Positions 1 through 64,000 of a stretch of DNA of 64,000 nt are shown piece after piece. Position 1 is the stretch's first letter. Every line of letters starts with the position of its first letter. The stretch lies in the NCBI RefSeq assembly GCF_036242395.1, contig NZ_CP108458.1, positions 4,650,001 through 4,714,000 on the forward strand, written 5' to 3'. The notes beneath the pieces were generated by a model that was not told where the DNA came from, searched no databases, and was given only the letters and a program-made list of their open reading frames with translations. Source of the stretch: Kitasatospora sp. NBC_01266. Its GTDB lineage: Bacteria > Actinomycetota > Actinomycetes > Streptomycetales > Streptomycetaceae. The translations under genes and the position numbers were made by a program.

Positions 1-130
1 GGTGCTCGCGGTGCTGTTCCTCGGTGGCCCGGTGCGGATACATCGGGGCGGGGTAGCCCGCGGGCGCGGCCGACAGGCGCGCGGAGGGCGACTGGGCGGG
101 GAGCTGGGGGGAGGTGGCAGTCGAAGTCAC
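1..130 (-). CDS. N-terminal fragment of an unknown protein, cut by the left edge
   Basis: A leftward reading frame starts at a GTG at 130 and stays open to the window edge (43 codons). It begins MTSTATSPQLP and is rich in Ser, Pro and Ala, then reads MYPHRATEEQHREH, which has more ordered composition. No strong ribosome binding site is visible before the GTG. It lies 69 bases beyond the stop of the downstream-facing oxidase gene and is read in the same direction, so it could be co-transcribed with it. The family cannot be recognised from this fragment. Confidence 0.4.
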   Translation of the reverse strand, partial: MTSTATSPQLPAQSPSARLSAAPAGYPAPMYPHRATEEQHREH

Positions 131-199
131 AATGCCGTCGAGTTTACGGGGCACCCGGTTTTCCGGGGTAGCGGCCCGGACGGGCACCCGTGCCGCCCC

Positions 200-1435
200 T
201 CACTCCTCGGCCGCCAGCGCGGCCAGCGCCCGCCGGGCCACCTCGCGGCCGATCGGCAGCGAGGCGGTGGCGGCGGGGGAGGGGGCGTTGAGCACGTGCA
301 CCAGGCGGCGGGTCGAGCCGGGGCGGTCGGGGTCGAAGCCGGCGAAGGCGAAGTCGTCCAGCAGCGTGCCGTCCCGGGCCACCGCCTGCGCCCGCACCCC
401 GGCCGGGGCGGGCACCAGGTCGGCGGCCGTGACGGCGGGCAGCAGGCGCCGCACGGCGGTGGTGAAGGCCGGTTTGGAGAGCGAGCGGTGCAACTCGCCC
501 AGGCCGTAGCGCCAGTGCCGGCGGGCCAGCTGCCAGGCGCCCGGGAAGCCCAGGGTGGCGGCCAGCTCGGCCGGGCGCACGGTGCGCCAGTCGTAGCCCT
601 CGCGGGCCAGCGCCGGGACGGCGTTCGGGCCCACGTGCACGTCCCCGTGGACGCCCCGGGTCAGGTGCACGCCGAGGAACGGGAAGGCCGGGTCGGGGAC
701 GGGGTAGACCAGGCCGCGCACCAGGTCCCGCCGGTGGGCGGCGAGTTCGTAGTACTCGCCGCGGAACGGGATGATCCGCAGGCCCGGGTCGTCGCCGGCC
801 AGCCGGGCCAGCCGGTCGCTGTGCAGGCCCGCGCAGTTGACCAGCACCGCGCAGCGCAGTTCGCCGCCGGCGGTCCGCACGGTCACCCCGTCGGCCCGCC
901 GGTCGATGGCCAGCACCTCGGTGCCGGTGCGCAGTTCGGCGCCGCGTTCGGCGGCCAGCGCGGCGTAGGTCCGGGCCACGGCGGTGTAGTCGCAGCTGCC
1001 GGTGGTGGCGACGTGCAGACCGGCCAGGCCGACCGCCTGCGGTTCGTACTCGCTTATCTGACCTGACGTCAACTCCCGTACCGGGATGCCGTTGCGCCGC
1101 CCCCGTTCGGCGAGTGCGGCGAGCCGGGGCAGCTCCTCGGCGGCGGTGGCGACGATCAGCTTGCCGTTCACCTCGCACGGCAGCCCGTGCTCGCGGCAGA
1201 ACCGCACCATCGCGGCGGCGCCCTCGGTGGCGTACCGGGCCTTGAGCGAGCCGGGGCGGTAGTACACCCCGCTGTGGATCACCCCGCTGTTGCGCCCGGT
1301 CTGGTGGGTGGCCGGCGCGCTCTCCTTCTCCAGCACCCCGACCCGCAGTCCGGGCCGCTCCCGGGTCAGCGCGAGCGCGGTGGCCAGCCCCACGATGCCG
1401 CCGCCCACCACCAGGACCTCGTGGTCGTAGGTCAT
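200..1435 (-). CDS. lhgO: L-2-hydroxyglutarate oxidase (FAD-dependent, LhgO family)
   Basis: 411 residues, the usual length for the family. It opens with a Rossmann FAD-binding motif VVGGGIVGLATALAL (about residues 9-23). The Q-T-G-R-N-S-G-V-I-H-S-G-V-Y-Y block near residue 46 is the signature of LhgO/DAO-type oxidases, and the C-terminal stretch carries VRAQAVARDG and LNAPSPAATASLPIG. The family oxidises L-2-hydroxyglutarate, a side product of dehydrogenases, to 2-oxoglutarate and passes electrons to the membrane quinone pool. The ATG at 1435 is preceded by GGAGGG at a suitable distance. The gene follows the TROVE gene on the same strand after a 72-base gap holding a hairpin, so shared transcription is uncertain. 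I see no functional link to the Ro60 locus. Confidence 0.9.
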   Translation of the reverse strand: MTYDHEVLVVGGGIVGLATALALTRERPGLRVGVLEKESAPATHQTGRNSGVIHSGVYYRPGSLKARYATEGAAAMVRFCREHGLPCEVNGKLIVATAAEELPRLAALAERGRRNGIPVRELTSGQISEYEPQAVGLAGLHVATTGSCDYTAVARTYAALAAERGAELRTGTEVLAIDRRADGVTVRTAGGELRCAVLVNCAGLHSDRLARLAGDDPGLRIIPFRGEYYELAAHRRDLVRGLVYPVPDPAFPFLGVHLTRGVHGDVHVGPNAVPALAREGYDWRTVRPAELAATLGFPGAWQLARRHWRYGLGELHRSLSKPAFTTAVRRLLPAVTAADLVPAPAGVRAQAVARDGTLLDDFAFAGFDPDRPGSTRRLVHVLNAPSPAATASLPIGREVARRALAALAAEE

Positions 1436-1462
1436 CCGCCACCCTCCTCACGCCGACGCGCC

Positions 1463-1485
1463 CCCGTGGCCGATGGTGCCACGGG
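1463..1485 (-). terminator. Hairpin between the TROVE gene and lhgO
   Basis: Arms 1463-1470 and 1478-1485 (CCCGTGGC / GCCACGGG) form a perfect 8-bp GC-rich stem with a 7-base loop, directly after the TROVE stop codon. There is no U-run, as is common for streptomycete terminators. It could end the TROVE transcript or only partly attenuate read-through into lhgO. Confidence 0.5.
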
Positions 1486-1507
1486 CGCGCGCTCGCCGTC
1501 AGCAGGG

Positions 1508-3091
1508 TCAGGCGCTCTGCTCCCACGGCCAGGCGGCGTCGGCTCCCCGTTCCAGCAGCGGGATCAGCCGGAAGGCGGCGTCGCCGAGCCCGCCGAAGGT
1601 GTGCCGGTGGGCGCCGCCGGACGGCCCGTGGCCGAAGCGGTAGCCGGCCAGGTTCCAGGTGTAGACGGGCACCCGGTCCGGCACGGCGGCCAGCGGGTCG
1701 TCACCGTGGTAGCCGTAGCCGGTCTGCTCGTCGGTGATGATCACCACCCGGTCGTGGCCCTGGTAGTGCGTGCGCACCGCCTCGGCGGTCTTGGTGCCGC
1801 CCAGGTTCTGGAAGCGCTGCAGCACGGCGAGCACCGACTCGCCGCGGTGCACCTCGACCACTCGGCTGGTGCTGCCGAACTCCACCAGGTCGGCGTCGGC
1901 GGCGCGGACCTTCAGCGCGGTGCCGAAGATCGCCGCCGAGTCGGCCCGGTTGAGGCCGCTGCGCTGGCTCGGCCGGTCGAACATCGAGACGGACCGGTCC
2001 ACCAGGATCAGGGTGCGCCCGCCCAGTGCCGGGACGCCGCGCAGCGAGTGGCCGAGTGCCTTCTCCAGCGGGTAGGCCCAGCGCAGCGACGGGGCGTGCT
2101 GGTAGGCGGCCAGGTAGCGGAACGGGAACTGCCGGGAGCGGCGCACCTCGTCCGGGTCGCTCAGCTTGGCGGCCACCCGCTCGGCGACCTCGTCGCCGAC
2201 CCCGGCCTCGTCGAAGTTGCGCAGGTTGCGCACCAGCGCCATCGACCCCATGGACGGGATGATCGCCTCCCAGGCCGCCGCGTCCAGCGGTCCCCGCAGC
2301 CAGCCCGCCAGTGCCTCCCAGGTCAGCCCGGCCGCCGCCAACCGCTCGGCGGCGCCCGGCCCGGTGAGCACCGCCCGGCGTTGCTCGACCGGCAGCGTCA
2401 GCAACTCGTGGTTGGCGGTGAGCAGCGCGTCGCCGGCCGGCGGGACGGCCTCGGCCGGGTGGTGGCGGCGGTCCAGCGCGTACTTGAACAGCTCGCCCTG
2501 GCCGGCCCGCTGCGGGTCCGGGCTCGGGTGGGTCAGCTCCAGCACGTCGGCGAACCGGAAGCCACGGCTCGCGGTGTCGTACTTGAGCAGCGCCTGGCTG
2601 GTGTAGAGGCGGCGCACGGCGTCCGCGACGCCGCGCTTGACCGGCTGCGGCAGGCGGTGGCCGTAGCGCGAGGTCCAGTAGGCGAGCAGCTCACCGGGCT
2701 CGTCGGGGCGGCGCAGCACGGTCTCCACGGCCTGCCGGGAGAAGCCGGGCGCCTTGGCGTCCAGCCGGGCCCGGGTGAACTCGGCCGCGCCGACCAGCGC
2801 GGCGGTGCGCATGTTCGCCTCGCCGCGCAGCCAGCGCAGCAGGCCCAGCGTCCACTGCGGGTCCGCGACGGCCAACTCGCGCACCAGCGCGGTGAAGCGG
2901 TCGTCGCGGGCGCCGCCGGACTCGTAGAAGGTCTCCTGGCCGACCAGGTTGGCGACCGAGAGGAGGAAGAGTTCCGACTTCGGCTCGCGCAGGTGACCCG
3001 TGCCGCCCTCGTGGTTGACGGCCTGCTCGCCGGTGCTGCGGACGGGCGAACGGGGCGGCGCGATGCGGTTCCTGAGGTTGAAGCGGGCCAT
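1508..3091 (-). CDS. rsr: TROVE-domain Ro60 orthologue (Rsr), Y RNA-binding protein
   Basis: 527 residues from the ATG at 3091, which has AGGGGGA about 9 bases upstream; a longer in-frame reading exists but its extra N-terminus is non-coding in character. The first ~330 residues form the HEAT-like TROVE ring (ENV-type blocks such as ELFLLSVANLVGQETFYESG and LRWLRGEANMRTAALVGA). The last ~170 are a von Willebrand A domain with an intact MIDAS: DRSVSM, then T in GGTKTAEAV, then ITDE. In animals and in Deinococcus/Salmonella this family binds the ends of misfolded RNAs in the ring and a Y RNA on its outer surface; in bacteria it tethers to polynucleotide phosphorylase. Two Y-type RNA elements lie immediately upstream on the same strand, which supports the assignment strongly. 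A hairpin stands in the 5' leader. Confidence 0.92.
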   Translation of the reverse strand: MARFNLRNRIAPPRSPVRSTGEQAVNHEGGTGHLREPKSELFLLSVANLVGQETFYESGGARDDRFTALVRELAVADPQWTLGLLRWLRGEANMRTAALVGAAEFTRARLDAKAPGFSRQAVETVLRRPDEPGELLAYWTSRYGHRLPQPVKRGVADAVRRLYTSQALLKYDTASRGFRFADVLELTHPSPDPQRAGQGELFKYALDRRHHPAEAVPPAGDALLTANHELLTLPVEQRRAVLTGPGAAERLAAAGLTWEALAGWLRGPLDAAAWEAIIPSMGSMALVRNLRNFDEAGVGDEVAERVAAKLSDPDEVRRSRQFPFRYLAAYQHAPSLRWAYPLEKALGHSLRGVPALGGRTLILVDRSVSMFDRPSQRSGLNRADSAAIFGTALKVRAADADLVEFGSTSRVVEVHRGESVLAVLQRFQNLGGTKTAEAVRTHYQGHDRVVIITDEQTGYGYHGDDPLAAVPDRVPVYTWNLAGYRFGHGPSGGAHRHTFGGLGDAAFRLIPLLERGADAAWPWEQSA

Positions 3092-3154
3092 GAGCGGGGT
3101 CCCCCTGCGGACTTGAGCGACGAGAGCGGGGCAGGGGAGGGCATGGCGAGGTGC

Positions 3155-3180
3155 GGGGGCCGACGCGTGTGCCGGCCCCC
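3155..3180 (-). terminator. GC-rich hairpin in the leader of the TROVE gene
   Basis: Perfect 8-bp stem GGGGGCCG/CGGCCCCC (3155-3162 with 3173-3180) and a 10-base loop. It sits 64 bases before the TROVE start and just after the second Y-like RNA. It may terminate that small RNA, or act as an attenuator in the TROVE leader. No U-run follows. Confidence 0.5.
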
Positions 3181-3206
3181 TGCTGCGATGCCTCCCGAGA
3201 TCAAGG

Positions 3207-3277
3207 GCGACGGCGGGTTTGGGTGACTTCAACGCGCCCGAGGGCACTCCATCGGAAGTAACCGCCGTCCGCGCACC
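3207..3277 (-). ncRNA. Second, short Y RNA-like element (or Ro60-binding leader of rsr)
   Basis: Read leftward, GGTGCGC (3277-3271) and GGTTACTTCC (3263-3254) repeat the 5' motifs of the larger Y RNA upstream. The partner motif GTCACC (3227-3222) is also repeated. The element folds: 3262-3272 pairs with 3207-3216 (ten base pairs with one bulged G), and 3256-3263 can pair with 3222-3229 (GGTTACTT with AAGTCACC, one U-C mismatch); the two share two bases and so compete at their edge. The same mismatch occurs at the same place in the larger RNA. The tRNA-like domain is absent here, replaced by a short GC-rich loop. It may be an independent small Y RNA ended by the hairpin at 3155-3180, or part of the rsr 5' leader that lets Ro60 bind its own message. 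Boundaries are approximate. Confidence 0.55.
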
Positions 3278-3302
3278 GGGAGGTGCGGCGTATTCACGAA
3301 TA

Positions 3303-3441
3303 GGTGTCCAGAGATCAGAGAGCGGCTGAGGTGACAAGAACTGCTCTACCAACTGAGCTACCGCCGGACGAACCGACGACCGGGACTCGAACCCGGGACC
3401 CGTCCATTAAGGGAAGTAACCCCGACCTGCGCACCTGGACA
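3303..3441 (-). ncRNA. Bacterial Y RNA with a circularly permuted tRNA-like domain
   Basis: Read leftward, a 7-bp terminal stem TGTCCAG/CTGGACA (3441-3435 with 3311-3305) closes the RNA. Inside it GGGGTTAC (3423-3416) pairs with GTCACCTC (3335-3328) with one U-C mismatch, the likely Ro60-binding helix. Beyond that lies a tRNA-like module in the wrong order: first a perfect T-arm (3396-3380, stem CCGGG/CCCGG, loop TTCGAGT), then an acceptor-like stem CGTCGG/CCGGCG capped by a TTCGT loop (3378-3362), then a canonical D-arm (3358-3343, GCTC/GAGC with GG in the loop). No anticodon arm follows. This T-arm, capped acceptor, D-arm order is the known architecture of bacterial YrlA-type Y RNAs and rules out an ordinary tRNA. 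Its position just upstream of the TROVE gene agrees. A TACAGT -10 box lies 7 bases before the 5' end. Confidence 0.88.
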
Positions 3442-3447
3442 GGGACG

Positions 3448-3453
3448 ACTGTA
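3448..3453 (-). promoter_or_regulatory. Candidate -10 box for the Y RNA
   Basis: TACAGT on the minus strand, spaced so that initiation would fall at about 3441, the first base of the closing stem of the Y RNA. No good -35 hexamer is visible 17 bases upstream. Confidence 0.4.
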
Positions 3454-3493
3454 GCGGCGCCCCGATCGAACCCGCATCCGAAATAGCGGTCGG

Positions 3494-5017
3494 CTACGCG
3501 GGCGCCGCCAGCACCACCCGGGCCCGCTCCGTCAACTCCCGTACCCGGCGCTCGCCTTGGAAAGGCTCCAGCTGGCGCAGCATCTCCAGCACGTACTCCC
3601 GGCTGCGCTGCGAGGAGATCCGGCCGGCCACCTCCACCGCCCGCTCGCCGGCCTCGACGGCGGCGTCCAGGTTGCCCGCTTCCGCCTCCGCCATCGCGGA
3701 GACCACCAGGCGCAGGCCGTGCGAGCGGACGAAGCCCTCGGTTGGCCGGGCCAGCGCCTCGCGGGTGAACTGGCGGACCTTGGCGGGCACTCCGAGGTCG
3801 CGGAAGCACTCGGCGGCGTCGGCGGCCAGGCGGTCGTAGGCGTAGAAGTCGATCCAGGCGGGATCGGGGTCGCCGGGGCGGGAGCGTTCGAGGGCGTTCT
3901 CGGCGGCGGCGAGTGCCGTCGAGGAGGCCGCCGCGTTGCCGGCCCGCGCCTGGGCCCGGGCCTCCACCAGGTGGAAGAAGCTCATCGTGCGGGTGGTGGC
4001 CAGACCCCGGTTGCGCTCCAGCGCCGCCTGGGCCAGGTCGACCGCCTCCTCGGCGAAGCCGCGGTAGCAGGCCTGCAGGCTCATCGAGGCCAGCACGTAG
4101 CCGCCGAGCGGCACGTCGGCGGCGGCTCGGGCCAGCCGCAGCGCCTGGATGTAGTAGCGCTGGGCGGCCTCGTGCTGGCCGGTGTCGAAGGCCATCCAGC
4201 CGGCCAGCCTGGTCAGTTCGGCGGTCGCGCCGAACAGCGCCCGGCCGACCGCGTCGCTGTAGGAGGCGAGCAGCAGCGGGGCCGCCTCGACCCGCAGGCA
4301 CTCCGGCACCATGGACGAACGCCAGTCGCCGCCACCGTACTTGGAGTCCCAGCGGCGCGCCTCCTGGGCGGCCTCGCGCAGCTTGGCGGCGTCGGACTGG
4401 CCGACCCGGTAGACGGCCGAGCGGGGCGCGGGGAGGGGGAGGGCTGGTGCGGGGGCCTTCTCGGGCGCGGGGTTCGCGGGGTTCGCGGGAGCCGGGGCGG
4501 TCGGGGCGGTCGGGGCGGCGTTCGGCGGCTCGTCCGTGCCGCGGGCCACCGAGCTGTCGACCGGGTTGATCAGCCAGCGGGCGACCGGCGTCGAGTACGC
4601 CGCGACCGAGAAGGTCCCGGCCAGCGCGTCGCTCCACCGTCCGCCGCCGGGGCCGCGCCGCAGCTCCAGGTCGACCCGCCACAGGTCGGTGGCGGAGCGC
4701 ACCGCCTCGGCCACCGCGCGCGGAAAGGCCAGGCCCAGCTCGGGCGTCGGATCGGTGTCGCCGAGCCCGATCTCCTCCAGCGGCACCGGGCGGCCCAGCT
4801 TGCCGCCGATCGCGGTGGCGATCAGGTGCGGTACCGGCCCCTGCGGCACCATGCCCTTGCTCACCCAGCGGGCCACCGAGGTCTTGTCGTAGCGCAGCGT
4901 CAGGCCGCGCTGGGCGCCGAGGTCGTTGACCCGGCGGGCCAGGCCGGCGTTGCTGATCTGAGCCTGGGTCAGCAGGGTGCCGAGACGCTCGTTCGGTCCC
5001 CGTGGACTGATGCTCAT
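3494..5017 (-). CDS. nsdA: NsdA-like regulatory protein (HTH-like N-terminus, TPR-like C-terminus)
   Basis: 507 residues. The N-terminal ~85 residues ([23 protein letters not shown] ... [20 protein letters not shown]) look like an XRE-type helix-turn-helix. A Pro/Ala-rich linker follows near residues 160-195. The remaining ~300 residues are helical repeats of TPR type (for example [20 protein letters not shown]). This arrangement is that of the Streptomyces NsdA family, negative regulators of sporulation and antibiotic production; the symbol rests on remembered resemblance. Start ATG at 5017 is preceded by AAGGGGG. The stop lies about 50 bases before the Y RNA, so NsdA transcripts may read into it unless terminated. 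A general TPR regulator of another subfamily is the alternative. Confidence 0.7.
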
Positions 5018-6112
5018 TCGACGGCACCCCCTTGTTCGGTGTTTGCCGTTCGGTGTGCTGCGGTGGTGCTGCGGTGGTGCTGCGGCCGCGGGCCGGTCGG
5101 CCCGGCGTCGGCGGTACCTAGCGTAGTCGGCCGGGTTCCCAGGGTTAAGGGGAAGCATTCCGGATGGCGGGATCGCATAGGGGCATCGGGGCGCGGTTCG
5201 TTGCCGCCGGGGCGGTCGCGGGGTGGTGCGGGGGCGGGCCGGGCGTTGTTCTCGGGGTTCGTCCGGGGCGACCGGTGCCCGGCGGCCCATGGGGAGGGGC
5301 GTGCTCCGGTCCTGTGTTGACGTGCGCCCACCTGTGCCCCCTGGCTCGAGCGGCTGCCCAGCAGTTCGCTAGGGGCTGTGGGTCGGCCCGCCGTCGAGGA
5401 CCCGGCGGGCCGGGGGATGCCGCTGCCTCAGTTCCCCGCGGGTGGTGGCCGAGGTCCGGGAGGGCATGCGGATGCCCTCCCGGGCTTGCGACACTTTTTG
5501 GCCATCTGGGCATGACCATGGCGTAATCGGGGAGTCGGCGCGGGGCGGGTCGGCCGGTGTCGATGTGCACAGGTGTGCCTCGCGTGCCCTGTGTGCGTGG
5601 TGAGCAAGGCGAGCGGGGGTTGGCCCGACCGGTGCGCTGCGGACCGGCCGTGCACTCGGGGCCGGGTGCGCGGCCCGGGGTGCGCGGTCCGGCCGGTCGC
5701 TGCCGGACCTGCTCGCCTCGGTGCGGGCGCCGCGAATCGGACGCGCGGCGCCCGCGCCGGTCCGCCCGCCGTCCGCACTGGTCCGCCCGCCGGTCGGTTC
5801 GCCGTCCCCACGGGCCGTCCAGTACGGACGGTGCGTCAGATGCCGCCCGGCCGGCCGCCGGACGCCGTCCCTCCAGCGGCCGGCCGGGCACCAGCGACTC
5901 GGGAGGCCCGGCCCGCGCGGCACTCCACGTCCGGGCCGGCCGCAGTGCCCAGAATGCCCGAAATCGCCCGTAGCTCCCCAGAATCACCCGACCTTCACCC
6001 GCGGACCCCGGGCGCCTCCGCAGTGGCACCATGTCCCTTGGCTCGCCCGCGGCCGGCTCCTGACCGCCCGCCGCGCGCGAGCGCAGGGACGTCCACACCT
6101 GGTGGAGGCGCG
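5018..6112. other. Gene-free region of about 1.1 kb
   Basis: Divergent upstream region between the NsdA-like gene and the asparagine-synthetase-like gene. Open frames exist on both strands, but all are Arg/Pro/Gly-rich with no credible protein character. No lasso-peptide precursor could be found here. The only clear structure is the hairpin at 5456-5483. Confidence 0.6.
5456..5483. terminator. Perfect 12-bp inverted repeat with a 4-base loop
   Basis: CCGGGAGGGCAT at 5456-5467 and ATGCCCTCCCGG at 5472-5483 are exact complements around a GCGG loop. On the plus strand a run of five T lies at 5494-5498, about ten bases downstream. No recognised gene ends here, so it may terminate an unannotated small RNA or act as a transcription barrier between divergent genes. 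Confidence 0.5.
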
Positions 6113-8356
6113 ATGCGGTGGCTGGCCGGCTGGAGCGGCACCGTGTCCAGCGCCCGGATCCCGGTCGCCCGCCGCCCGTCTGACGCCCGATCGGCCCCGG
6201 CGCCCACCGTCCAGGACGCGCTCGGCGCACTCGCCGCCGTGCGCCCCCTGGCCGCCACCGCGCTGTGGACCGGCCCCGACCCGCTCTGGGCGGTCGGCGA
6301 CTGGCGCGCCGAGGAGATCCGGCAGGCCGTCCTGCTCCCCAACACCCGCCACCCCACCGTCAGCACCGGTCCGCTGCCCGCCGACCTGACCCAGGACACC
6401 GAGGCCGTGGTCCGCCTGCTGGTGCTCGGCCACTGCGGCGCCGCCGACCACGAGTTGGCCGCCGGACTGGCCGCCGCCCGGGGCGGCGCGGTGCGCCACC
6501 TGACCGGCTGGCCCGGCAGCTACACCGTGGTGCTGCGGGTCGGTACCCGCAACACCCTGCTGCTCACCGACCTGGCCGGCCTGCAACCCGTCTTCCACAC
6601 CCCCTGGTGCGGCGGCACCGCCTACGCCACCGCCGCCCTGCCGCTGGCCGACCTGATCGGCGCGCCGGTCGACACCGGCCACCTGGCCGCCACCCTCGCC
6701 TGTCCCGAGTCCCCCGAGGCGCTCGGCACCGGCACCCCGTACGTGGGGGTGCACCGGGTCCCACCGGGCCACACGCTCGCCATCCGGGGTGGCCGCCCGC
6801 ACCTGACCGACTACGACGACGAGGGCAGCCCCGGCGGCGTTCCCGGTCAGGGCGGCGGCGAGGCCCCGGCGGTCCGGGAGCTGACCCGGACGCTGCTGGA
6901 AGCCGTCCGCTCCCGGGTCCGCAACGCGCCCGCCACGGCCGGCCCCGGGCCGCGGCGCCCCCGGATCGGCGCCGACCTCTCCTACGGGACCGCCTCCACC
7001 GCCCTGGCCCTGCTCGCCGCCGCCGTCCCGATCGGTCCTGGCCCGGCACCGGCTCAGGCACCCGGATCCGGTCTCTCGGCCGAGCTCCTGCCGCGCAACG
7101 GTGCCACCAAGGGCTCCTGGACCCGCCCCGACCCGGCAAGCGAGCCGCCGGAGCCCGAACTCCTCGCCGCCGTCACTGTCCGGGAGTCCCCGCGCACCAC
7201 CCCCGAGACCCCGCTGGACGTCGGCCGCCCCCGACTGCGGCACACCGTGCTGGCCGCCACCCCGTTGAGCCTGCCCTACGCCGATCTGGCGGGCGGGGCG
7301 CTCACCGACGAGCCCGGCCGGGCCCTGGTCACCGTCCCCGGCACCGTTGTCCGGCTCAGCGCGGGCGGCGCCGACCACCTGACCGGCCACGGCGCCCGCC
7401 AGGTGCTGGACGGCCATCCGGCCCGGCTCGCCGACCTGATCCGGGAGGGCCGCCAGCGGGAACTGCTGCCGCCGGTCGCTGCCCTGGCCGGCGTGGACCG
7501 CGCGCTCGCGGGCACCCTGACCGGCACCGTGCGCACCCCGGTCACCGTGCTGCGCGCGGCCCGCCGCCTGGCCCGGGGCGGCTACGCCGAGGCGCTGGAC
7601 GACGCGGCCGTGCAGCTGACGGCCCGTCGGGACTCGGTGCGCCCGAGCGCGCGCCCCGGCGTGCGGTTCACCGCCGGGGCGTACTCGGTGGCCGACCTGG
7701 CCTGGTGCGTGCCGGGCCCGGCCGCGCGCTTCCTCTCCGACGACGCGCTCTCGGCGGTCGCCCTGCGCCTGCGGCTCGCGGCCCGTGGCCCCGCGCCCGA
7801 GCTGCACCCCGGCGTCCGCCGCGCCCGGCTGGCGCTGCACCACCACGCCGGCGCGTTCCGCACCCTGGTGCACGCCGCCGAACAGTACGGCCAGCGCGTG
7901 CACGCCCCCTTCTTCGACAACCGGGTGATCCGCGCCGCCCGCCTCCTCCCCGCCGACCTGCGCCTGCAGCCCGGCGCCCGGCACGCCCTGCTGCGCGCCG
8001 TCCTGGCCGGCGCCGGCCGCTCGGACCTCCCCGCCGACTGGGGCCGCGCCCCCCGCCCGGACCGCGCCGAAGCCGCCCGGGCCGGCCTGCGCGCCGCCGC
8101 CGACCAACTGGCCGAGCTGTTCCACGAACCCCTGCTGGCCGAAGCCGGCCTGATCGACCTGCCCGTCGTCCGCCGCGCCCTGCGCACCGCCGCCGACCCC
8201 TACGCCGACCTGCCGCCGGGCGCCCTGGACGGCCTGGCCGACCTGGTCGCGGTGGAACTCTGGCTGCGCCGCTTCGAGTCCCGCCGCCACGGCTCCTGCT
8301 GGAGCGGCCTGCCCCTGCCCCAACGCCAGGCGGTGGCGGCAGCGCGGTTCGGCTGA
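6113..8356 (+). CDS. Asparagine-synthetase-like protein of the lasso-peptide cyclase type, ATP loop degenerate
   Basis: 747 residues from ATG 6113, with GGAGG four bases upstream; the MRWLAGW start is typical of the family I recall as albusnodin/ikarugamycin-type macrolactam cyclases. Residues ~1-240 resemble the class II glutaminase fold but lack the N-terminal catalytic Cys. The C-terminal half resembles the synthetase domain (HAPFFDNRVIRAARLLPADL). The pyrophosphate loop, normally SGG-x-D-(S/T), reads LSYGTAST (near residue 287), so the Gly pair and the Asp are lost. Family members adenylate an acidic side chain and close an isopeptide ring. Here ATP chemistry is doubtful. No precursor, protease or acetyltransferase gene lies beside it, so it may be a relic or a non-catalytic paralogue. 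Confidence 0.7.
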   Translation: MRWLAGWSGTVSSARIPVARRPSDARSAPAPTVQDALGALAAVRPLAATALWTGPDPLWAVGDWRAEEIRQAVLLPNTRHPTVSTGPLPADLTQDTEAVVRLLVLGHCGAADHELAAGLAAARGGAVRHLTGWPGSYTVVLRVGTRNTLLLTDLAGLQPVFHTPWCGGTAYATAALPLADLIGAPVDTGHLAATLACPESPEALGTGTPYVGVHRVPPGHTLAIRGGRPHLTDYDDEGSPGGVPGQGGGEAPAVRELTRTLLEAVRSRVRNAPATAGPGPRRPRIGADLSYGTASTALALLAAAVPIGPGPAPAQAPGSGLSAELLPRNGATKGSWTRPDPASEPPEPELLAAVTVRESPRTTPETPLDVGRPRLRHTVLAATPLSLPYADLAGGALTDEPGRALVTVPGTVVRLSAGGADHLTGHGARQVLDGHPARLADLIREGRQRELLPPVAALAGVDRALAGTLTGTVRTPVTVLRAARRLARGGYAEALDDAAVQLTARRDSVRPSARPGVRFTAGAYSVADLAWCVPGPAARFLSDDALSAVALRLRLAARGPAPELHPGVRRARLALHHHAGAFRTLVHAAEQYGQRVHAPFFDNRVIRAARLLPADLRLQPGARHALLRAVLAGAGRSDLPADWGRAPRPDRAEAARAGLRAAADQLAELFHEPLLAEAGLIDLPVVRRALRTAADPYADLPPGALDGLADLVAVELWLRRFESRRHGSCWSGLPLPQRQAVAAARFG

Positions 8357-8428
8357 GCCTGCGCGGGATCCACCGGTTCTGGACGGATCATGACCTGACT
8401 GCCCCTCACTCCGCTGGAGACCCCGCAG

Positions 8429-8950
8429 GTGACCACCACCGAGCCCCACCCCCTGCCCGTCACCACCACCCCACCCGGCCCCCCACTCCCCCCGGGCATC
8501 CTGGCCGCCTGCGACGGCTCCGACGGCTCCCTCTGGGCCCTGCACCGCGCCATGTCCGAGGCCGAGCGCTACGCCCTGCCGCTCTACGTCCTCGGCGTGG
8601 TCAACCCGTCCCCCGGCGGCTACCCCCCGGGCATGGCCGAGCTGGTCCAGGAGAGCATCGAACGGTTGAGCAGCAGCATGGCCGACGGCCTGCGGCGCGC
8701 GGTCTCGACGGTGGAGCGGGCCCGGCGCGCGCCGTTCGCCGGCGAGCGCCTGTCGCTGCACGTGGCGCTCGGGCAGGTGGTGGAGGTGCTCCTGGCGGCG
8801 ACGGTGGGGCAGCACACCCTGGTGATCGGTACCCGGGGGAACGGGGGCTTCTCGCGGCTGCTGCTGGGGTCGGTGAGCACGGCGGCGGTGCACCACGCGG
8901 CGTGCCCGGTGCTGGTGGTGCCGGCGCCGGTGGCGGGAGCGGGGGGATGA
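8429..8950 (+). CDS. Universal stress protein, UspA family, ATP-binding type
   Basis: 173 residues from GTG 8429, with TGGAGA eight bases upstream. After a Pro/Thr-rich head of ~25 residues comes the Usp fold: GILAACDGSDGSLWALHRA at the first strand and, near the end, GTRGNGGFSRLLLGSVS, which matches the G-2x-G-9x-G-(S/T) ATP-binding motif of the UspA-ATP subclass. It probably acts as a cytoplasmic nucleotide-dependent stress regulator. It follows the synthetase-like gene after 72 bases on the same strand and converges with the immunity-like gene. Confidence 0.88.
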   Translation: MTTTEPHPLPVTTTPPGPPLPPGILAACDGSDGSLWALHRAMSEAERYALPLYVLGVVNPSPGGYPPGMAELVQESIERLSSSMADGLRRAVSTVERARRAPFAGERLSLHVALGQVVEVLLAATVGQHTLVIGTRGNGGFSRLLLGSVSTAAVHHAACPVLVVPAPVAGAGG

Positions 8951-8984
8951 GGGGGCGGCGGAGTGACGCCTCGTCTCCTGGCTG

Positions 8985-9473
8985 TCAGAAGATATCGATG
9001 CTCACGATGTCGCCCCCGCCCGGCCAGTCGCCGCGGCTGCCGCCAGGAGACATCACCGTCACCGAGAATCGTGGATCCGAGGATCGGAAGGCGACAGTGT
9101 CCCCTTGTGCAACAATTTTCATGTCCGCCAGACGGTAGTGTTCGGAAAGGATTTTCTGGACACTTCCCCAGGTTGTGTATCTGGCGAGCGCGATATTGTG
9201 GGCAGCTCTCCACTCATCGATCAGATCCTGCTGCTGCGCCAGCCGGTGGACCTCGATCAGGATGCTGTTGCAGGCCCAGTCTGGGTGACTGCCAAAGGAC
9301 AGTTCAATCAATCCGTAGTCACGCCTGAGATAGCCGGTGCCCGTTTCGTCGACCTCCTCCGCGAACGGAATACGGAGAGCTTGGTCAACGTCGCGGAGGC
9401 TGCTGCCGAGTCGAATGCCGACGATGGTCCCGGTGGCAATCGCTTCTGCCAGAAAGCTTTCCGTATCCATCAT
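8985..9473 (-). CDS. Immunity-like protein of unknown family
   Basis: 162 residues, acidic, with no signal peptide or membrane segment. Visible blocks are TIVGIRLGSSLRDVDQAL and YLRRDYGLIELSFG. Base composition is clearly lower in GC than the surroundings, like the toxin tip and the next gene. Its place downstream of the Rhs toxin on the same strand makes an immunity protein the best guess, possibly for an earlier toxin tip. A short in-frame peptide (MQDLFDAAMTLG, then stop) overlaps its start through an ATGATG, so translation may be coupled or the N-terminus frameshifted. I do not recognise the family. Confidence 0.6.
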   Translation of the reverse strand: MMDTESFLAEAIATGTIVGIRLGSSLRDVDQALRIPFAEEVDETGTGYLRRDYGLIELSFGSHPDWACNSILIEVHRLAQQQDLIDEWRAAHNIALARYTTWGSVQKILSEHYRLADMKIVAQGDTVAFRSSDPRFSVTVMSPGGSRGDWPGGGDIVSIDIF

Positions 9474-9553
9474 CCCAGGGTCATCGCGGCATCAAACAGA
9501 TCTTGCATCTATTGACCGTGGCTCTCGTTGTGGTCCCGGTTGTGCGCAAGCAT

Positions 9554-9876
9554 TTAATCACGTGCGGACGAGGCTTTAAGAATAAGGGCGACTTGGCGGA
9601 CTAATTCGATGAGGTCCGCTTCCGACGGATCCGACCTCTCTCAGGGCAGGATCTATCGGGTATTCCTCCAGTGCATAGAAAATATCGTCCAGGCCACGCG
9701 CCAGTTGCCCGTGGGTTCGCTCATCCCTTCACGAAAAGACCTCCTGGGATGTCCCCTGCAAGAAGCGCCCGCATGAGGTCAGGCTGTTTGGCGGTGAACG
9801 ACCCCGGCGGGACAGCTGCCGGTGATGCCATGGAACGGGTTGCCGGACCGAGCTCGGTGGGATCGTCCAATGGCAT
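9554..9876 (-). pseudogene. Broken gene, probably a former immunity or accessory gene
   Basis: A frame starts at ATG 9876 with CGGAGA upstream (MPLDDPTELGPATRS...) and stops at 9721 after 51 residues. Protein-like sequence continues in a second frame (ERTHGQLARGLDDIFYALEE), then in a third (RSDPSEADLIELVRQVALIL...) to a TAA at 9554. Each join needs one base gained or lost. The pieces read as ordinary globular protein although no single frame is open. The alternative is that only the 51-residue protein is real. Sequencing error cannot be excluded from this sequence alone. Confidence 0.42.
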
Positions 9877-9906
9877 CGGTGTCTCCGGTTCCGGGAGAAT
9901 GTGGCA

Positions 9907-10356
9907 TCAAGTGGATGTTCGAACGGTGTTGAATCGGATGATCGGACCGTCTTCGGTCTCTGCTACGGATAGCGCAAATTCGATTTCAGGGAATCTCTCG
10001 CCCAGTCGCGTGCGCCAGCATTGTGCAATGGAGTCGGCAATCGAGCGAGCTGCCAGCAGGTCCTCGGCGGATCCACGGTACCCAATGAGCTGCCATAGCC
10101 TCAGTTGATTCAGAGTGGCCTCGATCCGAGTGCGATCACCGGACAGTGTCTTCCACCAGAGGTCAAAGTTTTGCTGTTCGAAGCAGCGATCCCAGATGAC
10201 ACAGCCTTCGACGAGAATGAAATCCGGGGTGAACACCTCCGAGATGGAGATCCAGTCGCCGAGGGTGAATTTTGTGGAGATAAAGTCGAATGAATCCAGG
10301 TCTCCGCCGGCTGAGTCGATCCAGGAGGATACTTCTGAATAGTCCCGGGCTTTCAA
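9907..10356 (-). CDS. Probable cognate immunity protein of the Rhs toxin
   Basis: 149 residues from TTG 10356. This start lies three bases after the toxin stop codon and has CTGGAG six bases upstream, inside the toxin's last codons, so translation is coupled. An ATG at 10413 would give 168 residues but overlaps the toxin and lacks a good binding site. The protein is acidic and soluble (DYSEVSSWIDSAGGDLDSFDF; VEGCVIWDRCFEQQNFDLWW), low in GC like the toxin tip. The family is not recognised. Position directly behind a polymorphic toxin is the main evidence for its role. Confidence 0.68.
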   Translation of the reverse strand: MKARDYSEVSSWIDSAGGDLDSFDFISTKFTLGDWISISEVFTPDFILVEGCVIWDRCFEQQNFDLWWKTLSGDRTRIEATLNQLRLWQLIGYRGSAEDLLAARSIADSIAQCWRTRLGERFPEIEFALSVAETEDGPIIRFNTVRTST

Positions 10357-10358
10357 TG

Positions 10359-13300
10359 TCAGCTCCAGTAAATTTCCTCGTCGGGCCTGATTGGGCGGGG
10401 CATCTTGTCCCATCTGGGGAACTCTTGCCCGGTCTTGGGGTTGCGATTTATGTGCATTTCTAGGGCATGTGGTGCAGGTATTCCTGCGTGCGGTGCAGAA
10501 GCCGGGTCTATGTCGACACGCTTGTACAGCCGTCCCAGGTCATCATAGACCGCATATGCGGTGACGGTACCATCAGTCTTCTGCCGGTAAACGATCTCGT
10601 TGGGGGTCCCAGTATTGTCGAACAATCCGCTGACTCGGCGCGCCTTGGAAAGGTCGACGCCCTTCGGGTCATACGGCGCCAACCCCAGCGGATCGCCCCA
10701 CGTATGCGGGTTCCCCACATACGCCACCGGATTCGGCGCCGCCCCCAGCCCCAGCGGGTCCGCGCTCAGGTACCGCGCCGTGGCCGGGTCGTAGTACCGG
10801 TGCACGTTGTAGTGCAGCCGGGTCTCGGCGTCGTAGTACTGGCCCGGGAAGCGCAGCGGGGTCGTGGTGGACGCGCTCTTCGGCTGGGTGGTGGTGCCCC
10901 AGAGGGTGGTGCGGGCTTGCCAGGCGGGGGAGCCGTCGGGGTTGAGGAGGTGGGTGGGGGTGCCGATGAGGTCGGTGAGGATGGTGAAGAAGCGGCGGTC
11001 GACCTCGGTGTCGGTGAGGTGCAGGTGCTCGGTCTGGGTGAGCGGGTGGAGGCCGTCGTGGTCCCAGGTGAGGGTGTAGGGGCCGGGGAGGGTGGGGCTG
11101 TGGGCGGTCTGTTCGGCGAGGGTGGGGCCGTCCCAGGTGAAGTGGGTCCACTCGGGGGCGTCGGCGCGCTGTTTGGCGATGCGGCGGCCGAACGGGTCGT
11201 AGCGGTAGTGCCATTGGGTGCCGTCGGGGGTGGTGACGGCGGTGAGGCGGTCTTCGGGGTCCCAGGTGTAGTGCCAGGTGTCGGTGCGGCCGGAGAGCAT
11301 GGTGTGGCGGCGGGTGGTGACCCGGCCCTGGGCGTCGTGGGTGTAGCGGAACCGGCCGGCGGTGGTGATCCGGGTGCCGGTGTAGCCGCGGGCGCCGAGG
11401 GCGCTGTCGTCGCGGGTGGGCCACTCGGCGTCGGTGAGGTTGCCGGCGTCGTCGTAGGCGTACCGCTCGCTCCAGTTGGCGGCGTGCACGGCGGTGACCC
11501 GGCCGGCGGGGTCGAGGTCGAAGCGGCGGGTGCCGGTCTGCCGGTCGTCGATGCCGGTGAGGTGGCCGTCGGCGCGGTAGCGGTAGTCGCGGTGCTGGAG
11601 GACGTCGGGCCCGGCCGTGACGCGCAGCGAGGCGCGGCGGCCGAGCGCGTCGTAGCCGCTGGTGAGGGTGACGGTGTCGGTGAGGTGGCGGGTGGTCTCC
11701 CGGCCGGCCGCGTCGCGGTCGAAGCTGACGGTGTGCCCGGCGGTGGTGAGGGCGAGTGGGTTGCCCCTCGCGTCGTGGGTCCAACTGCTCACCGTGCCCG
11801 ACGGGGTGGTGCGGGCGGTGCGGCGGCCCAGCGCGTCGTAGGTGCTGCTGAGGGTGCGGCCGTCGACGGTCTCGGTGAGCGGGCGGCCGAGCGGGTCGAG
11901 GGTGCGGGTGAGGGCGGCGTCGGGGCCGGTGGCGGCGATCAGGCGGCCGAGCGGGTCGTAGGCGTAGCTGGTGGCGGCGCCCGCGACGTCCTTGGTGGTG
12001 AGGTTGCCCAGCAGGTCGTAGCGGTAGCCGATGCGCTCGCCCAGGCCGTTGGTGCGGCTGGTGAGTTGGCCGGCGGCGTCGTGGGTGTAGCGCAGCGTGC
12101 GCCGGTCGAAGTCGGTCTCGGCGATCAGCCGCCCGGCCACGTCGTGCTGGTAGGACCAGGTCAGGCCCTGCGGGTTGGTGACCTCGACCAGGCGCAGCTC
12201 GGCGTCGTGGGTGAAGGTGTGGCGGGCGCCGTCGGGGGTGGTGCGGGCGGTGAGCAGGTCGAAGTCGGTGTACTCGAAGGTGCTGGTGGCGCCGAGTTGG
12301 TCGGTGTGGGTGAGGGTGTTGCCCTCGCCGTCGTAGGTCCAGCTCTCGGTGGCGCCGTCGGCGGTGGTGCGGGTGGTGAGCAGGCCTTCGGGGTTCCAGG
12401 ACAAATGAACAGCGTTGCCCAGCGGGTCGGTGACGGTGACGGGGCGGCCGAAGCCGTCGCGCTGGTAGCGGGTCCGGCCGCCGAGCGGGTCGGTGCTGAC
12501 CAGGACCAGGCCGGCCGCGTCGCACTGGACGGCGGTGGTGTGGCCGAGCGCGTCGGTGAGGGAGGCGAGGTGACCGGCGGCGTCGTAGCCGAAGTGGGTG
12601 GTGGCGCCGGCGGGGTCGGTGACCGAGGTGCGGTTGCCGCGCTCGTCGTAGGTCTGGCGCCAGGTCGAGCCGTCCGGATGGACCACGCTGACGGGCAGGT
12701 TGAGCGCGTTGTGGACGGCGGTGGACCGGACCTCGTCCGGGCGGATCACGGTCACGACGTTGCCCGCCGCGTCGTACTCGAAGGCGCTGGTACGCCCCAG
12801 CGGGTCGGTGACGGCGAGCAGGCGGTGGCAGGCGTCGCGGGTGTAGCGGGTGACTGCGCCGAGCGGGTCGGTGTGGGCGGTGATCTGGTGGCGCGCGTTG
12901 ACTTCGTAGCGGTTCACCGCGCCCAGCGAGTCGGTGGCGAGGGTGAGGCCGGGGCGGTACTCGTAGCGCCAGCGCAGGTGGCCGCCCGAGCCGCCCTGGG
13001 ATATGCAGCGGTCCTGGTCGTCGTAGCCGTACTCGTAGCGGGAGTCGTTGCGGTCGGTCCAGGCGGTCATCCGCCCGGCGGCGTCGTACTCGAAGCGCAG
13101 CGGCAGGCCTGAGGAGTTGACGACCGAAGTGAGGTGGCCGTCCGTGTAGCCGTAGCGGACCAGCTCCACCGCACCCACGCGCAGTGCGGTGATCCGGAAG
13201 TCGGCCACCTCGACTTCCAGGTGGTAACCGGCCGAGTGCCGGATGCCCATCGGGGTGCCGTCGTGGTCGTACTCGAAGACCAGCTGGTGGCCGACCCGGT

Positions 13301-14954
13301 CGGTGATCGAGTCCAGGGGGGCCAGCGCCGGGTGGTCCGGGTCGGGACGGAAGGCGCGGACCTGCCCGGCGACCGGGTCGGTGACGGTGTACCGGCCCTC
13401 GGCGTCCACGGCCAGCGGCCACCGCGCGCCCGTGCTCGGCAGGGTGGGCACGCCGGGCGCGGGGTGCGGGTAGGCGAGCGCGATGCCGTCGCCGCGCAGC
13501 AGGACCACGCCCTCGGCGTCGACCTCCAGGCGCTCGTCCAGCGTGCACGCCCAGGTCGGGCCCAGCCAGCGGCCCGCGCGGTAGTGCGAGTCGTGGGTGC
13601 GGGTGAAGAGCAGCGGCAGCACCCCGGCCAGCTGGGCGTCGGTCTGGGTGAGCGTCATGAAGCCGGTGGCCATGTCGATCGGGTCGCCCTCGCAGACCCG
13701 GTCGCCCGGGTCGCGCCCGTTGACGTCCGGGTCGGTGACCGCGTCACGGCCCGTCCCACCGCCCGCGTTCTCGGCGGCGTCCTTGGCCGCGTCCTTGGTG
13801 GCGTTGATGCCCACGGACTCGGCGGCCGTGGCGGCCTCGCCGCCGCCGCCGGTCGCGGCCCCGAAGGCGACGTTGGTGAGGAGGCTGCCGGCCGCCTCGA
13901 ACGGGTCCGAGCCCCAGCCCGAGCCGACCATCGACTTGACCACGTCGGTGGGGTGCAGGTCGGCGTGGACCAGGCCGACGGCGAGCTGGTTGACGTGGTC
14001 GAGGTAGGTGGCGGGGTGGGTGACGTTGTAGACGTCCATCGGGTTCAGGCCGCGCCCGAAGTCCACGATGCCCGCCGCGCCCTTGACGATCCCGCCGTAC
14101 AGGTGGACGCCGCCCGTCGCGCCGCCCTCGGCCAGGTCGACGGAGTCCAGCTTCATCCGGTCAGTGAAGCTCGGCTCCTGCGGCGCGGTTCCGGTCGCCG
14201 CCTTCAGCGCCTTCGCCGCGCTGTCGGCGGCGGCGTCCCGGCCCGAGCGGGCACCGCGCAGCAGGTCCTGGGCGTGGGTGAGCTGGGTGGCGCTGGGGTC
14301 CTGGAAGTCGCCGGGGTCGGTGGGCTTGGGGCCCGGGTTCGGGTTGGACTGGGCGGCGGCGTTCCACGTCTTGACGGCCTTGTTGTAGCTGTCGACGCTC
14401 GCGTTGTACGCGTCCTGGGCCTGCTGGTGGGCCTTCTTGGCGGCGTTGTACGCGTCGATGGCCTGCTTGGCCTGCCCCTGGGCCCAGGTGACGGTCTGTG
14501 CGAAGCCGTCCAGCGCACCGGCCGCGGCGGCGCACGCGTCGGCGGCCGTCAGCCACTGGGCGGGGTGCGGCTCGAACCGGGCCCGGAACGCGTCGGCGGC
14601 CTGGCCCTGCCAGTGCGAGGAGTCCATCGCCTGCAGACCGCCGCCGGTCTCCTCGAACGCGTCGTGGAAAGCGCGCAGCTTGCCGGCCGCGTCGCTCAGC
14701 GCCTTCGCGTCGCCGTGGACCAGGTCCTTGGGGTCGTCCGAGTCGCCCAGTTGCAGCTCGCCGACCTGCGCGCCGAGGTTGTCGGCGATCTGGTCGCCGA
14801 ACGTGTCCACGGAGTGCGCGGCGTCGTGCAGGCCGACGAAGTCCAGCAGGCCGCCCACCGCGTGGGCGTTCTGGTCGATGGCCTGGCCGATCTGCTTCTT
14901 GCCGTCCTTGTACAGCCCCTCCAGGCCGTCGCCGATCCCGTCGAGCAGTCCCAT
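10359..14954 (-). CDS. Polymorphic Rhs/YD-repeat toxin with an ESX-like N-terminus
   Basis: 1531 residues from ATG 14954, which overlaps the stop of the upstream gene (TGATG). The first ~200 residues are helical with a W-x-G-like SSHWQGQAADAFRARFE block, as in toxins exported by type VII secretion. A DPIDMATGF motif near residue 430 (DUF6531 type) opens the shell, followed by several dozen YD repeats (GYDAAGHLASL, YDPLGRL and similar). The Rhs core ends in YYDAETRLHYNVHRYYDP...YLSADPLGL and a second DPLGL, the known self-cleavage site. The last ~105 residues are the toxin tip; GIPAPHALEMH...NPKTGQEFPRWD resembles type 24 polymorphic toxins (predicted RNases), a weak recollection. GC drops abruptly at about 10,670-10,680, so the tip is a swapped module. 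Immunity gene follows at once. Confidence 0.9.
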   Translation of the reverse strand: MGLLDGIGDGLEGLYKDGKKQIGQAIDQNAHAVGGLLDFVGLHDAAHSVDTFGDQIADNLGAQVGELQLGDSDDPKDLVHGDAKALSDAAGKLRAFHDAFEETGGGLQAMDSSHWQGQAADAFRARFEPHPAQWLTAADACAAAAGALDGFAQTVTWAQGQAKQAIDAYNAAKKAHQQAQDAYNASVDSYNKAVKTWNAAAQSNPNPGPKPTDPGDFQDPSATQLTHAQDLLRGARSGRDAAADSAAKALKAATGTAPQEPSFTDRMKLDSVDLAEGGATGGVHLYGGIVKGAAGIVDFGRGLNPMDVYNVTHPATYLDHVNQLAVGLVHADLHPTDVVKSMVGSGWGSDPFEAAGSLLTNVAFGAATGGGGEAATAAESVGINATKDAAKDAAENAGGGTGRDAVTDPDVNGRDPGDRVCEGDPIDMATGFMTLTQTDAQLAGVLPLLFTRTHDSHYRAGRWLGPTWACTLDERLEVDAEGVVLLRGDGIALAYPHPAPGVPTLPSTGARWPLAVDAEGRYTVTDPVAGQVRAFRPDPDHPALAPLDSITDRVGHQLVFEYDHDGTPMGIRHSAGYHLEVEVADFRITALRVGAVELVRYGYTDGHLTSVVNSSGLPLRFEYDAAGRMTAWTDRNDSRYEYGYDDQDRCISQGGSGGHLRWRYEYRPGLTLATDSLGAVNRYEVNARHQITAHTDPLGAVTRYTRDACHRLLAVTDPLGRTSAFEYDAAGNVVTVIRPDEVRSTAVHNALNLPVSVVHPDGSTWRQTYDERGNRTSVTDPAGATTHFGYDAAGHLASLTDALGHTTAVQCDAAGLVLVSTDPLGGRTRYQRDGFGRPVTVTDPLGNAVHLSWNPEGLLTTRTTADGATESWTYDGEGNTLTHTDQLGATSTFEYTDFDLLTARTTPDGARHTFTHDAELRLVEVTNPQGLTWSYQHDVAGRLIAETDFDRRTLRYTHDAAGQLTSRTNGLGERIGYRYDLLGNLTTKDVAGAATSYAYDPLGRLIAATGPDAALTRTLDPLGRPLTETVDGRTLSSTYDALGRRTARTTPSGTVSSWTHDARGNPLALTTAGHTVSFDRDAAGRETTRHLTDTVTLTSGYDALGRRASLRVTAGPDVLQHRDYRYRADGHLTGIDDRQTGTRRFDLDPAGRVTAVHAANWSERYAYDDAGNLTDAEWPTRDDSALGARGYTGTRITTAGRFRYTHDAQGRVTTRRHTMLSGRTDTWHYTWDPEDRLTAVTTPDGTQWHYRYDPFGRRIAKQRADAPEWTHFTWDGPTLAEQTAHSPTLPGPYTLTWDHDGLHPLTQTEHLHLTDTEVDRRFFTILTDLIGTPTHLLNPDGSPAWQARTTLWGTTTQPKSASTTTPLRFPGQYYDAETRLHYNVHRYYDPATARYLSADPLGLGAAPNPVAYVGNPHTWGDPLGLAPYDPKGVDLSKARRVSGLFDNTGTPNEIVYRQKTDGTVTAYAVYDDLGRLYKRVDIDPASAPHAGIPAPHALEMHINRNPKTGQEFPRWDKMPRPIRPDEEIYWS

Positions 14955-15478
14955 CAGCCCTTGCCGCCCGCCTGCTGCTCGACGTCCTTGAACTCCGCCT
15001 GCCACGCCGCCGCCGAGTCGCCCGCCGCCTTGTCGAGCGAGGCCTTCGAGTAGTCGGCGCCGGTGACCTGGGTGTACGGGTTGTCGTCCCACGTCTGGTC
15101 CCAGGACTGGCCCTCGACCTGCTTGTCCGTCAGATCCGGGTTGCCGATCGCCGCGTTGACCGCGTCCTTGAGCGCGCCCGAGACGTACTGGTCCTGGTCG
15201 TGGTAGCGGCCCGCCGACAGTCCGAGGCGGTCGGCGATCTCGGTGCCGTCGTGCACCAGGGTGCGCACGCCCCAGCTCCACCGCTCGCAGAAGTCGTCCA
15301 GCGCGGACTGCAGACCGGGGTTGCCGACCTGCATCCCGGTCAGCGAGATGGCGGAGAAGCCGCGGCCGACCTCGGCGCCCTCGTCGATGCCGAGCTTCTT
15401 CAGCTCGGCGACGGCGTCGTTGATGCCCTTCGCGATGTCGGCCAGCGCGGCCGGGTCGACCTGGTAGGAGTCAGCCAC
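14954..15478 (-). CDS. Small ESX/WXG100-like helical protein
   Basis: 174 residues, mostly helical and soluble. It begins with a PALADIAKGINDAVAELKKLG helix and continues with a central FCERWSWGVRTLVHDG block and a C-terminal region ending AAWQAEFKDVEQQAGGKG. Length and pattern fit the actinobacterial ESX-target-like chaperone or partner proteins encoded just before large YD toxins. It overlaps the toxin start by one base and the previous gene by eight, so all are one translationally coupled operon. Export with or as a chaperone for the toxin is inferred, not shown. Confidence 0.72.
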   Translation of the reverse strand: MADSYQVDPAALADIAKGINDAVAELKKLGIDEGAEVGRGFSAISLTGMQVGNPGLQSALDDFCERWSWGVRTLVHDGTEIADRLGLSAGRYHDQDQYVSGALKDAVNAAIGNPDLTDKQVEGQSWDQTWDDNPYTQVTGADYSKASLDKAAGDSAAAWQAEFKDVEQQAGGKG

Positions 15479-15830
15479 GGTCCACCGCCACCGCCGGCGG
15501 GAGTGCGAACGGCACCGGGCCCGCCGCGTCCAGCGCCACGCCCGCCGGGACGCCGAGAGCCGGCACCGCGACGTCCAGCAGGCGGCGGCCGTAGACCGTC
15601 AGGTACTCAACCGGTGGCTCCAGGCCGCGCGCGGACGCGAACCGGGCGAGGGCGGATTCGTCGGTGAACGCGTACAACCAGCGCACGCCGCCGGAGTCCG
15701 CCGCCAGCGGCTTGCCGTTCTCGGTCGGCGCCAGCAGCAGCGCCTCGCGGAACGCCGCTATGAGGCCTGGGCCGTTCACCTGGCCCGCTTGCAGCGCCGC
15801 CAGACGCTCGGTCAGTTCCACCCCGGACAC
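15471..15830 (-). CDS. SseB-like N-terminal domain protein
   Basis: 119 residues. The pattern FREALLLAPTENGKPLAA ... WLYAFTDESALARFA ... EYLTVYGRRLLDVAVPAL ... GVALDAAGPVPFALPP is that of the SseB N-terminal domain (type III secretion system SseB family in databases), common in Streptomyces beside ESX and Rhs toxins. It is the first gene of the toxin operon, with an eight-base overlap to the next. Its biochemical role is unknown; an accessory or adaptor role for toxin delivery is inferred from position. Confidence 0.75.
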   Translation of the reverse strand: MSGVELTERLAALQAGQVNGPGLIAAFREALLLAPTENGKPLAADSGGVRWLYAFTDESALARFASARGLEPPVEYLTVYGRRLLDVAVPALGVPAGVALDAAGPVPFALPPAVAVDRG

Positions 15831-15889
15831 GAGCCCCCCGTGACGCTCGGCTATCAGTTCGATACGAACGACAGCCTAGCCGGGGTGGG

Positions 15890-16075
15890 TCAGTGGGGGG
15901 TGAACTCGCCGGTGCTGGTGGCGTGGACGAAGGCTTGCCAGGCGGTGGGAGGGAACGTGAGGAACGGGCCGTCGGGGTCCTTGGAGTCGCGGACCTGGCC
16001 GGGGGCGGCGTCGTTGACCTCGATGCAGGCGCCGCCGTCGGGGTTGCTGTGGGTGCTCTTACGCCAGGTGCTCAT
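15890..16075 (-). CDS. DUF397 protein, third of three tandem copies
   Basis: 61 residues, full length for DUF397: W-R-K-S-T-(H)-S near the start, G-ACIEV-N-DAAPGQVRDSKDPDG, then FPPTAWQAFVHATSTGEF. DUF397 proteins accompany XRE/DUF5753 regulators in streptomycetes, and pairs of this type (for example BldB-like or WblA-like families aside) behave as regulator-antagonist modules. ATG overlaps the stop of the copy before it as ATGA, so the three copies are translated in series. Confidence 0.88.
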   Translation of the reverse strand: MSTWRKSTHSNPDGGACIEVNDAAPGQVRDSKDPDGPFLTFPPTAWQAFVHATSTGEFTPH

Positions 16076-16254
16076 CGGGTGAACTCCCCTGTTGCGGTCG
16101 CAGTGATGAAGGCCTGCCAGGCGGTGGGAGGGAACGTGAGGGACGGGCCGTTGGGGTCCTTGGAGTCGCGGACCTGGCCGGGGGCGGCGTCGTTGACCTC
16201 GATGCATTCGCCGCCGTCACCGTTGCTGTAGGTGCTCTTACGCCAGGTGCTCAA
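16072..16254 (-). CDS. DUF397 protein, second tandem copy
   Basis: 60 residues from TTG 16254, which overlaps the stop of the preceding copy as TTGA. It differs from the third copy mainly in YSNGDGGECIEV and ITATATGEFTR. The core VNDAAPGQVRDSKDP is identical, indicating recent duplication. No ATG alternative exists in a sensible place. Confidence 0.85.
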   Translation of the reverse strand: MSTWRKSTYSNGDGGECIEVNDAAPGQVRDSKDPNGPSLTFPPTAWQAFITATATGEFTR

Positions 16255-16439
16255 TGGCTGAACTCCCCGGTCGCGGTGGCGTGGACGAAGGCCTGCCAGG
16301 CGGTGGGAGGGAACGCAAGGGACGGGCCGTTGGGGTCCTTGGAGTCGCGGACGCGACCGGGGGCGGCGTCGTCGACCTCGATGCAAGCGCCGCCGTCGTT
16401 GTTGCTGTAGCTACTCTTCCGCCACTGAGCGAGCTGCAT
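16251..16439 (-). CDS. DUF397 protein, first tandem copy
   Basis: 62 residues, start MQLAQWRKSSYSNNDGG, the copy nearest the regulator gene. It overlaps the 3' end of the XRE gene by 29 bases, so its translation is probably coupled to the regulator. It carries D for N and R for Q in the central DDAAPGRVRDSKD block, making it the most diverged of the three. Confidence 0.87.
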   Translation of the reverse strand: MQLAQWRKSSYSNNDGGACIEVDDAAPGRVRDSKDPNGPSLAFPPTAWQAFVHATATGEFSH

Positions 16440-17262
16440 GCTCGAATCCCTTCAGAGCCGTGCCGATCACCGCCAGGGAGTCCCTTGGCGACAGGGCCTG
16501 GGCCCTCAGAAGATCGTAGTACGCCTGGCACTTGGCGACGATGCCGTTCTCCTCGATCAACGTGCCTGAGCGGCTGCCTTCTTCATACGCGACGACGGAT
16601 CGGCCGGACAGGGTCAGCAAGGTGAGTGAGCCGCCCGTCTCCGAATGATAGCCAGCCGCGAAAGGCAGGATCTGGAGCGTCACATGCCGCAGTTCGGCGG
16701 TGTTGAGCAGCGCCTGCATCTGATCCCGCATGATGAGCGAGTCGCCGACCGGCCTGCGCAAGGCGACCTCGTCCATGATGAACCAGTAGCGCGGTGGAGT
16801 TGAGCCGTGCAGGCGCGCCTGCTGCTTGATCCGTGCGGCGACCTTCTGGTTGATCTCCTCGTCGGAGGCGAATGGATCGCCCGCCCGAAGGGCCGCTGTT
16901 GCGAAGGCGGGCGTCTGGAGCAGGCCGTGCACGATCTCGGTGTAGCTCTCCAGGAGGGCGGCCTGTGCAGCCAACTCCATGTACCGCCGGTACCGGTTCG
17001 GGAACTCCTCCAACGCCGCCAGCGGAAACAGCCTGCAGAAGTGCCCGTCCGTCCCGAACGCCGCGTCCAGCTTCTCCGACAGCCCCTTCGGCGGCAGCGA
17101 CTCCGCCGTCTCGATCCGCGACAGGTGCGCTTTCGAGAACTTCAGCACCTCCCCCAACTGCGACAGCGACAGCCCCGCCGCCTCGCGGTACCGCCGGAGA
17201 TCCGACCCGTACAGATCCCGTGCCGACCGCTCCGGGAACAGGGGACGAGGTTGGAAGGCCAT
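16411..17262 (-). CDS. XRE-family regulator with DUF5753 domain
   Basis: 283 residues from ATG 17262 (MAFQPRPLFPE), preceded by TTCCAACC-rich DNA with GGAAACACGGAGG further upstream. Residues ~18-75 form a helix-turn-helix (LRRYREAAGLSLSQLGEVL, then SKAHLSRIETAESLPP). The rest is a DUF5753 ligand-type domain (RRYMELAAQAALLESYTEIVHGLLQTPAFATAAL; GSLTLLTLSGRSVVAYEEG). Together with the DUF397 genes it forms the common streptomycete HTH-DUF397 pair, here with three partners. It is divergent from a small operon, with 132 bases between them that should carry both promoters. Confidence 0.9.
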   Translation of the reverse strand: MAFQPRPLFPERSARDLYGSDLRRYREAAGLSLSQLGEVLKFSKAHLSRIETAESLPPKGLSEKLDAAFGTDGHFCRLFPLAALEEFPNRYRRYMELAAQAALLESYTEIVHGLLQTPAFATAALRAGDPFASDEEINQKVAARIKQQARLHGSTPPRYWFIMDEVALRRPVGDSLIMRDQMQALLNTAELRHVTLQILPFAAGYHSETGGSLTLLTLSGRSVVAYEEGSRSGTLIEENGIVAKCQAYYDLLRAQALSPRDSLAVIGTALKGFEHAARSVAEE

Positions 17263-17394
17263 GGCGACGACTCCTCCGTGTTTCCACTCGCGGACGCGGA
17301 ACGGCCCGCTCCTTCCCAGGCTAGCCGCGAAGCGCGACGCTTGAGGCACAGAGCGTGAAATTCATTCGCTCAACTGCACCACGGAGAAATAAAT

Positions 17395-17733
17395 ATGATG
17401 GATCATCAGAAAGACAGGCTGATGCCCGAGTGCCGCTGCCCCGCCAACTGCGGCGGTCGGCCCGAGGCGTCGCGACGGATGAGCCCCGTCTACCCGATCA
17501 TCCGCCCCGGCGGTGCCAAGCCGCCGGCCGATCCCTACCTCCCCTCCCGCAAGGGCGAGTTGGTGTTCGACGCGCTCAACGACCGGCTCGGCGTGCTGAT
17601 GGACCGGGTCGGCCGCCTGATCTACCTGCGGCCCGAGCGAGGAGGCGCCGAGTGGGACGTCGACCAGGACTGGGTGGTCCGCCCGCCCGCCGCCCGCAGC
17701 GATCTCGACGATCGCGAAAGGAAGGCCAAATGA
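17395..17733 (+). CDS. Hypothetical small protein, first gene of a three-gene operon
   Basis: 112 residues. ATG 17395 (an ATGATG pair) has CGGAGA eight bases upstream. The N-terminus contains ECRCPANCGG, a possible metal-binding Cys cluster, followed by YPIIRPGGAKPPADPYLPSRKG and VFDALNDRLGVLMDRVGRL. No signal or membrane segment. Family not recognised. It is coupled by ATGA to the next gene and divergent from the XRE regulator, which may control it. Confidence 0.65.
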   Translation: MMDHQKDRLMPECRCPANCGGRPEASRRMSPVYPIIRPGGAKPPADPYLPSRKGELVFDALNDRLGVLMDRVGRLIYLRPERGGAEWDVDQDWVVRPPAARSDLDDRERKAK

Positions 17734-17933
17734 TCAGCCCCCGCCGCCAAGCGGCCGTCGCCCTGACCGCTTTGACGGATTCCGTCGACGCGGCCAACCT
17801 GGAGATCCCGGATCTCGGTGACGGCTGGGAGATCACGCCCTCGGGAGACGTCCTCGTCCGGCTCCGGCCGCTGACGCTTCCCGAAATCGTGCAACTCGCC
17901 GCCGCCCTCCGTCGATTGGCCCCGCGCACATGA
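17730..17933 (+). CDS. Hypothetical small protein, second gene of the operon
   Basis: 67 residues, soluble, with an amphipathic N-terminal helix (RRQAAVALTALTDSVDAANLE) and a compact WEITPSGDVLVRLRPLTL strand pair. It begins in an ATGA overlap with the previous stop, and GGAAGG lies seven bases before it. Family not recognised. Confidence 0.65.
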   Translation: MISPRRQAAVALTALTDSVDAANLEIPDLGDGWEITPSGDVLVRLRPLTLPEIVQLAAALRRLAPRT

Positions 17934-18130
17934 CAGAACAACAGGAACTCGACCAGTGTGACTTTTCGGGATTCGCACATGAGCTGATGGTGTGCGTCCT
18001 GCTGCGCGGTGGGGAGGACGAGGAAGAGGCGTTCCTGAATGCCCCGCACCGGGTCGCGGCCTATCTGGTCTCGATCTCCGCAGTCGTCATCCTGGTCGGA
18101 TTGCTGTTCGTTCTCCTGGTGTTGTGCTGA
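17930..18130 (+). CDS. Hypothetical small membrane protein, third gene of the operon
   Basis: 66 residues. The first ~40 are acidic and soluble (EQQELDQCDF; GGEDEEEAFLNAPHR) and the C-terminus is one clear membrane helix (VSISAVVILVGLLFVLLVLC). It starts in an ATGA overlap with gene two. A tail-anchored topology with an acidic cytoplasmic head is likely. Function unknown. Confidence 0.65.
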   Translation: MTEQQELDQCDFSGFAHELMVCVLLRGGEDEEEAFLNAPHRVAAYLVSISAVVILVGLLFVLLVLC

Positions 18131-18208
18131 TCCGACGATCGGCCGAAATGCCTGACGGGTGGCGCGCCGCACCGCGCGCCACCCGGACGGCGAAAGTCCG
18201 TCCATACG

Positions 18209-20401
18209 TCAGCCGTTGCTGTCCACCGGAAGCGGCGCGTCATGCCGGGCGCTGGACCGCCAGTCGGAGACCCGGACCAGCGTCTCCAGATAGGCGAGCC
18301 GGAACGGCCCGAGGTCTGCCCGATCGCGCAGGCCAAGGGCAAGTTCGGTCCAGGTCGAGGGCTCGCGGAACGCGTCGGTCCGCAGTGTCCCGGCCGGGAA
18401 GAGCTCGCCGCTGGACAGCGCGATCTCCGGTGTCCGGTCGCCGTCCTGGACGCCGAGCAGCAGCGGAGCCTCGTCCGGGCCGGGACGGGCGGCGATCCGG
18501 ACCTTGCCGTGGTGGGCGGCGGCCAGGTAGCTGACCAGGAAGTCGGTGCCGTCGGCCAGCAGGATCAGCGCGCTGACCAGCTCGTGCCGGAAGTACCGCC
18601 GGGGATTGATGCCGGTGCTGAACTCGCCCTTCGACTTCGCCAGCAGCCCGGCCGGAGGCTCGCCACCGCCGCCGCGCAGCATCTGCTGGAACGCGTCGTG
18701 GCTCTTGCCGAGGTCGTGGTACCTGGCGGCGCGCCGCACGGCGTCCTGCTGGTCCGCCGCGAGGCCCGGCAGCGCGGTGAGCAGCGCGCGGGCCTCCTCC
18801 TCGGTCTCCATCAGGTGCTGGTCGAGGCTGATCCAGGCCGCGCAGGTGAAGTTCCAGTTCGGTGCGCCGATGCCGTCGGTCACCTCGACGGGTGTCGGGC
18901 TCGCGGGCGTCCAGCCCGTCCCGGGGAGGTAGCCGCCGCGCGCGGCGTCCAGCAGTACGGTCCCGCCGGGCCGCAGGTCCTCGGCGGTGGCCTGCCGCCA
19001 GTGGCCGTCCAGCTGGTCACGCAGCCAACCCCGGCCGTCGGCGAGCAGCGGCGCCAACTCGGCGAGCGGCACCGGGCAGAGCTCGGCGCGGCCCGGGTCG
19101 GGCTCGTCCTCGGCGGGCTTCCCGTCGGTCTCCGGACCCCAGGCGCGCCAGGCGACGAGGAGCGCCGCGTCGTCCTCGGCGCAGACCAGCCCAGCGACCT
19201 CGGGCGACTCGGCGGTGGTGTCGAAGAGCGCCAGCAGTTCCGCCCGTTCCAGCGGTTCACCCGGCGCCGGGCGCTCGGCGATCCGCGCCTCGAAGAGCTG
19301 CCCGGCGGTGACCGGCTCGCCCTCGTGCGCGTCCAGCCACTGCTCGACGGCGGGCTGCCGGTCGCCCTCCGGCGGGGTGCACCAGAGCAGGTCGCCGCCC
19401 TCGGGGTGCTCGCCGTGCCGGTTGCAGCGTCCGGCCCGCTGCACCAGCGAGCTCCAGGGGGCGAGTTCGGTCAGCAGGGTGCGGCAGGAGAGGTCCTCGC
19501 CGGCCTCCACCGCGCCGGTGGTGACCACCAGTTCGGCGGGCTCGGGCCGGTCGCCGAGCCGGAAGTGCGGGTGGAGCAGCACGGTCGGCCGCTTGGTGCT
19601 CAGCGCCCGGTGGACGGCGCGGGCGCGCTCCAGGGTGTTGAGCACGGCGACGGTCCGGGTGCCGGGGACGTGGGCGTCGAGCAGGGCCCGCACCAGCTGC
19701 TCGACGTAGCGCTCGGGCGCGAGCTCCAGCCGCCGGACCCGCCGTGCGGCGCCACCGTCGGTGGGGGAGACCCGCACGACTGATCCGTCCGGCCCGTTCG
19801 CGTCCCAGGTCGAGGACATCCAGAGCGTGCGGGTGGGCGCGGCGGTGCCCAGTTGCTCGCGCAGCCGCTGGAGCCGGACGCCGGTCGCGACGGCCGGGCC
19901 GAACAGGTGCAGCTCGTCGAAGACCCACTGCGCGTCATTGTGCAGCAGGCCGTAGGAGACGGCCGCCATCCGCCGGTCGTCGGCGAAGCCGCGCATCAGC
20001 GCCCGGCTGAGCAGCACGTCCTGGGTGCCGACCAGGATCGCGGTGCTTTCCGGGTGCCGCCGCCAGCGGCCGTCCTGGACCGCGCCGCCGGCGAGCAGGT
20101 GCAGCCCGACCTGGTCGGCGAGCCCGAGCCGGTCCAGCCACGTGCGGATCACGGCGGCCGTCTGGTCGGCCAGGCTGCGGGCGGGCAGCACGTAGACCAG
20201 GCGGCGCGGCGTCTGCTCGGGGGCGGTGACCAGGCGGCGGTGCAGCCAGGGCAGCACGGCGGCCACGGTCTTGCCCGCGCCGGTGGGTGCCTGGAGCAGA
20301 CCGGGCAGGCCCTCGGCGGCCAGCCGGGCCTGGTAGGGGTAGGGGGCGTGGCCGGTCGCCTGCCGTACGAAATCCGCGAAGTCCTTGAACTGGTCCGCCA
20401 T
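18209..20401 (-). CDS. cas3: Orphan Cas3-type helicase-nuclease with C-terminal HD domain
   Basis: 730 residues from ATG 20401, preceded by GAGGGGAG. Superfamily 2 helicase motifs come first: Walker A APTGAGKT (~residue 40), DELH in WVFDELHLF, SST in LWMSSTW, then a helicase C domain with VVTTGAVEAGEDL and SLVQRAGRCNRHGE. The HD nuclease motifs come last: RRAARYHDLGKSHDAF and AAHHGKVR. The helicase-then-HD order is that of type I-G (formerly I-U) Cas3; most other Cas3 proteins have HD first. No cas5, cas7, cas8, adaptation gene or repeat array is visible anywhere in the window. It may serve a distant CRISPR locus, be a relic, or work in another defence pathway. Key motifs look intact. Confidence 0.85.
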   Translation of the reverse strand: MADQFKDFADFVRQATGHAPYPYQARLAAEGLPGLLQAPTGAGKTVAAVLPWLHRRLVTAPEQTPRRLVYVLPARSLADQTAAVIRTWLDRLGLADQVGLHLLAGGAVQDGRWRRHPESTAILVGTQDVLLSRALMRGFADDRRMAAVSYGLLHNDAQWVFDELHLFGPAVATGVRLQRLREQLGTAAPTRTLWMSSTWDANGPDGSVVRVSPTDGGAARRVRRLELAPERYVEQLVRALLDAHVPGTRTVAVLNTLERARAVHRALSTKRPTVLLHPHFRLGDRPEPAELVVTTGAVEAGEDLSCRTLLTELAPWSSLVQRAGRCNRHGEHPEGGDLLWCTPPEGDRQPAVEQWLDAHEGEPVTAGQLFEARIAERPAPGEPLERAELLALFDTTAESPEVAGLVCAEDDAALLVAWRAWGPETDGKPAEDEPDPGRAELCPVPLAELAPLLADGRGWLRDQLDGHWRQATAEDLRPGGTVLLDAARGGYLPGTGWTPASPTPVEVTDGIGAPNWNFTCAAWISLDQHLMETEEEARALLTALPGLAADQQDAVRRAARYHDLGKSHDAFQQMLRGGGGEPPAGLLAKSKGEFSTGINPRRYFRHELVSALILLADGTDFLVSYLAAAHHGKVRIAARPGPDEAPLLLGVQDGDRTPEIALSSGELFPAGTLRTDAFREPSTWTELALGLRDRADLGPFRLAYLETLVRVSDWRSSARHDAPLPVDSNG

Positions 20402-20436
20402 TGCTCGCGACTCCCCTCGACTTGGCCTCACACCTT

Positions 20437-20462
20437 AGACGCACCAATGAGACGCACCAATG
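20437..20462. repeat. Exact 13-base tandem repeat upstream of the cas3-like gene
   Basis: AGACGCACCAATG occurs twice head to tail (20437-20449, 20450-20462), 36 bases before the cas3 start and about 100 before the FrnE-like gene. Two copies only. A regulator site in the divergent promoter is possible. Confidence 0.6.
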
Positions 20463-20564
20463 GCGAAGATCCGATGAAACGCTGAGCCGCGCGGGAATGC
20501 GGAGTCGGACATATCGGTTCAGACTCCACGTTCGCCCGTCAGTGCATCGAAGGAGCCACTCCCC

Positions 20565-21275
20565 ATGAAGGTCGAGATCTACAGCGACATCGCCTGCCCG
20601 TGGTGCTACATCGGCAAGCGCCGCTTCGATCAAGCCCTGGAGCGGTTCGAGGGCAAGGACGAGGTCGAGGTGATCTACCGCCCCTACCAGCTGGTCCCGG
20701 ACGCCCCGGCCACCGCCAGCCCGCACCGCGCCTGGCTCGCCGAGCGGTACGGGCCGCAGTCGCGGGCGATGGACGACCGGGTGACCGAGCTCGGCAGGGC
20801 CGAGGGCATCGACTACGACTTCGACGCCGCGCTGCACGCCAACACCTTCCTCGGGCACCGGCTGCTGCACCTGGCCGAGGCGGAGTACGGCCCGGCGGTC
20901 CAGGGCGTGCTCAAGGAGGCGCTGCTCAAGGCGCACTTCACCGACGGGGTGGACGTCGGCGATCCGGCCGCGCTCACCGAGGTCGCGGTGGCGGCCGGTC
21001 TCGACCGGCAGCGGGTGACCGAGTACCTGGCGGGCGACGAGGGCGAGGACGAGGTGCGCCACCAGCTCGCCGAGGCGCGGCAGCTGGGGATCAGCGCGGT
21101 GCCGACGTTCGTCTTCGAGGGTCAGTGGGCCGTGCAGGGCGGGCAGGAGGCGGAGATGTTCCTCCAGGTGCTGCGGCAGGTGGCGGCCGAGGAGCAGAAC
21201 GCCGCGCAGCCGCACACCGCGCAGCCGCACACCGCTGACGGCGAGGCGTGCGCGGACGGCAGCTGCGCGATCTGA
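20565..21275 (+). CDS. FrnE-like DsbA-family oxidoreductase
   Basis: 236 residues. It starts MKVEIYSDIACPWCYIGK, giving the CPWC thioredoxin-fold active site at residues 11-14. The inserted helical domain (HRAWLAERYGPQSRAMDDRV; ALHANTFLGHRLLHLAE) and the cis-Pro segment ISAVPTFVFEGQWAVQGGQ are typical of the FrnE/polyketide-isomerase-like branch. A C-terminal tail adds CADGSC, a possible extra redox or metal pair, after a short HTAQPHTA repeat. It is cytoplasmic (no signal). GAAGGAGC precedes the ATG. It is probably a stress or disulfide-handling enzyme. Confidence 0.88.
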   Translation: MKVEIYSDIACPWCYIGKRRFDQALERFEGKDEVEVIYRPYQLVPDAPATASPHRAWLAERYGPQSRAMDDRVTELGRAEGIDYDFDAALHANTFLGHRLLHLAEAEYGPAVQGVLKEALLKAHFTDGVDVGDPAALTEVAVAAGLDRQRVTEYLAGDEGEDEVRHQLAEARQLGISAVPTFVFEGQWAVQGGQEAEMFLQVLRQVAAEEQNAAQPHTAQPHTADGEACADGSCAI

Positions 21276-21288
21276 ATCCGGCGGTGCG

Positions 21289-23532
21289 TCAGCAGGTGAA
21301 CCGTGCGTTCGCCCAGTCCGCGATGTTCCCGGCCGACCAGAAGCCGTCCACCGGCGTGACCACCAGCCGGATCTGGTGCTGCCCGGCCAGCGGCACGTGG
21401 ACCGGGACCGGCGGGTCACCGGCCCGCAGCACGGGCGAGGACCAGAGCGCGGTCTGATCGTCCCCGGTGACCGTGAACCGCACGGCACCCGGGGCGATCG
21501 TCAGGTCGTCCAGCCCGGCCACGCTCTCGTAGGCGGTGCAGGCCCGGTTGAGGTCGATCGCCACCGTCGACGGCGCGTGCACGCTGACCCCGCGCGGGTA
21601 GGACTCGCCGCCCACCCAGAGGTTGTCGCGCTGGAGCAGCCAACCGCTGCTGTCCCGGCGGCTGATGCTCGGGCCCGGCGATGGGGCGCGGTCCGAGCCC
21701 TTGCTGAACGGGAGTTCGTCCATCCAGTAGCTGGTCAGCGGGGTGGGGACGGGCGTGGGCAGCACCGGCGGGACGACCGGCGGGGTGGGCGCGGCCTGGG
21801 TCGGGAGCGGTGGGGTGGGAATCGGCGGCAGCGTCGGGGTCGGCACCGGCGGCAGGGTGGGGAGCGGCGGCGGAGTGGGGGCCGGCGTGGGTGTGGGGGT
21901 CGGCCGGGGGGTGGGTGCGGCCTTCGGGGTGGGCTTGGGCGCCGGGGCGCGCTTCGCCGGCGGGGGTGGGGTCGGCGTCGGGGTGGGCGGCCGCGGGGTC
22001 GGGGTGGGCTTGGGCGCCGGGGGCGGGGGAGTCGGGCGGGCCGGGGCGCTGGGGCTGGGCGGCGGCGCGGCGATGGGGGGTGCGGGGTCGGGGGAGCCGG
22101 TCAGCGCGTAGGCGACGGCGGCGACGGTGGCCACGGCCACGGCGGCGGCGATGCCCGCCTTGGCCACGGTGCCCAGTCCCTCGCCGGCGACGGCGGCGCC
22201 ACCGGAGGAACCACCACCGGCCGCTCCTGCGCCGGCTGCGCCCGCGCCTGCTCCCGCTGCGCCTGCTCCCGCGCCCGCTGCGCCCGCGCCCGCCGTGCCG
22301 CCGCTCGCGGCCGCCGCACCGCCCGCCGCGGCGCCGCCGGCCACCGCGCCGGCGCCGAGCGCCGCCGCGATCGCCGAGAAGGTGCCCGCGCCGATCCAGA
22401 CCAGCACGCCGCCGGGCAGCAGCAGCCGCAGCGCGTGGTTGAGTTCAACCAGCTCCAGCAGCGCGGCGGTACACCGCTCGCAGCCGCGCAGGTGCTCGCC
22501 GACCTCGGTGGCGGCCCGCTTGCGCAGCGCGCCGCGGGCGTAGCTCCCGAGCCGGTTGGCGTACTCCTCGCAGCCCTGCGCCTGGCTGTCCGAGACGTGC
22601 GCCTGCAGGAAGCCGGCCGCCAGCCGGGAGCGGGCCCGGTGCGCCTGCACGGCGGTGGCGTTGGCGGTCTTGCCGAGCAGCACGGCCACGGTCTTCGGCG
22701 ACTCCTGCTCGACCACGGTGTGCCAGAGCAGCACCCGGTCGTCCTCGGGGAGTTCGGTGAAGGCCCGCATCACCATGCGCTGGTCGGCCAGCGCCATCGC
22801 CCAGGCGTCCGCGCCCGGGTCGGCCAGGTCGAACTCGATCGAGGTGGCGGCGGTGGACTGGCTGAAGCTGCCGAAGTCGTCCACCAGTTGCTCCCGGCGC
22901 TCGCCGCGGGTCCAGGCGGCGGCGATGTTGCGGACCGCCGTCAGCAGGTAGGCGCGGACCGCGAACTCCGGTCCCTTGCCCGCCTTCAGCGCCTGCAAGG
23001 TGCGGGCGAAGACCTCGCCGGCCAGGTCCTCGGCGGTGAAGCTGTCCCGGCAGCAGCCGCGGGCGTAGCGGCGCACGGCCTCGGCGTGCCGGCGGTAGAT
23101 CTCCTCGTACGCGGTGTCGTCGCCGGCCCGCACCAGGGCCGTCAACTCGGCGTCGGAGGGCGGGCGCTCGCCGTCCACCGGATCGGCGGGGGGCGGCACC
23201 AGGGCAACCGGCAGGTCGAGTTCCGGATCCAGCGCGGACTCGCCGGACGGAGTGCCCGACTCGATCCGGTGCGCCACGAACGCCTCGGGGGTCACGCTGC
23301 CCTGCCCGGCGACGGCCTGTCCGGGCACCCGCCCGGTGACCGGCGCGCCGCCGTGGGGCGTGTCGGTGCGGTAGGGGGAGTCGGTCAGCGATTCGCGGGA
23401 GGGGGCGCCGCCCTGGCCCGGCACCTGGCCGGCGGCGGACTCCGCGCCGGGCTCGGTGCCGCGTTCGGTACCGCCGGCGCCGTGTTCCGTGCCGCGCTCG
23501 CTGCCGCGCTCGTTCTGCTCCTCGGCGGTCAT
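21289..23532 (-). CDS. ECF sigma factor fused to zinc-finger, membrane helix and NPCBM carbohydrate-binding domain
   Basis: 747 residues from ATG 23532 (GGAG seven bases before). Residues ~1-125 are low complexity. About 125-300 are sigma region 2 (DTAYEEIYRRHAEAVRRYARG; FTAEDLAGEVFARTLQAL) and region 4-like (LPEDDRVLLWHTVVEQESPKTVAVLLGKT). Then come an anti-sigma-like zinc finger (HLRGCERC), Ala/Gly-rich hydrophobic segments near residues 390-410 and 455-480, a long Pro/Thr linker, and a C-terminal NPCBM domain (YPRGVSVHAPSTVAIDLNR; FWSAGNIADWANARFTC). It matches the ECF53-type layout as I recall it: sigma, brake and outside sensor in one chain. Release by proteolysis would be needed for it to reach promoters. 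No partner anti-sigma gene is adjacent. Confidence 0.87.
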   Translation of the reverse strand: MTAEEQNERGSERGTEHGAGGTERGTEPGAESAAGQVPGQGGAPSRESLTDSPYRTDTPHGGAPVTGRVPGQAVAGQGSVTPEAFVAHRIESGTPSGESALDPELDLPVALVPPPADPVDGERPPSDAELTALVRAGDDTAYEEIYRRHAEAVRRYARGCCRDSFTAEDLAGEVFARTLQALKAGKGPEFAVRAYLLTAVRNIAAAWTRGERREQLVDDFGSFSQSTAATSIEFDLADPGADAWAMALADQRMVMRAFTELPEDDRVLLWHTVVEQESPKTVAVLLGKTANATAVQAHRARSRLAAGFLQAHVSDSQAQGCEEYANRLGSYARGALRKRAATEVGEHLRGCERCTAALLELVELNHALRLLLPGGVLVWIGAGTFSAIAAALGAGAVAGGAAAGGAAAASGGTAGAGAAGAGAGAAGAGAGAAGAGAAGGGSSGGAAVAGEGLGTVAKAGIAAAVAVATVAAVAYALTGSPDPAPPIAAPPPSPSAPARPTPPPPAPKPTPTPRPPTPTPTPPPPAKRAPAPKPTPKAAPTPRPTPTPTPAPTPPPLPTLPPVPTPTLPPIPTPPLPTQAAPTPPVVPPVLPTPVPTPLTSYWMDELPFSKGSDRAPSPGPSISRRDSSGWLLQRDNLWVGGESYPRGVSVHAPSTVAIDLNRACTAYESVAGLDDLTIAPGAVRFTVTGDDQTALWSSPVLRAGDPPVPVHVPLAGQHQIRLVVTPVDGFWSAGNIADWANARFTC

Positions 23533-23893
23533 CGGCCCGCTCCGTCCGTTGCGTGGGCCGGAGCCGCCAGGGGAGCCGCCACCGGGGGCGCACAGCGTTG
23601 ACTGGCGTGCTGCGATGCGCCGTCGCCTGCTCCGGCGTGCGCGGCGGTCGCGGCACCGCGAAGGGTGCGCACCGGGACATTGGCTCCAACCACGGCCAAA
23701 GAATGGCATAGCGACGGGTGCTCCGGAAGCTGTGGACCACTCGACCCACTCTTCCGGGGAAGCGTCCGAGGTCCGCTTCCCCTGCTCCGGCGACGCCAGT
23801 TGACGCCAGGTTGACGTCCGGTGCCCGGTGCTGGACGACGCGCGCCGCACGGCCGCCGCACCGGCCCGGGAGCGTCGCGTCGGTCCTCGGGGC
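23533..23893. other. Intergenic region with no recognised gene
   Basis: About 360 bases between the TetR stop and the ECF sigma start. No credible coding frame or RNA structure was seen. It must hold the promoter of the sigma gene. Confidence 0.5.
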
Positions 23894-24691
23894 TCACACG
23901 GCCCGCAGACCGTCCAGCAGGATCCGCAGCAGTCTTTCGGCGGGCTCCGCGCCCGCTGCGGCCGCCGCCGCACCGCGCCCGATCGAGGGCGGCACCGCCG
24001 CCGTCAGCACCAGCACGATCTCCGAGACCGTGACCCCGGGCCGCAGTTCACCGGCGGCCGCCGCCCTGGCCACCAGTGCGGCCAGTAACTGGAGCAGCAA
24101 CTGCGGGTCGGCGTCCGGCACCCCGCTCGCGCCGGGCGGCTCGAGCAGCTGGCCGCCGCCCAGTCCGCCGCCGGGGGGCAGCCGCTGCTCGGGCACCCGG
24201 GCCAGCTCCTCGGCGTAGTCGAAGGCCTCCGGCGGCAGCAGCCGCCCGGCCCCGGTGCCGACCGCCGTGGCCAGGTAGCCCGCCAGCGCGTCCCACGGCC
24301 GGGCCGGCCCGTAGAGCGCCTCCCGGGCCCGCGCCGTCAGCCAGGCCACCTCCTCGGCGGCGATCCGCTGGACCAGCACCTCCTTGCTCGGGAAGCGCCG
24401 GTAGACGGTGCCGACCCCCACCCCGGCCCGCCGCGCCACCTCCTCCATCGGTGCGTCGTAACCGAGTTCGCCGAACACCTCGCGGGCGGCGCGCAGCACG
24501 CTCTCCAGATTGCGCCGCGCATCCACCCGCAACCGTGGTCCGCCCGCCCGCCGTTCCGTCACCGGTGGCAGCTGACCGGCCGCCGACCGGTGCGGGACGG
24601 GCAGCGGCACGCGCTGCTCCGGCACCGGGCCCGCCCCCTCACCCAGCTGCGGCACAGCCGGTTCGCCCAGCAGGTGATCCTGATCGTTCAA
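23894..24691 (-). CDS. TetR-family transcriptional regulator
   Basis: 265 residues from TTG 24691 (GGGAGGG upstream); an ATG far upstream at 24826 gives a less natural head. Residues ~60-105 form the TetR DNA-binding domain: ARRNLESVLRAAREVFGELGYDAPMEEVARRAGVGVGTVYRRFPSKE, with the usual GVGVGTVYRRFPSKE recognition helix. The ligand domain is Ala/Gly/Leu-rich, ends LLRILLDGLRAV, and is typical of SACE_7040-type or MarR-like drug/lipid sensors. It is divergent from the NADH dehydrogenase gene, whose promoter it may control; this is inferred from position only. Confidence 0.88.
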   Translation of the reverse strand: MNDQDHLLGEPAVPQLGEGAGPVPEQRVPLPVPHRSAAGQLPPVTERRAGGPRLRVDARRNLESVLRAAREVFGELGYDAPMEEVARRAGVGVGTVYRRFPSKEVLVQRIAAEEVAWLTARAREALYGPARPWDALAGYLATAVGTGAGRLLPPEAFDYAEELARVPEQRLPPGGGLGGGQLLEPPGASGVPDADPQLLLQLLAALVARAAAAGELRPGVTVSEIVLVLTAAVPPSIGRGAAAAAAGAEPAERLLRILLDGLRAV

Positions 24692-25061
24692 TCCCAACCC
24701 TCCCCCGGAGGAGCCCCTGTCCGGGCTCTCGTGCGAAGTCGTCGCAGCCGTCCGTGACCTGCACGGGTCCAGCCCCCAGCACCCGGCCCCCGCGCGGTCG
24801 CCGGCCCCTCGCGCGGGGCGGCTCATCTCCCGGACGGGCGAGAATCATCCGCGGACTACCCTTCCCCGTTTCAGGCTCGGGCAGTCGGGCTGGTCGGCCA
24901 ACGGTAAATCAGGCCGTAATGGATTCACCACCCGGGGTGACGGCTTTTCGGGCGTGTCGTACCGGGCGCCACCCCGTGCACCACCCGCTCCGGACCCCCG
25001 GCAGCCCCACCCGAATCCCGTACGCACTGTGGACAAGAGGCCCCTCGGCAGGGCGTCATGG

Positions 25062-26453
25062 TTGCGTGAACCAGGTCACACCGATTCGAGCGGGGGTGGC
25101 ACCATCCGGATCCTGATCGTGGGCGGCGGTTGCGCGGGGCTGACCACGGCCCATCGGCTCCAGCGGGAACTCCAGCAGGAGTTGCGGGCCGGACGCGCGG
25201 AAATCACCGTGGTTGAAGCCGCACCTTACCTGACATACCGTCCGCTGCTGGCCGAAGTGGCGGCAGGCTCGATCGATCCGCGGCACGTCGTGGTGCCGCT
25301 GCGCCGCGCGCTGCCGGACTGCCGGGTGCTCACCGCCCGGATCACCCGGATCGACCACGCCCGCCGACTCGCCTGGCTCGCCCCGAGCGGCGGGGTGGAA
25401 GTCGAACTCGGGTACGACGAACTCGTTCTGACGGCGGGTTCGGTCTCCCGCACCCGGCCGATCCCGGGCCTGGCCGAGCACGGCCTCGGGTTCGAGACGG
25501 TCGGCGAGGCGGTCTCGCTGCGCAACCACGTGCTCGACCAGCTCGACCTGGCCTCCTCCACCCGCGACCCCGAACTCCGCGACGCCGCGCTGACCTTCGT
25601 CTTCGTCGGGGCCGGCTACGGCGGTGTCGGGGCGCTCGCCGAACTGGAGGACATGGCCCGGCAGGCGCTGCGCGGCTACCCCAACATCCAGCCCGGCGAC
25701 CTGCGCTGGGTGCTGGTCGAGGCCGGGGACCGGGTGCTCGCCGAGGCCGACCCGGCGCTCGCCGAGCACGCGCTGGCCCAACTGCGCGAACGGAACGTGG
25801 ACATCCGCCTCGGGACCACGCTCGACTCCGCCCAGGACCGGATGATGGCGCTCTCCGACGGCACCCGCTTCGCCGCGCGCACCCTGGTCTGGACGGCCGG
25901 GGTGCGCCCCGCGCCGGTGCTCGCCGCCACCGACCTGCCGCTCGACGCCGACGGCCGGGTGCGCTGCCTGGGCACCCTGCAGGCGGCCGGCGCCGACGGA
26001 GAGCTGCTGCCCGGCGCCTGGGCGGCCGGCGACTGCGCGGCGGTGCCGGGCCCCGGGAGCGCGGCCGACGGCGCGGACGGCCCGCCCACCGCGTGTCCGC
26101 CCAACGCGTGGCACGCGCTCGCCCAGGGCGAGCTGCTGGCGGAGAACCTGCTCGCGGTGGCCGCCGGGCAGCCGCCGACCCCGTACCGGCCCGAGCAGAC
26201 CTACGCCTCCGCCTCGCTCGGCCTGCACCGCGCGGTCGCCCACACCCGAAAGGGCAGTCTGACCGGCCGCCGCGCCTGGCTGCTGCACCGGGCCCGCACG
26301 CTGCGCGGCCTGCCCAGTTCCGACCGCCGGGTGCGGGTGCTGGCCGACTGGCTGCTCGGCGGGCTGTTCGCCCGGGAGGCGGTGTCGTTGGCCTCGGTGG
26401 AACACCCGCGCGCCGAGTTCGAGGCGGCCGCCGGGAACCCGCCGGAGGGCTGA
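25062..26453 (+). CDS. ndh: Type II NADH:quinone oxidoreductase-like flavoprotein
   Basis: About 463 residues if started at TTG 25062; GTG 25029 and ATG 24954 are in-frame alternatives and none has a convincing binding site. An FAD Rossmann motif ILIVGGGCAGLTTAHRL lies right at the start and a second, NAD-binding one (FVFVGAGYGGVGALAELEDMA) near residue 175. The closing flavin motif is GAWAAGDCAAVP, followed by CPPNAWHALAQGELLAENL. The C-terminal part (LLGGLFAREAVSLASVEHP) may dock to the membrane. The family oxidises NADH and reduces menaquinone without pumping protons. Divergent TetR gene may regulate it. Confidence 0.85.
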   Translation: MREPGHTDSSGGGTIRILIVGGGCAGLTTAHRLQRELQQELRAGRAEITVVEAAPYLTYRPLLAEVAAGSIDPRHVVVPLRRALPDCRVLTARITRIDHARRLAWLAPSGGVEVELGYDELVLTAGSVSRTRPIPGLAEHGLGFETVGEAVSLRNHVLDQLDLASSTRDPELRDAALTFVFVGAGYGGVGALAELEDMARQALRGYPNIQPGDLRWVLVEAGDRVLAEADPALAEHALAQLRERNVDIRLGTTLDSAQDRMMALSDGTRFAARTLVWTAGVRPAPVLAATDLPLDADGRVRCLGTLQAAGADGELLPGAWAAGDCAAVPGPGSAADGADGPPTACPPNAWHALAQGELLAENLLAVAAGQPPTPYRPEQTYASASLGLHRAVAHTRKGSLTGRRAWLLHRARTLRGLPSSDRRVRVLADWLLGGLFAREAVSLASVEHPRAEFEAAAGNPPEG

Positions 26454-26548
26454 CCGGGCACCGCCGCCCACAGGGTCGGCGCCGGGCCCTACAACACGAC
26501 CAACACACGTACGACTTCCGGAACCGCACCTTCACCTGACAGGATCTG

Positions 26549-26565
26549 CGTGACACCCCGTCACG
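26549..26565. promoter_or_regulatory. Palindrome upstream of the PP2C phosphatase gene
   Basis: CGTGAC at 26549-26554 and GTCACG at 26560-26565 form a perfect inverted repeat with a 5-base centre, 64 bases before the phosphatase start. Size suits a dimeric regulator. No regulator can be named. Confidence 0.35.
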
Positions 26566-26628
26566 GCCAGTGCAAACATCAGTACGAACTGTGACGAATA
26601 CCTGCGATCCGAGGAAAGCGACAGTCGG

Positions 26629-27945
26629 TTGAACCTCATGCGCTGGAGTGCGCGGCTCACCGGGGCCCCTTGGCGTGTCGCCGCCCCCGCACCGGAGGAC
26701 CCGGTCGCGCTGCCCGGCCCGCGCGACCCGCTCGGCAGCGCCGCCGGCGGCCTGCTCGGGCCCGACCAGCTGCTCGACCTGCACGAGCTCTACGACCTGC
26801 GCGACGTGCTCGGCCGACTGCCCGCACCTGTCGTCATCACCTACGGCTCGCGCCACCGCGTCGGCTACGCCAACGACGCCTACCGCGAGCTCTTCGGCCA
26901 CCGCGCCCCCGGCCAGCCCGCCGAGGAGGCCATGCCCGAGTTCGCGGAACTGGGCCTGCTCCCGCTGCTCGACCAGGTGCTGCGCAGTGGCCGCGCCCGC
27001 AGTGTGAAGGCTCGCAGCATCGCCGACCCGGCCGGCCTGGTCAGCCGGACCCGCTGCTTCAACGTCTCCTGCGTCCCGCTGCGCTCCAACGAGCGGACCG
27101 CCGCCGCCCGCGACGGCCAGCCGCCCCCGGCCGTCGGTGTGCTGATCTACGCCGCCGAGGTCACCGACCAGGTCGCCGTCGCCGCCCGGCTGCGCGACTC
27201 CGAACGCCGCCAGCGCGAGGCCGCCGTCACCCTGCAGCGCAGCCTGCTGCCGCAGAAGCTCGAACAGCCCGCCGACCTGCGGGTCGCCGCCACCTACCAG
27301 CCCGGCGGCGCCGACGCTGCGGTCGGCGGCGACTGGTACGACGTGATCCCGCTGCGCGGCGGCCGCACCGCGCTGGTGATCGGCGACGTGATGGGGCGCG
27401 GTCTGCGGGCGGCGGCCGTGATGGGCCAGCTGCGCACCGCTGTGCGCGCCTACGCCCGCCTCGACCTGCCACCGCACCAGGTGATGGGCCTGCTCGACGG
27501 CATCGCCATGGAGATCGACGCCAACCAGATCGCCACCTGCGTCTACGCCGTCTACGACCCTCCCGCCGGCACCCTCACCTACGCCTCGGCCGGACACCTC
27601 CCACTGATGCTGCGCGGCCCCGACGGCACAGTGCTGCAGGGCGAGCAGCAGAACGGCCCGCCCCTGGGCACCGGCGGCGGCTCGCACAGCTCCCACTCGC
27701 TGCGCCTGCTGCCCGGCACCACCGGCGTCCTCTACACCGACGGCCTGGTCGAACGCCGCGACCAGGACATCGACGAGGGCCTCGGCCTGCTCGCCCACAC
27801 CCTGGCCGGCGCGATCGGCTCCCCCGACGTGGTCTGCGCCCGCCTGCTGCGCGCGATGGGCGTGACGGCGGAGCACGACGACGACGTGGCGGTGCTCGCC
27901 TTCCAGCTGCCGCACCAGGTTGACTCAGGGCCCACAGAGGTCTAG
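26629..27945 (+). CDS. PAS-PP2C (SpoIIE/RsbU-type) serine phosphatase
   Basis: 438 residues from TTG 26629 (GAGGAAAG about 13 bases upstream; ATG 26638 is an alternative). Residues ~55-185 form a PAS sensor (LGRLPAPVVITYGSRHRVGYANDAYRELFGHR). A short linker RLRDSERRQREAAVTLQRSLLP leads into a PP2C-like domain with its metal-binding motifs GGDWYDVIPL, VIGDVMGRGL and a late DDDVAVLAF. These enzymes dephosphorylate anti-anti-sigma proteins and so switch sigma factors on stress signals. It stands alone, without anti-sigma kinase or antagonist genes beside it. Confidence 0.88.
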   Translation: MNLMRWSARLTGAPWRVAAPAPEDPVALPGPRDPLGSAAGGLLGPDQLLDLHELYDLRDVLGRLPAPVVITYGSRHRVGYANDAYRELFGHRAPGQPAEEAMPEFAELGLLPLLDQVLRSGRARSVKARSIADPAGLVSRTRCFNVSCVPLRSNERTAAARDGQPPPAVGVLIYAAEVTDQVAVAARLRDSERRQREAAVTLQRSLLPQKLEQPADLRVAATYQPGGADAAVGGDWYDVIPLRGGRTALVIGDVMGRGLRAAAVMGQLRTAVRAYARLDLPPHQVMGLLDGIAMEIDANQIATCVYAVYDPPAGTLTYASAGHLPLMLRGPDGTVLQGEQQNGPPLGTGGGSHSSHSLRLLPGTTGVLYTDGLVERRDQDIDEGLGLLAHTLAGAIGSPDVVCARLLRAMGVTAEHDDDVAVLAFQLPHQVDSGPTEV

Positions 27946-28545
27946 TGTTCTTCGAGCTGCCTGTCAGGGAGCACCGGACGTTCACTTCTGTGCGGACGGA
28001 CCCGAGCGCAGCCACTCTCTCGAAACACCACTCTCAGCAAGATCGTCGATCGCTGACGTGTCGCTTTTTGCACACTTCTGCGATGGGCTTGTTTTGCTGT
28101 GCCGGTAATTCGGTGAGTGCGGCCGGATTCGCTTTTCGGAGCGGAACTGGGCTAAAGTTCAACACGTCGGACGGGCCGTCAGGTCCGGTACGGCGAAGGC
28201 CTCCTGGAGGCCGAAGCGGTGCGGAAGACCTGGTAAGGTTGGAAACACCGAGAGCGAGTCGGGAAACGCCGAGAGGCGGGTCTGATAAGCTCGAAGAGAA
28301 GAAAGAACGAAGCGCCCGGAGAGCTTGCGAGAGCGGCTTGAAGGAAGCGTCCGTTCCTTGAGAACTCAACAGCGTGCCAAAAGTCAACGCCAGATATGTT
28401 GACATCCCCGGCCTCGATCGTTTGATCGGGGTTGGAGATTCCTTTTGAAGTAAAACACTGGCGAGGACGCAGTGCACGAGGTCACCCTATTCCGGTGGTT
28501 GTCGTGCCGCTCAACGCGGGTGTCGACCCGATTACGGGAAAACAT
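27946..28545 (+). promoter_or_regulatory. rRNA promoter and leader region
   Basis: About 600 bases without a gene before 16S. Several -10-like boxes in the streptomycete rrn style are visible: TAAAGT (28153-28158), TAAGGT (28234-28239) and TAAGCT (28286-28291), the latter two followed by GGAAACACC-like or CTCGAAGAG start-site text. Further on, GTTGACATCCCCGG and a CGATC-loop-GATCG hairpin (about 28400-28435) mark the antitermination/processing leader. Multiple tandem promoters are normal for these operons. Confidence 0.6.
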
Positions 28546-33458
<4,913 letters not shown>

Positions 33459-33539
33459 AGTTGCTCGCGTCCACTGTGTTGTTCTGAAACAACGACCCCA
33501 CGCCAGGTCACGGTGTGGTGCGGTTGACAGTTTCATAGT

Positions 33540-33658
33540 GTTTCGGTGGTCATAGCGTGAGGGAAACGCCCGGTTACATTCCGAACCCGGAAGCTAAGCC
33601 TCATAGCGCCGATGGTACTGCAGGGGGGACCCTGTGGGAGAGTAGGACGCCGCCGAAC
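33540..33658 (+). rRNA. rrf: 5S ribosomal RNA
   Basis: About 119 bases, from GTTTCGGTGGTCATAGCG to GACGCCGCCGAAC, with paired ends and the internal CGAACCCGGAAGCTAAG motif. It follows 23S after about 80 bases. Confidence 0.95.
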
Positions 33659-33667
33659 AATTCTTCT

Positions 33668-33707
33668 AGAAAAGCCCCCCAACCGGGAACGGATGGGGGG
33701 CTTTTCT
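33668..33707. terminator. Bidirectional terminator of the rRNA operon
   Basis: A perfect 13-bp stem AGAAAAGCCCCCC/GGGGGGCTTTTCT (33668-33680 with 33695-33707). Reading rightward it ends in TTTTCT; reading leftward the complementary AAAA/TTTT serves the convergent Nudix gene. It lies 10 bases after 5S. Confidence 0.9.
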
Positions 33708-33738
33708 GCGTTTCCGGACAATATTCACCGCACCGTAT

Positions 33739-34209
33739 TCACCGCACGATCCGCCCCAGGGCCGGCCGCTCCCGGTAGAGCGCGATGGCGATGTCCACCA
33801 GCGGGACCCGGGGCAGGCCCTCGACCTCGGCGAGGGGAATCCAGCGGGCCAGATCGGTCGAGCCGGCCGTCTCGTTCCGCAGCTCGCCGCCGGCGATCCG
33901 GCCCTGGTAGATGATCCGCAGTCCCTGGAAGTCACGCGGCGACGGGCCGTTCACCGGGTCCGGCGGATAGATCACGTGGTGCGAGTCGACGCCGAGCAGC
34001 CGCTCCAGCTCGACCAGGTAGCCGGTCTCCTCCTCGACCTCGCGGATCGCCGCGTCGTACGGGTCCTCGCCGTGGTCCAACCCGCCGCCGGGCACGGTCC
34101 ACAGGCGCTCGCCCTCGTGGGACACCCAGCGCGCGAGCAGGATCCGCTCGTCCTCGACGCAGACCGCGTAGGCCGCAGGACGGACTCTTCGTATGGCATC
34201 TGATGGCAT
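33739..34209 (-). CDS. Nudix hydrolase
   Basis: 156 residues from ATG 34209; the longer open frame further upstream is antisense to mshD and not coding. The Nudix box is complete: GGGLDHGEDPYDAAIREVEEETGY (G-x5-E-x7-RE-(I/L/V)-x2-E-x-G-(I/L/V), residues ~43-66). The N-terminus VRPAAYAVCVEDERILLARWV and the WTVPGG strand are typical of MutT-like enzymes that cleave nucleoside diphosphate derivatives. Substrate cannot be named. It is convergent with the rRNA operon and divergent from mshD with only 24 bases between starts. Confidence 0.88.
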   Translation of the reverse strand: MPSDAIRRVRPAAYAVCVEDERILLARWVSHEGERLWTVPGGGLDHGEDPYDAAIREVEEETGYLVELERLLGVDSHHVIYPPDPVNGPSPRDFQGLRIIYQGRIAGGELRNETAGSTDLARWIPLAEVEGLPRVPLVDIAIALYRERPALGRIVR

Positions 34210-34233
34210 GTGAGAAAGCGTAGGGTCCGAGGT

Positions 34234-35184
34234 ATGGAGACCGCCACGAACATCACCTCCGCTGACACCCTCACCGCCGAGCAGCTCGCCGCCGTGCAGG
34301 CCGTCCTGCGGGCCGCCGCTGACACGGACGCGCGGGAGGCCGTTTCCGAGGCCGGCCGGCTCAGGCTGCGGGTGGCCGACCCGCGTCCGGGGGTCCGGCA
34401 CCTGGTGCTGACCGCCGCCGGTGCGCCGGCCGGATACGCGCAGCTCGAGCTCGGGCAGGACGCCTCGCCCGCCACCGTCGAGTTCGCCGTCCTCCCCGAC
34501 CTGCGGGGGCAGGGCCTGGGCGGACAGCTGGCCGGGGCGGTCCTCGCGGAGGCCGGCTCCGAGCGGGCCGTCGACTTCTGGGCCCACGGTGGCCACCCCG
34601 CCGCCCGCCGGCTCGCCGAGCGCTTCGGCGCCGGCCTGGTCCGCGAGCTGCGGCAGATGCGCCGCACCGCGCCGGCCCCGGCCGAGGTCCCGTTCCCCGA
34701 GGGGGTCACGCTGCGGACCTTCCGTCCCGGCGCGGACGACGAGGCCTGGCTGCGGCTCAACGCGCTCGCCTTCGCCCACCACCCCGAGCAGGGCTCGTGG
34801 ACCGCGCGCGATCTGGCCGAGCGGATCGCCGAACCGTGGTTCGACCCGAACGGCTTCTTCCTCGCGGTGCGCGGCGCGGGCACCGCCGAGGAGCGCGTGG
34901 TCGGCTTCCACTGGACCAAGGTGCACCCGGCGACCGCCACCGAGCCCGAGCTGGGCGAGGTCTACGTGGTCGGGGTGGACCCGGCCGAGCAGGGCAACGG
35001 CCTGGGCCGGGCGCTGACGGCGGCCGGCCTGCGGCACCTGGCCGAGGACCGCGGCCTGCCCACCGTCCTGCTCTACGTCGACGCCGACAACACGGCCGCC
35101 GTCCGGGTCTACGAGCGCGTCGGTTTCACCGTTCACGAGGTAGACCTGATGTATCGGGTCACCGAAGGCAAGCCGGTGCGGTAG
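34234..35184 (+). CDS. mshD: Mycothiol synthase
   Basis: 316 residues with two GNAT acetyltransferase domains. The second, active one has acetyl-CoA loop VYVVGVDPAEQGNGLGRALTAAGL and LLYVDADNTAAVRVYERVGF; the first has FAVLPDLRGQGLGGQLAGAVL. This double-GNAT size and the TLRTFRPGADDEAWLRLNALAFAHHPEQG entry to domain two are those of MshD, which acetylates Cys-GlcN-Ins, the last step of mycothiol synthesis. ATG 34234 has CGAGGT close upstream. A strong hairpin follows the stop. Confidence 0.9.
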   Translation: METATNITSADTLTAEQLAAVQAVLRAAADTDAREAVSEAGRLRLRVADPRPGVRHLVLTAAGAPAGYAQLELGQDASPATVEFAVLPDLRGQGLGGQLAGAVLAEAGSERAVDFWAHGGHPAARRLAERFGAGLVRELRQMRRTAPAPAEVPFPEGVTLRTFRPGADDEAWLRLNALAFAHHPEQGSWTARDLAERIAEPWFDPNGFFLAVRGAGTAEERVVGFHWTKVHPATATEPELGEVYVVGVDPAEQGNGLGRALTAAGLRHLAEDRGLPTVLLYVDADNTAAVRVYERVGFTVHEVDLMYRVTEGKPVR

Positions 35185-35187
35185 CGG

Positions 35188-35230
35188 ACCGCATGGCCGA
35201 CCGCCTCAGCTTTCCTCCTGGCCATGCGGT
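35188..35230 (+). terminator. Probable mshD terminator
   Basis: ACCGCATGGCC (35188-35198) and GGCCATGCGGT (35220-35230) are exact 11-base complements with a 21-base loop, starting four bases after the mshD stop. The 200 bases from here to ppk contain no gene. Confidence 0.7.
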
Positions 35231-35433
35231 GTTTACCGTGGATTCAATTGCCGCCGCGAAGATCACAGGATGACGTCCGTAGTGTCTCGCTCCCGCAGCT
35301 TGGGCCACACCGCCGGGGCCGGTCGGCTAACGACCGCCCCGCGCGGTCGGCTACGTGCGCTGTGCCCGGTGGACGCGGCAGCCGCCGGGCCGACCAGACG
35401 CCCGGACGTCGACCGCTGGAGGAGCTGGAACCC

Positions 35434-37674
35434 ATGACCGTCCCCCGCCCGGTCGCGGCCAAAGAGCCCGAAGCGTCCGACTCGTCAGGAGCCCCCACGA
35501 TGCCCGAGTCCCCAGGTGTGCCGACCCCGTCCCGCCTGACCAAGGCGCTCGGGGTGGCCCTCGACCAGTTCCCCGACGCCGCCGGCGCCGACGAACTGGA
35601 CGAGCTGCCGCAGGGGCGTTTCCTGGACCGGGAGCGCAGCTGGCTGGCCTTCAACGAGCGGGTGCTGGAACTCGCGGAGGACCCGGAGATCCCGCTGCTG
35701 GAGCGGGCCAAGTTCCTGGCGATCTTCGCGAGCAACCTGGACGAGTTCTTCATGGTCCGGGTGGCCGGCCTGAAGCGCCGGATCGCCACCGGGGTGGCCC
35801 AGCGCAGTGCCTCGGGCCTGCAGCCGCGCGAGGTGCTGGACCTGATCTGGACCAGGTCGCGCGAGCTGATGGCGCGGCACGCCGCCGCCTTCCAGCAGGA
35901 CGTGCTGCCGGACCTGGCGGCCGAGGGCATCGAGGTGGTCCGCTGGGCCGAGCTGACCGAGAAGGAGCAGGCCCGGCTGCACACGCTGTTCCGGGCGCAG
36001 ATCTTCCCGGTGCTGACGCCGCTGGCCGTGGACCCGGCGCACCCGTTCCCGTACATATCGGGCCTGAGCCTGAACCTGGCGGTGGTGGTGCGCAACCCGG
36101 TCTCGGGCCACAAGCACTTCGCCCGGGTGAAGGTCCCGCAGTCGCTGATGCGCTTCCTGGAGGCCTCGCCCCAGCGGTACGTGCCGCTGGAGGACGTGAT
36201 GGGCGCCCACCTGGAGGAGCTGTTCCCCGGCATGGAGGTGCTGGCGCACCACGCCTTCCGGGTGACCCGCAACGAGGATCTCGAGGTGGAGGAGGACGAC
36301 ACCGAGAACATCCTCAAGGCGCTGGAGAAGGAGCTGATGCGCCGCCGCTTCGGCCCGCCGGTGCGCCTCGAGGTGGAGGAGTCGATCGACCCCTACATCC
36401 TCGACCTGCTGGTGCGCGAGCTGAACATCACCGAGGCCGAGGTGTTCCCGCTGCCGGGGCCGCTCGACCTGACCGGGCTGTTCGGGATCGCGGACCAGGA
36501 CCGCCCGGAGCTGAAGTACTCCAAGTTCGTGGCCGGCACCGCGCGCGGGCTGACCGACGTCGAGTCGGCCTCGCAGCCGGACATCTTCGCCGCGATGCGC
36601 GAGCGCGACGTGCTGCTGCACCACCCGTACGACAGCTTCTCCACCTCGGTGCAGGCCTTCCTGGAGCAGGCCGCGGCCGATCCGCACGTGCTGGCGATCA
36701 AGCAGACGCTCTACCGCACCTCGGGCGACTCGCCGATCGTGGACGCGTTGATCGACGCGGCCGAGTCCGGCAAGCAGGTGCTGGTGCTGGTGGAGATCAA
36801 GGCGCGCTTCGACGAGCAGGCCAACATCAAGTGGGCCCGCAAGCTGGAGGAGGCGGGCTGCCATGTGGTGTACGGGCTGATCGGCCTGAAGACGCACTGC
36901 AAGCTCTCGCTGGTGGTGCGGCAGGAGGGCGAGACGCTGCGCCGCTACGCGCACGTCGGCACCGGCAACTACCACCCGAAGACGGCCCGGCTCTACGAGG
37001 ACCTGGGCCTGCTGACGGCGGACCCGCAGGTCGGCGCCGACCTGTCGGACCTCTTCAACCGGCTCTCGGGCTACTCGCGCCGCGAGTCCTACCGCCGGCT
37101 GCTGACCGCGCCGCGCGGGCTGCGGGACGGGCTGATCGCCCGGATCCAGAACGAGATCGCCAACCACCGCGCGGGCCTGCCGGCCTACGTGAAGCTGAAG
37201 GTGAACTCGATCGTCGACGAGCAGGTGATCGACACGCTCTACCGGGCCGCGCAGGCCGGGGTGCCGGTGGACGTCTGGGTGCGCGGGATCTGCGCGATCC
37301 GCCCCGGGGTGACCGGGCTCAGCGAGAACATCCGGGTGCGCAGCATCCTGGGACGGTTCCTGGAGCACTCCCGGATCTTCGTCTTCGGCAACGGCGGCGA
37401 TCCCGAAGTCTGGTTCGGCAGTGCGGATATGATGCACCGTAACCTGGATCGGCGGATCGAGGCGCTGGTCCGGGTGGCCGATCCGGCCCACCGGGCGGAG
37501 CTGTCCGGCCTGATCGACCTCGGCATGGCGGAGGACACCGCCTCCTGGCACCTGGGTCCGGACGGGACCTGGTCCCGGCGGAGCCATGATGCCGAGGGCC
37601 ACCGCCTGCGGGACATCCAGGAACTGCTCATCGACTCGCGCCAGCGTCGCCGGAGCGTCACCAGTTCGCTCTGA
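35434..37674 (+). CDS. ppk: Polyphosphate kinase 1
   Basis: 746 residues from ATG 35434, preceded by GGAGGAGCTGG. The first ~60 residues are a disordered actinobacterial extension, then [22 protein letters not shown] opens the N domain and [16 protein letters not shown] follows. The two catalytic histidine segments are present: [20 protein letters not shown] and [14 protein letters not shown]. The enzyme reversibly makes polyphosphate from ATP. It is followed by a CHAD protein and a Nudix enzyme and then the pst operon, forming a phosphate-storage neighbourhood. In Streptomyces ppk is PhoP-controlled; no convincing PHO box was found in its own upstream region here. Confidence 0.95.
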
Positions 37675-37734
37675 CCATCCGCCTGCTCCTGATCATCCGT
37701 CGCCTGCCCTGGGGGAACGGGGAGTACCCACGAC

Positions 37735-38823
37735 ATGACTGACGCGCCCATGACGGCTTCGGCATCCACCGCGACCGCCGGGGAGGTTCTCTCCCGCTAT
37801 CTCACCGAGCAGGCCGGCCTCTTCCTGCGCGCCCTGCCGCAGGCCGTGGGGGAGGCCGGGGCCCGCCCCGGTGCGCTGCCCTCACTGAACTCCACCGGCG
37901 GCAGCGCCGGGACCGGCGAGCTGCTGCGCGCGGTGCGGCGGGTCGGCGGTGCGCTGCACACCTTCGGCGCGCTCTTCGAGCCCGGCTGGGCGCACGAGTC
38001 GCGCACCGAACTGCGGTGGCTGCTGGGCCTGCTGGCGCAGGAGCCGGCGTTCCTGCGCAGATCGACCCGGCTGCTGTCGGCGCTCGACACGCTCAGCGCC
38101 ACCGGGCAGGGCGGCGAGCCGCGCGGTCCGGGGATGCTCGCCGGGCACCCGGGGGCGCCGAAGGCGCGGGCGCTGCTGGACCGGCAGCTGACCCTGGCCA
38201 GAACCCGGGCGCACAGCTCGGTGCTGCAGGAGCTGCGTTCTTCGCGGCTGCACGCACTGGCGGATCGGATGACCCTGCTGGTCGGCGAGGCGCCGTTGCA
38301 GGCGTCGGCGGGCGGCCGGGCCGGGGAGCTGCTGCCGGTCCAGGCGGCGGTGGCGTTCGGCGCGCTGGGGCAGCTGGTGCAGGGGCTGCCGCTGCACCGG
38401 GCGGCGACCGCGTACCAGGGGGATGCGCTGCACCGGCTCGGGGCGCCGGTCGGCGAGGCGTCGGTGCCCGCCCAGGGGCGGACGGCGGGGGACGCGGACG
38501 GGGCGCTGGCGGCGGATGACTCGCCGTGGCACCGGGTGCGGGTGCTGGTGAAGCGGGCGCGGTACGCCCTGGAGGTGTGCGGCCGGCCGGGGCTCGAGCT
38601 GGACGTGCTGGACCAGGTGCTGGACCGGCACCAGGAGGCGGCCGACGCGGCGGTGACGGTGGCGACGGCGGCGCGCACGCCGCGGATCACCCCGGCGACG
38701 GCGTACGTGCTGGGGGTGGTGCATGCTGATCAGCGATTGGAGGTCGAGGCGGCCAGGTACGCCTTCGGTCAGCAGTGGCCGACCCTCCCGCACCACGGAT
38801 GGCATGAATGGGCGAGCGCCTGA
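37735..38823 (+). CDS. CHAD-domain (polyphosphate-binding) protein
   Basis: 362 residues of helical sequence with the conserved basic pattern of CHAD domains: LLRAVRRVGGALHTFGALF, HESRTELRWLLGLL, HRVRVLVKRARYALEVCG. The lysines and arginines would line a groove for polyphosphate. It lies 60 bases after ppk, and CHAD proteins are known to bind polyphosphate granules. The length is due to a long Gly/Ala/Pro-rich middle region. GGGGAACGGGGAG precedes the ATG. Function beyond polyphosphate binding is unknown. Confidence 0.85.
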   Translation: MTDAPMTASASTATAGEVLSRYLTEQAGLFLRALPQAVGEAGARPGALPSLNSTGGSAGTGELLRAVRRVGGALHTFGALFEPGWAHESRTELRWLLGLLAQEPAFLRRSTRLLSALDTLSATGQGGEPRGPGMLAGHPGAPKARALLDRQLTLARTRAHSSVLQELRSSRLHALADRMTLLVGEAPLQASAGGRAGELLPVQAAVAFGALGQLVQGLPLHRAATAYQGDALHRLGAPVGEASVPAQGRTAGDADGALAADDSPWHRVRVLVKRARYALEVCGRPGLELDVLDQVLDRHQEAADAAVTVATAARTPRITPATAYVLGVVHADQRLEVEAARYAFGQQWPTLPHHGWHEWASA

Positions 38824-39476
38824 GGGCGGAGCGGCAGCCGGACCCCCGGACGGCGGCGGCATTCCAGGCCGCGTCAGGGCCGGACGAGTCGGGCGAGTCG
38901 GGCGAGTCGGCCGGGCCGGGCGGTTCGCTGGCCCGTCGGCAGCAGCGGGAGGCGAAGAAGCAGGGGCTGCGGACGGGGGCGGCGCGCACGGTGGCAGACA
39001 AGTCGGCAGCACACGAGTCGGTGGGGCACGGCTCGGCGGGCCGGGTCGGCACGGTGCTGGCGGCGGGGGCGGTGCTCTGGCTGCCGGGTGGGCCGCGGCG
39101 GGACGGCTCGGGGGAGCGCAAGCCGCGGATCGCGTTGATCCACCGGCCCAAGTACGACGACTGGAGCCTGCCGAAGGGCAAGTTGCGGGCGGGGGAGACA
39201 CCTTGGCAGGCGGCGCTGCGCGAGGTGGAGGAGGAGACCGGGATGGTCTGCCGGCTGCTGGCGCCGCTGCCCGCGCAGCACTACCTGGCGCAGGGGCGGC
39301 CCAAGGAGGTGCGGTACTGGGCGGCGGTGCCGGTGCGCGGGGAGTTCCGGCCGAACCGCGAGGTGGACCGGATGAAGTGGCTGAAGCCGGCCAAGGCGCG
39401 GGCCAAGCTGACCCATGCCCGGGACCGGGAGCTGATCGACGCGCTGCTCGTCCAGCTGGGGTGGCCGGCGCACTGA
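38808..39476 (+). CDS. Nudix hydrolase, MutT1-like
   Basis: 222 residues. It begins inside the CHAD gene (16-base overlap). The first ~75 residues are low complexity. The Nudix domain follows: IALIHRPKYDDWSLPKGKLRAGE, then PWQAALREVEEETGM completes the box. The WSLPKGK entry is typical of the MutT1 / diadenosine-polyphosphate branch. It ends with RDRELIDALLVQLGWP. No C-terminal phosphatase domain is present, unlike mycobacterial MutT1. Coupling to ppk-CHAD suggests a polyphosphate- or nucleotide-related substrate. Confidence 0.88.
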   Translation: MGERLRAERQPDPRTAAAFQAASGPDESGESGESAGPGGSLARRQQREAKKQGLRTGAARTVADKSAAHESVGHGSAGRVGTVLAAGAVLWLPGGPRRDGSGERKPRIALIHRPKYDDWSLPKGKLRAGETPWQAALREVEEETGMVCRLLAPLPAQHYLAQGRPKEVRYWAAVPVRGEFRPNREVDRMKWLKPAKARAKLTHARDRELIDALLVQLGWPAH

Positions 39477-39614
39477 GCGCTGCCGGTACGAACTCCCGTG
39501 CCCCCAGTGTTCGTTCCGGTGGCAGCTGGTGGTCAGCTGACCACGTGTCTTGGCCTTATCCTTACCGTGATGCAACCGTGATTACCAGCCGGTGTTTCCT
39601 GGCATCCGTCCGAG

Positions 39615-39636
39615 GTTCACTCTCCGTTCATTTGTG
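39615..39636 (+). promoter_or_regulatory. PHO box upstream of pstS
   Basis: Two adjacent 11-base direct repeats, GTTCACTCTCC (39615-39625) and GTTCATTTGTG (39626-39636), match the streptomycete PhoP direct-repeat unit. They lie about 135 bases before the pstS start, in the right orientation. PhoP-dependent induction at low phosphate is expected. Confidence 0.85.
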
Positions 39637-39770
39637 ACCGGCTGATGCGTCACCTGGTCCGCTTAGCTTCGGTCCTACCGGAGGGCCGGAGCGGCCCCGG
39701 ACCAACAGCAAGGCCCGCACATCCGATCGGTCGGACAGACGTGGGCTGTGCCAAAGAAAGGGACACCCCT

Positions 39771-40910
39771 GTGAAGCTCCAGCGGAACGGCCGCACCAAG
39801 GCCCTCGCGATCGGTGCCGTGGCGCTCGTCAGCTCGCTGTCGCTCGCTGCCTGCGGATCCGACAACAACACCACCAAGACCACCAGCGCCGCTTCGGGTG
39901 GTGCCTCCAGCGCGGCGGCCATCACCTGTGCCGCGAAGCAGGCCTCGCTGCAGGGCGCCGGCTCGACCGCGCAGGGCAACGCGATCGACGTCTGGAAGGC
40001 CGCTTACGGCGACGCCTGCTCGAGCTCGCAGGTCAGCTACAACGGTGTCGGCTCCGGTGCCGGTGTCGCGCAGTTCAACCAGGGCAAGGTCGCCTTCGCG
40101 GGTTCCGACTTCGCGCTGAAGTCCACCGACATCGACGCCTCCAAGGCCGTCTGCCAGAACGGTGGCCAGGCCATCGACCTGCCGATGGTGGCCGGTCTGG
40201 TCACCCTGGTCTACAACGTCGACGGTGTGAACAACCTGATCCTGGACGGCCCGACCTCCGCCAAGATCTTCGACGGTCAGATCACCAAGTGGAACGACCC
40301 GGCGATCGCCGCCCTCAACCCGGGCGTCACGCTGCCGGCCGACGCGATCCAGACCTTCCACCGCTCGGACGACTCGGGCACCAGCTACAACCTGACCTCG
40401 TACTTCGCCAAGACCTCGGGCGGCGCCTGGTCCTACCCGGCCAGCAAGACCTGGGCGGGCAAGGGCGGCCAGTCGGCCACCGGCAGCGCCGGTGTCGCGG
40501 CCCAGATCAAGCAGGTCAAGGACTCGATCGGCTACGTCGAGCTGTCCTACGCGCAGAACAACGGCCTGAAGACCGCCGCCATCAAGACCGGTGCCAGCAA
40601 GCCGGTCGACGCCACCGCCGCCAACGCCGCCATCACGCTGAACAACTCCACCGTGATCGGCACCGGCAACGACCTGGCGCTGCAGCTGGACTACGGCACC
40701 TCGGCCGAGAACGCCTACCCGATCGTCCTGGTGACCTACGAGATCGCCTGCGACAAGGGCAACGCCCCGGCCACGCTGGACAGCCTGAAGTCCTTCTTCA
40801 CCTACATCGCCAGCAACGGCGGCCAGCAGGCCATCGCCGACAAGGGCTACGTCCCGATGCCGAGCGCGGTGGCCACCAAGGTCCAGGCCGCCATCGGCAA
40901 CCTGAGCTGA
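39771..40910 (+). CDS. pstS: Phosphate-binding lipoprotein of the Pst transporter
   Basis: 379 residues from GTG 39771 with AAAGGGA upstream. Signal peptide with a lipobox ending SLSLAAC (Cys ~26), then a Ser/Thr/Ala linker. Phosphate-binding elements are visible: LQGAGSTAQ, YNGVGSGAG, FAGSDFAL, and HRSDDSGTSYNLTSYF. Codon bias is stronger than in neighbours, consistent with high expression. The lipoprotein presents phosphate to PstC/PstA. A PHO box precedes it and a long hairpin separates it from pstC. Confidence 0.96.
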   Translation: MKLQRNGRTKALAIGAVALVSSLSLAACGSDNNTTKTTSAASGGASSAAAITCAAKQASLQGAGSTAQGNAIDVWKAAYGDACSSSQVSYNGVGSGAGVAQFNQGKVAFAGSDFALKSTDIDASKAVCQNGGQAIDLPMVAGLVTLVYNVDGVNNLILDGPTSAKIFDGQITKWNDPAIAALNPGVTLPADAIQTFHRSDDSGTSYNLTSYFAKTSGGAWSYPASKTWAGKGGQSATGSAGVAAQIKQVKDSIGYVELSYAQNNGLKTAAIKTGASKPVDATAANAAITLNNSTVIGTGNDLALQLDYGTSAENAYPIVLVTYEIACDKGNAPATLDSLKSFFTYIASNGGQQAIADKGYVPMPSAVATKVQAAIGNLS

Positions 40911-40927
40911 TCCGCTCACTCGCTTGA

Positions 40928-40970
40928 CCGGTCGGCGGTCCCGCCACGGGGGTACGGGATCGCCGACCGG
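40928..40970 (+). terminator. Attenuating hairpin between pstS and pstC
   Basis: Arms 40928-40943 and 40955-40970 form a 16-bp stem (CCGGTCGGCGGTCCCG with CGGGATCGCCGACCGG) with a single G-U pair and an 11-base loop. It starts 18 bases after the pstS stop. Partial termination or 3'-end protection would give more pstS than pstCAB mRNA. Confidence 0.75.
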
Positions 40971-41061
40971 ATGTTTCCACCTCACGTCGATTCGTCCGGG
41001 GCACCGCCGCCATGGTGCCGCCCGCTCGCGGGCCGCACCGCCAGACCGGAGTAAGAACCTC

Positions 41062-42105
41062 ATGACTTCCTCCCCACCGCCCGACTTCACCGAGAAGTCC
41101 GGGCCCCCCGCCTCCGCCGAGGCCCGCACACCCGCTTCCACCGACCGACCCGGGCAGAGCTCGCTCAAGGGCAACAGCCGCCTGGGTGACGGGCTGTTCT
41201 TCGGGCTCTCGGCCGGTTCCGGGATCCTGCTGCTGGTCATCATGGCCGCGATCGCGGGCTTCCTGCTGTTCCGCAGCGGGATCGCGATCAGCAAGGACCA
41301 CACGAACTTCCTGACCACCTTCGGCTGGGACCCCGACAACATCCTGAAGCCCAGCTTCGGTATCGCGGTCCTGGCCTTCGGCACGATCGTCAGCGCGGCC
41401 ATCGCGATGCTCATCGCGGTCCCGGTCGCGATCGGCATCGCGCTGTTCATCTCGCACTACGCGCCGCGCAGGATCGCCCAGCCGTTCGCCTACCTGGTGG
41501 ACCTGCTGGCCGCGGTGCCCAGCATCATCTACGGCCTGTGGGGCGCGCTCTTCCTGGTGCCGCACCTGAACGGGCTGATGAGCTGGCTGAACGAGTACCT
41601 CGGCTGGACCTACATCTTCAAGACCACCGACCCCGGTGCCCCCGCGCGCAGCCTGTTCACCGTGGGGATCCTGCTGGCGATCATGGTCCTGCCGATCATC
41701 ACCGCGGTCAGCCGCGAGGTGTTCCGCCAGGTGCCGCGCACGCACGAGGAGGCCGCGCTGGCCCTCGGCGCGACCCGCTGGGAGGTGATCCGCACCGCCG
41801 TCCTGCCGTTCGGCCGTCCCGGGATCATCTCGGCCTCGATGCTGGGCCTGGGCCGTGCGCTCGGCGAGACCATCGCGGTGGCCACCGTGCTCTCCTCCAG
41901 CAGCGTGCTGTCGCTGCACATCCTGGACGCGGGCGGTGGCACCTTCGCGCAGAACATCGCGCTGAAGTTCGGTGAGGCCGGCCCGCTCGGCAAGGACGCG
42001 CTGATGGCCGCCGGCATGGTGCTGTTCGTGATCACGCTGCTGGTGAACGGTGCGGCTCGGCTGATCATCGCCCGCCGCAAGGAGTACTCGGGAGCCAACG
42101 CATGA
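41062..42105 (+). CDS. pstC: Phosphate ABC transporter permease PstC
   Basis: 347 residues from ATG 41062. After a ~45-residue Pro/Ser head come six membrane segments (GILLLVIMAAIAGFLLF; LAFGTIVSAAIAMLIAVPVA and others). The permease coupling loop EEAALALGATRWEVIRTAVLPFGRPGI (EAA motif) contacts PstB. ALGETIAVATVL is characteristic of PstC. The stop overlaps the pstA start by four bases. Confidence 0.95.
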   Translation: MTSSPPPDFTEKSGPPASAEARTPASTDRPGQSSLKGNSRLGDGLFFGLSAGSGILLLVIMAAIAGFLLFRSGIAISKDHTNFLTTFGWDPDNILKPSFGIAVLAFGTIVSAAIAMLIAVPVAIGIALFISHYAPRRIAQPFAYLVDLLAAVPSIIYGLWGALFLVPHLNGLMSWLNEYLGWTYIFKTTDPGAPARSLFTVGILLAIMVLPIITAVSREVFRQVPRTHEEAALALGATRWEVIRTAVLPFGRPGIISASMLGLGRALGETIAVATVLSSSSVLSLHILDAGGGTFAQNIALKFGEAGPLGKDALMAAGMVLFVITLLVNGAARLIIARRKEYSGANA

Positions 42106-43184
42106 CCACCGCGCCTTCCGTGGCGGACCGCACGCCGGTCCCCCAGCTCAACCACTCGCTCACCGCGGCCCGGCTGCCGCGCTGGGCCCCGGCCGGGATC
42201 GCGCTGCTGTCGATCGTGCTCGGCTGCGCGATCGGCGCCGGCGCCGGCCTCAACAGCCACCTGCAGTGGGGCATGCTCGCCGCGCTGCTCTTCGTGGCGG
42301 TCACCTTCGGGCTCTCGGCCCGGATCGAGGGTGTCCGGCAGGCCCGGGACCGGATCGCCACCTCGCTGATCTGGGTCGCCTTCATCCTGGCGGTCATCCC
42401 GCTGATCTCGCTGATGGCCTACACCATCCAGCAGGGCGCCAGCACGGTGAACGGCGACTTCCTGACCCACTCGATGCGCGGCGTGGTGGCCTCCTCGGGT
42501 CCCGGCGGCGGCGTCTACCACGCGCTGCTCGGCACCCTGCAGCAGATCGGCCTGGCCACCGCGATCGCCGCCCCGATCGGCCTGCTCACCGCGGTCTACC
42601 TGGTCGAGTACGGCCGGGGCGCGCTGGCGAAGGTGGTCACCTTCTTCGTCGACGTGATGACGGGCATCCCGTCGATCGTCGCCGGTCTGTTCATCCTCTC
42701 CGTCTGGAACATCGCACTCGGTTTCCAGTACTCCGGCTTCTCGGGCAGCCTCGCGCTGTCGATCCTGATGATGCCGGTGGTCGTCCGGTCCACCGAGGAG
42801 ATGCTGAAGCTCGTTCCGAACGAGCTGCGCGAGGCCTCGTACGCACTGGGCGTGCCCAAGTGGAAGACCATCCTGCGGATCGTCCTCCCGACCGCCATCG
42901 GTGGCATCACCACCGGCGTGATGCTGGCCGTCGCCCGCATCGCCGGTGAGACCGCCCCGGTCATGATGCTGGTGGGTGTCTGGGACTCGATCAACGCGAA
43001 TCCGTTCGTCGGACCGCAGGAGTCGTTGCCGGTCTTCATCTGGCAGCAGTACTCCCAGGTCAACAACCAGTACGGCTACGCCCGTGCCTGGGGTGCCGCG
43101 CTGGTGCTGATCGCGCTGGTGATGGGTCTCAACCTGATCGCCCGGGGCATCGCACGCTGGCGCTCGCCCAAGGCCGGGCACTGA
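42102..43184 (+). CDS. pstA: Phosphate ABC transporter permease PstA
   Basis: 360 residues, starting in an ATGA overlap with pstC. Six membrane segments follow a short cytoplasmic head. The EAA loop reads [27 protein letters not shown], and the following [13 protein letters not shown] is conserved in PstA. It pairs with PstC to form the phosphate channel. Confidence 0.95.
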
Positions 43185-43227
43185 CCGACCGACTGACGTA
43201 CGAACAGACGAGAGAAGACGAAAGATC

Positions 43228-44004
43228 ATGGCTAAGCGCATCGACGTCAGCGGACTGTCGGCCTACTACGGTGGCACCAAGGCGATCGAGGACATCTCGA
43301 TGACCGTCGAGCCCCGCTCGGTGACCGCCTTCATCGGCCCTTCCGGCTGCGGCAAGTCCACCTTCCTGCGCACCCTCAACCGGATGCACGAGGTGATCCC
43401 GGGCGCGCGGGTCGAGGGCAAGGTCCTGCTGGACGACGAGAACCTGTACGGCGCGGGCATCGACCCGGTGGCGGTGCGGCGCACCGTCGGGATGGTCTTC
43501 CAGCGCCCGAACCCGTTCCCGACCATGTCGATCTACGAGAACGTGGTCGCCGGGCTCAAGCTCGCGGGTGTGAAGAAGAAGGCCGTGCTGGACGGCGTGG
43601 TGGAGAGCTCGCTCAAGGGCGCCAACCTGTGGAACGAGGTCAAGGACCGGCTGAACAAGCCGGGTGCCGGCCTCTCCGGTGGTCAGCAGCAGCGGCTCTG
43701 CATCGCCCGCGCGATCGCGGTCGAGCCGCAGGTGCTGCTGATGGACGAGCCCTGCTCCGCGCTGGACCCGATCTCCACGCTGGCGATCGAGGACCTGATC
43801 GGCGAGCTCAAGGAGCGGTTCACGATCGTCATCGTGACCCACAACATGCAGCAGGCGGCCCGCGTCTCCGACCGCACCGCCTTCTTCAACCTGGCCGGTG
43901 TGGGCCAGCCGGGCAAGCTGATCGAGCTGGACGACACCCAGCGGATCTTCTCCAACCCGTCGGTCCAGGCGACCGAGGACTACATCTCCGGCCGCTTCGG
44001 CTAG
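43228..44004 (+). CDS. pstB: Phosphate ABC transporter ATPase PstB
   Basis: 258 residues, the standard length. Walker [13 protein letters not shown] (~residues 37-48), Q-loop [20 protein letters not shown] signature [16 protein letters not shown], Walker [16 protein letters not shown], and H-loop [11 protein letters not shown] are all intact. It energises PstCA and, with PhoU-type proteins, signals phosphate status. Starts 43 bases after pstA with an AGAGAAGACGAAAG binding site. A terminator follows. Confidence 0.97.
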
Positions 44005-44047
44005 ACCGGGTCGGATCCGGCCCAGCCGGCTCGGCCGCAATCAGCTG

Positions 44048-44120
44048 CTCCTCGGTGCTGCATGGCGGTGCCGCCGAGGAGTATGAGAAAGGCCCGCCCC
44101 CGGAAACGGGGGCGGGCCCT
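44048..44120. terminator. Two hairpins between pstB and pit, bidirectional terminator
   Basis: Distal hairpin: GGCCCGCCCCCG (44091-44102), GAAA loop, CGGGGGCGGGCC (44107-44118), a perfect 12-bp stem flanked by AAA and CTT. Proximal hairpin: CTCCTCGG (44048-44055) with CCGAGGAG (44074-44081). They end the pst operon and, from the other side, the pit operon. Confidence 0.85.
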
Positions 44121-44161
44121 TGTCGTTCGGTGGCCCGGGTCGCCGGGTCGCCGGGCCGGGT

Positions 44162-45157
44162 TCAGCCGACGGCCAGCCAGGTGAGGCTGTAGACGCCCGC
44201 CGCGACCAGGGCCGCGGCCGGCATGGTGATGAACCAGCCCAGCACGATGTTCTTGGCCACGCCCCAGCGCACCGCGCGGATCCGCTTGGTCGCACCGACG
44301 CCCATGATCGCCGCGGTGATCACGTGGGTGGTGGAGATCGGCGCCTTGAAGACGTAGGACGTCACGTACATGATCGTCGCCGAGGTGGACTCGGCGGCGA
44401 AGCCCTGCGGCGGGTCCAGCTCGATGATCTTGCGGCCCAGGGTGCGCATGATCCGCCAGCCGCCCGCGTAGGTGCCCAGCGACAGCATGGTGGCGCAGGA
44501 GATCTTGACCCAGATCGGGATGCCGTTGCCGCTCTGGTGGCCCGAGATGGTCAGCGCCATCACCACGATGCCCATCGTCTTCTGGGCGTCCTGCAGACCG
44601 TGGGCCAGCGCCATCGCGGCGGCCGAGGCGGTCTGCGCGACCCGGAAGCCGCGCTTGGCCTTGTGCGGGTTGGCCCGGCGGAAGAGCCAGAGGATCCCCA
44701 GCATCACCAGGTAGCCGGCCAGCAGGCCGACGATCGGCGACAGCACCATCGGGATGATGACCTTGTCGACCACGCCGCTCCAGATCACCCCGGTGCCGGC
44801 GGCCAGCGCCGCTCCGACCAGGCCGCCGAAGAGCGCGTGCGAGGAGGAGGACGGCAGGCCGAAGTACCAGGTGACCAGGTTCCAGGCGATCGCGCCGATC
44901 AGCGCGCCGAAGAGGGTGGCCATCCCCTTGCTGCCGTGCGGGGTGTCGATCAGCCCCTTGGAGACGGTCTGGGCCACGCCGCTGCCCAGGAAGGCGCCGG
45001 CCAGGTTCATCACCGCGGCCATCGCCAGCGCGGCCTTCGGGGTCAGCGCCCGGGTGGAGACCGAGGTGGCGATCGCGTTCGCCGAGTCGTGGAAGCCGTT
45101 GGTATAGGTGAAGAAGAACGCGACGCCGACGACGCAGATGAGTGCTGCCATGTCCAC
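44162..45157 (-). CDS. pit: Low-affinity inorganic phosphate transporter, PiT family
   Basis: 331 residues, about ten membrane helices. The PiT signature repeats appear twice inverted: FTYTNGFHDSANAIATSVSTRAL near the N-terminus and AALAHGLQDAQKTMGIVVMAL-type text after residue 185 (MALAHGLQDAQKTMGI). TSYVFKAPISTTHVITAAIMGVG near the end is also conserved. It takes up phosphate, probably as a neutral metal-phosphate, driven by protons. It is downstream of a DUF47 gene with a 5-base gap, the standard pair. It is convergent with the pst operon. Confidence 0.94.
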   Translation of the reverse strand: MDMAALICVVGVAFFFTYTNGFHDSANAIATSVSTRALTPKAALAMAAVMNLAGAFLGSGVAQTVSKGLIDTPHGSKGMATLFGALIGAIAWNLVTWYFGLPSSSSHALFGGLVGAALAAGTGVIWSGVVDKVIIPMVLSPIVGLLAGYLVMLGILWLFRRANPHKAKRGFRVAQTASAAAMALAHGLQDAQKTMGIVVMALTISGHQSGNGIPIWVKISCATMLSLGTYAGGWRIMRTLGRKIIELDPPQGFAAESTSATIMYVTSYVFKAPISTTHVITAAIMGVGATKRIRAVRWGVAKNIVLGWFITMPAAALVAAGVYSLTWLAVG

Positions 45158-45162
45158 GCTGG

Positions 45163-45783
45163 TCAGGACTCCTTGACGGCGATGGTCTCCACCGTGTTGG
45201 CGACATGCTCGAACGCGTCGGCGGCCTCCTCCAGCACGTCCACCACCTGCTTCAGCTTGAGCACCTCGATCGCCTCGTACTGGCCGCTGAACAGGTGGGC
45301 CAGCAGCTTGCGGTGGATCTGGTCCGCCTGGTTCTCCAGCCGGTTGATCTCGATCCAGTACTCGTTCAGCCCGGACATGCTGCGCAGGTTCGGCATCGCC
45401 GCGGCGGTCAGCTCGGCGGCCCGGGCCAGCACCTCGATCTGCTGCTCGACGCCGGTGGGCAGGGTCTGGACGTCGTAGAGGACGACCAGGTCGACGGCCT
45501 CCTCCATGAAGTCCATGATGTCGTCCAGCGAGGAGGCCAGGCTGTAGATGTCCTCGCGGTCGAACGGCGTGATGAAGGAGGAGTTGAGCTGGTGGAAGAT
45601 CGCGTGGGTGGTGTCGTCGCCGGCGTGCTCGGCGGCGCGCATGCGCTCGACGATCTCCGCACGGGACGACACGTCTGAGCCCAGCAGTTCCAGCAGGAGC
45701 TTCGATCCGACGACCAGGTTCTCCGCGGCGGCGGCGAACATGTCGTAGAAGCTCGTCTCCTTCGGGGTCAGGCTAAAACGCAC
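45163..45783 (-). CDS. DUF47 (PhoU-like) Pit accessory protein
   Basis: 206 residues from GTG 45783. Helical PhoU-like fold: MRFSLTPKETSFYDMFAAAAENLVVG start, then REDIYSLASSLDDIMDFMEEAVDLVVLY and the E/D-rich metal-binding pattern NRLENQADQIHRKLLAHLF. Such proteins (TIGR00153 family) modulate Pit activity. On the minus strand TTGCAC, a 19-base gap and TAGCAT lie 30-70 bases before the start and could be its promoter. Confidence 0.9.
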   Translation of the reverse strand: MRFSLTPKETSFYDMFAAAAENLVVGSKLLLELLGSDVSSRAEIVERMRAAEHAGDDTTHAIFHQLNSSFITPFDREDIYSLASSLDDIMDFMEEAVDLVVLYDVQTLPTGVEQQIEVLARAAELTAAAMPNLRSMSGLNEYWIEINRLENQADQIHRKLLAHLFSGQYEAIEVLKLKQVVDVLEEAADAFEHVANTVETIAVKES

Positions 45784-46011
45784 GGATATCTCCGATGAGC
45801 GGGGAGTGGACTGAACGATGCTAGGTGCTCTGCGTCAGGGTTGTGCAAACGGGGTGTGCGACCGGGAAGCGGACACTCCTCTTCCGGCCACTGGCCGACC
45901 GGTACCTGTTCGGCCCCCGTACCTCGGCGTGCGGGCGTGAGGTCCCAGTCTGACGGAAGCTCGGATGGATTGCCCCTGGCTGCATCCGGTGATCGTGATC
46001 CACCGCCCGGA

Positions 46012-46024
46012 CGGGGTAACCCCG
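46012..46024. promoter_or_regulatory. Candidate CsoR operator
   Basis: CGGGGT-A-ACCCCG, a pseudo-palindrome with G and C tracts like known Cu(I)-CsoR sites, 75 bases before the csoR start. This suggests autoregulation. It is short, and chance is possible in such GC-rich DNA. Confidence 0.45.
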
Positions 46025-46098
46025 CCGACGGGCCCGGTGCGGGAGACTGGGGTCACCGGCGGCGATCGGCCGGGCGAGGACGAGAACGGGGCAGGCCG

Positions 46099-46434
46099 AT
46101 GACCACGAGCAGCAGCACGGACAGCAGCGCCGCCGCGCCCGGCGGTCACGGCCCGCACGGGTACAGCTCGCACAAGGCGGACCATCTCAAGCGGCTGCGC
46201 CGGATCGAGGGGCAGGCCCGGGGGCTGCAGCGGATGGTGGAGGAGGACGTCTACTGCATCGACATCCTCACCCAGGTCTCGGCCACCACCAAGGCGCTGC
46301 AGTCCTTCGCGCTCGCGCTGCTGGAGGAGCACATCACGCACTGCGTCGCGGCGGCCGTCGAGGAGGGCGGCACGGCGATGGACGAGAAGGTGACCGAGGC
46401 GATGGCCGCGATCAGTCGGCTGCTGCGGAGCTGA
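46099..46434 (+). CDS. csoR: Copper-sensing repressor CsoR
   Basis: 111 residues. The helical CsoR fold is clear (HKADHLKRLRRIEGQARGLQRMVEEDVYCIDILTQVSA). The Cu(I) ligands C-H-C are present: Cys in DVYCIDIL and His/Cys in LEEHITHCV, with the Tyr/Glu second-shell residues. The protein releases DNA when Cu(I) binds. No copper ATPase or chaperone gene is adjacent, so it probably acts at distant promoters as well as its own. The end overlaps a convergent small gene by 23 bases. Confidence 0.93.
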   Translation: MTTSSSTDSSAAAPGGHGPHGYSSHKADHLKRLRRIEGQARGLQRMVEEDVYCIDILTQVSATTKALQSFALALLEEHITHCVAAAVEEGGTAMDEKVTEAMAAISRLLRS

Positions 46435-46657
46435 CCGGGCCGCTGTGCCGGTCGGCCTCGGGGGCCCGGCGCGGGTGCAGCAGCACCTCGTCGATCCGGG
46501 CGGTGGGCAGCCGCTCCGCGCTGCTGGCGGTGGCCGCGATCATCAGCTCGCCGGCCAGCTCGATCTCGTCGAGGGCCGCGCTCTCGTGGCCGCCTGTGCA
46601 ATCCGTTCGGTCCGCTCGATCCGCCGAGGACGACACCCTGCACCACCCCTTCACCAC
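46412..46657 (-). CDS. Hypothetical small protein
   Basis: 81 residues from a GTG at 46657. The core ALDEIELAGELMIAATASSAERLPTARIDEVLL has the look of a real, acidic helical protein; the first ~25 residues carry two Cys. It is convergent with csoR and overlaps it by 23 bases. I recall similar short proteins in this place in streptomycetes, but cannot name a family or function. Confidence 0.5.
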   Translation of the reverse strand: MVKGWCRVSSSADRADRTDCTGGHESAALDEIELAGELMIAATASSAERLPTARIDEVLLHPRRAPEADRHSGPVSSAAAD

Positions 46658-46791
46658 CCGTACGCCGGGGCGGCAGCCACCCTCCCCCAGCCCAGCCTAG
46701 AGAGTGCCGGGCCCGGCCCCCATGGCACGGACGGGCCATCTCTGGGGCCGAAACGGGTGACTGACGACGCGGCTCCTGAGCGGCTGTCACG

Positions 46792-47730
46792 TCACTTCGG
46801 TGAGCCGGACTCCGTCATCTCGACCACGTCGGCGGCGGGTGGCTCGGTGATCTGCACCGGCTTGCCGAAGTCGCTGAAGGCCAGTGAGGAGGTGACGTTC
46901 ACCTGGTCCTTGGGGTCCTTGGAACCGGCCACCCCGGCGAAGCTGAAGACCTCGGTCACCTTGTTCAGCCGCCCCTGGGGGTCCAGCCAAGCCTCGAACG
47001 GGACGTCCTTGACGGTGAAGGTGGCGGCGGCCATCTGCAGGCCGTTCGCCGCCGGGCCGCCGGTGGCCGCGGCTGCCTTCGCCAGGTCCAGGGTGCCCTT
47101 GTAGTGCTTGAGCAGCACGCCGTTGACCGTCTCCTCGCCGACCACCGAGGCCTGCTGGACCCCGCGCAGGGCCGCCGCGGCGGTGGCCGGGTCGGTGGCG
47201 CCGTTGCTGATCAGGTTCCCGTCGGCGAGCTGGCGCACGTCCAGCTTGACCCACTTGCCCGCGGGCACCTTGGCGCCGCTGTTCTGCAGGAAGACGATGC
47301 CGGGCTCGACCACCTCGACCACCTTGCCGGTGGTGGCGGCGCCGGGCGGCACCTGCACCTCCAGGCGGCCGATCCGCTTGCCGTAGTCGTATGCGCCGCT
47401 GCCGGAGAAGTCGGCCTTCTTGGCGCCGGACTCGGTGGTCAGCTGGGTGGTGGCCTGGACCGAGCCGGTCCGCCCGGTGATGTCGGCGGCGTTGCGCACG
47501 GCCGTCAGCGGATCGTCGGCGAGCTTGTCGGCCACCGGGCTCGGGCTCGGGCTCGCCGCCGTCCCGGCGTCGGCGGAGCCGCCGGAGGCGCCGCCGCAGG
47601 CCGACAGCGTGGCGGCCAGCAGGGCGGTGGCCGCCACCGGGCCGAGGAAGCGGGCGGTGCGCGAGGCGGTCGCGCCCAGTGGTGTATCGGTGACCGTCGC
47701 CTTGGCGAGCGTGGTCGTGGTGATCGTCAT
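46792..47730 (-). CDS. Secreted lipoprotein, LppX/LprG-like fold likely
   Basis: 312 residues from ATG 47730. Signal peptide with lipobox ATLSACGG (Cys ~44), then a Ser/Pro linker. The mature part (DPLTAVRNAADITGRTGSVQATTQLTTE; KWVKLDVRQLADG; HYKGTLDL; EAWLDPQGRLNKV) is rich in strands and matches the LolA/LppX-type lipoproteins that carry lipids or sit at the cell envelope in actinobacteria. Substrate unknown. Confidence 0.82.
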   Translation of the reverse strand: MTITTTTLAKATVTDTPLGATASRTARFLGPVAATALLAATLSACGGASGGSADAGTAASPSPSPVADKLADDPLTAVRNAADITGRTGSVQATTQLTTESGAKKADFSGSGAYDYGKRIGRLEVQVPPGAATTGKVVEVVEPGIVFLQNSGAKVPAGKWVKLDVRQLADGNLISNGATDPATAAAALRGVQQASVVGEETVNGVLLKHYKGTLDLAKAAAATGGPAANGLQMAAATFTVKDVPFEAWLDPQGRLNKVTEVFSFAGVAGSKDPKDQVNVTSSLAFSDFGKPVQITEPPAADVVEMTESGSPK

Positions 47731-47913
47731 GGTGATCTCAACCCCCAGGGTGATCCGGGCCCCGACGGGCCGGACGACCGGCGGGCCGCCGCCCCTGGGT
47801 GGGCGGGGCCGGTACTGGCGAGAACGACCGGCCGCCCCGCCGGTTACGGCAGTGACGGCGCGCGGCGGTCGGCGCGCGCCGGGGTGCGGGCCCAGGGAGT
47901 TACCGTTAGGAAC

Positions 47914-48114
47914 GTGTATACGGAGCCGTCGGCTCAGGCCGACCCGCGCGAGGAGCACGAAGGCGGGTCCACCCCGCACCGGGTGCAGATCAGCGAGCGG
48001 GGGTCCTTCGCACACGCATCCTGCGACTGCGGCTGGTTCGCGCCGGGGCGGCGCTCCCGTGACCGGGCCCGGCGGGACGCGGACGAGCACCTGGCGGCGC
48101 CGGAGGCGGCGTAG
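47914..48114 (+). CDS. Small conserved actinobacterial protein with a CDCGW motif
   Basis: 66 residues from GTG 47914. It reads EHEGGSTPHRVQISERGSFAHASCDCGW then RSRDRARRDADEHL, a pattern I recall as widespread in streptomycetes. The single CxC may bind metal. GGGAG lies about 14 bases upstream. Divergent from the lipoprotein gene and convergent with the PAP2 gene. Function unknown. Confidence 0.65.
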   Translation: MYTEPSAQADPREEHEGGSTPHRVQISERGSFAHASCDCGWFAPGRRSRDRARRDADEHLAAPEAA

Positions 48115-48147
48115 CGCACCGGGCTGCCGACCGGTCGTGTGGCGGGA

Positions 48148-48873
48148 TCAGGCGGCGAGGTCGGAGTCGGCGGCGGTGGCGTGCCCCTGCTCGGGGCGCG
48201 GGTGCCCGACCGCCGGGGTGCCGCGGCGCCGGCGCCCGCCCCGCGGGCTGCCGACCGGGTCGGCCGTGATCAGCGGCGCGACCGCCGTGCGGGCGAGCGC
48301 GTGGCACAGCGGCACCAGGACGGCCATCGCCAGCGGGGCCAGCAGCAGCACCACCGCGGTGGCCAGCGCGTAGCCGCCGAGCACGTCGGTCGGGTAGTGC
48401 ACGCCCATGAAGATCCGACAGAAGCCTTGCAGCGCGGCCAGGGTGCCGGCCAGCGCGCCCAGCCGGCGGTCGACCAGGAAGAGCGCCACGGCCACCGCCA
48501 TCGACATGGTCGCGTGGTCGCTGACGAAGGAGTGGGTGCCGGCCTTGCCGGCCACCAGCACGTCGAGGCCCGGGTGGTTGAGGAAGGGGCGCGGCCGGTC
48601 CACGATGGCGGCGATCGGCAGGTTGGCCAGTTCGGCCAGGGCCATCGCGAGCGGGGCCCAGAGCACCCCGGCCACCGCCGCCGGCGCGCCCGGCCGGCGG
48701 CGGGCCCGCAGCCAGGCGACGAGGCAGAGCATGGCGAGGCCGAGCAGGATGCCGTACTCGCCGACCCAGGAGACCAGGGAGTCGAGCCAGCCGGGGGAGT
48801 CCCTGGCCCAGCCGTTGACGGTGTAGAGCAGTTCGAGGTCCGGGTTGCCGGTGTCGGCCAGCAGCGTCGACAC
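48148..48873 (-). CDS. PAP2-superfamily membrane phosphatase
   Basis: 241 residues from GTG 48873, which has AAAGGAAG eight bases upstream; in-frame ATGs at 48915 and 48948 lack a good site. Five or six membrane segments. The three catalytic motifs are recognisable: RPRPF, SDHAT in place of PSGH, and CRIFMGVHYPTDVLGG (R and H kept). It is probably an undecaprenyl- or lipid-pyrophosphate phosphatase at the outer face. The C-terminal ~35 residues are a charged tail. Confidence 0.87.
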   Translation of the reverse strand: MSTLLADTGNPDLELLYTVNGWARDSPGWLDSLVSWVGEYGILLGLAMLCLVAWLRARRRPGAPAAVAGVLWAPLAMALAELANLPIAAIVDRPRPFLNHPGLDVLVAGKAGTHSFVSDHATMSMAVAVALFLVDRRLGALAGTLAALQGFCRIFMGVHYPTDVLGGYALATAVVLLLAPLAMAVLVPLCHALARTAVAPLITADPVGSPRGGRRRRGTPAVGHPRPEQGHATAADSDLAA

Positions 48874-49001
48874 GCCGTACTTCCTTTGCTCCGTGGGGTT
48901 GCCGAGTTGCCCCATGCCTAACGAGCCGGGCAGGTCACAGCGTTCCACGCCGGACGGGTGTTATGGAAACTTGACGCGAGCCGGTCGATTCTGGTGCGTC
49001 G

Positions 49002-50192
49002 TCAGGCCTGCTTCCCCGCGCGGGCGGTGTCGCCGGTGCCGGGCAGCGCGGCCGCCGCGGCGAGCGGCAGGCCCGACGCCGGGGCGCTGGGCGTCGGGGC
49101 GGCCGGGGTGGGCGTGGCGGACGGCTGGGCGGGGCCGGCCGCACCCGGGTCGGAGCCGCCGGTGATGTTGCCGTTTCCGTTGTTGTCGCGGACCGGCAGC
49201 GCGGCGGCGCCGTCCTGGGTGACCCGGGTGGCGCCGAAGTAGTCCTTCTGATCGATGGAGTCGTAGCGGATCACCGCGCCGGTGTGCGGGGCGTTGATCA
49301 TGTAGCCGCCGCCGACGTAGATGCCGACGTGGTGGATGGTGCGCGGGTCGGACAGGTCGGTGGCGAAGAAGACCAGGTCGCCCGGGCGCAGTTGGTCGCG
49401 CGAGGGGTGCGGGCCGGCGTACCACTGGTCGTTGGCCACCCGGGGCAGTGCGATGCCGACCGAGGCGTAGGCGGCCACGGTCAGGCCCGAGCAGTCGAAC
49501 TCGTAGTTCTGCGAGGCGAGTCCGTCACCGCCCCAGAGGTAGGGCGTGCCGAGCTTGGTCTGGGCGAAGTAGATCGCGCCGGAGGCCTGCGGGGAGACGG
49601 CGACCGTACTGGTGGGGGCGGTGAAGCTCGTTTCCAGCGCCTTGATCGAGCGGACGTACCCCTGGGTCTCGGTGTAGGCGGGCACCCCGCCGGCGCTGAT
49701 CACGGCGTAGGGGCCGGCGTTGTAGGCGGCGAGCAGGTTGGCCTGCGGGTCGCCGGGGACGTTGGCGGTGTCCTTGGCCAGCGCGCAGTCGTAGTTGGCG
49801 GCCGAAGCGATGGCGTCGGCCGGGTCCCAGATGTCGGCCTTGCCGTCGCCGTCGCCGTCCACCCCGTAGATCGCCCAGGTGCTGGGCAGGAACTGGGCCA
49901 GGCCAAGGGCACCGGCCCCGCTGCGGGCTGACGGATCGAAACCGCTCTCCTGGTAGAGCTGGGCGGCCAGCATCGGTGGGGAGATCTGCGCGCACCGGGA
50001 GCCGGCCTGCTGGATCAGACCCTGATAGGCGGCCGGGACGGTTCCCGGGGCGAGTGCCAGGCCCGAACCGCCGCCCGGCACGCTTCCGCTGGCGGCGTAG
50101 GTTCCGACACCGACCAACAGCAGGAAGCCGAATGCAACAGCTCCACCCGCGAGCGCCGCTCGAGGGCCATTCCGGAGTACCATCAGCACCAT
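49002..50192 (-). CDS. Bifunctional cell-wall hydrolase: lytic transglycosylase plus NlpC/P60 endopeptidase
   Basis: 396 residues. An N-terminal membrane anchor (LAGGAVAFGFLLLVGVGTYAA). An SLT-type domain has the catalytic Glu in AAQLYQESGFDPSARSGAGALGLAQFLPSTW. An NlpC/P60 domain has Cys in YEFDCSGLTVAAY, His in TIHHVGIYVGGG and a third residue near NAPHTG. A Pro/Ala tail ends it. This two-domain enzyme is the classic peptidoglycan hydrolase of Gram-positive type IV secretion systems (VirB1-like, as in Tn916 Orf14). It is divergent from the VirB-like operon, with 342 bases between them. Confidence 0.9.
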   Translation of the reverse strand: MVLMVLRNGPRAALAGGAVAFGFLLLVGVGTYAASGSVPGGGSGLALAPGTVPAAYQGLIQQAGSRCAQISPPMLAAQLYQESGFDPSARSGAGALGLAQFLPSTWAIYGVDGDGDGKADIWDPADAIASAANYDCALAKDTANVPGDPQANLLAAYNAGPYAVISAGGVPAYTETQGYVRSIKALETSFTAPTSTVAVSPQASGAIYFAQTKLGTPYLWGGDGLASQNYEFDCSGLTVAAYASVGIALPRVANDQWYAGPHPSRDQLRPGDLVFFATDLSDPRTIHHVGIYVGGGYMINAPHTGAVIRYDSIDQKDYFGATRVTQDGAAALPVRDNNGNGNITGGSDPGAAGPAQPSATPTPAAPTPSAPASGLPLAAAAALPGTGDTARAGKQA

Positions 50193-50534
50193 CCCGATGC
50201 AGTGTCAGAGTGCTTGTGTCCCAGTGGATCCTGGGCCAGAGCCTCCGGCGCGACACGGGCCCGCATATGCCCCCCGCATGCGCCAGGGCGATCGGCCGAC
50301 ACCCCCACCAGTCTTCTGCAAGGCGTTGCTCAGCGCAATCATCGGAGATACAAAGAGTGAGCGCTATCCTTCGTACGGTGGACATACTGGCGTACCTGTG
50401 CCGAGCCGCGCGACCAATCCTCAAGAAGTAGCCAAGTCGACATCAGATCCGGCCAAGAATAGGCCTCAGCCCTTCGCGCTCCTGAGGTGATGGGCCTTGA
50501 ATTGCCTGAGCGGGCGGTGAGACAGGAAATGCAC
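50193..50534. promoter_or_regulatory. Divergent promoter region of the type IV-like locus
   Basis: No gene. GTACG (50373-50377) and CGTAC (50391-50395) form an inverted repeat with a 13-base centre that could be an operator. I looked for a c-di-AMP (ydaO) riboswitch before the hydrolase and did not find its conserved blocks. Confidence 0.4.
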
Positions 50535-50912
50535 GTGAATGACACAGTGAGCAGTGTGGGTGGCGTGGTGAACGGTTACGTAAGTGGCTTGCTGGCCGAT
50601 CCGAGCCCGAGTCCGGCCCCCAAGGCCAACATTGACACCATTATCGGCGGAATCGCCCCGGACTGGGGTCCGTTCTCCACGCTCGGCTCGGAGGCCCGGA
50701 TCATGGTGGAGGTCGTGATGGCGGTCGCCATCCTGGCCTGCCTGGCGATCGCGGTCTGGGGAGCGGCGAAGCAGCGGATCGGCGCGACCGCGATGCGCGA
50801 CTCCTTCGGCGCCGAGCAGGGCAAGGGGCTGATCATCGCCGGTCTGACCGGCGTGTTCATCATCGGATCCCTGACCACTCTGTTCACCATTGTCTACGGC
50901 ATGTCCATCTGA
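50535..50912 (+). CDS. Small two-helix membrane protein, VirB2/VirB3-like position
   Basis: About 125 residues from GTG 50535 (AGGA seven bases before); an ATG at 50487 is an alternative. An extracellular-looking head of ~55 residues (LADPSPSPAPKANIDTIIGG) precedes two membrane helices: VEVVMAVAILACLAIAVWGAA and GLIIAGLTGVFIIGSLTTLFTIVYG. Small two-helix proteins at the head of such operons are pilin-like VirB2 or VirB3 proteins in conjugation systems; assignment here is by position and shape. Confidence 0.65.
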   Translation: MNDTVSSVGGVVNGYVSGLLADPSPSPAPKANIDTIIGGIAPDWGPFSTLGSEARIMVEVVMAVAILACLAIAVWGAAKQRIGATAMRDSFGAEQGKGLIIAGLTGVFIIGSLTTLFTIVYGMSI

Positions 50913-51092
50913 CGGTCAGACAGTCATACCGGCAGTCTTCCGACAGTCGCACCGGCGGCCCTGGCGGTCGGTCAGAATCGGAGTGTCAGAACTGGACGGC
51001 CGACCTGCGGTCGGCCGGGTCGGCCGCCGCCGGGTGTCCCGGAACGTAACGCTGGAGCCCACCGCCGGCTCCCCTGTCCCAGGAGGGCCGCC

Positions 51093-51902
51093 GTGCCGTT
51101 GCCCGACGACCAGCCGCACACCCGTACGCGGCTGCCGGTCGGCGAACAGGCCTCCGCGTACCCGGCGGGCCGTCAGCCCAGGCCGCTGCGAACCCTGCTG
51201 ACGGTGCTGCTGGTGGTCACGCTGCTGGTGCTGGCGATCGCGATCGCCAACCGCGGCAAGACCGACCCCACGGCGGGCGGCAGCCACCAGGCGCCGCCGC
51301 CACCGGGGGCGGCGGTGCCCACCGCGCCCACGGGTACCCAGCCGGTCGGCACCAGCAGCAACGGGATCGCCACCGGCTACCCCGACACCGACCAGGGAGC
51401 CCAGTCGGCGGCGGCCAACTACGCGGTCGCGCTGGGCAGCGCCGACATGTTCCGGGCCGACGGACGGCGCAGCGTGCTCGCCACCATCGCCGACCCGGCC
51501 GTCGCCGACGCGCTGCGCGGCCGGCTGGACCAGCAGCTCACGCCCGCCGTGCTGAGCGGCTACGGCCTGGACGCCCAGGGCCAGCCGCCCACGGGCCTCA
51601 CCTTCGTCAGCCGCACGGTGCCGGTCGGCACCCGCACGGACGGCTACACGGCGGACAGCACCAAGGCGCTGGTCTGGTGCACGGGTCTGGAGGGGCTGGC
51701 CGGGACCTCCTCGACCAAGCCGGTGTCCGCGAACTGGTTCACCCTCACGCTGAGCCTGCGCTGGACCGGCGGCGACTGGAAGCTCACCGACTTCTCCACC
51801 CAGAACGGCCCGGCTCCCGTCCCAGCCGACCAACAGGCCGCCAGTGCCGACGAGATCACCGGCGCCGTCCAGCAGTTCGGAGGCTTCCGCTATGCCCGCT
51901 GA
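51093..51902 (+). CDS. VirB8/TcpC-like bitopic membrane protein
   Basis: 269 residues from GTG 51093 with AGGAGG. A short cytoplasmic head, one helix (TLLTVLLVVTLLVLAIAIA), a Pro/Gly linker, and an extracellular domain of ~170 residues (SAAANYAVALGSADMFRADGRR; WFTLTLSLRWTGGDWKLTDFS) with the alpha+beta NTF2-like pattern seen in VirB8/TcpC proteins. It overlaps the next gene by 11 bases. It would form the periplasm-like scaffold of a secretion channel. Confidence 0.7.
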   Translation: MPLPDDQPHTRTRLPVGEQASAYPAGRQPRPLRTLLTVLLVVTLLVLAIAIANRGKTDPTAGGSHQAPPPPGAAVPTAPTGTQPVGTSSNGIATGYPDTDQGAQSAAANYAVALGSADMFRADGRRSVLATIADPAVADALRGRLDQQLTPAVLSGYGLDAQGQPPTGLTFVSRTVPVGTRTDGYTADSTKALVWCTGLEGLAGTSSTKPVSANWFTLTLSLRWTGGDWKLTDFSTQNGPAPVPADQQAASADEITGAVQQFGGFRYAR

Positions 51903-53175
51903 CGGTCTGCAAGGCTCCCGGCTGCGCCGCACCGGGCGGCTGGGGAGCGCGGTGCTGCTGGTGCAGCTCGGGGCGCTGCTGCTGGCGCAGCGGGCGTTCG
52001 CGGCGCCGTCGCCTTCGGGGAGTCCCAGCCCCGTGCCATCGCCTGCCAACGGCAACTGCCCCAACCTGCCGATGGCCGGTGACGGGATCCTCTGTGCCAA
52101 CAGCCCTGGGAGCTCGCTCCCCGGCTCCTCCACCGTGGGCTCCGTCACCGACCCCCTCGGCTCGCTCGCCAAGGGCTGCGCGCAGGCCGCCGCCTGGGTG
52201 GTGCGCAGCCTGTCCGGGCAGATAGACGGCACCACCCAGGTCGACTTCACCAACGCCAGCTTCCTCCAGCAGTACGCCGTGGTGTTCGCCGGTGCCACGG
52301 TGGTCACCCTGGTGCTGTGGCTGCTCGCGGTGACCAAGCGCGCGGTGCGGGGGGTGCCGCTGACCCAGGCCTTCTCGGAGGCGATCGGCTTCCTCTGGCT
52401 GACCGTGGTGGCCTCCGCCTTCACCCCGCTGATCCTCTACACCGTGACCGGTGCCACCGACGGCCTGACCGCCGCCATCGCGGCGGGCACCAAGTCGGAC
52501 ACCAAGGGCTATCTCGGCGGGCTCGCGGACACCCTGGAGCACGGCACCATCGGCGGCGGTCCGCTGATCCTGATCCTGGTCTCGCTGGTCGCCGTGCTGG
52601 CCGCCGCGGTGCTCTGGATCGAGCTGCTGATCCGGGCCGCGATGCTCTATGTGGGAGCGCTGCTGGGCACCGCGGTCTACGCGGGCCTGGTGGACAAGCA
52701 GCTGTGGAAGCACGTGCGCCGCTGGGCGGGCCTGATGGCCGCGATCGACCTGGCCAAACCGGTGATCGTGATCATTCTGGGCCTGGCCAGCGCGGTGGCC
52801 AGTGGTGCCGGTGCCTCGGACGACTTCTCCCGGGTGCTCTCCGGCCTGGCGATCCTCTTCCTGTCGATCTTCGCCAGTAGCGCCATCTACCGCTTCGTGC
52901 CCGGCTTCGGCGACGAGATGCTGCACCTGCGCCAGGCCCGGGCGAGCGCCGTCTCGGCCGGCTCCGCGATGATCAACGGACCGGCCAACCTGGTGAAGCA
53001 GGGCATCTCGACGCACGGCGCGCGCGGTGGCTCCGAGGGCGGCGGCGGTGGGGGCGGTGGCGCCGGCGGCGGTTCGGCCGCGGCCGGGATCGCCGCGCAC
53101 GCCTCGCGCACCCCGGCCCCGCCGGCCCAGCCGCCCGCTCCGGCCCCAGCACAGAACCCAGCGAAGGGAGGGTGA
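51892..53175 (+). CDS. VirB6-like polytopic membrane protein
   Basis: 427 residues from ATG 51892 (GGAGG eight bases before). A signal peptide-like head (LGSAVLLVQLGALLLAQRAFA), an external Pro/Ser stretch, then six or more helices (YAVVFAGATVVTLVLWLLAV; LLTVVASAF region; VSLVAVLAAAVLWIELLIRAAMLYVGALLG; VIVIILGLASAVASGAG). The C-terminal ~70 residues are a Gly/Ala/Pro-rich cytoplasmic tail. Size and the IELLIRAAMLY motif fit TrbL/VirB6 channel proteins. Confidence 0.75.
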   Translation: MPADGLQGSRLRRTGRLGSAVLLVQLGALLLAQRAFAAPSPSGSPSPVPSPANGNCPNLPMAGDGILCANSPGSSLPGSSTVGSVTDPLGSLAKGCAQAAAWVVRSLSGQIDGTTQVDFTNASFLQQYAVVFAGATVVTLVLWLLAVTKRAVRGVPLTQAFSEAIGFLWLTVVASAFTPLILYTVTGATDGLTAAIAAGTKSDTKGYLGGLADTLEHGTIGGGPLILILVSLVAVLAAAVLWIELLIRAAMLYVGALLGTAVYAGLVDKQLWKHVRRWAGLMAAIDLAKPVIVIILGLASAVASGAGASDDFSRVLSGLAILFLSIFASSAIYRFVPGFGDEMLHLRQARASAVSAGSAMINGPANLVKQGISTHGARGGSEGGGGGGGGAGGGSAAAGIAAHASRTPAPPAQPPAPAPAQNPAKGG

Positions 53176-53181
53176 CGCACC

Positions 53182-54786
53182 TTGAGCAGCGAACCGCTCG
53201 GCCAGTACGGGGGGCAGTACGCCCAGAGTTACGTCCAGCAGCGCCGCACCTACCTGATCGGCAAGGCCCGGCCGAACGCGCCGATCGGGCGCAACCGGGA
53301 GTCCGGGGAGATCCTGCTGATCATCTTCGGCGCCTTCCTGGGCATGATCTGGGGCCTGCTGATGCCGATCCTGGTGCTGAAGATCGTCGGCCTGGTCGGC
53401 TTCCCGGTGCTGGCGATCGCCGCGGTCTACGTCCCGTACCGGCGCCGGACCTTCTACAAGTGGGTGGAGATCAACCGCAGCTACCGCCGCACCGTGCGCA
53501 GCGGCCGGGCCGTGTGGCAGTCCACCGCGATGGACGCCGGCACCCGGTTCGACGGCCGCGAGATCGAGGTCGGCCCGCCCCCGGGGGTGGGCCGGCTGCG
53601 CTGGCTGAGCGCGCCGTTCGGGCCGGACGAGGTCGCGGTGCTGATGCACCTGGAGCGGCGCACGGTCACCGCGGCGATCGAGATCGAGGGGCCGGGCGTG
53701 GGTCTGCGCGACTCCGAGGACCAGGAGGCGCTGGTCGACCGGTTCGGCACGCTGCTCAAGCATGTCGCCAACGGGGACGGCTTCGTGACCCGGCTGCAGA
53801 TCCTGGCCCGGACGCTGCCCGCCGACCCGGACGCGCACGCCAAGGACGTCGAGCGGCGCGGCGACCACCAGGCGCCGCGCTGGCTGCAGGACTCCTACGA
53901 CCAGCTGCAGTCGATGGTCTCCACCTCCTCCGAGCAGCACCGGGCCTATCTGGTCGCCTGCATGCAGTACAACCGCGACCTGGCCGCCGAGGCGCACGCG
54001 ATGGGCCGCAGCGCCTACGACAAGCGAACCGCGGACAAGCGGGCCGGTGACCAGGGCACCCGGGACGACGACGGCCTGGCGGCCGTGATGGCGCGTGAGC
54101 TGACCGACATCTGCGCGCGGTTGGCCGAGGCCGACATCAGGGTGCGGCAGCCGCTGGGCCAGGCCAGGCTCTCCTCGCTGCTGCACTCGATGTACGACCC
54201 GGACCACCCGATCGACCACCTCCAGGCGATGAGCCGGCGCAACGCCTGGCCGGCCGAGCTGGACGCCACCCACCCGCAGTACCTGGCGGCCAAGACCCGC
54301 GAGTCGACCACCCGCGAGCCCTGGTGCCACGCCACCGCCTGGATCAAGGAGTGGCCGCTCACCCCGGTGGGCGTCAACTTCCTGGCCCCGCTGCTGGTCC
54401 ACACCCCCGACGTGATCCGCACGGTGGCCGTCACCATGGACCTGGAGCCCACCGACGTGGCGATCGAGCGGATGCTCACCGAGAAGACCAACGACGAGGC
54501 CGAGGCCAGCCGGGCCGCCAAGATGAACCGCACGGTCGACCCGCGCGACCTGGCCCACACCGGCCGGGTCGACCAGCGCGGCGACGACCTGGCCTCCGGC
54601 GCCGCCGGCGTCAACCTGGTCGGCTACATCACCGTCTCCTCGCGCAGCCCCGAGGCGCTGGCCCGGGACAAGCGGACCATCCGGGCCTCGGCCGGCAAGA
54701 GCTACCTCAAGCTGGAGTGGTGCGACCGCGAGCACCACCGGGCGTTCGTCAACACCCTGCCGTTCGCCACCGGCATCCGCCGCTGA
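53182..54786 (+). CDS. SCO6880-family type IV secretion protein (PrgI-like membrane head, VirB4 N-domain-like body)
   Basis: 534 residues from TTG 53182 with GGGAGG upstream. Two helices (LIIFGAFLGMIWGLLMPILVL and VGFPVLAIAAVYVPY) form a PrgI-like head, then a long soluble domain (LRWLSAPFGPDEVAVLMHLERRTVTAAIEIEG; SSEQHRAYLVACMQYNRDLAAEA) resembling the N-terminal domain of VirB4 ATPases without its ATP site. I recall this as the SCO6880 family of streptomycetes. The ATPase domain is encoded separately by the next gene. Confidence 0.8.
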   Translation: MSSEPLGQYGGQYAQSYVQQRRTYLIGKARPNAPIGRNRESGEILLIIFGAFLGMIWGLLMPILVLKIVGLVGFPVLAIAAVYVPYRRRTFYKWVEINRSYRRTVRSGRAVWQSTAMDAGTRFDGREIEVGPPPGVGRLRWLSAPFGPDEVAVLMHLERRTVTAAIEIEGPGVGLRDSEDQEALVDRFGTLLKHVANGDGFVTRLQILARTLPADPDAHAKDVERRGDHQAPRWLQDSYDQLQSMVSTSSEQHRAYLVACMQYNRDLAAEAHAMGRSAYDKRTADKRAGDQGTRDDDGLAAVMARELTDICARLAEADIRVRQPLGQARLSSLLHSMYDPDHPIDHLQAMSRRNAWPAELDATHPQYLAAKTRESTTREPWCHATAWIKEWPLTPVGVNFLAPLLVHTPDVIRTVAVTMDLEPTDVAIERMLTEKTNDEAEASRAAKMNRTVDPRDLAHTGRVDQRGDDLASGAAGVNLVGYITVSSRSPEALARDKRTIRASAGKSYLKLEWCDREHHRAFVNTLPFATGIRR

Positions 54787-54805
54787 CCCGCTCTGGAGAC
54801 TCCGC

Positions 54806-56155
54806 ATGGCGATTGGCAATCTCTCCGACGCCTTCACCAGCCTGATGTTCGGCAAGGTGGAGACCACCCGGCTGCCGGTGCGTACCTCCACCGGCCAGGC
54901 CCAGGCGGTCTACCTGCCCACCGCCGCCCCGGGGTTGGGCGACTCCGGGGTGATCATCGGCCGCGAGGTCTACAGCGGCAAGGGGTACGTCTACGACCCG
55001 TTCCAGCTCTACGGCCAGCAGCTGCCCGCGCCGCACTGGCTGGTCCTCGGCGAGTCCGGCAACGGCAAGTCGGCGCTGGAGAAGACCTATGTGCTGCGCC
55101 AGTTGAGGTTCCGCGACCGCCAGGTGGTGGTGCTGGACGCGCAGGGTGAGGACGGCGTCGGCGAGTGGAACCTGATCGCCGACGCGCTGGGCATAAAGTC
55201 CGTGCGGCTGGACCCGATGGCGGCCCGGGACGGCGGGGTGAAGCTCAACCCGCTGGATCCGGCGATCACCACCACCGGCCAGCTCTCGCTGCTGCGCACC
55301 ATCATCGAGGTGGCGATGGGACGCAGCCTGGAGGAGCGGGCCGGCTTCGCGCTGAAGGCCGCGCACGCCCATGTGCGGGCCACGGTGACGGACCGCCAGC
55401 CGATCCTGGGCGACATCATCGACACCCTGCGCCGCCCCGACCTGTCCTCGGTGGAGTCGCTGGGCGTGGACCCGCAGGAGGTGCAGTCCTGGGGGTTGGA
55501 CGTCGCGCTGGTGCTGGACCGACTGGTCGACGGCGACCTGCGCGGCATGTTCGACGGCTCGACCACGGACGGCATCGACCTGGACGCGCCGCTGATCGTC
55601 TTCGACCTCTCGCACATCGACCGCAACTCGATCGCGATGCCGATCCTGATGGCCATCGTCGGCGTCTGGCTGGAGCACACCTGGATCCGCCCCGACCGCA
55701 GGAAGCGCATCTTCCTGGTCGAGGAGGCCTGGCACATCATCAACAGCCCCTTCGTCGCCCAGCTCTTCCAGCGGCTGCTCAAGTTCGGCCGCCGGCTCGG
55801 CCTGTCCTTCGTCGCCGTGGTCCACCACCTGTCCGACGTGGTGGACGGCGCGGCGGCGAAGGAGGCCTCGGCGATCCTCAAGATGGCCTCCACCCGGACC
55901 ATCTACATGCAGAAGGCCGACGAGGCCAGAGCCACCGGACGGGTGCTCGGCCTGCCCCGGTGGGCCGTGGAGATCATCCCGACCCTCTCCCCGGGCATCG
56001 CGGTCTGGGACGTCAACGGCAATGTCCAGGTGGTCAAGCACATCATCACCGACACCGAGCGCCCGCTGGTCTACACCGACCGCGCGATGACCGAGGACGC
56101 GGTCGCCGAACGGATCCGCGCGGAGCGGCAGCTGGCGGCCGAGCCGGGGGTCTGA
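54806..56155 (+). CDS. VirB4/TraC-like ATPase
   Basis: 449 residues; CTGGAG precedes the ATG. Walker A LGESGNGKSA at residues 81-90, Walker B RIFLVEEAWHII near residue 300, and VAVVHHLSDV plus a C-terminal ATPase block follow, as in VirB4/TraC motors. It lacks the usual N-terminal VirB4 domain, which the preceding gene supplies. It would power assembly or substrate movement in the membrane complex. It ends the operon and converges with the sensor kinase gene. Confidence 0.88.
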   Translation: MAIGNLSDAFTSLMFGKVETTRLPVRTSTGQAQAVYLPTAAPGLGDSGVIIGREVYSGKGYVYDPFQLYGQQLPAPHWLVLGESGNGKSALEKTYVLRQLRFRDRQVVVLDAQGEDGVGEWNLIADALGIKSVRLDPMAARDGGVKLNPLDPAITTTGQLSLLRTIIEVAMGRSLEERAGFALKAAHAHVRATVTDRQPILGDIIDTLRRPDLSSVESLGVDPQEVQSWGLDVALVLDRLVDGDLRGMFDGSTTDGIDLDAPLIVFDLSHIDRNSIAMPILMAIVGVWLEHTWIRPDRRKRIFLVEEAWHIINSPFVAQLFQRLLKFGRRLGLSFVAVVHHLSDVVDGAAAKEASAILKMASTRTIYMQKADEARATGRVLGLPRWAVEIIPTLSPGIAVWDVNGNVQVVKHIITDTERPLVYTDRAMTEDAVAERIRAERQLAAEPGV

Positions 56156-56169
56156 GTCCGGCCCGGAGG

Positions 56170-57714
56170 TCAGTCGCGCGGCAGCACCGGCGGCACGGTC
56201 TCCGGCTGCTCGGGCACGCCGGGCAGCCGGACCACCGCCAGGGCGCCGGGGCCGCCGTCCTGCGCCGGGCCCAGCGCGACCTGGCCGCCCGAGTCCTGGA
56301 TGGTCTGCGCCACGATCGACAGTCCGAGGCCCGAGCCGGGCAGCTGCCGGGAGCCCGGCGAGCGCCAGAACCGGTCGAAGACGTACTTCAGCTCGTCGGC
56401 CGGGATACCGGGCCCGTGGTCGCGCACGGTGAGCCGGCCCTCGTGCAGGGCGACGTCGATGGCACCGCCGGGCGGGCTGTACTTGACCGCGTTGTCCAGC
56501 AGGTTCATCACCGCCCGCTCCAGCGCGGCGGCGTCCGCCCGGACGTACCAGGGGTCCAGCGCGACGTTGAAGACCAGTCCGGGGCCGCGGAGCTTGCCGC
56601 GGTCGACGGCCCGCTGGGCGATCTCGTGGAAGGCGACGGTGGCCACGTTCTGCCCGGGGCGCGGCGTGTCCGGTCTGGAGAGCTGCAGCAGGTCGCCGAT
56701 CAGCACGGTCAGCTCCTGCATCTGCGCCTTCATATTGCCGAGCAGCTTGGTCTTGGTGTCCGGGGGCAGCGGCCGGCCGGTCTCGTCGCTGCGGATCAGC
56801 AGGTCGACCGTGGTGCGCAGCGAGGTGAGCGGGGTGCGCAGCTCGTGTCCGGCGTCGGCGATCAGCCGGGTCTGCAGGTCGCGGGAGTTGGCCAGCGCGG
56901 TGCTCATGGAGTTGAAGGAGCCGGCCAGCCGGGCGATCTCGTCGCTGCCGTGCACCGGGATGGTGGTGCCGACCTCCTCGGTGCGGGCGATGTGCTCCAC
57001 GGCGTCGGTGAGGTCGTCCACCGGCTTCAGCGCGGCGCGGGCGACGACGCGGCCGGTGACGCCGGCGACGGCGACTCCGATGGCGGCCACGCCGACCAGC
57101 AACAGGGCGAGTTCGCGCAGCGAGCTGTCCACGCTGGACAGCGGGGTGGCGGTGATCAGCACGAACGTCGTGGGGACCCCGTTCACCGCGAGAGAGGTGC
57201 GGTTCAGCCGGATCATCGCCGGGGATCCGTCAGCGTAGCTGCCGAACCGGATCTGGACCTGATGATCGGGCAGGTTCAGCGCGTCGAGGTAGTCCGGATG
57301 CACGCTGATCGGCTTGGCCGCCTCGCCGGCGACCAGGCAGTTCTGGGAGCCGTCCGAGCTGAGCAACTGGTAGTTCCACGCGCCGCCGGCCGGTGGTCGT
57401 GCCTGGCCGGTGGCCTGCGCCCGGGAGTTGATCTGGGCCAGCTGGGTGGCCGCGGCGGCTGGTGTGCTGCCGCAGGCCAGGTAGTCGCTGTTCTGCCTGG
57501 GCGGGAAGGGGCTGAGCGGCGCGTAGCTCTTCAGCTGGGCTCGCGGCAGGTCGTACAGCTTGTCCCGGACGATGAACCAGGCCGCCACCGAGCAGAGCGC
57601 GATCGCCAGCGCCACCGCGACCGAGGCCAGGATCGCCAGCCGGCTCCGCAGTGATCTCCCGTGGTACCAGCCCGCCACGCGCCCCTGCCCCCGTTGCCTT
57701 GCCACTCTGGTCAT
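56170..57714 (-). CDS. Sensor histidine kinase, MprB-like
   Basis: 514 residues. Two membrane helices (LAILASVAVALAIALCSVAAWF; LALLLVGVAAIGVAVAGVTG) flank an external sensor of ~165 residues with two Cys. A HAMP linker (KPVDDLTDAVEHIARTEEV), H-box DAGHELRTPLTSLR (His ~ residue 290), N-box MNLLDNAVKYSPPGG, and G boxes VRDHGPGIP and GSGLGLSIV are all intact. The stop/start order puts it 43 bases after its response regulator. The adjacent trypsin-like protease suggests an envelope-stress role, as for mycobacterial MprAB-PepD. Confidence 0.92.
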   Translation of the reverse strand: MTRVARQRGQGRVAGWYHGRSLRSRLAILASVAVALAIALCSVAAWFIVRDKLYDLPRAQLKSYAPLSPFPPRQNSDYLACGSTPAAAATQLAQINSRAQATGQARPPAGGAWNYQLLSSDGSQNCLVAGEAAKPISVHPDYLDALNLPDHQVQIRFGSYADGSPAMIRLNRTSLAVNGVPTTFVLITATPLSSVDSSLRELALLLVGVAAIGVAVAGVTGRVVARAALKPVDDLTDAVEHIARTEEVGTTIPVHGSDEIARLAGSFNSMSTALANSRDLQTRLIADAGHELRTPLTSLRTTVDLLIRSDETGRPLPPDTKTKLLGNMKAQMQELTVLIGDLLQLSRPDTPRPGQNVATVAFHEIAQRAVDRGKLRGPGLVFNVALDPWYVRADAAALERAVMNLLDNAVKYSPPGGAIDVALHEGRLTVRDHGPGIPADELKYVFDRFWRSPGSRQLPGSGLGLSIVAQTIQDSGGQVALGPAQDGGPGALAVVRLPGVPEQPETVPPVLPRD

Positions 57715-57757
57715 CGTCCTCAGGTCGCTGTCGCTGTCGCCGGTCCGTTGCCGTCGC

Positions 57758-58531
57758 TCAGCCGGTGGTGGTCGTGCTCGGCGCGCGCAGTGCGTAGCCG
57801 ACGCCGCGCACGGTCTGGATCAGGCGCGGCATCCCGCCCTGCTCGGTCTTGCGCCGCAGGTACATCACATAGACGTCCAGCGAGTTGGAGGAGGGCTCGA
57901 AGTCGAAGCCCCAGACCGCCTTGAGGATCTGCTCCCGGGTGAGCACCTGGCGCGGGTGCGCCAGGAACATCTCCAGCAGCATGAACTCGGTGCGGGTCAG
58001 CTCCACCGGCCGCCCGTCGCGGGTCACCTCCCGGGTCGCGGTGTTCATCCGCAGGTCGGCGAAGGCCAGCACCTCGCTGTCGTCCTCCACCGCGGTGGCC
58101 CGGGCCGCGGCCTCGGTGGCCAGGGCGTTGCGGCGCAGCAGGGCGCGGACCCGGGCGAGGAGCTCGTCGAGCTCGAAGGGCTTGGCGAGATAGTCGTCCG
58201 CGCCGACGTCCAGGCCGGTGACCCGGTCCCCGACGGCGTCGCGGGCGGTGAGCATCAGGACGGGGGCGGTGTCCCCGCGCGAGCGCATCCGGCGCACCGC
58301 GGTGAGGCCGTCCATCCGGGGCATCATGATGTCGAGCAGCACCAGGTCGGGCTGGTCGCGTTCGACGGCCTCCAGCGCCTCGTAACCGTCCGTGGCGGTG
58401 GTGACCTCGTAGCCTTCGAAGGCGAGGCTGCTCTCCAGGGCGTCCCGCAGTGCGGGCTCGTCGTCGACCACGAGCAGGCGGGCGGTGGCCGGCTGCTCGG
58501 CAGGGGTGCGGTCGTCGGCGGGGGGAGTCAT
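57758..58531 (-). CDS. OmpR-family response regulator, MprA-like
   Basis: 257 residues from ATG 58531 (an ATG at 58573 is possible, with no better binding site). Receiver domain: [17 protein letters not shown], phosphoacceptor Asp in [13 protein letters not shown], Thr in MLTARD, Lys in [10 protein letters not shown]. Winged helix C-terminus: [26 protein letters not shown], then [15 protein letters not shown]. Read before the kinase gene, same operon. Confidence 0.93.
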
Positions 58532-58603
58532 CGGCGGTGTGGCCCTCTCTGGGACTGGAAGGGGTCTAGCCATTGTGCGGTGTTCGGCGGGCCGAACGGT
58601 GGA

Positions 58604-59755
58604 CTACAGCGTCTGACCGGCCTGCATCTTCGGCAGGACCTGCTTGACGGCGTTGATCGGGATGGCGAAACCGAGGCCGACGCTGCCGGCCTGGCTGCTG
58701 CTGGAGCTGCTGCCGCTGCCGGAGTACATCGCGGAGTCGATGCCGATCACCTGGCCGGCGGAGTTGATCAGCGGACCGCCGGAGTTGCCCGGGTTGAGCG
58801 CGGCGTCGGTCTGCAGGGCGGAGTAGGTGGCGGTGTCCGAGGAGGTCGCGCTGCTCGAGCGGCCGCTGTAGCCCGGGAAGTAGGGGAAGCCGAAGCCGCC
58901 GTTGCCGCGCGTGCTGCCCTCGTCCACCTGGACGGTGACCTGGCGGTTCTTGGCACTGATGATGCCGGAGGTGACGGTGCCGGTCAGCCCGTCGGGGTTG
59001 CCGATGGCCACCACCGGGTCGCCGACGGCCATCGCGTCGGAGTCGCCGAGCGTGGCGGTGGGGAGCCCGCTGGCACCGCTCGCGGTGATCACCGCGACGT
59101 CCAGCGACTTGTCGGTGCCGGTGATGCTGCCCGAGGTCTTGGTGCCGTTCTGGTAGGTGACGGTGATCGTGCCGCCGTCGGTCACGGCGCTGGAGATCAC
59201 GTGGTAGTTGGTGAGGATCTGCCCGCTCGCGGTGAGGATCACACCGGTACCGGTGGAGGTGCCGCTGTTCGACTGGACGTCGATCTGCACCACGCTGGGC
59301 GAGACGGCGGCGGCGATCGCGGCGACGTCGGCGGTGCCGTCGGACTTCGCGGAGACCGGGCTGACCAGGGTGGTCGAGCTGGCGGTGGTGCTGCTGTGCC
59401 GGGCGTCGGCGACGGCGCCGCCGGCCAGTCCGCCGAGCACCGCGGCGACCGCCGCGACGGCGGTGACCAGGGCGAGCCGGCCGCGCAGGAAGCCGTTGCG
59501 GGCCCGGTGCGAGGGGCCGACCGGTTCGGGCTGCTCGCCGGGCAGGGTGGGCGGCGGGCCGTAGTACGGCGGCTCGCCGCCGCCGGCCGGGGTGCCCTGG
59601 GGCTCGGCGGCGTAGGCGCCCTGGGTGTAGTCGAAGTGGGCCACGGCCGGGGCCGGCGCCATCGGGTAGTCCTGGTGAGCGGTGGGTGCTCCGGCCGGCT
59701 TCGGCGGGAGGTCGGACCCCGACTCATCTGCGGTGGTGCGGTACTGGTCGCTCAT
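58604..59755 (-). CDS. Trypsin-like (S1C, HtrA/PepD-type) membrane-anchored protease without PDZ domain
   Basis: 383 residues from ATG 59755. A ~90-residue Pro/Gly cytoplasmic head, one helix (LVTAVAAVAAVLGGLAGGAVA), then the protease. The triad is His in LTNYHVI, Asp in SLDVAVI, and Ser in LNPGNSGGPL. The chain ends at VKQVLPKMQAGQTL, right after the protease fold, so the C-terminal PDZ domain of normal HtrA enzymes is missing. It acts outside the membrane. It precedes an MprAB-like pair on the same strand, after a 72-base gap. Confidence 0.9.
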   Translation of the reverse strand: MSDQYRTTADESGSDLPPKPAGAPTAHQDYPMAPAPAVAHFDYTQGAYAAEPQGTPAGGGEPPYYGPPPTLPGEQPEPVGPSHRARNGFLRGRLALVTAVAAVAAVLGGLAGGAVADARHSSTTASSTTLVSPVSAKSDGTADVAAIAAAVSPSVVQIDVQSNSGTSTGTGVILTASGQILTNYHVISSAVTDGGTITVTYQNGTKTSGSITGTDKSLDVAVITASGASGLPTATLGDSDAMAVGDPVVAIGNPDGLTGTVTSGIISAKNRQVTVQVDEGSTRGNGGFGFPYFPGYSGRSSSATSSDTATYSALQTDAALNPGNSGGPLINSAGQVIGIDSAMYSGSGSSSSSSQAGSVGLGFAIPINAVKQVLPKMQAGQTL

Positions 59756-59867
59756 GGACCAAACCGTCCGCCCGGCGGATGAAGAACCCATGAGAGTCCG
59801 GTCAGAACGGGCAGAGAAGCCCGTTGACTTCTCATAAAGGACGGCTACCCTGCCGTCCGCCGGCCGG

Positions 59868-60914
59868 TCACCGCTGGTCGCTGTCGCCGCCGCAGCCGCA
59901 GGAGCGCCGCACCACGAGCCGGGACGGGAACTTGCGGACCCGCTCGGTCTCGGAGCCCGGCACCATCAGCGAGTCGTCCAGCACCAGGTCCACCGCCGCG
60001 CGCGCCATCGCCTCGCGCTCGCTGGCCACCGTGGTCAGCGGCGGGTCGGCCAGCGCCGCCTCGGGGATGTCGTCGAAGCCCGCGACCGCGAGGTCGTGCG
60101 GCACCCGCAGGCCCAGCTCGCGGGCGGCCCGCAGCACGCCGATCGCCTGGTCGTCGGTGGAGCAGAAGATGGCCGGTGGCCGGTGCTCCGAGCGCAGCAG
60201 CTCCAGTGCCACCTCGTAGGCGCCGTAGCGGTGGAAGGGGGCGTCGATCAGGTGCTGGTCGGCGGGCAGCTCGTGCGCGTCCATCGCCCGCTGCCAGCCC
60301 TCGACGTGGTCGATCACCGGGTCGCCGGGCGCGGGGGTGTCCACCGGGCCGCCGAAGCAGGCGACGTACGGGTGACCGTGCACCTCCAGCAGGTGGCGCA
60401 CCACCAGTTCGGCGCCGCCCACGTCGTCGGTGACCACCGAGACGTCGTCGATCGCGTCGGGCCGGCGGTGCAGCAGCACCACCTTGGCGCCCTCCATCGC
60501 CGCGAACTCCTTGGCCGCGCGCTGCGGGGCGCCCTGGCTGACCAGGATCAGACCGGAGACCCGCATGCCGAGGAAGGCCTGGATGTAGTGCATCTCGCGG
60601 TCGTCGGCGTAGTCCGAGTTGCCCATCAGCACGAGCTTGCCGCGGTCGGAGGCGGCCCGTTCGACCGCGTGCGCCATCTCGGCGAAGAACGGCTGGCGGG
60701 CGTCCGGCACGATCATGCCGATCAGGTTGGTCCGCCGGGAGGCCATCGCCTGCGCGACGCTGTTCGGCCGGTAGCCGAGCTGCTCGATCGCGGCGAGCAC
60801 CCGTTCCTTGGTCGCGGGCGCGACAGGGCGCGGTCCGTCGTTGATGACGTAGCTGACGACCGCGGTCGAGGTCCCAGCCAGTCGGGCTACATCGTCGCGC
60901 GTCACCTTGGCCAC
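59868..60914 (-). CDS. LacI-family transcriptional regulator
   Basis: 348 residues. The N-terminal HTH is clear ([36 protein letters not shown]), with the hinge helix [20 protein letters not shown]. The ligand domain follows the periplasmic-binding fold ([40 protein letters not shown]). The C-terminus adds SCGCGG, unusual for the family. No sugar genes are adjacent, so its effector cannot be named. Confidence 0.92.
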
Positions 60915-60986
60915 GCGCGCAGTCTACGCGTGTTTGTCCAGCCCCAGCGGGGCGGGCCCGGTCTCGTCGCCGGGCCCGCCCGCAGG

Positions 60987-61730
60987 TCAGCCGGGCAGGC
61001 CGCGGCCGACCGGCTGCGCCTGGGTCTCGGCCGCGCCGCGGTCGGCCTTCTCGCCCTGCGAGGGGACCACGAAGCGGTAGCCGACGTTGCGCACGGTGCC
61101 GATCAGCTGCTCGTGCTCGACGCCGAGCTTGGCCCGCAGCCGCCGCACGTGGACGTCCACCGTGCGGGTGCCGCCGAAGTAGTCGTAGCCCCAGACCTCC
61201 TGCAGCAGCTGGGCCCGGGTGAAGACCCGGCCCGGGTGCTGGGCGAGGTACTTGAGCAGCTCGAACTCCTTGAAGGTGAGGTCGAGCACCCGGCCCTTGA
61301 TCTTGGCGGAGTAGGTCGCCTCATCCACTGAGAGGTCGCCGTTGCGGATCTCCATCGGGCTGTCGTCCACCTGGGACTGCTGCTGGCGGCCCATCGCGAG
61401 CCGCAGTCTGGCCTCCACCTCGGCCGGCCCCGCGGTGTCCAGCAGGACGTCGTCGATGCCCCACTCGGCGGTGACGGCGGCCAGGCCGCCCTCGGTGACC
61501 ACCAGGATCAGCGGGGCGCTCACACCGGTGGACCGCAGCAGCTGGCACAGGCTGCGGATCTGCGGCAGGTCGCGCCGGCCGTCGACCAGTATCACCTCGG
61601 CACTGGGGGTGTCGACCAGTGCCGATCCCTCGGCCGGGGCCACCCGCACCTGGTGCAGCAGCAGCCCGAGGGCCGGCAGCACCTCCGCCGACGGCTGCAG
61701 TGCGTTGGTGAGCAGGAGGAGAGAACTCAT
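60987..61730 (-). CDS. glnR: Nitrogen regulator GlnR (orphan OmpR-type)
   Basis: 247 residues from ATG 61730 with GAGGAC upstream. The sequence [26 protein letters not shown] and [24 protein letters not shown] match streptomycete GlnR closely as I recall it. The receiver lacks the usual acidic pocket at the first strand (LLLTNA in place of VVDDE) though an Asp stands in ILVDGRRDL, fitting GlnR's phosphorylation-independent homodimer. The winged helix ([43 protein letters not shown]) is intact. GlnR controls glnA, amtB and other nitrogen genes. There is no kinase partner beside it. Confidence 0.93.
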
Positions 61731-62075
61731 ACCCGGGTCGTCCTCTTTTCGTCTCCGCGGACCGGTGGCCAACACCTCGTCGTGCGGCCACTGGTACGGG
61801 TGGGCTACCACTCGCAAGGACATCCGGTTCGGAGTCCTGAAAGCACAAAAGGACCCGGGGGCTACTCTGCCCGGATCCCTTAGCGGTCGAGGATAGCTCA
61901 AGCGGGCCGGCCGGCGAAGGGGTCAGGGCACGTGATCCAGCTCGCGTTCGCCGCCGTGCGCCCCGGGTACGCCTGCTCTGGCCTGCGCGATTCCCGTTCG
62001 GTCCGGGCCCGGGGCGATGATGGGGCACGGCAGCGACCGGCACACGTATGTGTACACCTTCGAGAAGGAGCCGCC
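61731..62075. other. Divergent intergenic region of glnR
   Basis: About 345 bases. The glnR frame stays open for some 30 codons upstream of its start, but nothing shows that this part is translated. No other gene or convincing RNA structure was seen. Confidence 0.45.
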
Positions 62076-62393
62076 ATGACCGCGAGCACCGAACCGTCCC
62101 CGGGCCTCCGGCCGGGAGGGACCTCCACAGCCGTGGTGACCGGAACCATCCGCTACTGGGCCGCCGCCAAGGCCGAGGCGGGCATCGCGGAGGAGCCGTA
62201 CCGGGCGGCCAGCCTGGCCCAGGCGCTGGAGCAGGCCAAGGAGCGGCACGCCGACCGCCCGAGGTTTGTCCGCCTGCTGGACATCTGCTCCTACCTGGTG
62301 GACAGCGAGCCGGTCGGCGGCCGGGACCGCACCCAGGTGTCGCTGACCGAGGGCGGCGCCATCGAGGTGCTGCCGCCCTTCGCGGGGGGCTGA
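62076..62393 (+). CDS. MoaD/ThiS-family sulfur-carrier-like protein
   Basis: 105 residues with AAGGAG before the ATG. The beta-grasp pattern TGTIRYWAAAKAEAGIAEEPYRAASLAQALEQAK and the end VSLTEGGAIEVLPPFAGG fit MoaD/ThiS proteins, including the C-terminal Gly-Gly needed for thiocarboxylate formation. Proximity to a thiosulfate sulfurtransferase suggests a place in sulfur transfer. Start codon and full C-terminus are clear. Confidence 0.85.
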   Translation: MTASTEPSPGLRPGGTSTAVVTGTIRYWAAAKAEAGIAEEPYRAASLAQALEQAKERHADRPRFVRLLDICSYLVDSEPVGGRDRTQVSLTEGGAIEVLPPFAGG

Positions 62394-62521
62394 CCGACCC
62401 GCGCGCCGGCGCCGGCAATCCCGACCCCGGTGCGCCGACCCCGGACTCCCGTTCGGAACCATGGTCAGTGGCGGATCGTCGTTACGGCGATAGGACGAGC
62501 GAGCACGGGGAGAGAGTTCGA

Positions 62522-63214
62522 ATGCGGACCTGGATCAAAGCGGCCATCGCCGTCCTGGTGCTGGCCGGGCTGCTGGTCGGCGCCGACCGGATCGCGGTGG
62601 TGGTCGCGCAGGGCCAGGCGGCGGACAAGCTGGCGGGCCGGCAGGGGATCACCGGCAAGCCCTCGGTCTCGATCGGCGACTTCCCCTTCCTGACCGACCT
62701 GATCAGCCGGAAGGTCGGCAGCGTCCGCCTCTCGGGCGTCGGGGTGCAGCTGAACGGTGGCGGCAGCACCTTCCAACTGGACGACTTCTCGGCCGATCTG
62801 AAGGGCGTTCAGGTCTCCAGCGACTACAAGTCGGCGACCGTCGACTCGGGTACCGGCACCGGGCTGGTCAGCTACCAGGAGGTACACAGCCTGCTCGGCC
62901 TGGACCCGAGCATCGCGCTCGGCTACGGCGGCCCCGGCCTGGTGAAGGTCACCGGGGTGCTCTTCGGGCAGAAGCTCAGCACCACCGTGAAGCTGCGCAC
63001 CGACGGTGACACGGTCGGCGTGGACAGCGTCGGCGCACTGCCCGGACTGGGCGCGCTGCCGGGCGTCGGCCAGCTGGTCAACTCGCAGCTCGGCTCGCGG
63101 AACTTCACCCTCCAGGGCAGCATGCCGGTCGGTCTGCGGCTGCAGCAGGTCGTCCCGCAGTCCGGCGGGCTGGACCTCACCTTCCAGGGCAGCCACGTTC
63201 AGCTGATCGACTGA
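62522..63214 (+). CDS. DUF2993 (LmeA-like) secreted or anchored protein
   Basis: 230 residues with GGGAGAGAG upstream. One N-terminal helix (WIKAAIAVLVLAGLLVGADR) acts as signal or anchor, followed by the DUF2993 body: GKPSVSIGDFPFLTDLISRKVGSVRLSG, DDFSADLKGVQVS, and a terminal DLTFQGSHVQL. The family includes phospholipid-binding LmeA of mycobacteria. Function in this organism is unknown. Confidence 0.85.
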   Translation: MRTWIKAAIAVLVLAGLLVGADRIAVVVAQGQAADKLAGRQGITGKPSVSIGDFPFLTDLISRKVGSVRLSGVGVQLNGGGSTFQLDDFSADLKGVQVSSDYKSATVDSGTGTGLVSYQEVHSLLGLDPSIALGYGGPGLVKVTGVLFGQKLSTTVKLRTDGDTVGVDSVGALPGLGALPGVGQLVNSQLGSRNFTLQGSMPVGLRLQQVVPQSGGLDLTFQGSHVQLID

Positions 63215-63333
63215 GCAGGCGGGCAGGCGGGCAGGCGGCCGGGGAAGGCCGAAATCCCACTATTCGAGCATATTGGTCTCGCCATTCGATACGCTGGTGA
63301 CAGGGGCGGCCCTGGCTCCCTAGCATCGTCCTC

Positions 63334-63414
63334 ATGAAGCGACAGGCGGACCTCACGAAGCGGCGGGCGGTAGACCTCTGCCGCGTGTCTGCCTGCCTGT
63401 GTCGCAAGCGCTGA
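63334..63414 (+). CDS. Cysteine-containing leader peptide upstream of the sulfurtransferase gene
   Basis: 26 residues from ATG 63334 to TGA 63412-63414. It begins MKRQADLTKRRAVDLCR and continues with two further Cys (total three: residues 16, 21, 23) before a basic end. I recall short ORFs of this kind (R/K-rich head, RAVDLCRV, then clustered Cys) before sulfur and cysteine genes in Streptomyces, annotated as putative leader peptides. Stalling at the Cys codons when Cys-tRNA is scarce could control the downstream gene. A TAGCAT -10-like box lies at 63321-63326. Confidence 0.75.
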   Translation: MKRQADLTKRRAVDLCRVSACLCRKR

Positions 63415-63641
63415 CCGGCGGCAGAGTCCGGCAGAATCGACTCGCCGCCACGCCCGCACCCCCGGCCTGACCAGGCACTCTCGCCTGCGGCCGCATTCTC
63501 TCCCGCAGTCTGCCCGGCGGCCTCGGTCATCCCGCCCCGTCCCACTATCCGGACATATTTTCGGACAAGTGGCTCGGAGAGCCGGACCGCAGCCGCCCAG
63601 GCCTCTCACTTCCGCCAACCGCCCCCGGATGGAGACAGAAA

Positions 63642-64000
63642 ATGAGCCGCAGCGACGTCCTGGTCGACGCCGACTGGGTCCAGGCCCACCTGGACGACGA
63701 GAAGGTCGTGCTCGTCGAGGTGGACGAGGACACCTCCGCGTACGACAAGAACCACATCAAGAACGCCGTCCGGATCGACTGGAAGAAGGACCTCCAGGAC
63801 CCGGTCCGCCGCGACTTCGTCGACCAGGCCGGCTTCGAGGCGCTGCTCAGCGCCAAGGGCATCGCCAACGACGACACCGTCGTCCTCTACGGCGGCAACA
63901 ACAACTGGTTCGCCTCCTACGCGTTCTGGTACTTCAAGCTCTACGGCCACGGCGACGTCCGCCTGCTGGACGGCGGTCGCAAGAAGTGGGAGCTGGACTC
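63642..64000 (+). CDS. cysA: Thiosulfate sulfurtransferase (rhodanese), N-terminal part
   Basis: 119 residues visible, running off the right edge. GGAGAC precedes the ATG. It reads [45 protein letters not shown], and [39 protein letters not shown], the first rhodanese domain of the two-domain actinobacterial CysA/SseA family. The catalytic Cys lies in the second domain beyond the window. The leader peptide upstream suggests cysteine-dependent control. Confidence 0.92.
   Translation, partial: [119 protein letters not shown]

What the first reader, a model, noticed from the sequence alone, without database searches (positions are those of the whole stretch)
3303..3441. Y RNA with a circularly permuted tRNA domain directly upstream of a Ro60 gene
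Seen: perfect T-arm, UUCG-type-capped acceptor stem and perfect D-arm in that order, inside a terminal stem and a conserved internal helix, with a -10 box at the right distance and a TROVE gene just downstream. Known: bacterial YrlA-type Y RNAs mimic tRNA in just this permuted order and are encoded next to rsr. Inferred: this organism assembles a Ro60-Y RNA particle, probably with polynucleotide phosphorylase. For a streptomycete this RNA is, as far as I know, uncharacterised.
Basis: partly seen in the sequence, partly recalled or inferred. Interest (0 to 1): 0.92.

Follow-up and report, generated by a model that had tools for sequence, protein, structure and literature searches.

The report
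Ro60-linked Y RNA mimicking a tRNA
Next to its Ro60 gene this actinobacterium carries a small structured RNA shaped like a tRNA with its pieces in rotated order, a bacterial Y RNA, and its relatives show that such RNAs often also imitate the anticodon arm and switch which tRNA they resemble.

Summary
The element is real and lies on the minus strand (3440-3306), about 215 nt before a Ro60/TROVE gene on that strand. T-arm, loop-capped acceptor stem and D-arm stand in permuted order inside a terminal stem and an internal helix. 62 such units from 61 of 81 Ro60 loci covary strongly (98.7% of cells paired, 18 pairs changed on both sides), and a profile built without close relatives finds only this place in the window (E 1.5e-15). 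It is a bacterial Y RNA, though below Rfam's YrlA cut-off (40.2 against 69 bits), and tandem tRNA genes score nearly as high.

(2) In most relatives the first unit also has a complete anticodon arm with varying anticodons; half of the viral units examined do too. In the window this arm is degenerate. (3) The third unit switches tRNA type. (4) An unrelated protein, DUF7873, is followed by an RNA with two permuted tRNA modules in this genome, its genus and phages. Expression, Ro60 binding and PNPase were not testable.

The parts
3306..3440 (-). Y1: Y RNA unit with permuted tRNA module (finding gave 3303-3441)
   Evidence: alignment A1 and covariation; CM R1 129.5 bits, window among the training rows; leave-out nhmmer E 1.5e-15
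3448..3453 (-). TACAGT, -10-like box 7 nt before the first base of Y1
   Evidence: TAnnnT at this offset in 59 of 62 Y1 units, 1 of 69 Y2 and 0 of 64 Y3 units
3380..3396 (-). T-arm CCGGG UUCGAGU CCCGG
3361..3379 (-). acceptor-like stem UCGUCGG/CCGGCGG capped by UUCGU
   Evidence: helix 6 has changes on both sides in 6 of 7 pairs
3343..3358 (-). D-arm GCUC AGUUGGUA GAGC
   Evidence: stem invariant
3403..3414 (-). degenerate anticodon-arm position: UCC-CUUAAU-GGA (3 bp, 6-nt loop); alternative open stem with 4 pairs to the bases after the D-arm
3191..3283 (-). Y2: Y RNA unit without a tRNA module
   Evidence: same terminal stem, GGUGCG and ACUUC motifs as Y2 in 68 other loci (39 of the 69 aligned); R1 45.2 bits, second best in the genome
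3155..3180 (.). GC-rich hairpin where relatives have a third Y unit (Y3 not found here)
   Evidence: read; no third R1 hit here
1508..3091 (-). Ro60/TROVE protein gene (rsr), 527 aa
   Evidence: Pfam TROVE 52.5 bits; PDB 9l5y and 9kop TROVE proteins matched over two stretches, residues 13-208 and 247-517, E about 2e-32

Best explanation
Y1 is a bacterial Y RNA that works with the Ro60 protein encoded just downstream. Transcription most likely starts at the first base of Y1 and runs through Y2 into rsr; the Y units are then cut out (inferred). The base of each unit (terminal stem, GGUGCG and ACUUC motifs, internal helix), shared by units with and without a tRNA module, is the Ro60-binding part (inferred from conservation and from known Y RNAs). 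The permuted tRNA module projects from the particle and is recognised as tRNA by modification enzymes, nucleases or an effector such as PNPase (inferred from Salmonella and Deinococcus work). In most relatives Y1 also carries an anticodon arm, so the module can imitate nearly the whole tRNA except a free acceptor end.
For: 62 Y1 units from 61 of 81 loci: 2082 cells, 98.7% paired, 18 of 38 pairs changed on both sides, against 3-5 when slid. Y1+Y3 alignment of 34 chosen rows: 96.7% paired, 129 double-change cells against 3-18 when slid. At least one unit lies upstream in 81 of 81 loci (80 loci kept as the best of 162 TROVE relatives, plus the window). Leave-out profile: one hit in 64 kb. Promoter box before Y1. 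Genus co-occurrence 22 both, 2 TROVE only, 2 RNA only, 5 neither of 31; phylum, 296 genomes: all 8 genomes with an R1 hit of 60 bits or more are among the 9 with TROVE.
Against: Rfam YrlA score below gathering and nearly matched by tandem tRNAs. Folding energy not unusual. 2 of 24 TROVE genomes of the genus (G009, G026) and 1 of 9 in the phylum set (G229) show no strong RNA hit. Strong units also lie where the stretch read shows no TROVE (G002:C304, G013:C276). A TAnnnT also stands 25 nt before Y2 in 10 of 69 units, so a second start is not excluded in some species. No expression or binding data.
Confidence: 0.9

Rival explanations
1. The units are a structured 5' leader that regulates the rsr mRNA in cis (for example autoregulation by Ro60), not free RNAs.
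For: A conserved promoter box before Y1 and units that fill the space up to the rsr start.
Against: Each unit closes with its own terminal stem; G006 keeps a unit at the syntenic place although no TROVE is found in that genome; strong units lie elsewhere in G002 and G013. YrlA elsewhere is described as a separate RNA (PMC8394870, passages).
Confidence: 0.1
2. Remnant of two adjacent tRNA genes (3' part of one, 5' part of the next).
For: Tandem tRNA genes mimic the models: L002, L004, L005 and the 22 weak phylum loci checked, which all hold tRNA genes.
Against: ARAGORN finds no tRNA gene in the window; covariation of the terminal and internal helices outside the tRNA core; conserved motifs shared with the tRNA-less Y2.
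Confidence: 0.01
3. In the family as a whole the tRNA module, above all the anticodon arm, is bait for anticodon nucleases or part of tRNA repair, protecting real tRNAs; Ro60 holds or hands over the cut RNA.
For: Complete 5-bp anticodon arms in 51 of 62 Y1; 25 of 50 viral units closed against 4.0 by shuffling, 16 with loop NUNNUAA against 0.03; Ro-like genes within phage tRNA clusters and next to an RNA ligase in phage Kela, 1 of the 7 phage Ro loci viewed. Hughes 2020 suggests that YrlA may competitively inhibit an anticodon nuclease (PMC7790460, passages).
Against: YrlA was not cut by the Salmonella nuclease (same paper). Y3 units and the window's Y1 lack a complete arm. Single-sequence folding gives the arm only 0.19-0.27 probability in L025 and about 0.11-0.12 for the window's short hairpin. 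In the window's genome the RtcB gene lies about 1.1 Mb away.
Confidence: 0.3

Closest known systems
Salmonella YrlA / Rfam RF02553 bacterial Y RNA
   Same: Terminal stem, internal helix, T-arm, capped acceptor stem and D-arm in permuted order, beside a Ro60 gene; an open anticodon-stem position is possible in the window's Y1.
   Different: 28.8 bits below the Rfam cut-off; the Rfam consensus and a review (PMC8394870, passages) show only D, T and acceptor arms; most streptomycete Y1 units and half of the viral units examined add an anticodon arm.
Salmonella yrlBA pair (operon rsr-yrlBA-rtcBA)
   Same: Several Y RNAs next to one rsr (operon name from PMC7790460, passages); one unit without a tRNA module (YrlB as tRNA-less is recalled).
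   Different: Units lie upstream of rsr, mostly up to three, four in L012, with up to six R1 hits in one viral locus, L254; the RtcB gene is not beside them but about 1.1 Mb away in the window's genome.
Mycobacterium smegmatis and phage Ro/Y systems
   Same: Actinobacterial and phage TROVE with Y RNAs; mycobacterial TROVE is thought phage-derived (PMC8628891, passages); M. smegmatis Y RNA is cited in a review (PMC4726728, passages).
   Different: The Y sequences of those papers were not available for comparison.

Membership tests
Rfam RF02553 (YrlA) as curated | score at or above the gathering score of 69 bits | tested here: not met
   40.2 bits. Not filed as an Rfam RF02553 member.
Bacterial Y RNAs (Ro60-linked) | encoded beside a Ro60/TROVE gene | tested here: met
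   TROVE gene about 215 nt downstream; units in 81 of 81 loci
Bacterial Y RNAs (Ro60-linked) | terminal stem closing 5' and 3' ends | tested here: met
   7 bp, 99.7% of cells paired
Bacterial Y RNAs (Ro60-linked) | at least one RNA with D, T and acceptor arms in permuted order | tested here: met
Bacterial Y RNAs (Ro60-linked) | anticodon stem open towards the base, no anticodon loop (as in the Rfam YrlA consensus) | tested here: inconclusive
   window: open 4 pairs, closed hairpin 3; the nearest relative L007 has only 1 open and 3 closed. Of 62 Y1: closed only 33, both 24, open only 4, neither 1. I treat this as variation, not as a defining feature.
Bacterial Y RNAs (Ro60-linked) | transcribed and bound by Ro60 | not testable with these tools
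   no RNA or protein data
RYPER (Ro60-Y RNA-PNPase) | PNPase tethered by the Y RNA | not testable with these tools
   no binding data
Ro60/TROVE proteins | homology over most of the length to solved TROVE proteins | tested here: met
   residues 13-208 and 247-517 of 527 matched to 9l5y/9kop; Pfam TROVE over cut-off

The most novel reading that the evidence does not exclude
In streptomycetes and their phages, Ro60 particles display an exchangeable, nearly complete tRNA copy, anticodon arm included, as bait or sensor for anticodon nucleases and tRNA-modifying enzymes. Selection keeps the loop shape (U33, U36, A37, A38, as in tRNAs that read ANN codons) while the anticodon itself keeps changing. 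A second, unrelated protein family, DUF7873, has evolved the same trick with an RNA that carries two permuted tRNA modules, so permuted tRNA mimicry would be a general principle of phage and host RNPs.
Probability: 0.3. Interest if true: 0.87.

Novelty: new variant of a known kind. Interest (0 to 1): 0.62.

Why it matters
Bacterial Y RNAs are known to copy part of a tRNA, but why is open. The anticodon arm, the frequent change of tRNA identity and the place in phage tRNA clusters make the idea of a decoy or sensor for tRNA-cutting enzymes directly testable in Streptomyces, where developmentally regulated tRNA cleavage has been reported (Haiser 2008, seen only as cited in PMC8628891). DUF7873 would give a protein family of unknown function a likely RNA partner.

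Tried and rejected
Folding energy as evidence: not informative. The first fold was of the plus strand, which is the wrong one. The Rfam YrlA score alone: rejected as proof because tandem tRNA genes score alike. Weak R1 hits across the phylum: not counted; 29 loci were checked by ARAGORN and all 22 weak ones (L124-L145) hold tRNA genes; one strong locus (L121) also got a tRNA-Arg call beside the Y unit. Association of DUF7873 with TROVE within the genus: none visible (17 of 21 DUF7873 genomes and 7 of 10 others have TROVE). DUF7873 fold: AlphaFold2 model with mean pLDDT 88.5, no PDB match with E <= 0.001, no convincing sequence relative in the PDB (best E 0.08). NCBIfam gave nothing for three proteins. 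The class II reading of Y3 rests on the leucine-type D-arm in 16 of 63; a hairpin next to the T-arm was found in only 11 of these 16, and the same loose test also fires at 4 bp or more in 20 of 47 class I units, so the long variable arm is not secure. The unit counts by pattern are lower bounds: R1 finds a Y3 in L063 and a Y1 in L022 that the patterns missed. The module scan had no shuffled control.

Full report
WHAT IS THERE. The finding's coordinates are right but the element is on the minus strand. Read from 3440 to 3306 it has a 7-bp terminal stem GUCCAGG/UCUGGAC, an internal helix, the T-arm CCGGG-UUCGAGU-CCCGG, a 7-bp acceptor-like stem capped by UUCGU, and the D-arm GCUC-AGUUGGUA-GAGC, in that order. 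The TROVE gene runs 3091 to 1508 on the same strand and matches two solved TROVE proteins over two long stretches. ARAGORN finds no tRNA in the window.

IS IT MORE THAN CHANCE. Energy is ordinary (z -0.16). Rfam YrlA matches 3316-3435 minus with 40.2 bits, below its gathering score of 69. In the same genome three tandem tRNA pairs reach 39.3, 33.6 and 32.5 bits with that model, so I did not rely on it. A strict scan for the permuted core gives 1 site in the window and a mean of 0.025 in 40 order-1 Markov windows. A DNA profile built from the 51 of 62 Y1 units that remain when the window, L007-L014 and L017 are left out finds one place in the window, 3440-3306, E 1.5e-15.

THE ARRAY. I fetched 80 Ro60 loci (the best 80 of 162 relatives), all named Streptomyces or Kitasatospora but one (L012, Peterkaempfera). 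With the window that makes 81, and pattern extraction found at least one Y unit upstream in every one. Three types recur, usually in this order: Y1 (in 61 of 81 loci), Y2 (69) and Y3 (63); these counts are lower bounds, since R1 finds units in L063 and L022 that the patterns missed. L012 has four units. The types share GGUGCG and ACUUC motifs and a closing stem. Y1 and Y3 carry tRNA modules; Y2 does not, although in L012 and L009 it keeps what looks like the remains of a T-arm. The window has Y1 and Y2 (3283-3191); Y3 was not found and a GC hairpin stands in its place. The closest locus, L007 (88% identical Ro60), has all three. A TAnnnT box begins 13 nt before Y1 in 59 of 62 units, at that offset before 1 of 69 Y2 and 0 of 64 Y3 units; 10 of 69 Y2 units have one at 25 nt. 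This suggests one main promoter for the array and rsr (inferred).

COVARIATION. Alignment A1 (62 Y1 units, 55 distinct) against my structure: 98.7% of 2082 cells paired, 18 of 38 pairs changed on both sides, 75 such cells; slid versions give 29-47% paired and 3-5 pairs. In a Y1+Y3 alignment of 34 chosen rows: 96.7% paired, 129 double-change cells against 3-18 when slid. The structure was read from one of these sequences, which favours it against the slid versions to some degree.

COVARIANCE MODEL AND CO-OCCURRENCE. Model R1 (34 rows, window included) gives 129.5 bits to Y1 and 45.2 bits to Y2, the two best places of its genome; the next, 43.4 bits, is a place where L005 holds tandem tRNAs. In 31 genomes of the genus: TROVE 24, R1 at E <= 1e-8 24, both 22. 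The two RNA-only genomes are informative: in G006 the RNA sits between the same neighbours and no TROVE is found; in G022 pieces of TROVE lie in different reading frames after it (my reading of the ORF list). TROVE without a strong RNA: G009 and G026. Among 296 genomes of the phylum, 8 have an R1 hit of 60 bits or more and all 8 are among the 9 with TROVE. The 22 weak loci checked hold tRNA genes.

A COMPLETE ANTICODON ARM IN RELATIVES. The Rfam YrlA consensus has no hairpin at the anticodon position, and a review lists only D, T and acceptor similarity (PMC8394870, passages). In 51 of 62 Y1 units a full 5-bp stem with a 7-nt loop ends exactly 5 nt before the T-arm, the length of a normal variable loop. 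Among the 56 units with 4 or 5 pairs in that register, 50 have the loops CUGAUAA (20), CUCAUAA (17), CUCUUAA (6), CUGUUAA (4) or CUGCUAA (3); the other six differ. So U33, U36, A37 and A38 are mostly kept while the anticodon reads GAU, CAU, CUU, GUU or GCU. That these are anticodons for ANN codons, with U36-A37 needed for t6A, is recalled, not tested. On the Ro60 tree loop identity changes at least 30 times, the closed state at least 3 times. The stem covaries (CG to GC in 4, AU to GC in 2 distinct rows; 94.0% of its cells paired). Counting pairs, Y1 is closed only in 33, both possible in 24, open only in 4, neither in 1 of 62, with 2.7 closed expected by shuffling; Y3 is open only in 41, closed in 0 and neither in 5 of the 46 units in which T- and D-arm were found. 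The window's own Y1 counts as open: 4 open pairs against a 3-bp, 6-nt hairpin; its nearest relative L007, with the same short loop, is the one 'neither'. Single-sequence folding favours neither state strongly (0.19-0.27 for the L025 arm, 0.11-0.12 for the window's hairpin).

VIRUSES. 64 phage records encode a relative of this Ro60. I viewed seven: in BRock, Alone3 and Atuin the gene lies inside a tRNA cluster, in Neville tRNA genes follow it, in Kela it directly follows an RNA ligase; no RNA ligase is annotated directly beside it in the other six. From 34 of the 39 viral-contig Ro60 loci, the DUF7873 loci and four phage loci, 52 whole-model R1 hits of 54.8 bits or more were examined; 50 had a T-arm, 25 a closed anticodon arm (4.0 expected by shuffling) and 16 the loop NUNNUAA (0.03 expected). 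Two further closed units, in L218 and L254, read UGG followed by G, as in proline tRNAs (tRNA comparison recalled). An annotated phage 'tRNA' before the Ro gene of Alone3 overlaps a Y unit; those of VanLee and Frankenweenie may be similar and were not checked.

MODULE SWITCHING. Of 63 Y3 units, 16 have a leucine-type D-arm and 47 a class I type (labels recalled), with at least 11 changes on the Ro60 tree. A long variable arm is likely in some of them but the test was weak.

A SECOND SYSTEM. The YrlA search of the own genome also hit two adjacent places with no ARAGORN tRNA (L003, L006; 35.9 and 28.7 bits). They follow a DUF7873 gene. DUF7873 occurs in 21 of 31 genomes of the genus, 6 of 296 in the phylum and 72 phage records. 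After DUF7873 an automatic scan, without a shuffled control, finds at least one permuted module in 47 of 47 loci examined and two or more in 37. A stricter scan finds a core in 21 of 21 loci of the genus and in 2 of 6 phage loci; not in Vibrio phage D517 (L202), which one search left out. Sixteen aligned copies give a consensus with 101 pairs, 25 with changes on both sides. Rfam has no match there at gathering level: in 8 loci, including two with strong viral Y units, only ordinary tRNAs of L198 and L203 are listed. One viral contig holds DUF7873, its two-module RNA, three R1-scored Y units and Ro60 in a row, with small reading frames between (L218/L262). No held paper names DUF7873.

HOW IT WORKS. 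Shown: conserved structure, order, promoter place, link to Ro60. Inferred: processing, Ro60 binding at the base, recognition of the module as tRNA. YrlA is reported as a substrate of tRNA-modifying enzymes, and Rsr-YrlA-PNPase particles as degrading structured RNA (PMC8394870, passages). Hughes 2020 suggests that YrlA may inhibit an anticodon nuclease but found it uncut (PMC7790460, passages). An anticodon arm would make such a role more plausible in Streptomyces; that is my inference.

NOVELTY. The window's RNA is a new member of a known kind. The anticodon arm, the switching modules and the array make the group a new variant, as far as my searches of held papers show (listings, with passages read in six papers). 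The main primary papers were not readable, so prior description cannot be excluded.

Noticed in passing
L106 (G000:C1 about 1919650-1920085, minus), also L087-L107, L192-L196, L198-L201, L207-L224: DUF7873 (PF25283) gene followed by a conserved non-coding RNA with one or, in most loci, two permuted tRNA modules; no Rfam match at gathering level in the loci tested, protein model without a significant PDB match.
   Followed up: partly
L218 2001-4741 / L262: One viral contig holds DUF7873, its two-module RNA, three R1-scored Y units and Ro60 in a row.
   Followed up: partly
Y3 units of L018, L026, L029, L047-L049, L054, L057, L062, L068, L069, L075, L077, L079, L080, L086: Y3 modules with a leucine-type D-arm instead of the class I type; at least 11 switches on the Ro60 tree.
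   Followed up: partly
L183 (G006) and L184 (G022): Y RNA kept where no Ro60 gene is found (G006) or it lies in pieces (G022).
   Followed up: partly
L186 (G002:C304) and L189 (G013:C276): Strong Y RNA hits (120 and 88 bits) with no TROVE gene in the stretch read.
   Followed up: partly
L204 2774-2847, L265 5704-5775, L267 5745-5835: Phage features annotated as tRNA-Ser, tRNA-Arg and tRNA-Pro just upstream of Ro-like genes; L204's overlaps a Y unit, the other two may also be misread Y RNAs.
   Followed up: partly
L206 2229-4665: Streptomyces phage Kela: an RNA ligase gene directly before the Ro-like gene.
   Followed up: partly
Rfam RF02553 used as a genome search: Tandem tRNA genes trigger the model; it rang in 13 of 14 control genomes at E <= 1.
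   Followed up: yes
L226 and L012: A contig of the viral collection has the same length (28182) as the Peterkaempfera contig, so some 'viral' contigs may be bacterial or prophage.
   Followed up: no
window 3494-5018, minus: 508-aa protein upstream of the array without a Pfam or NCBIfam match; a relative keeps this place in L183.
   Followed up: no
window 28545-33658: rRNA operon (16S, 23S, 5S) on the plus strand.
   Followed up: no
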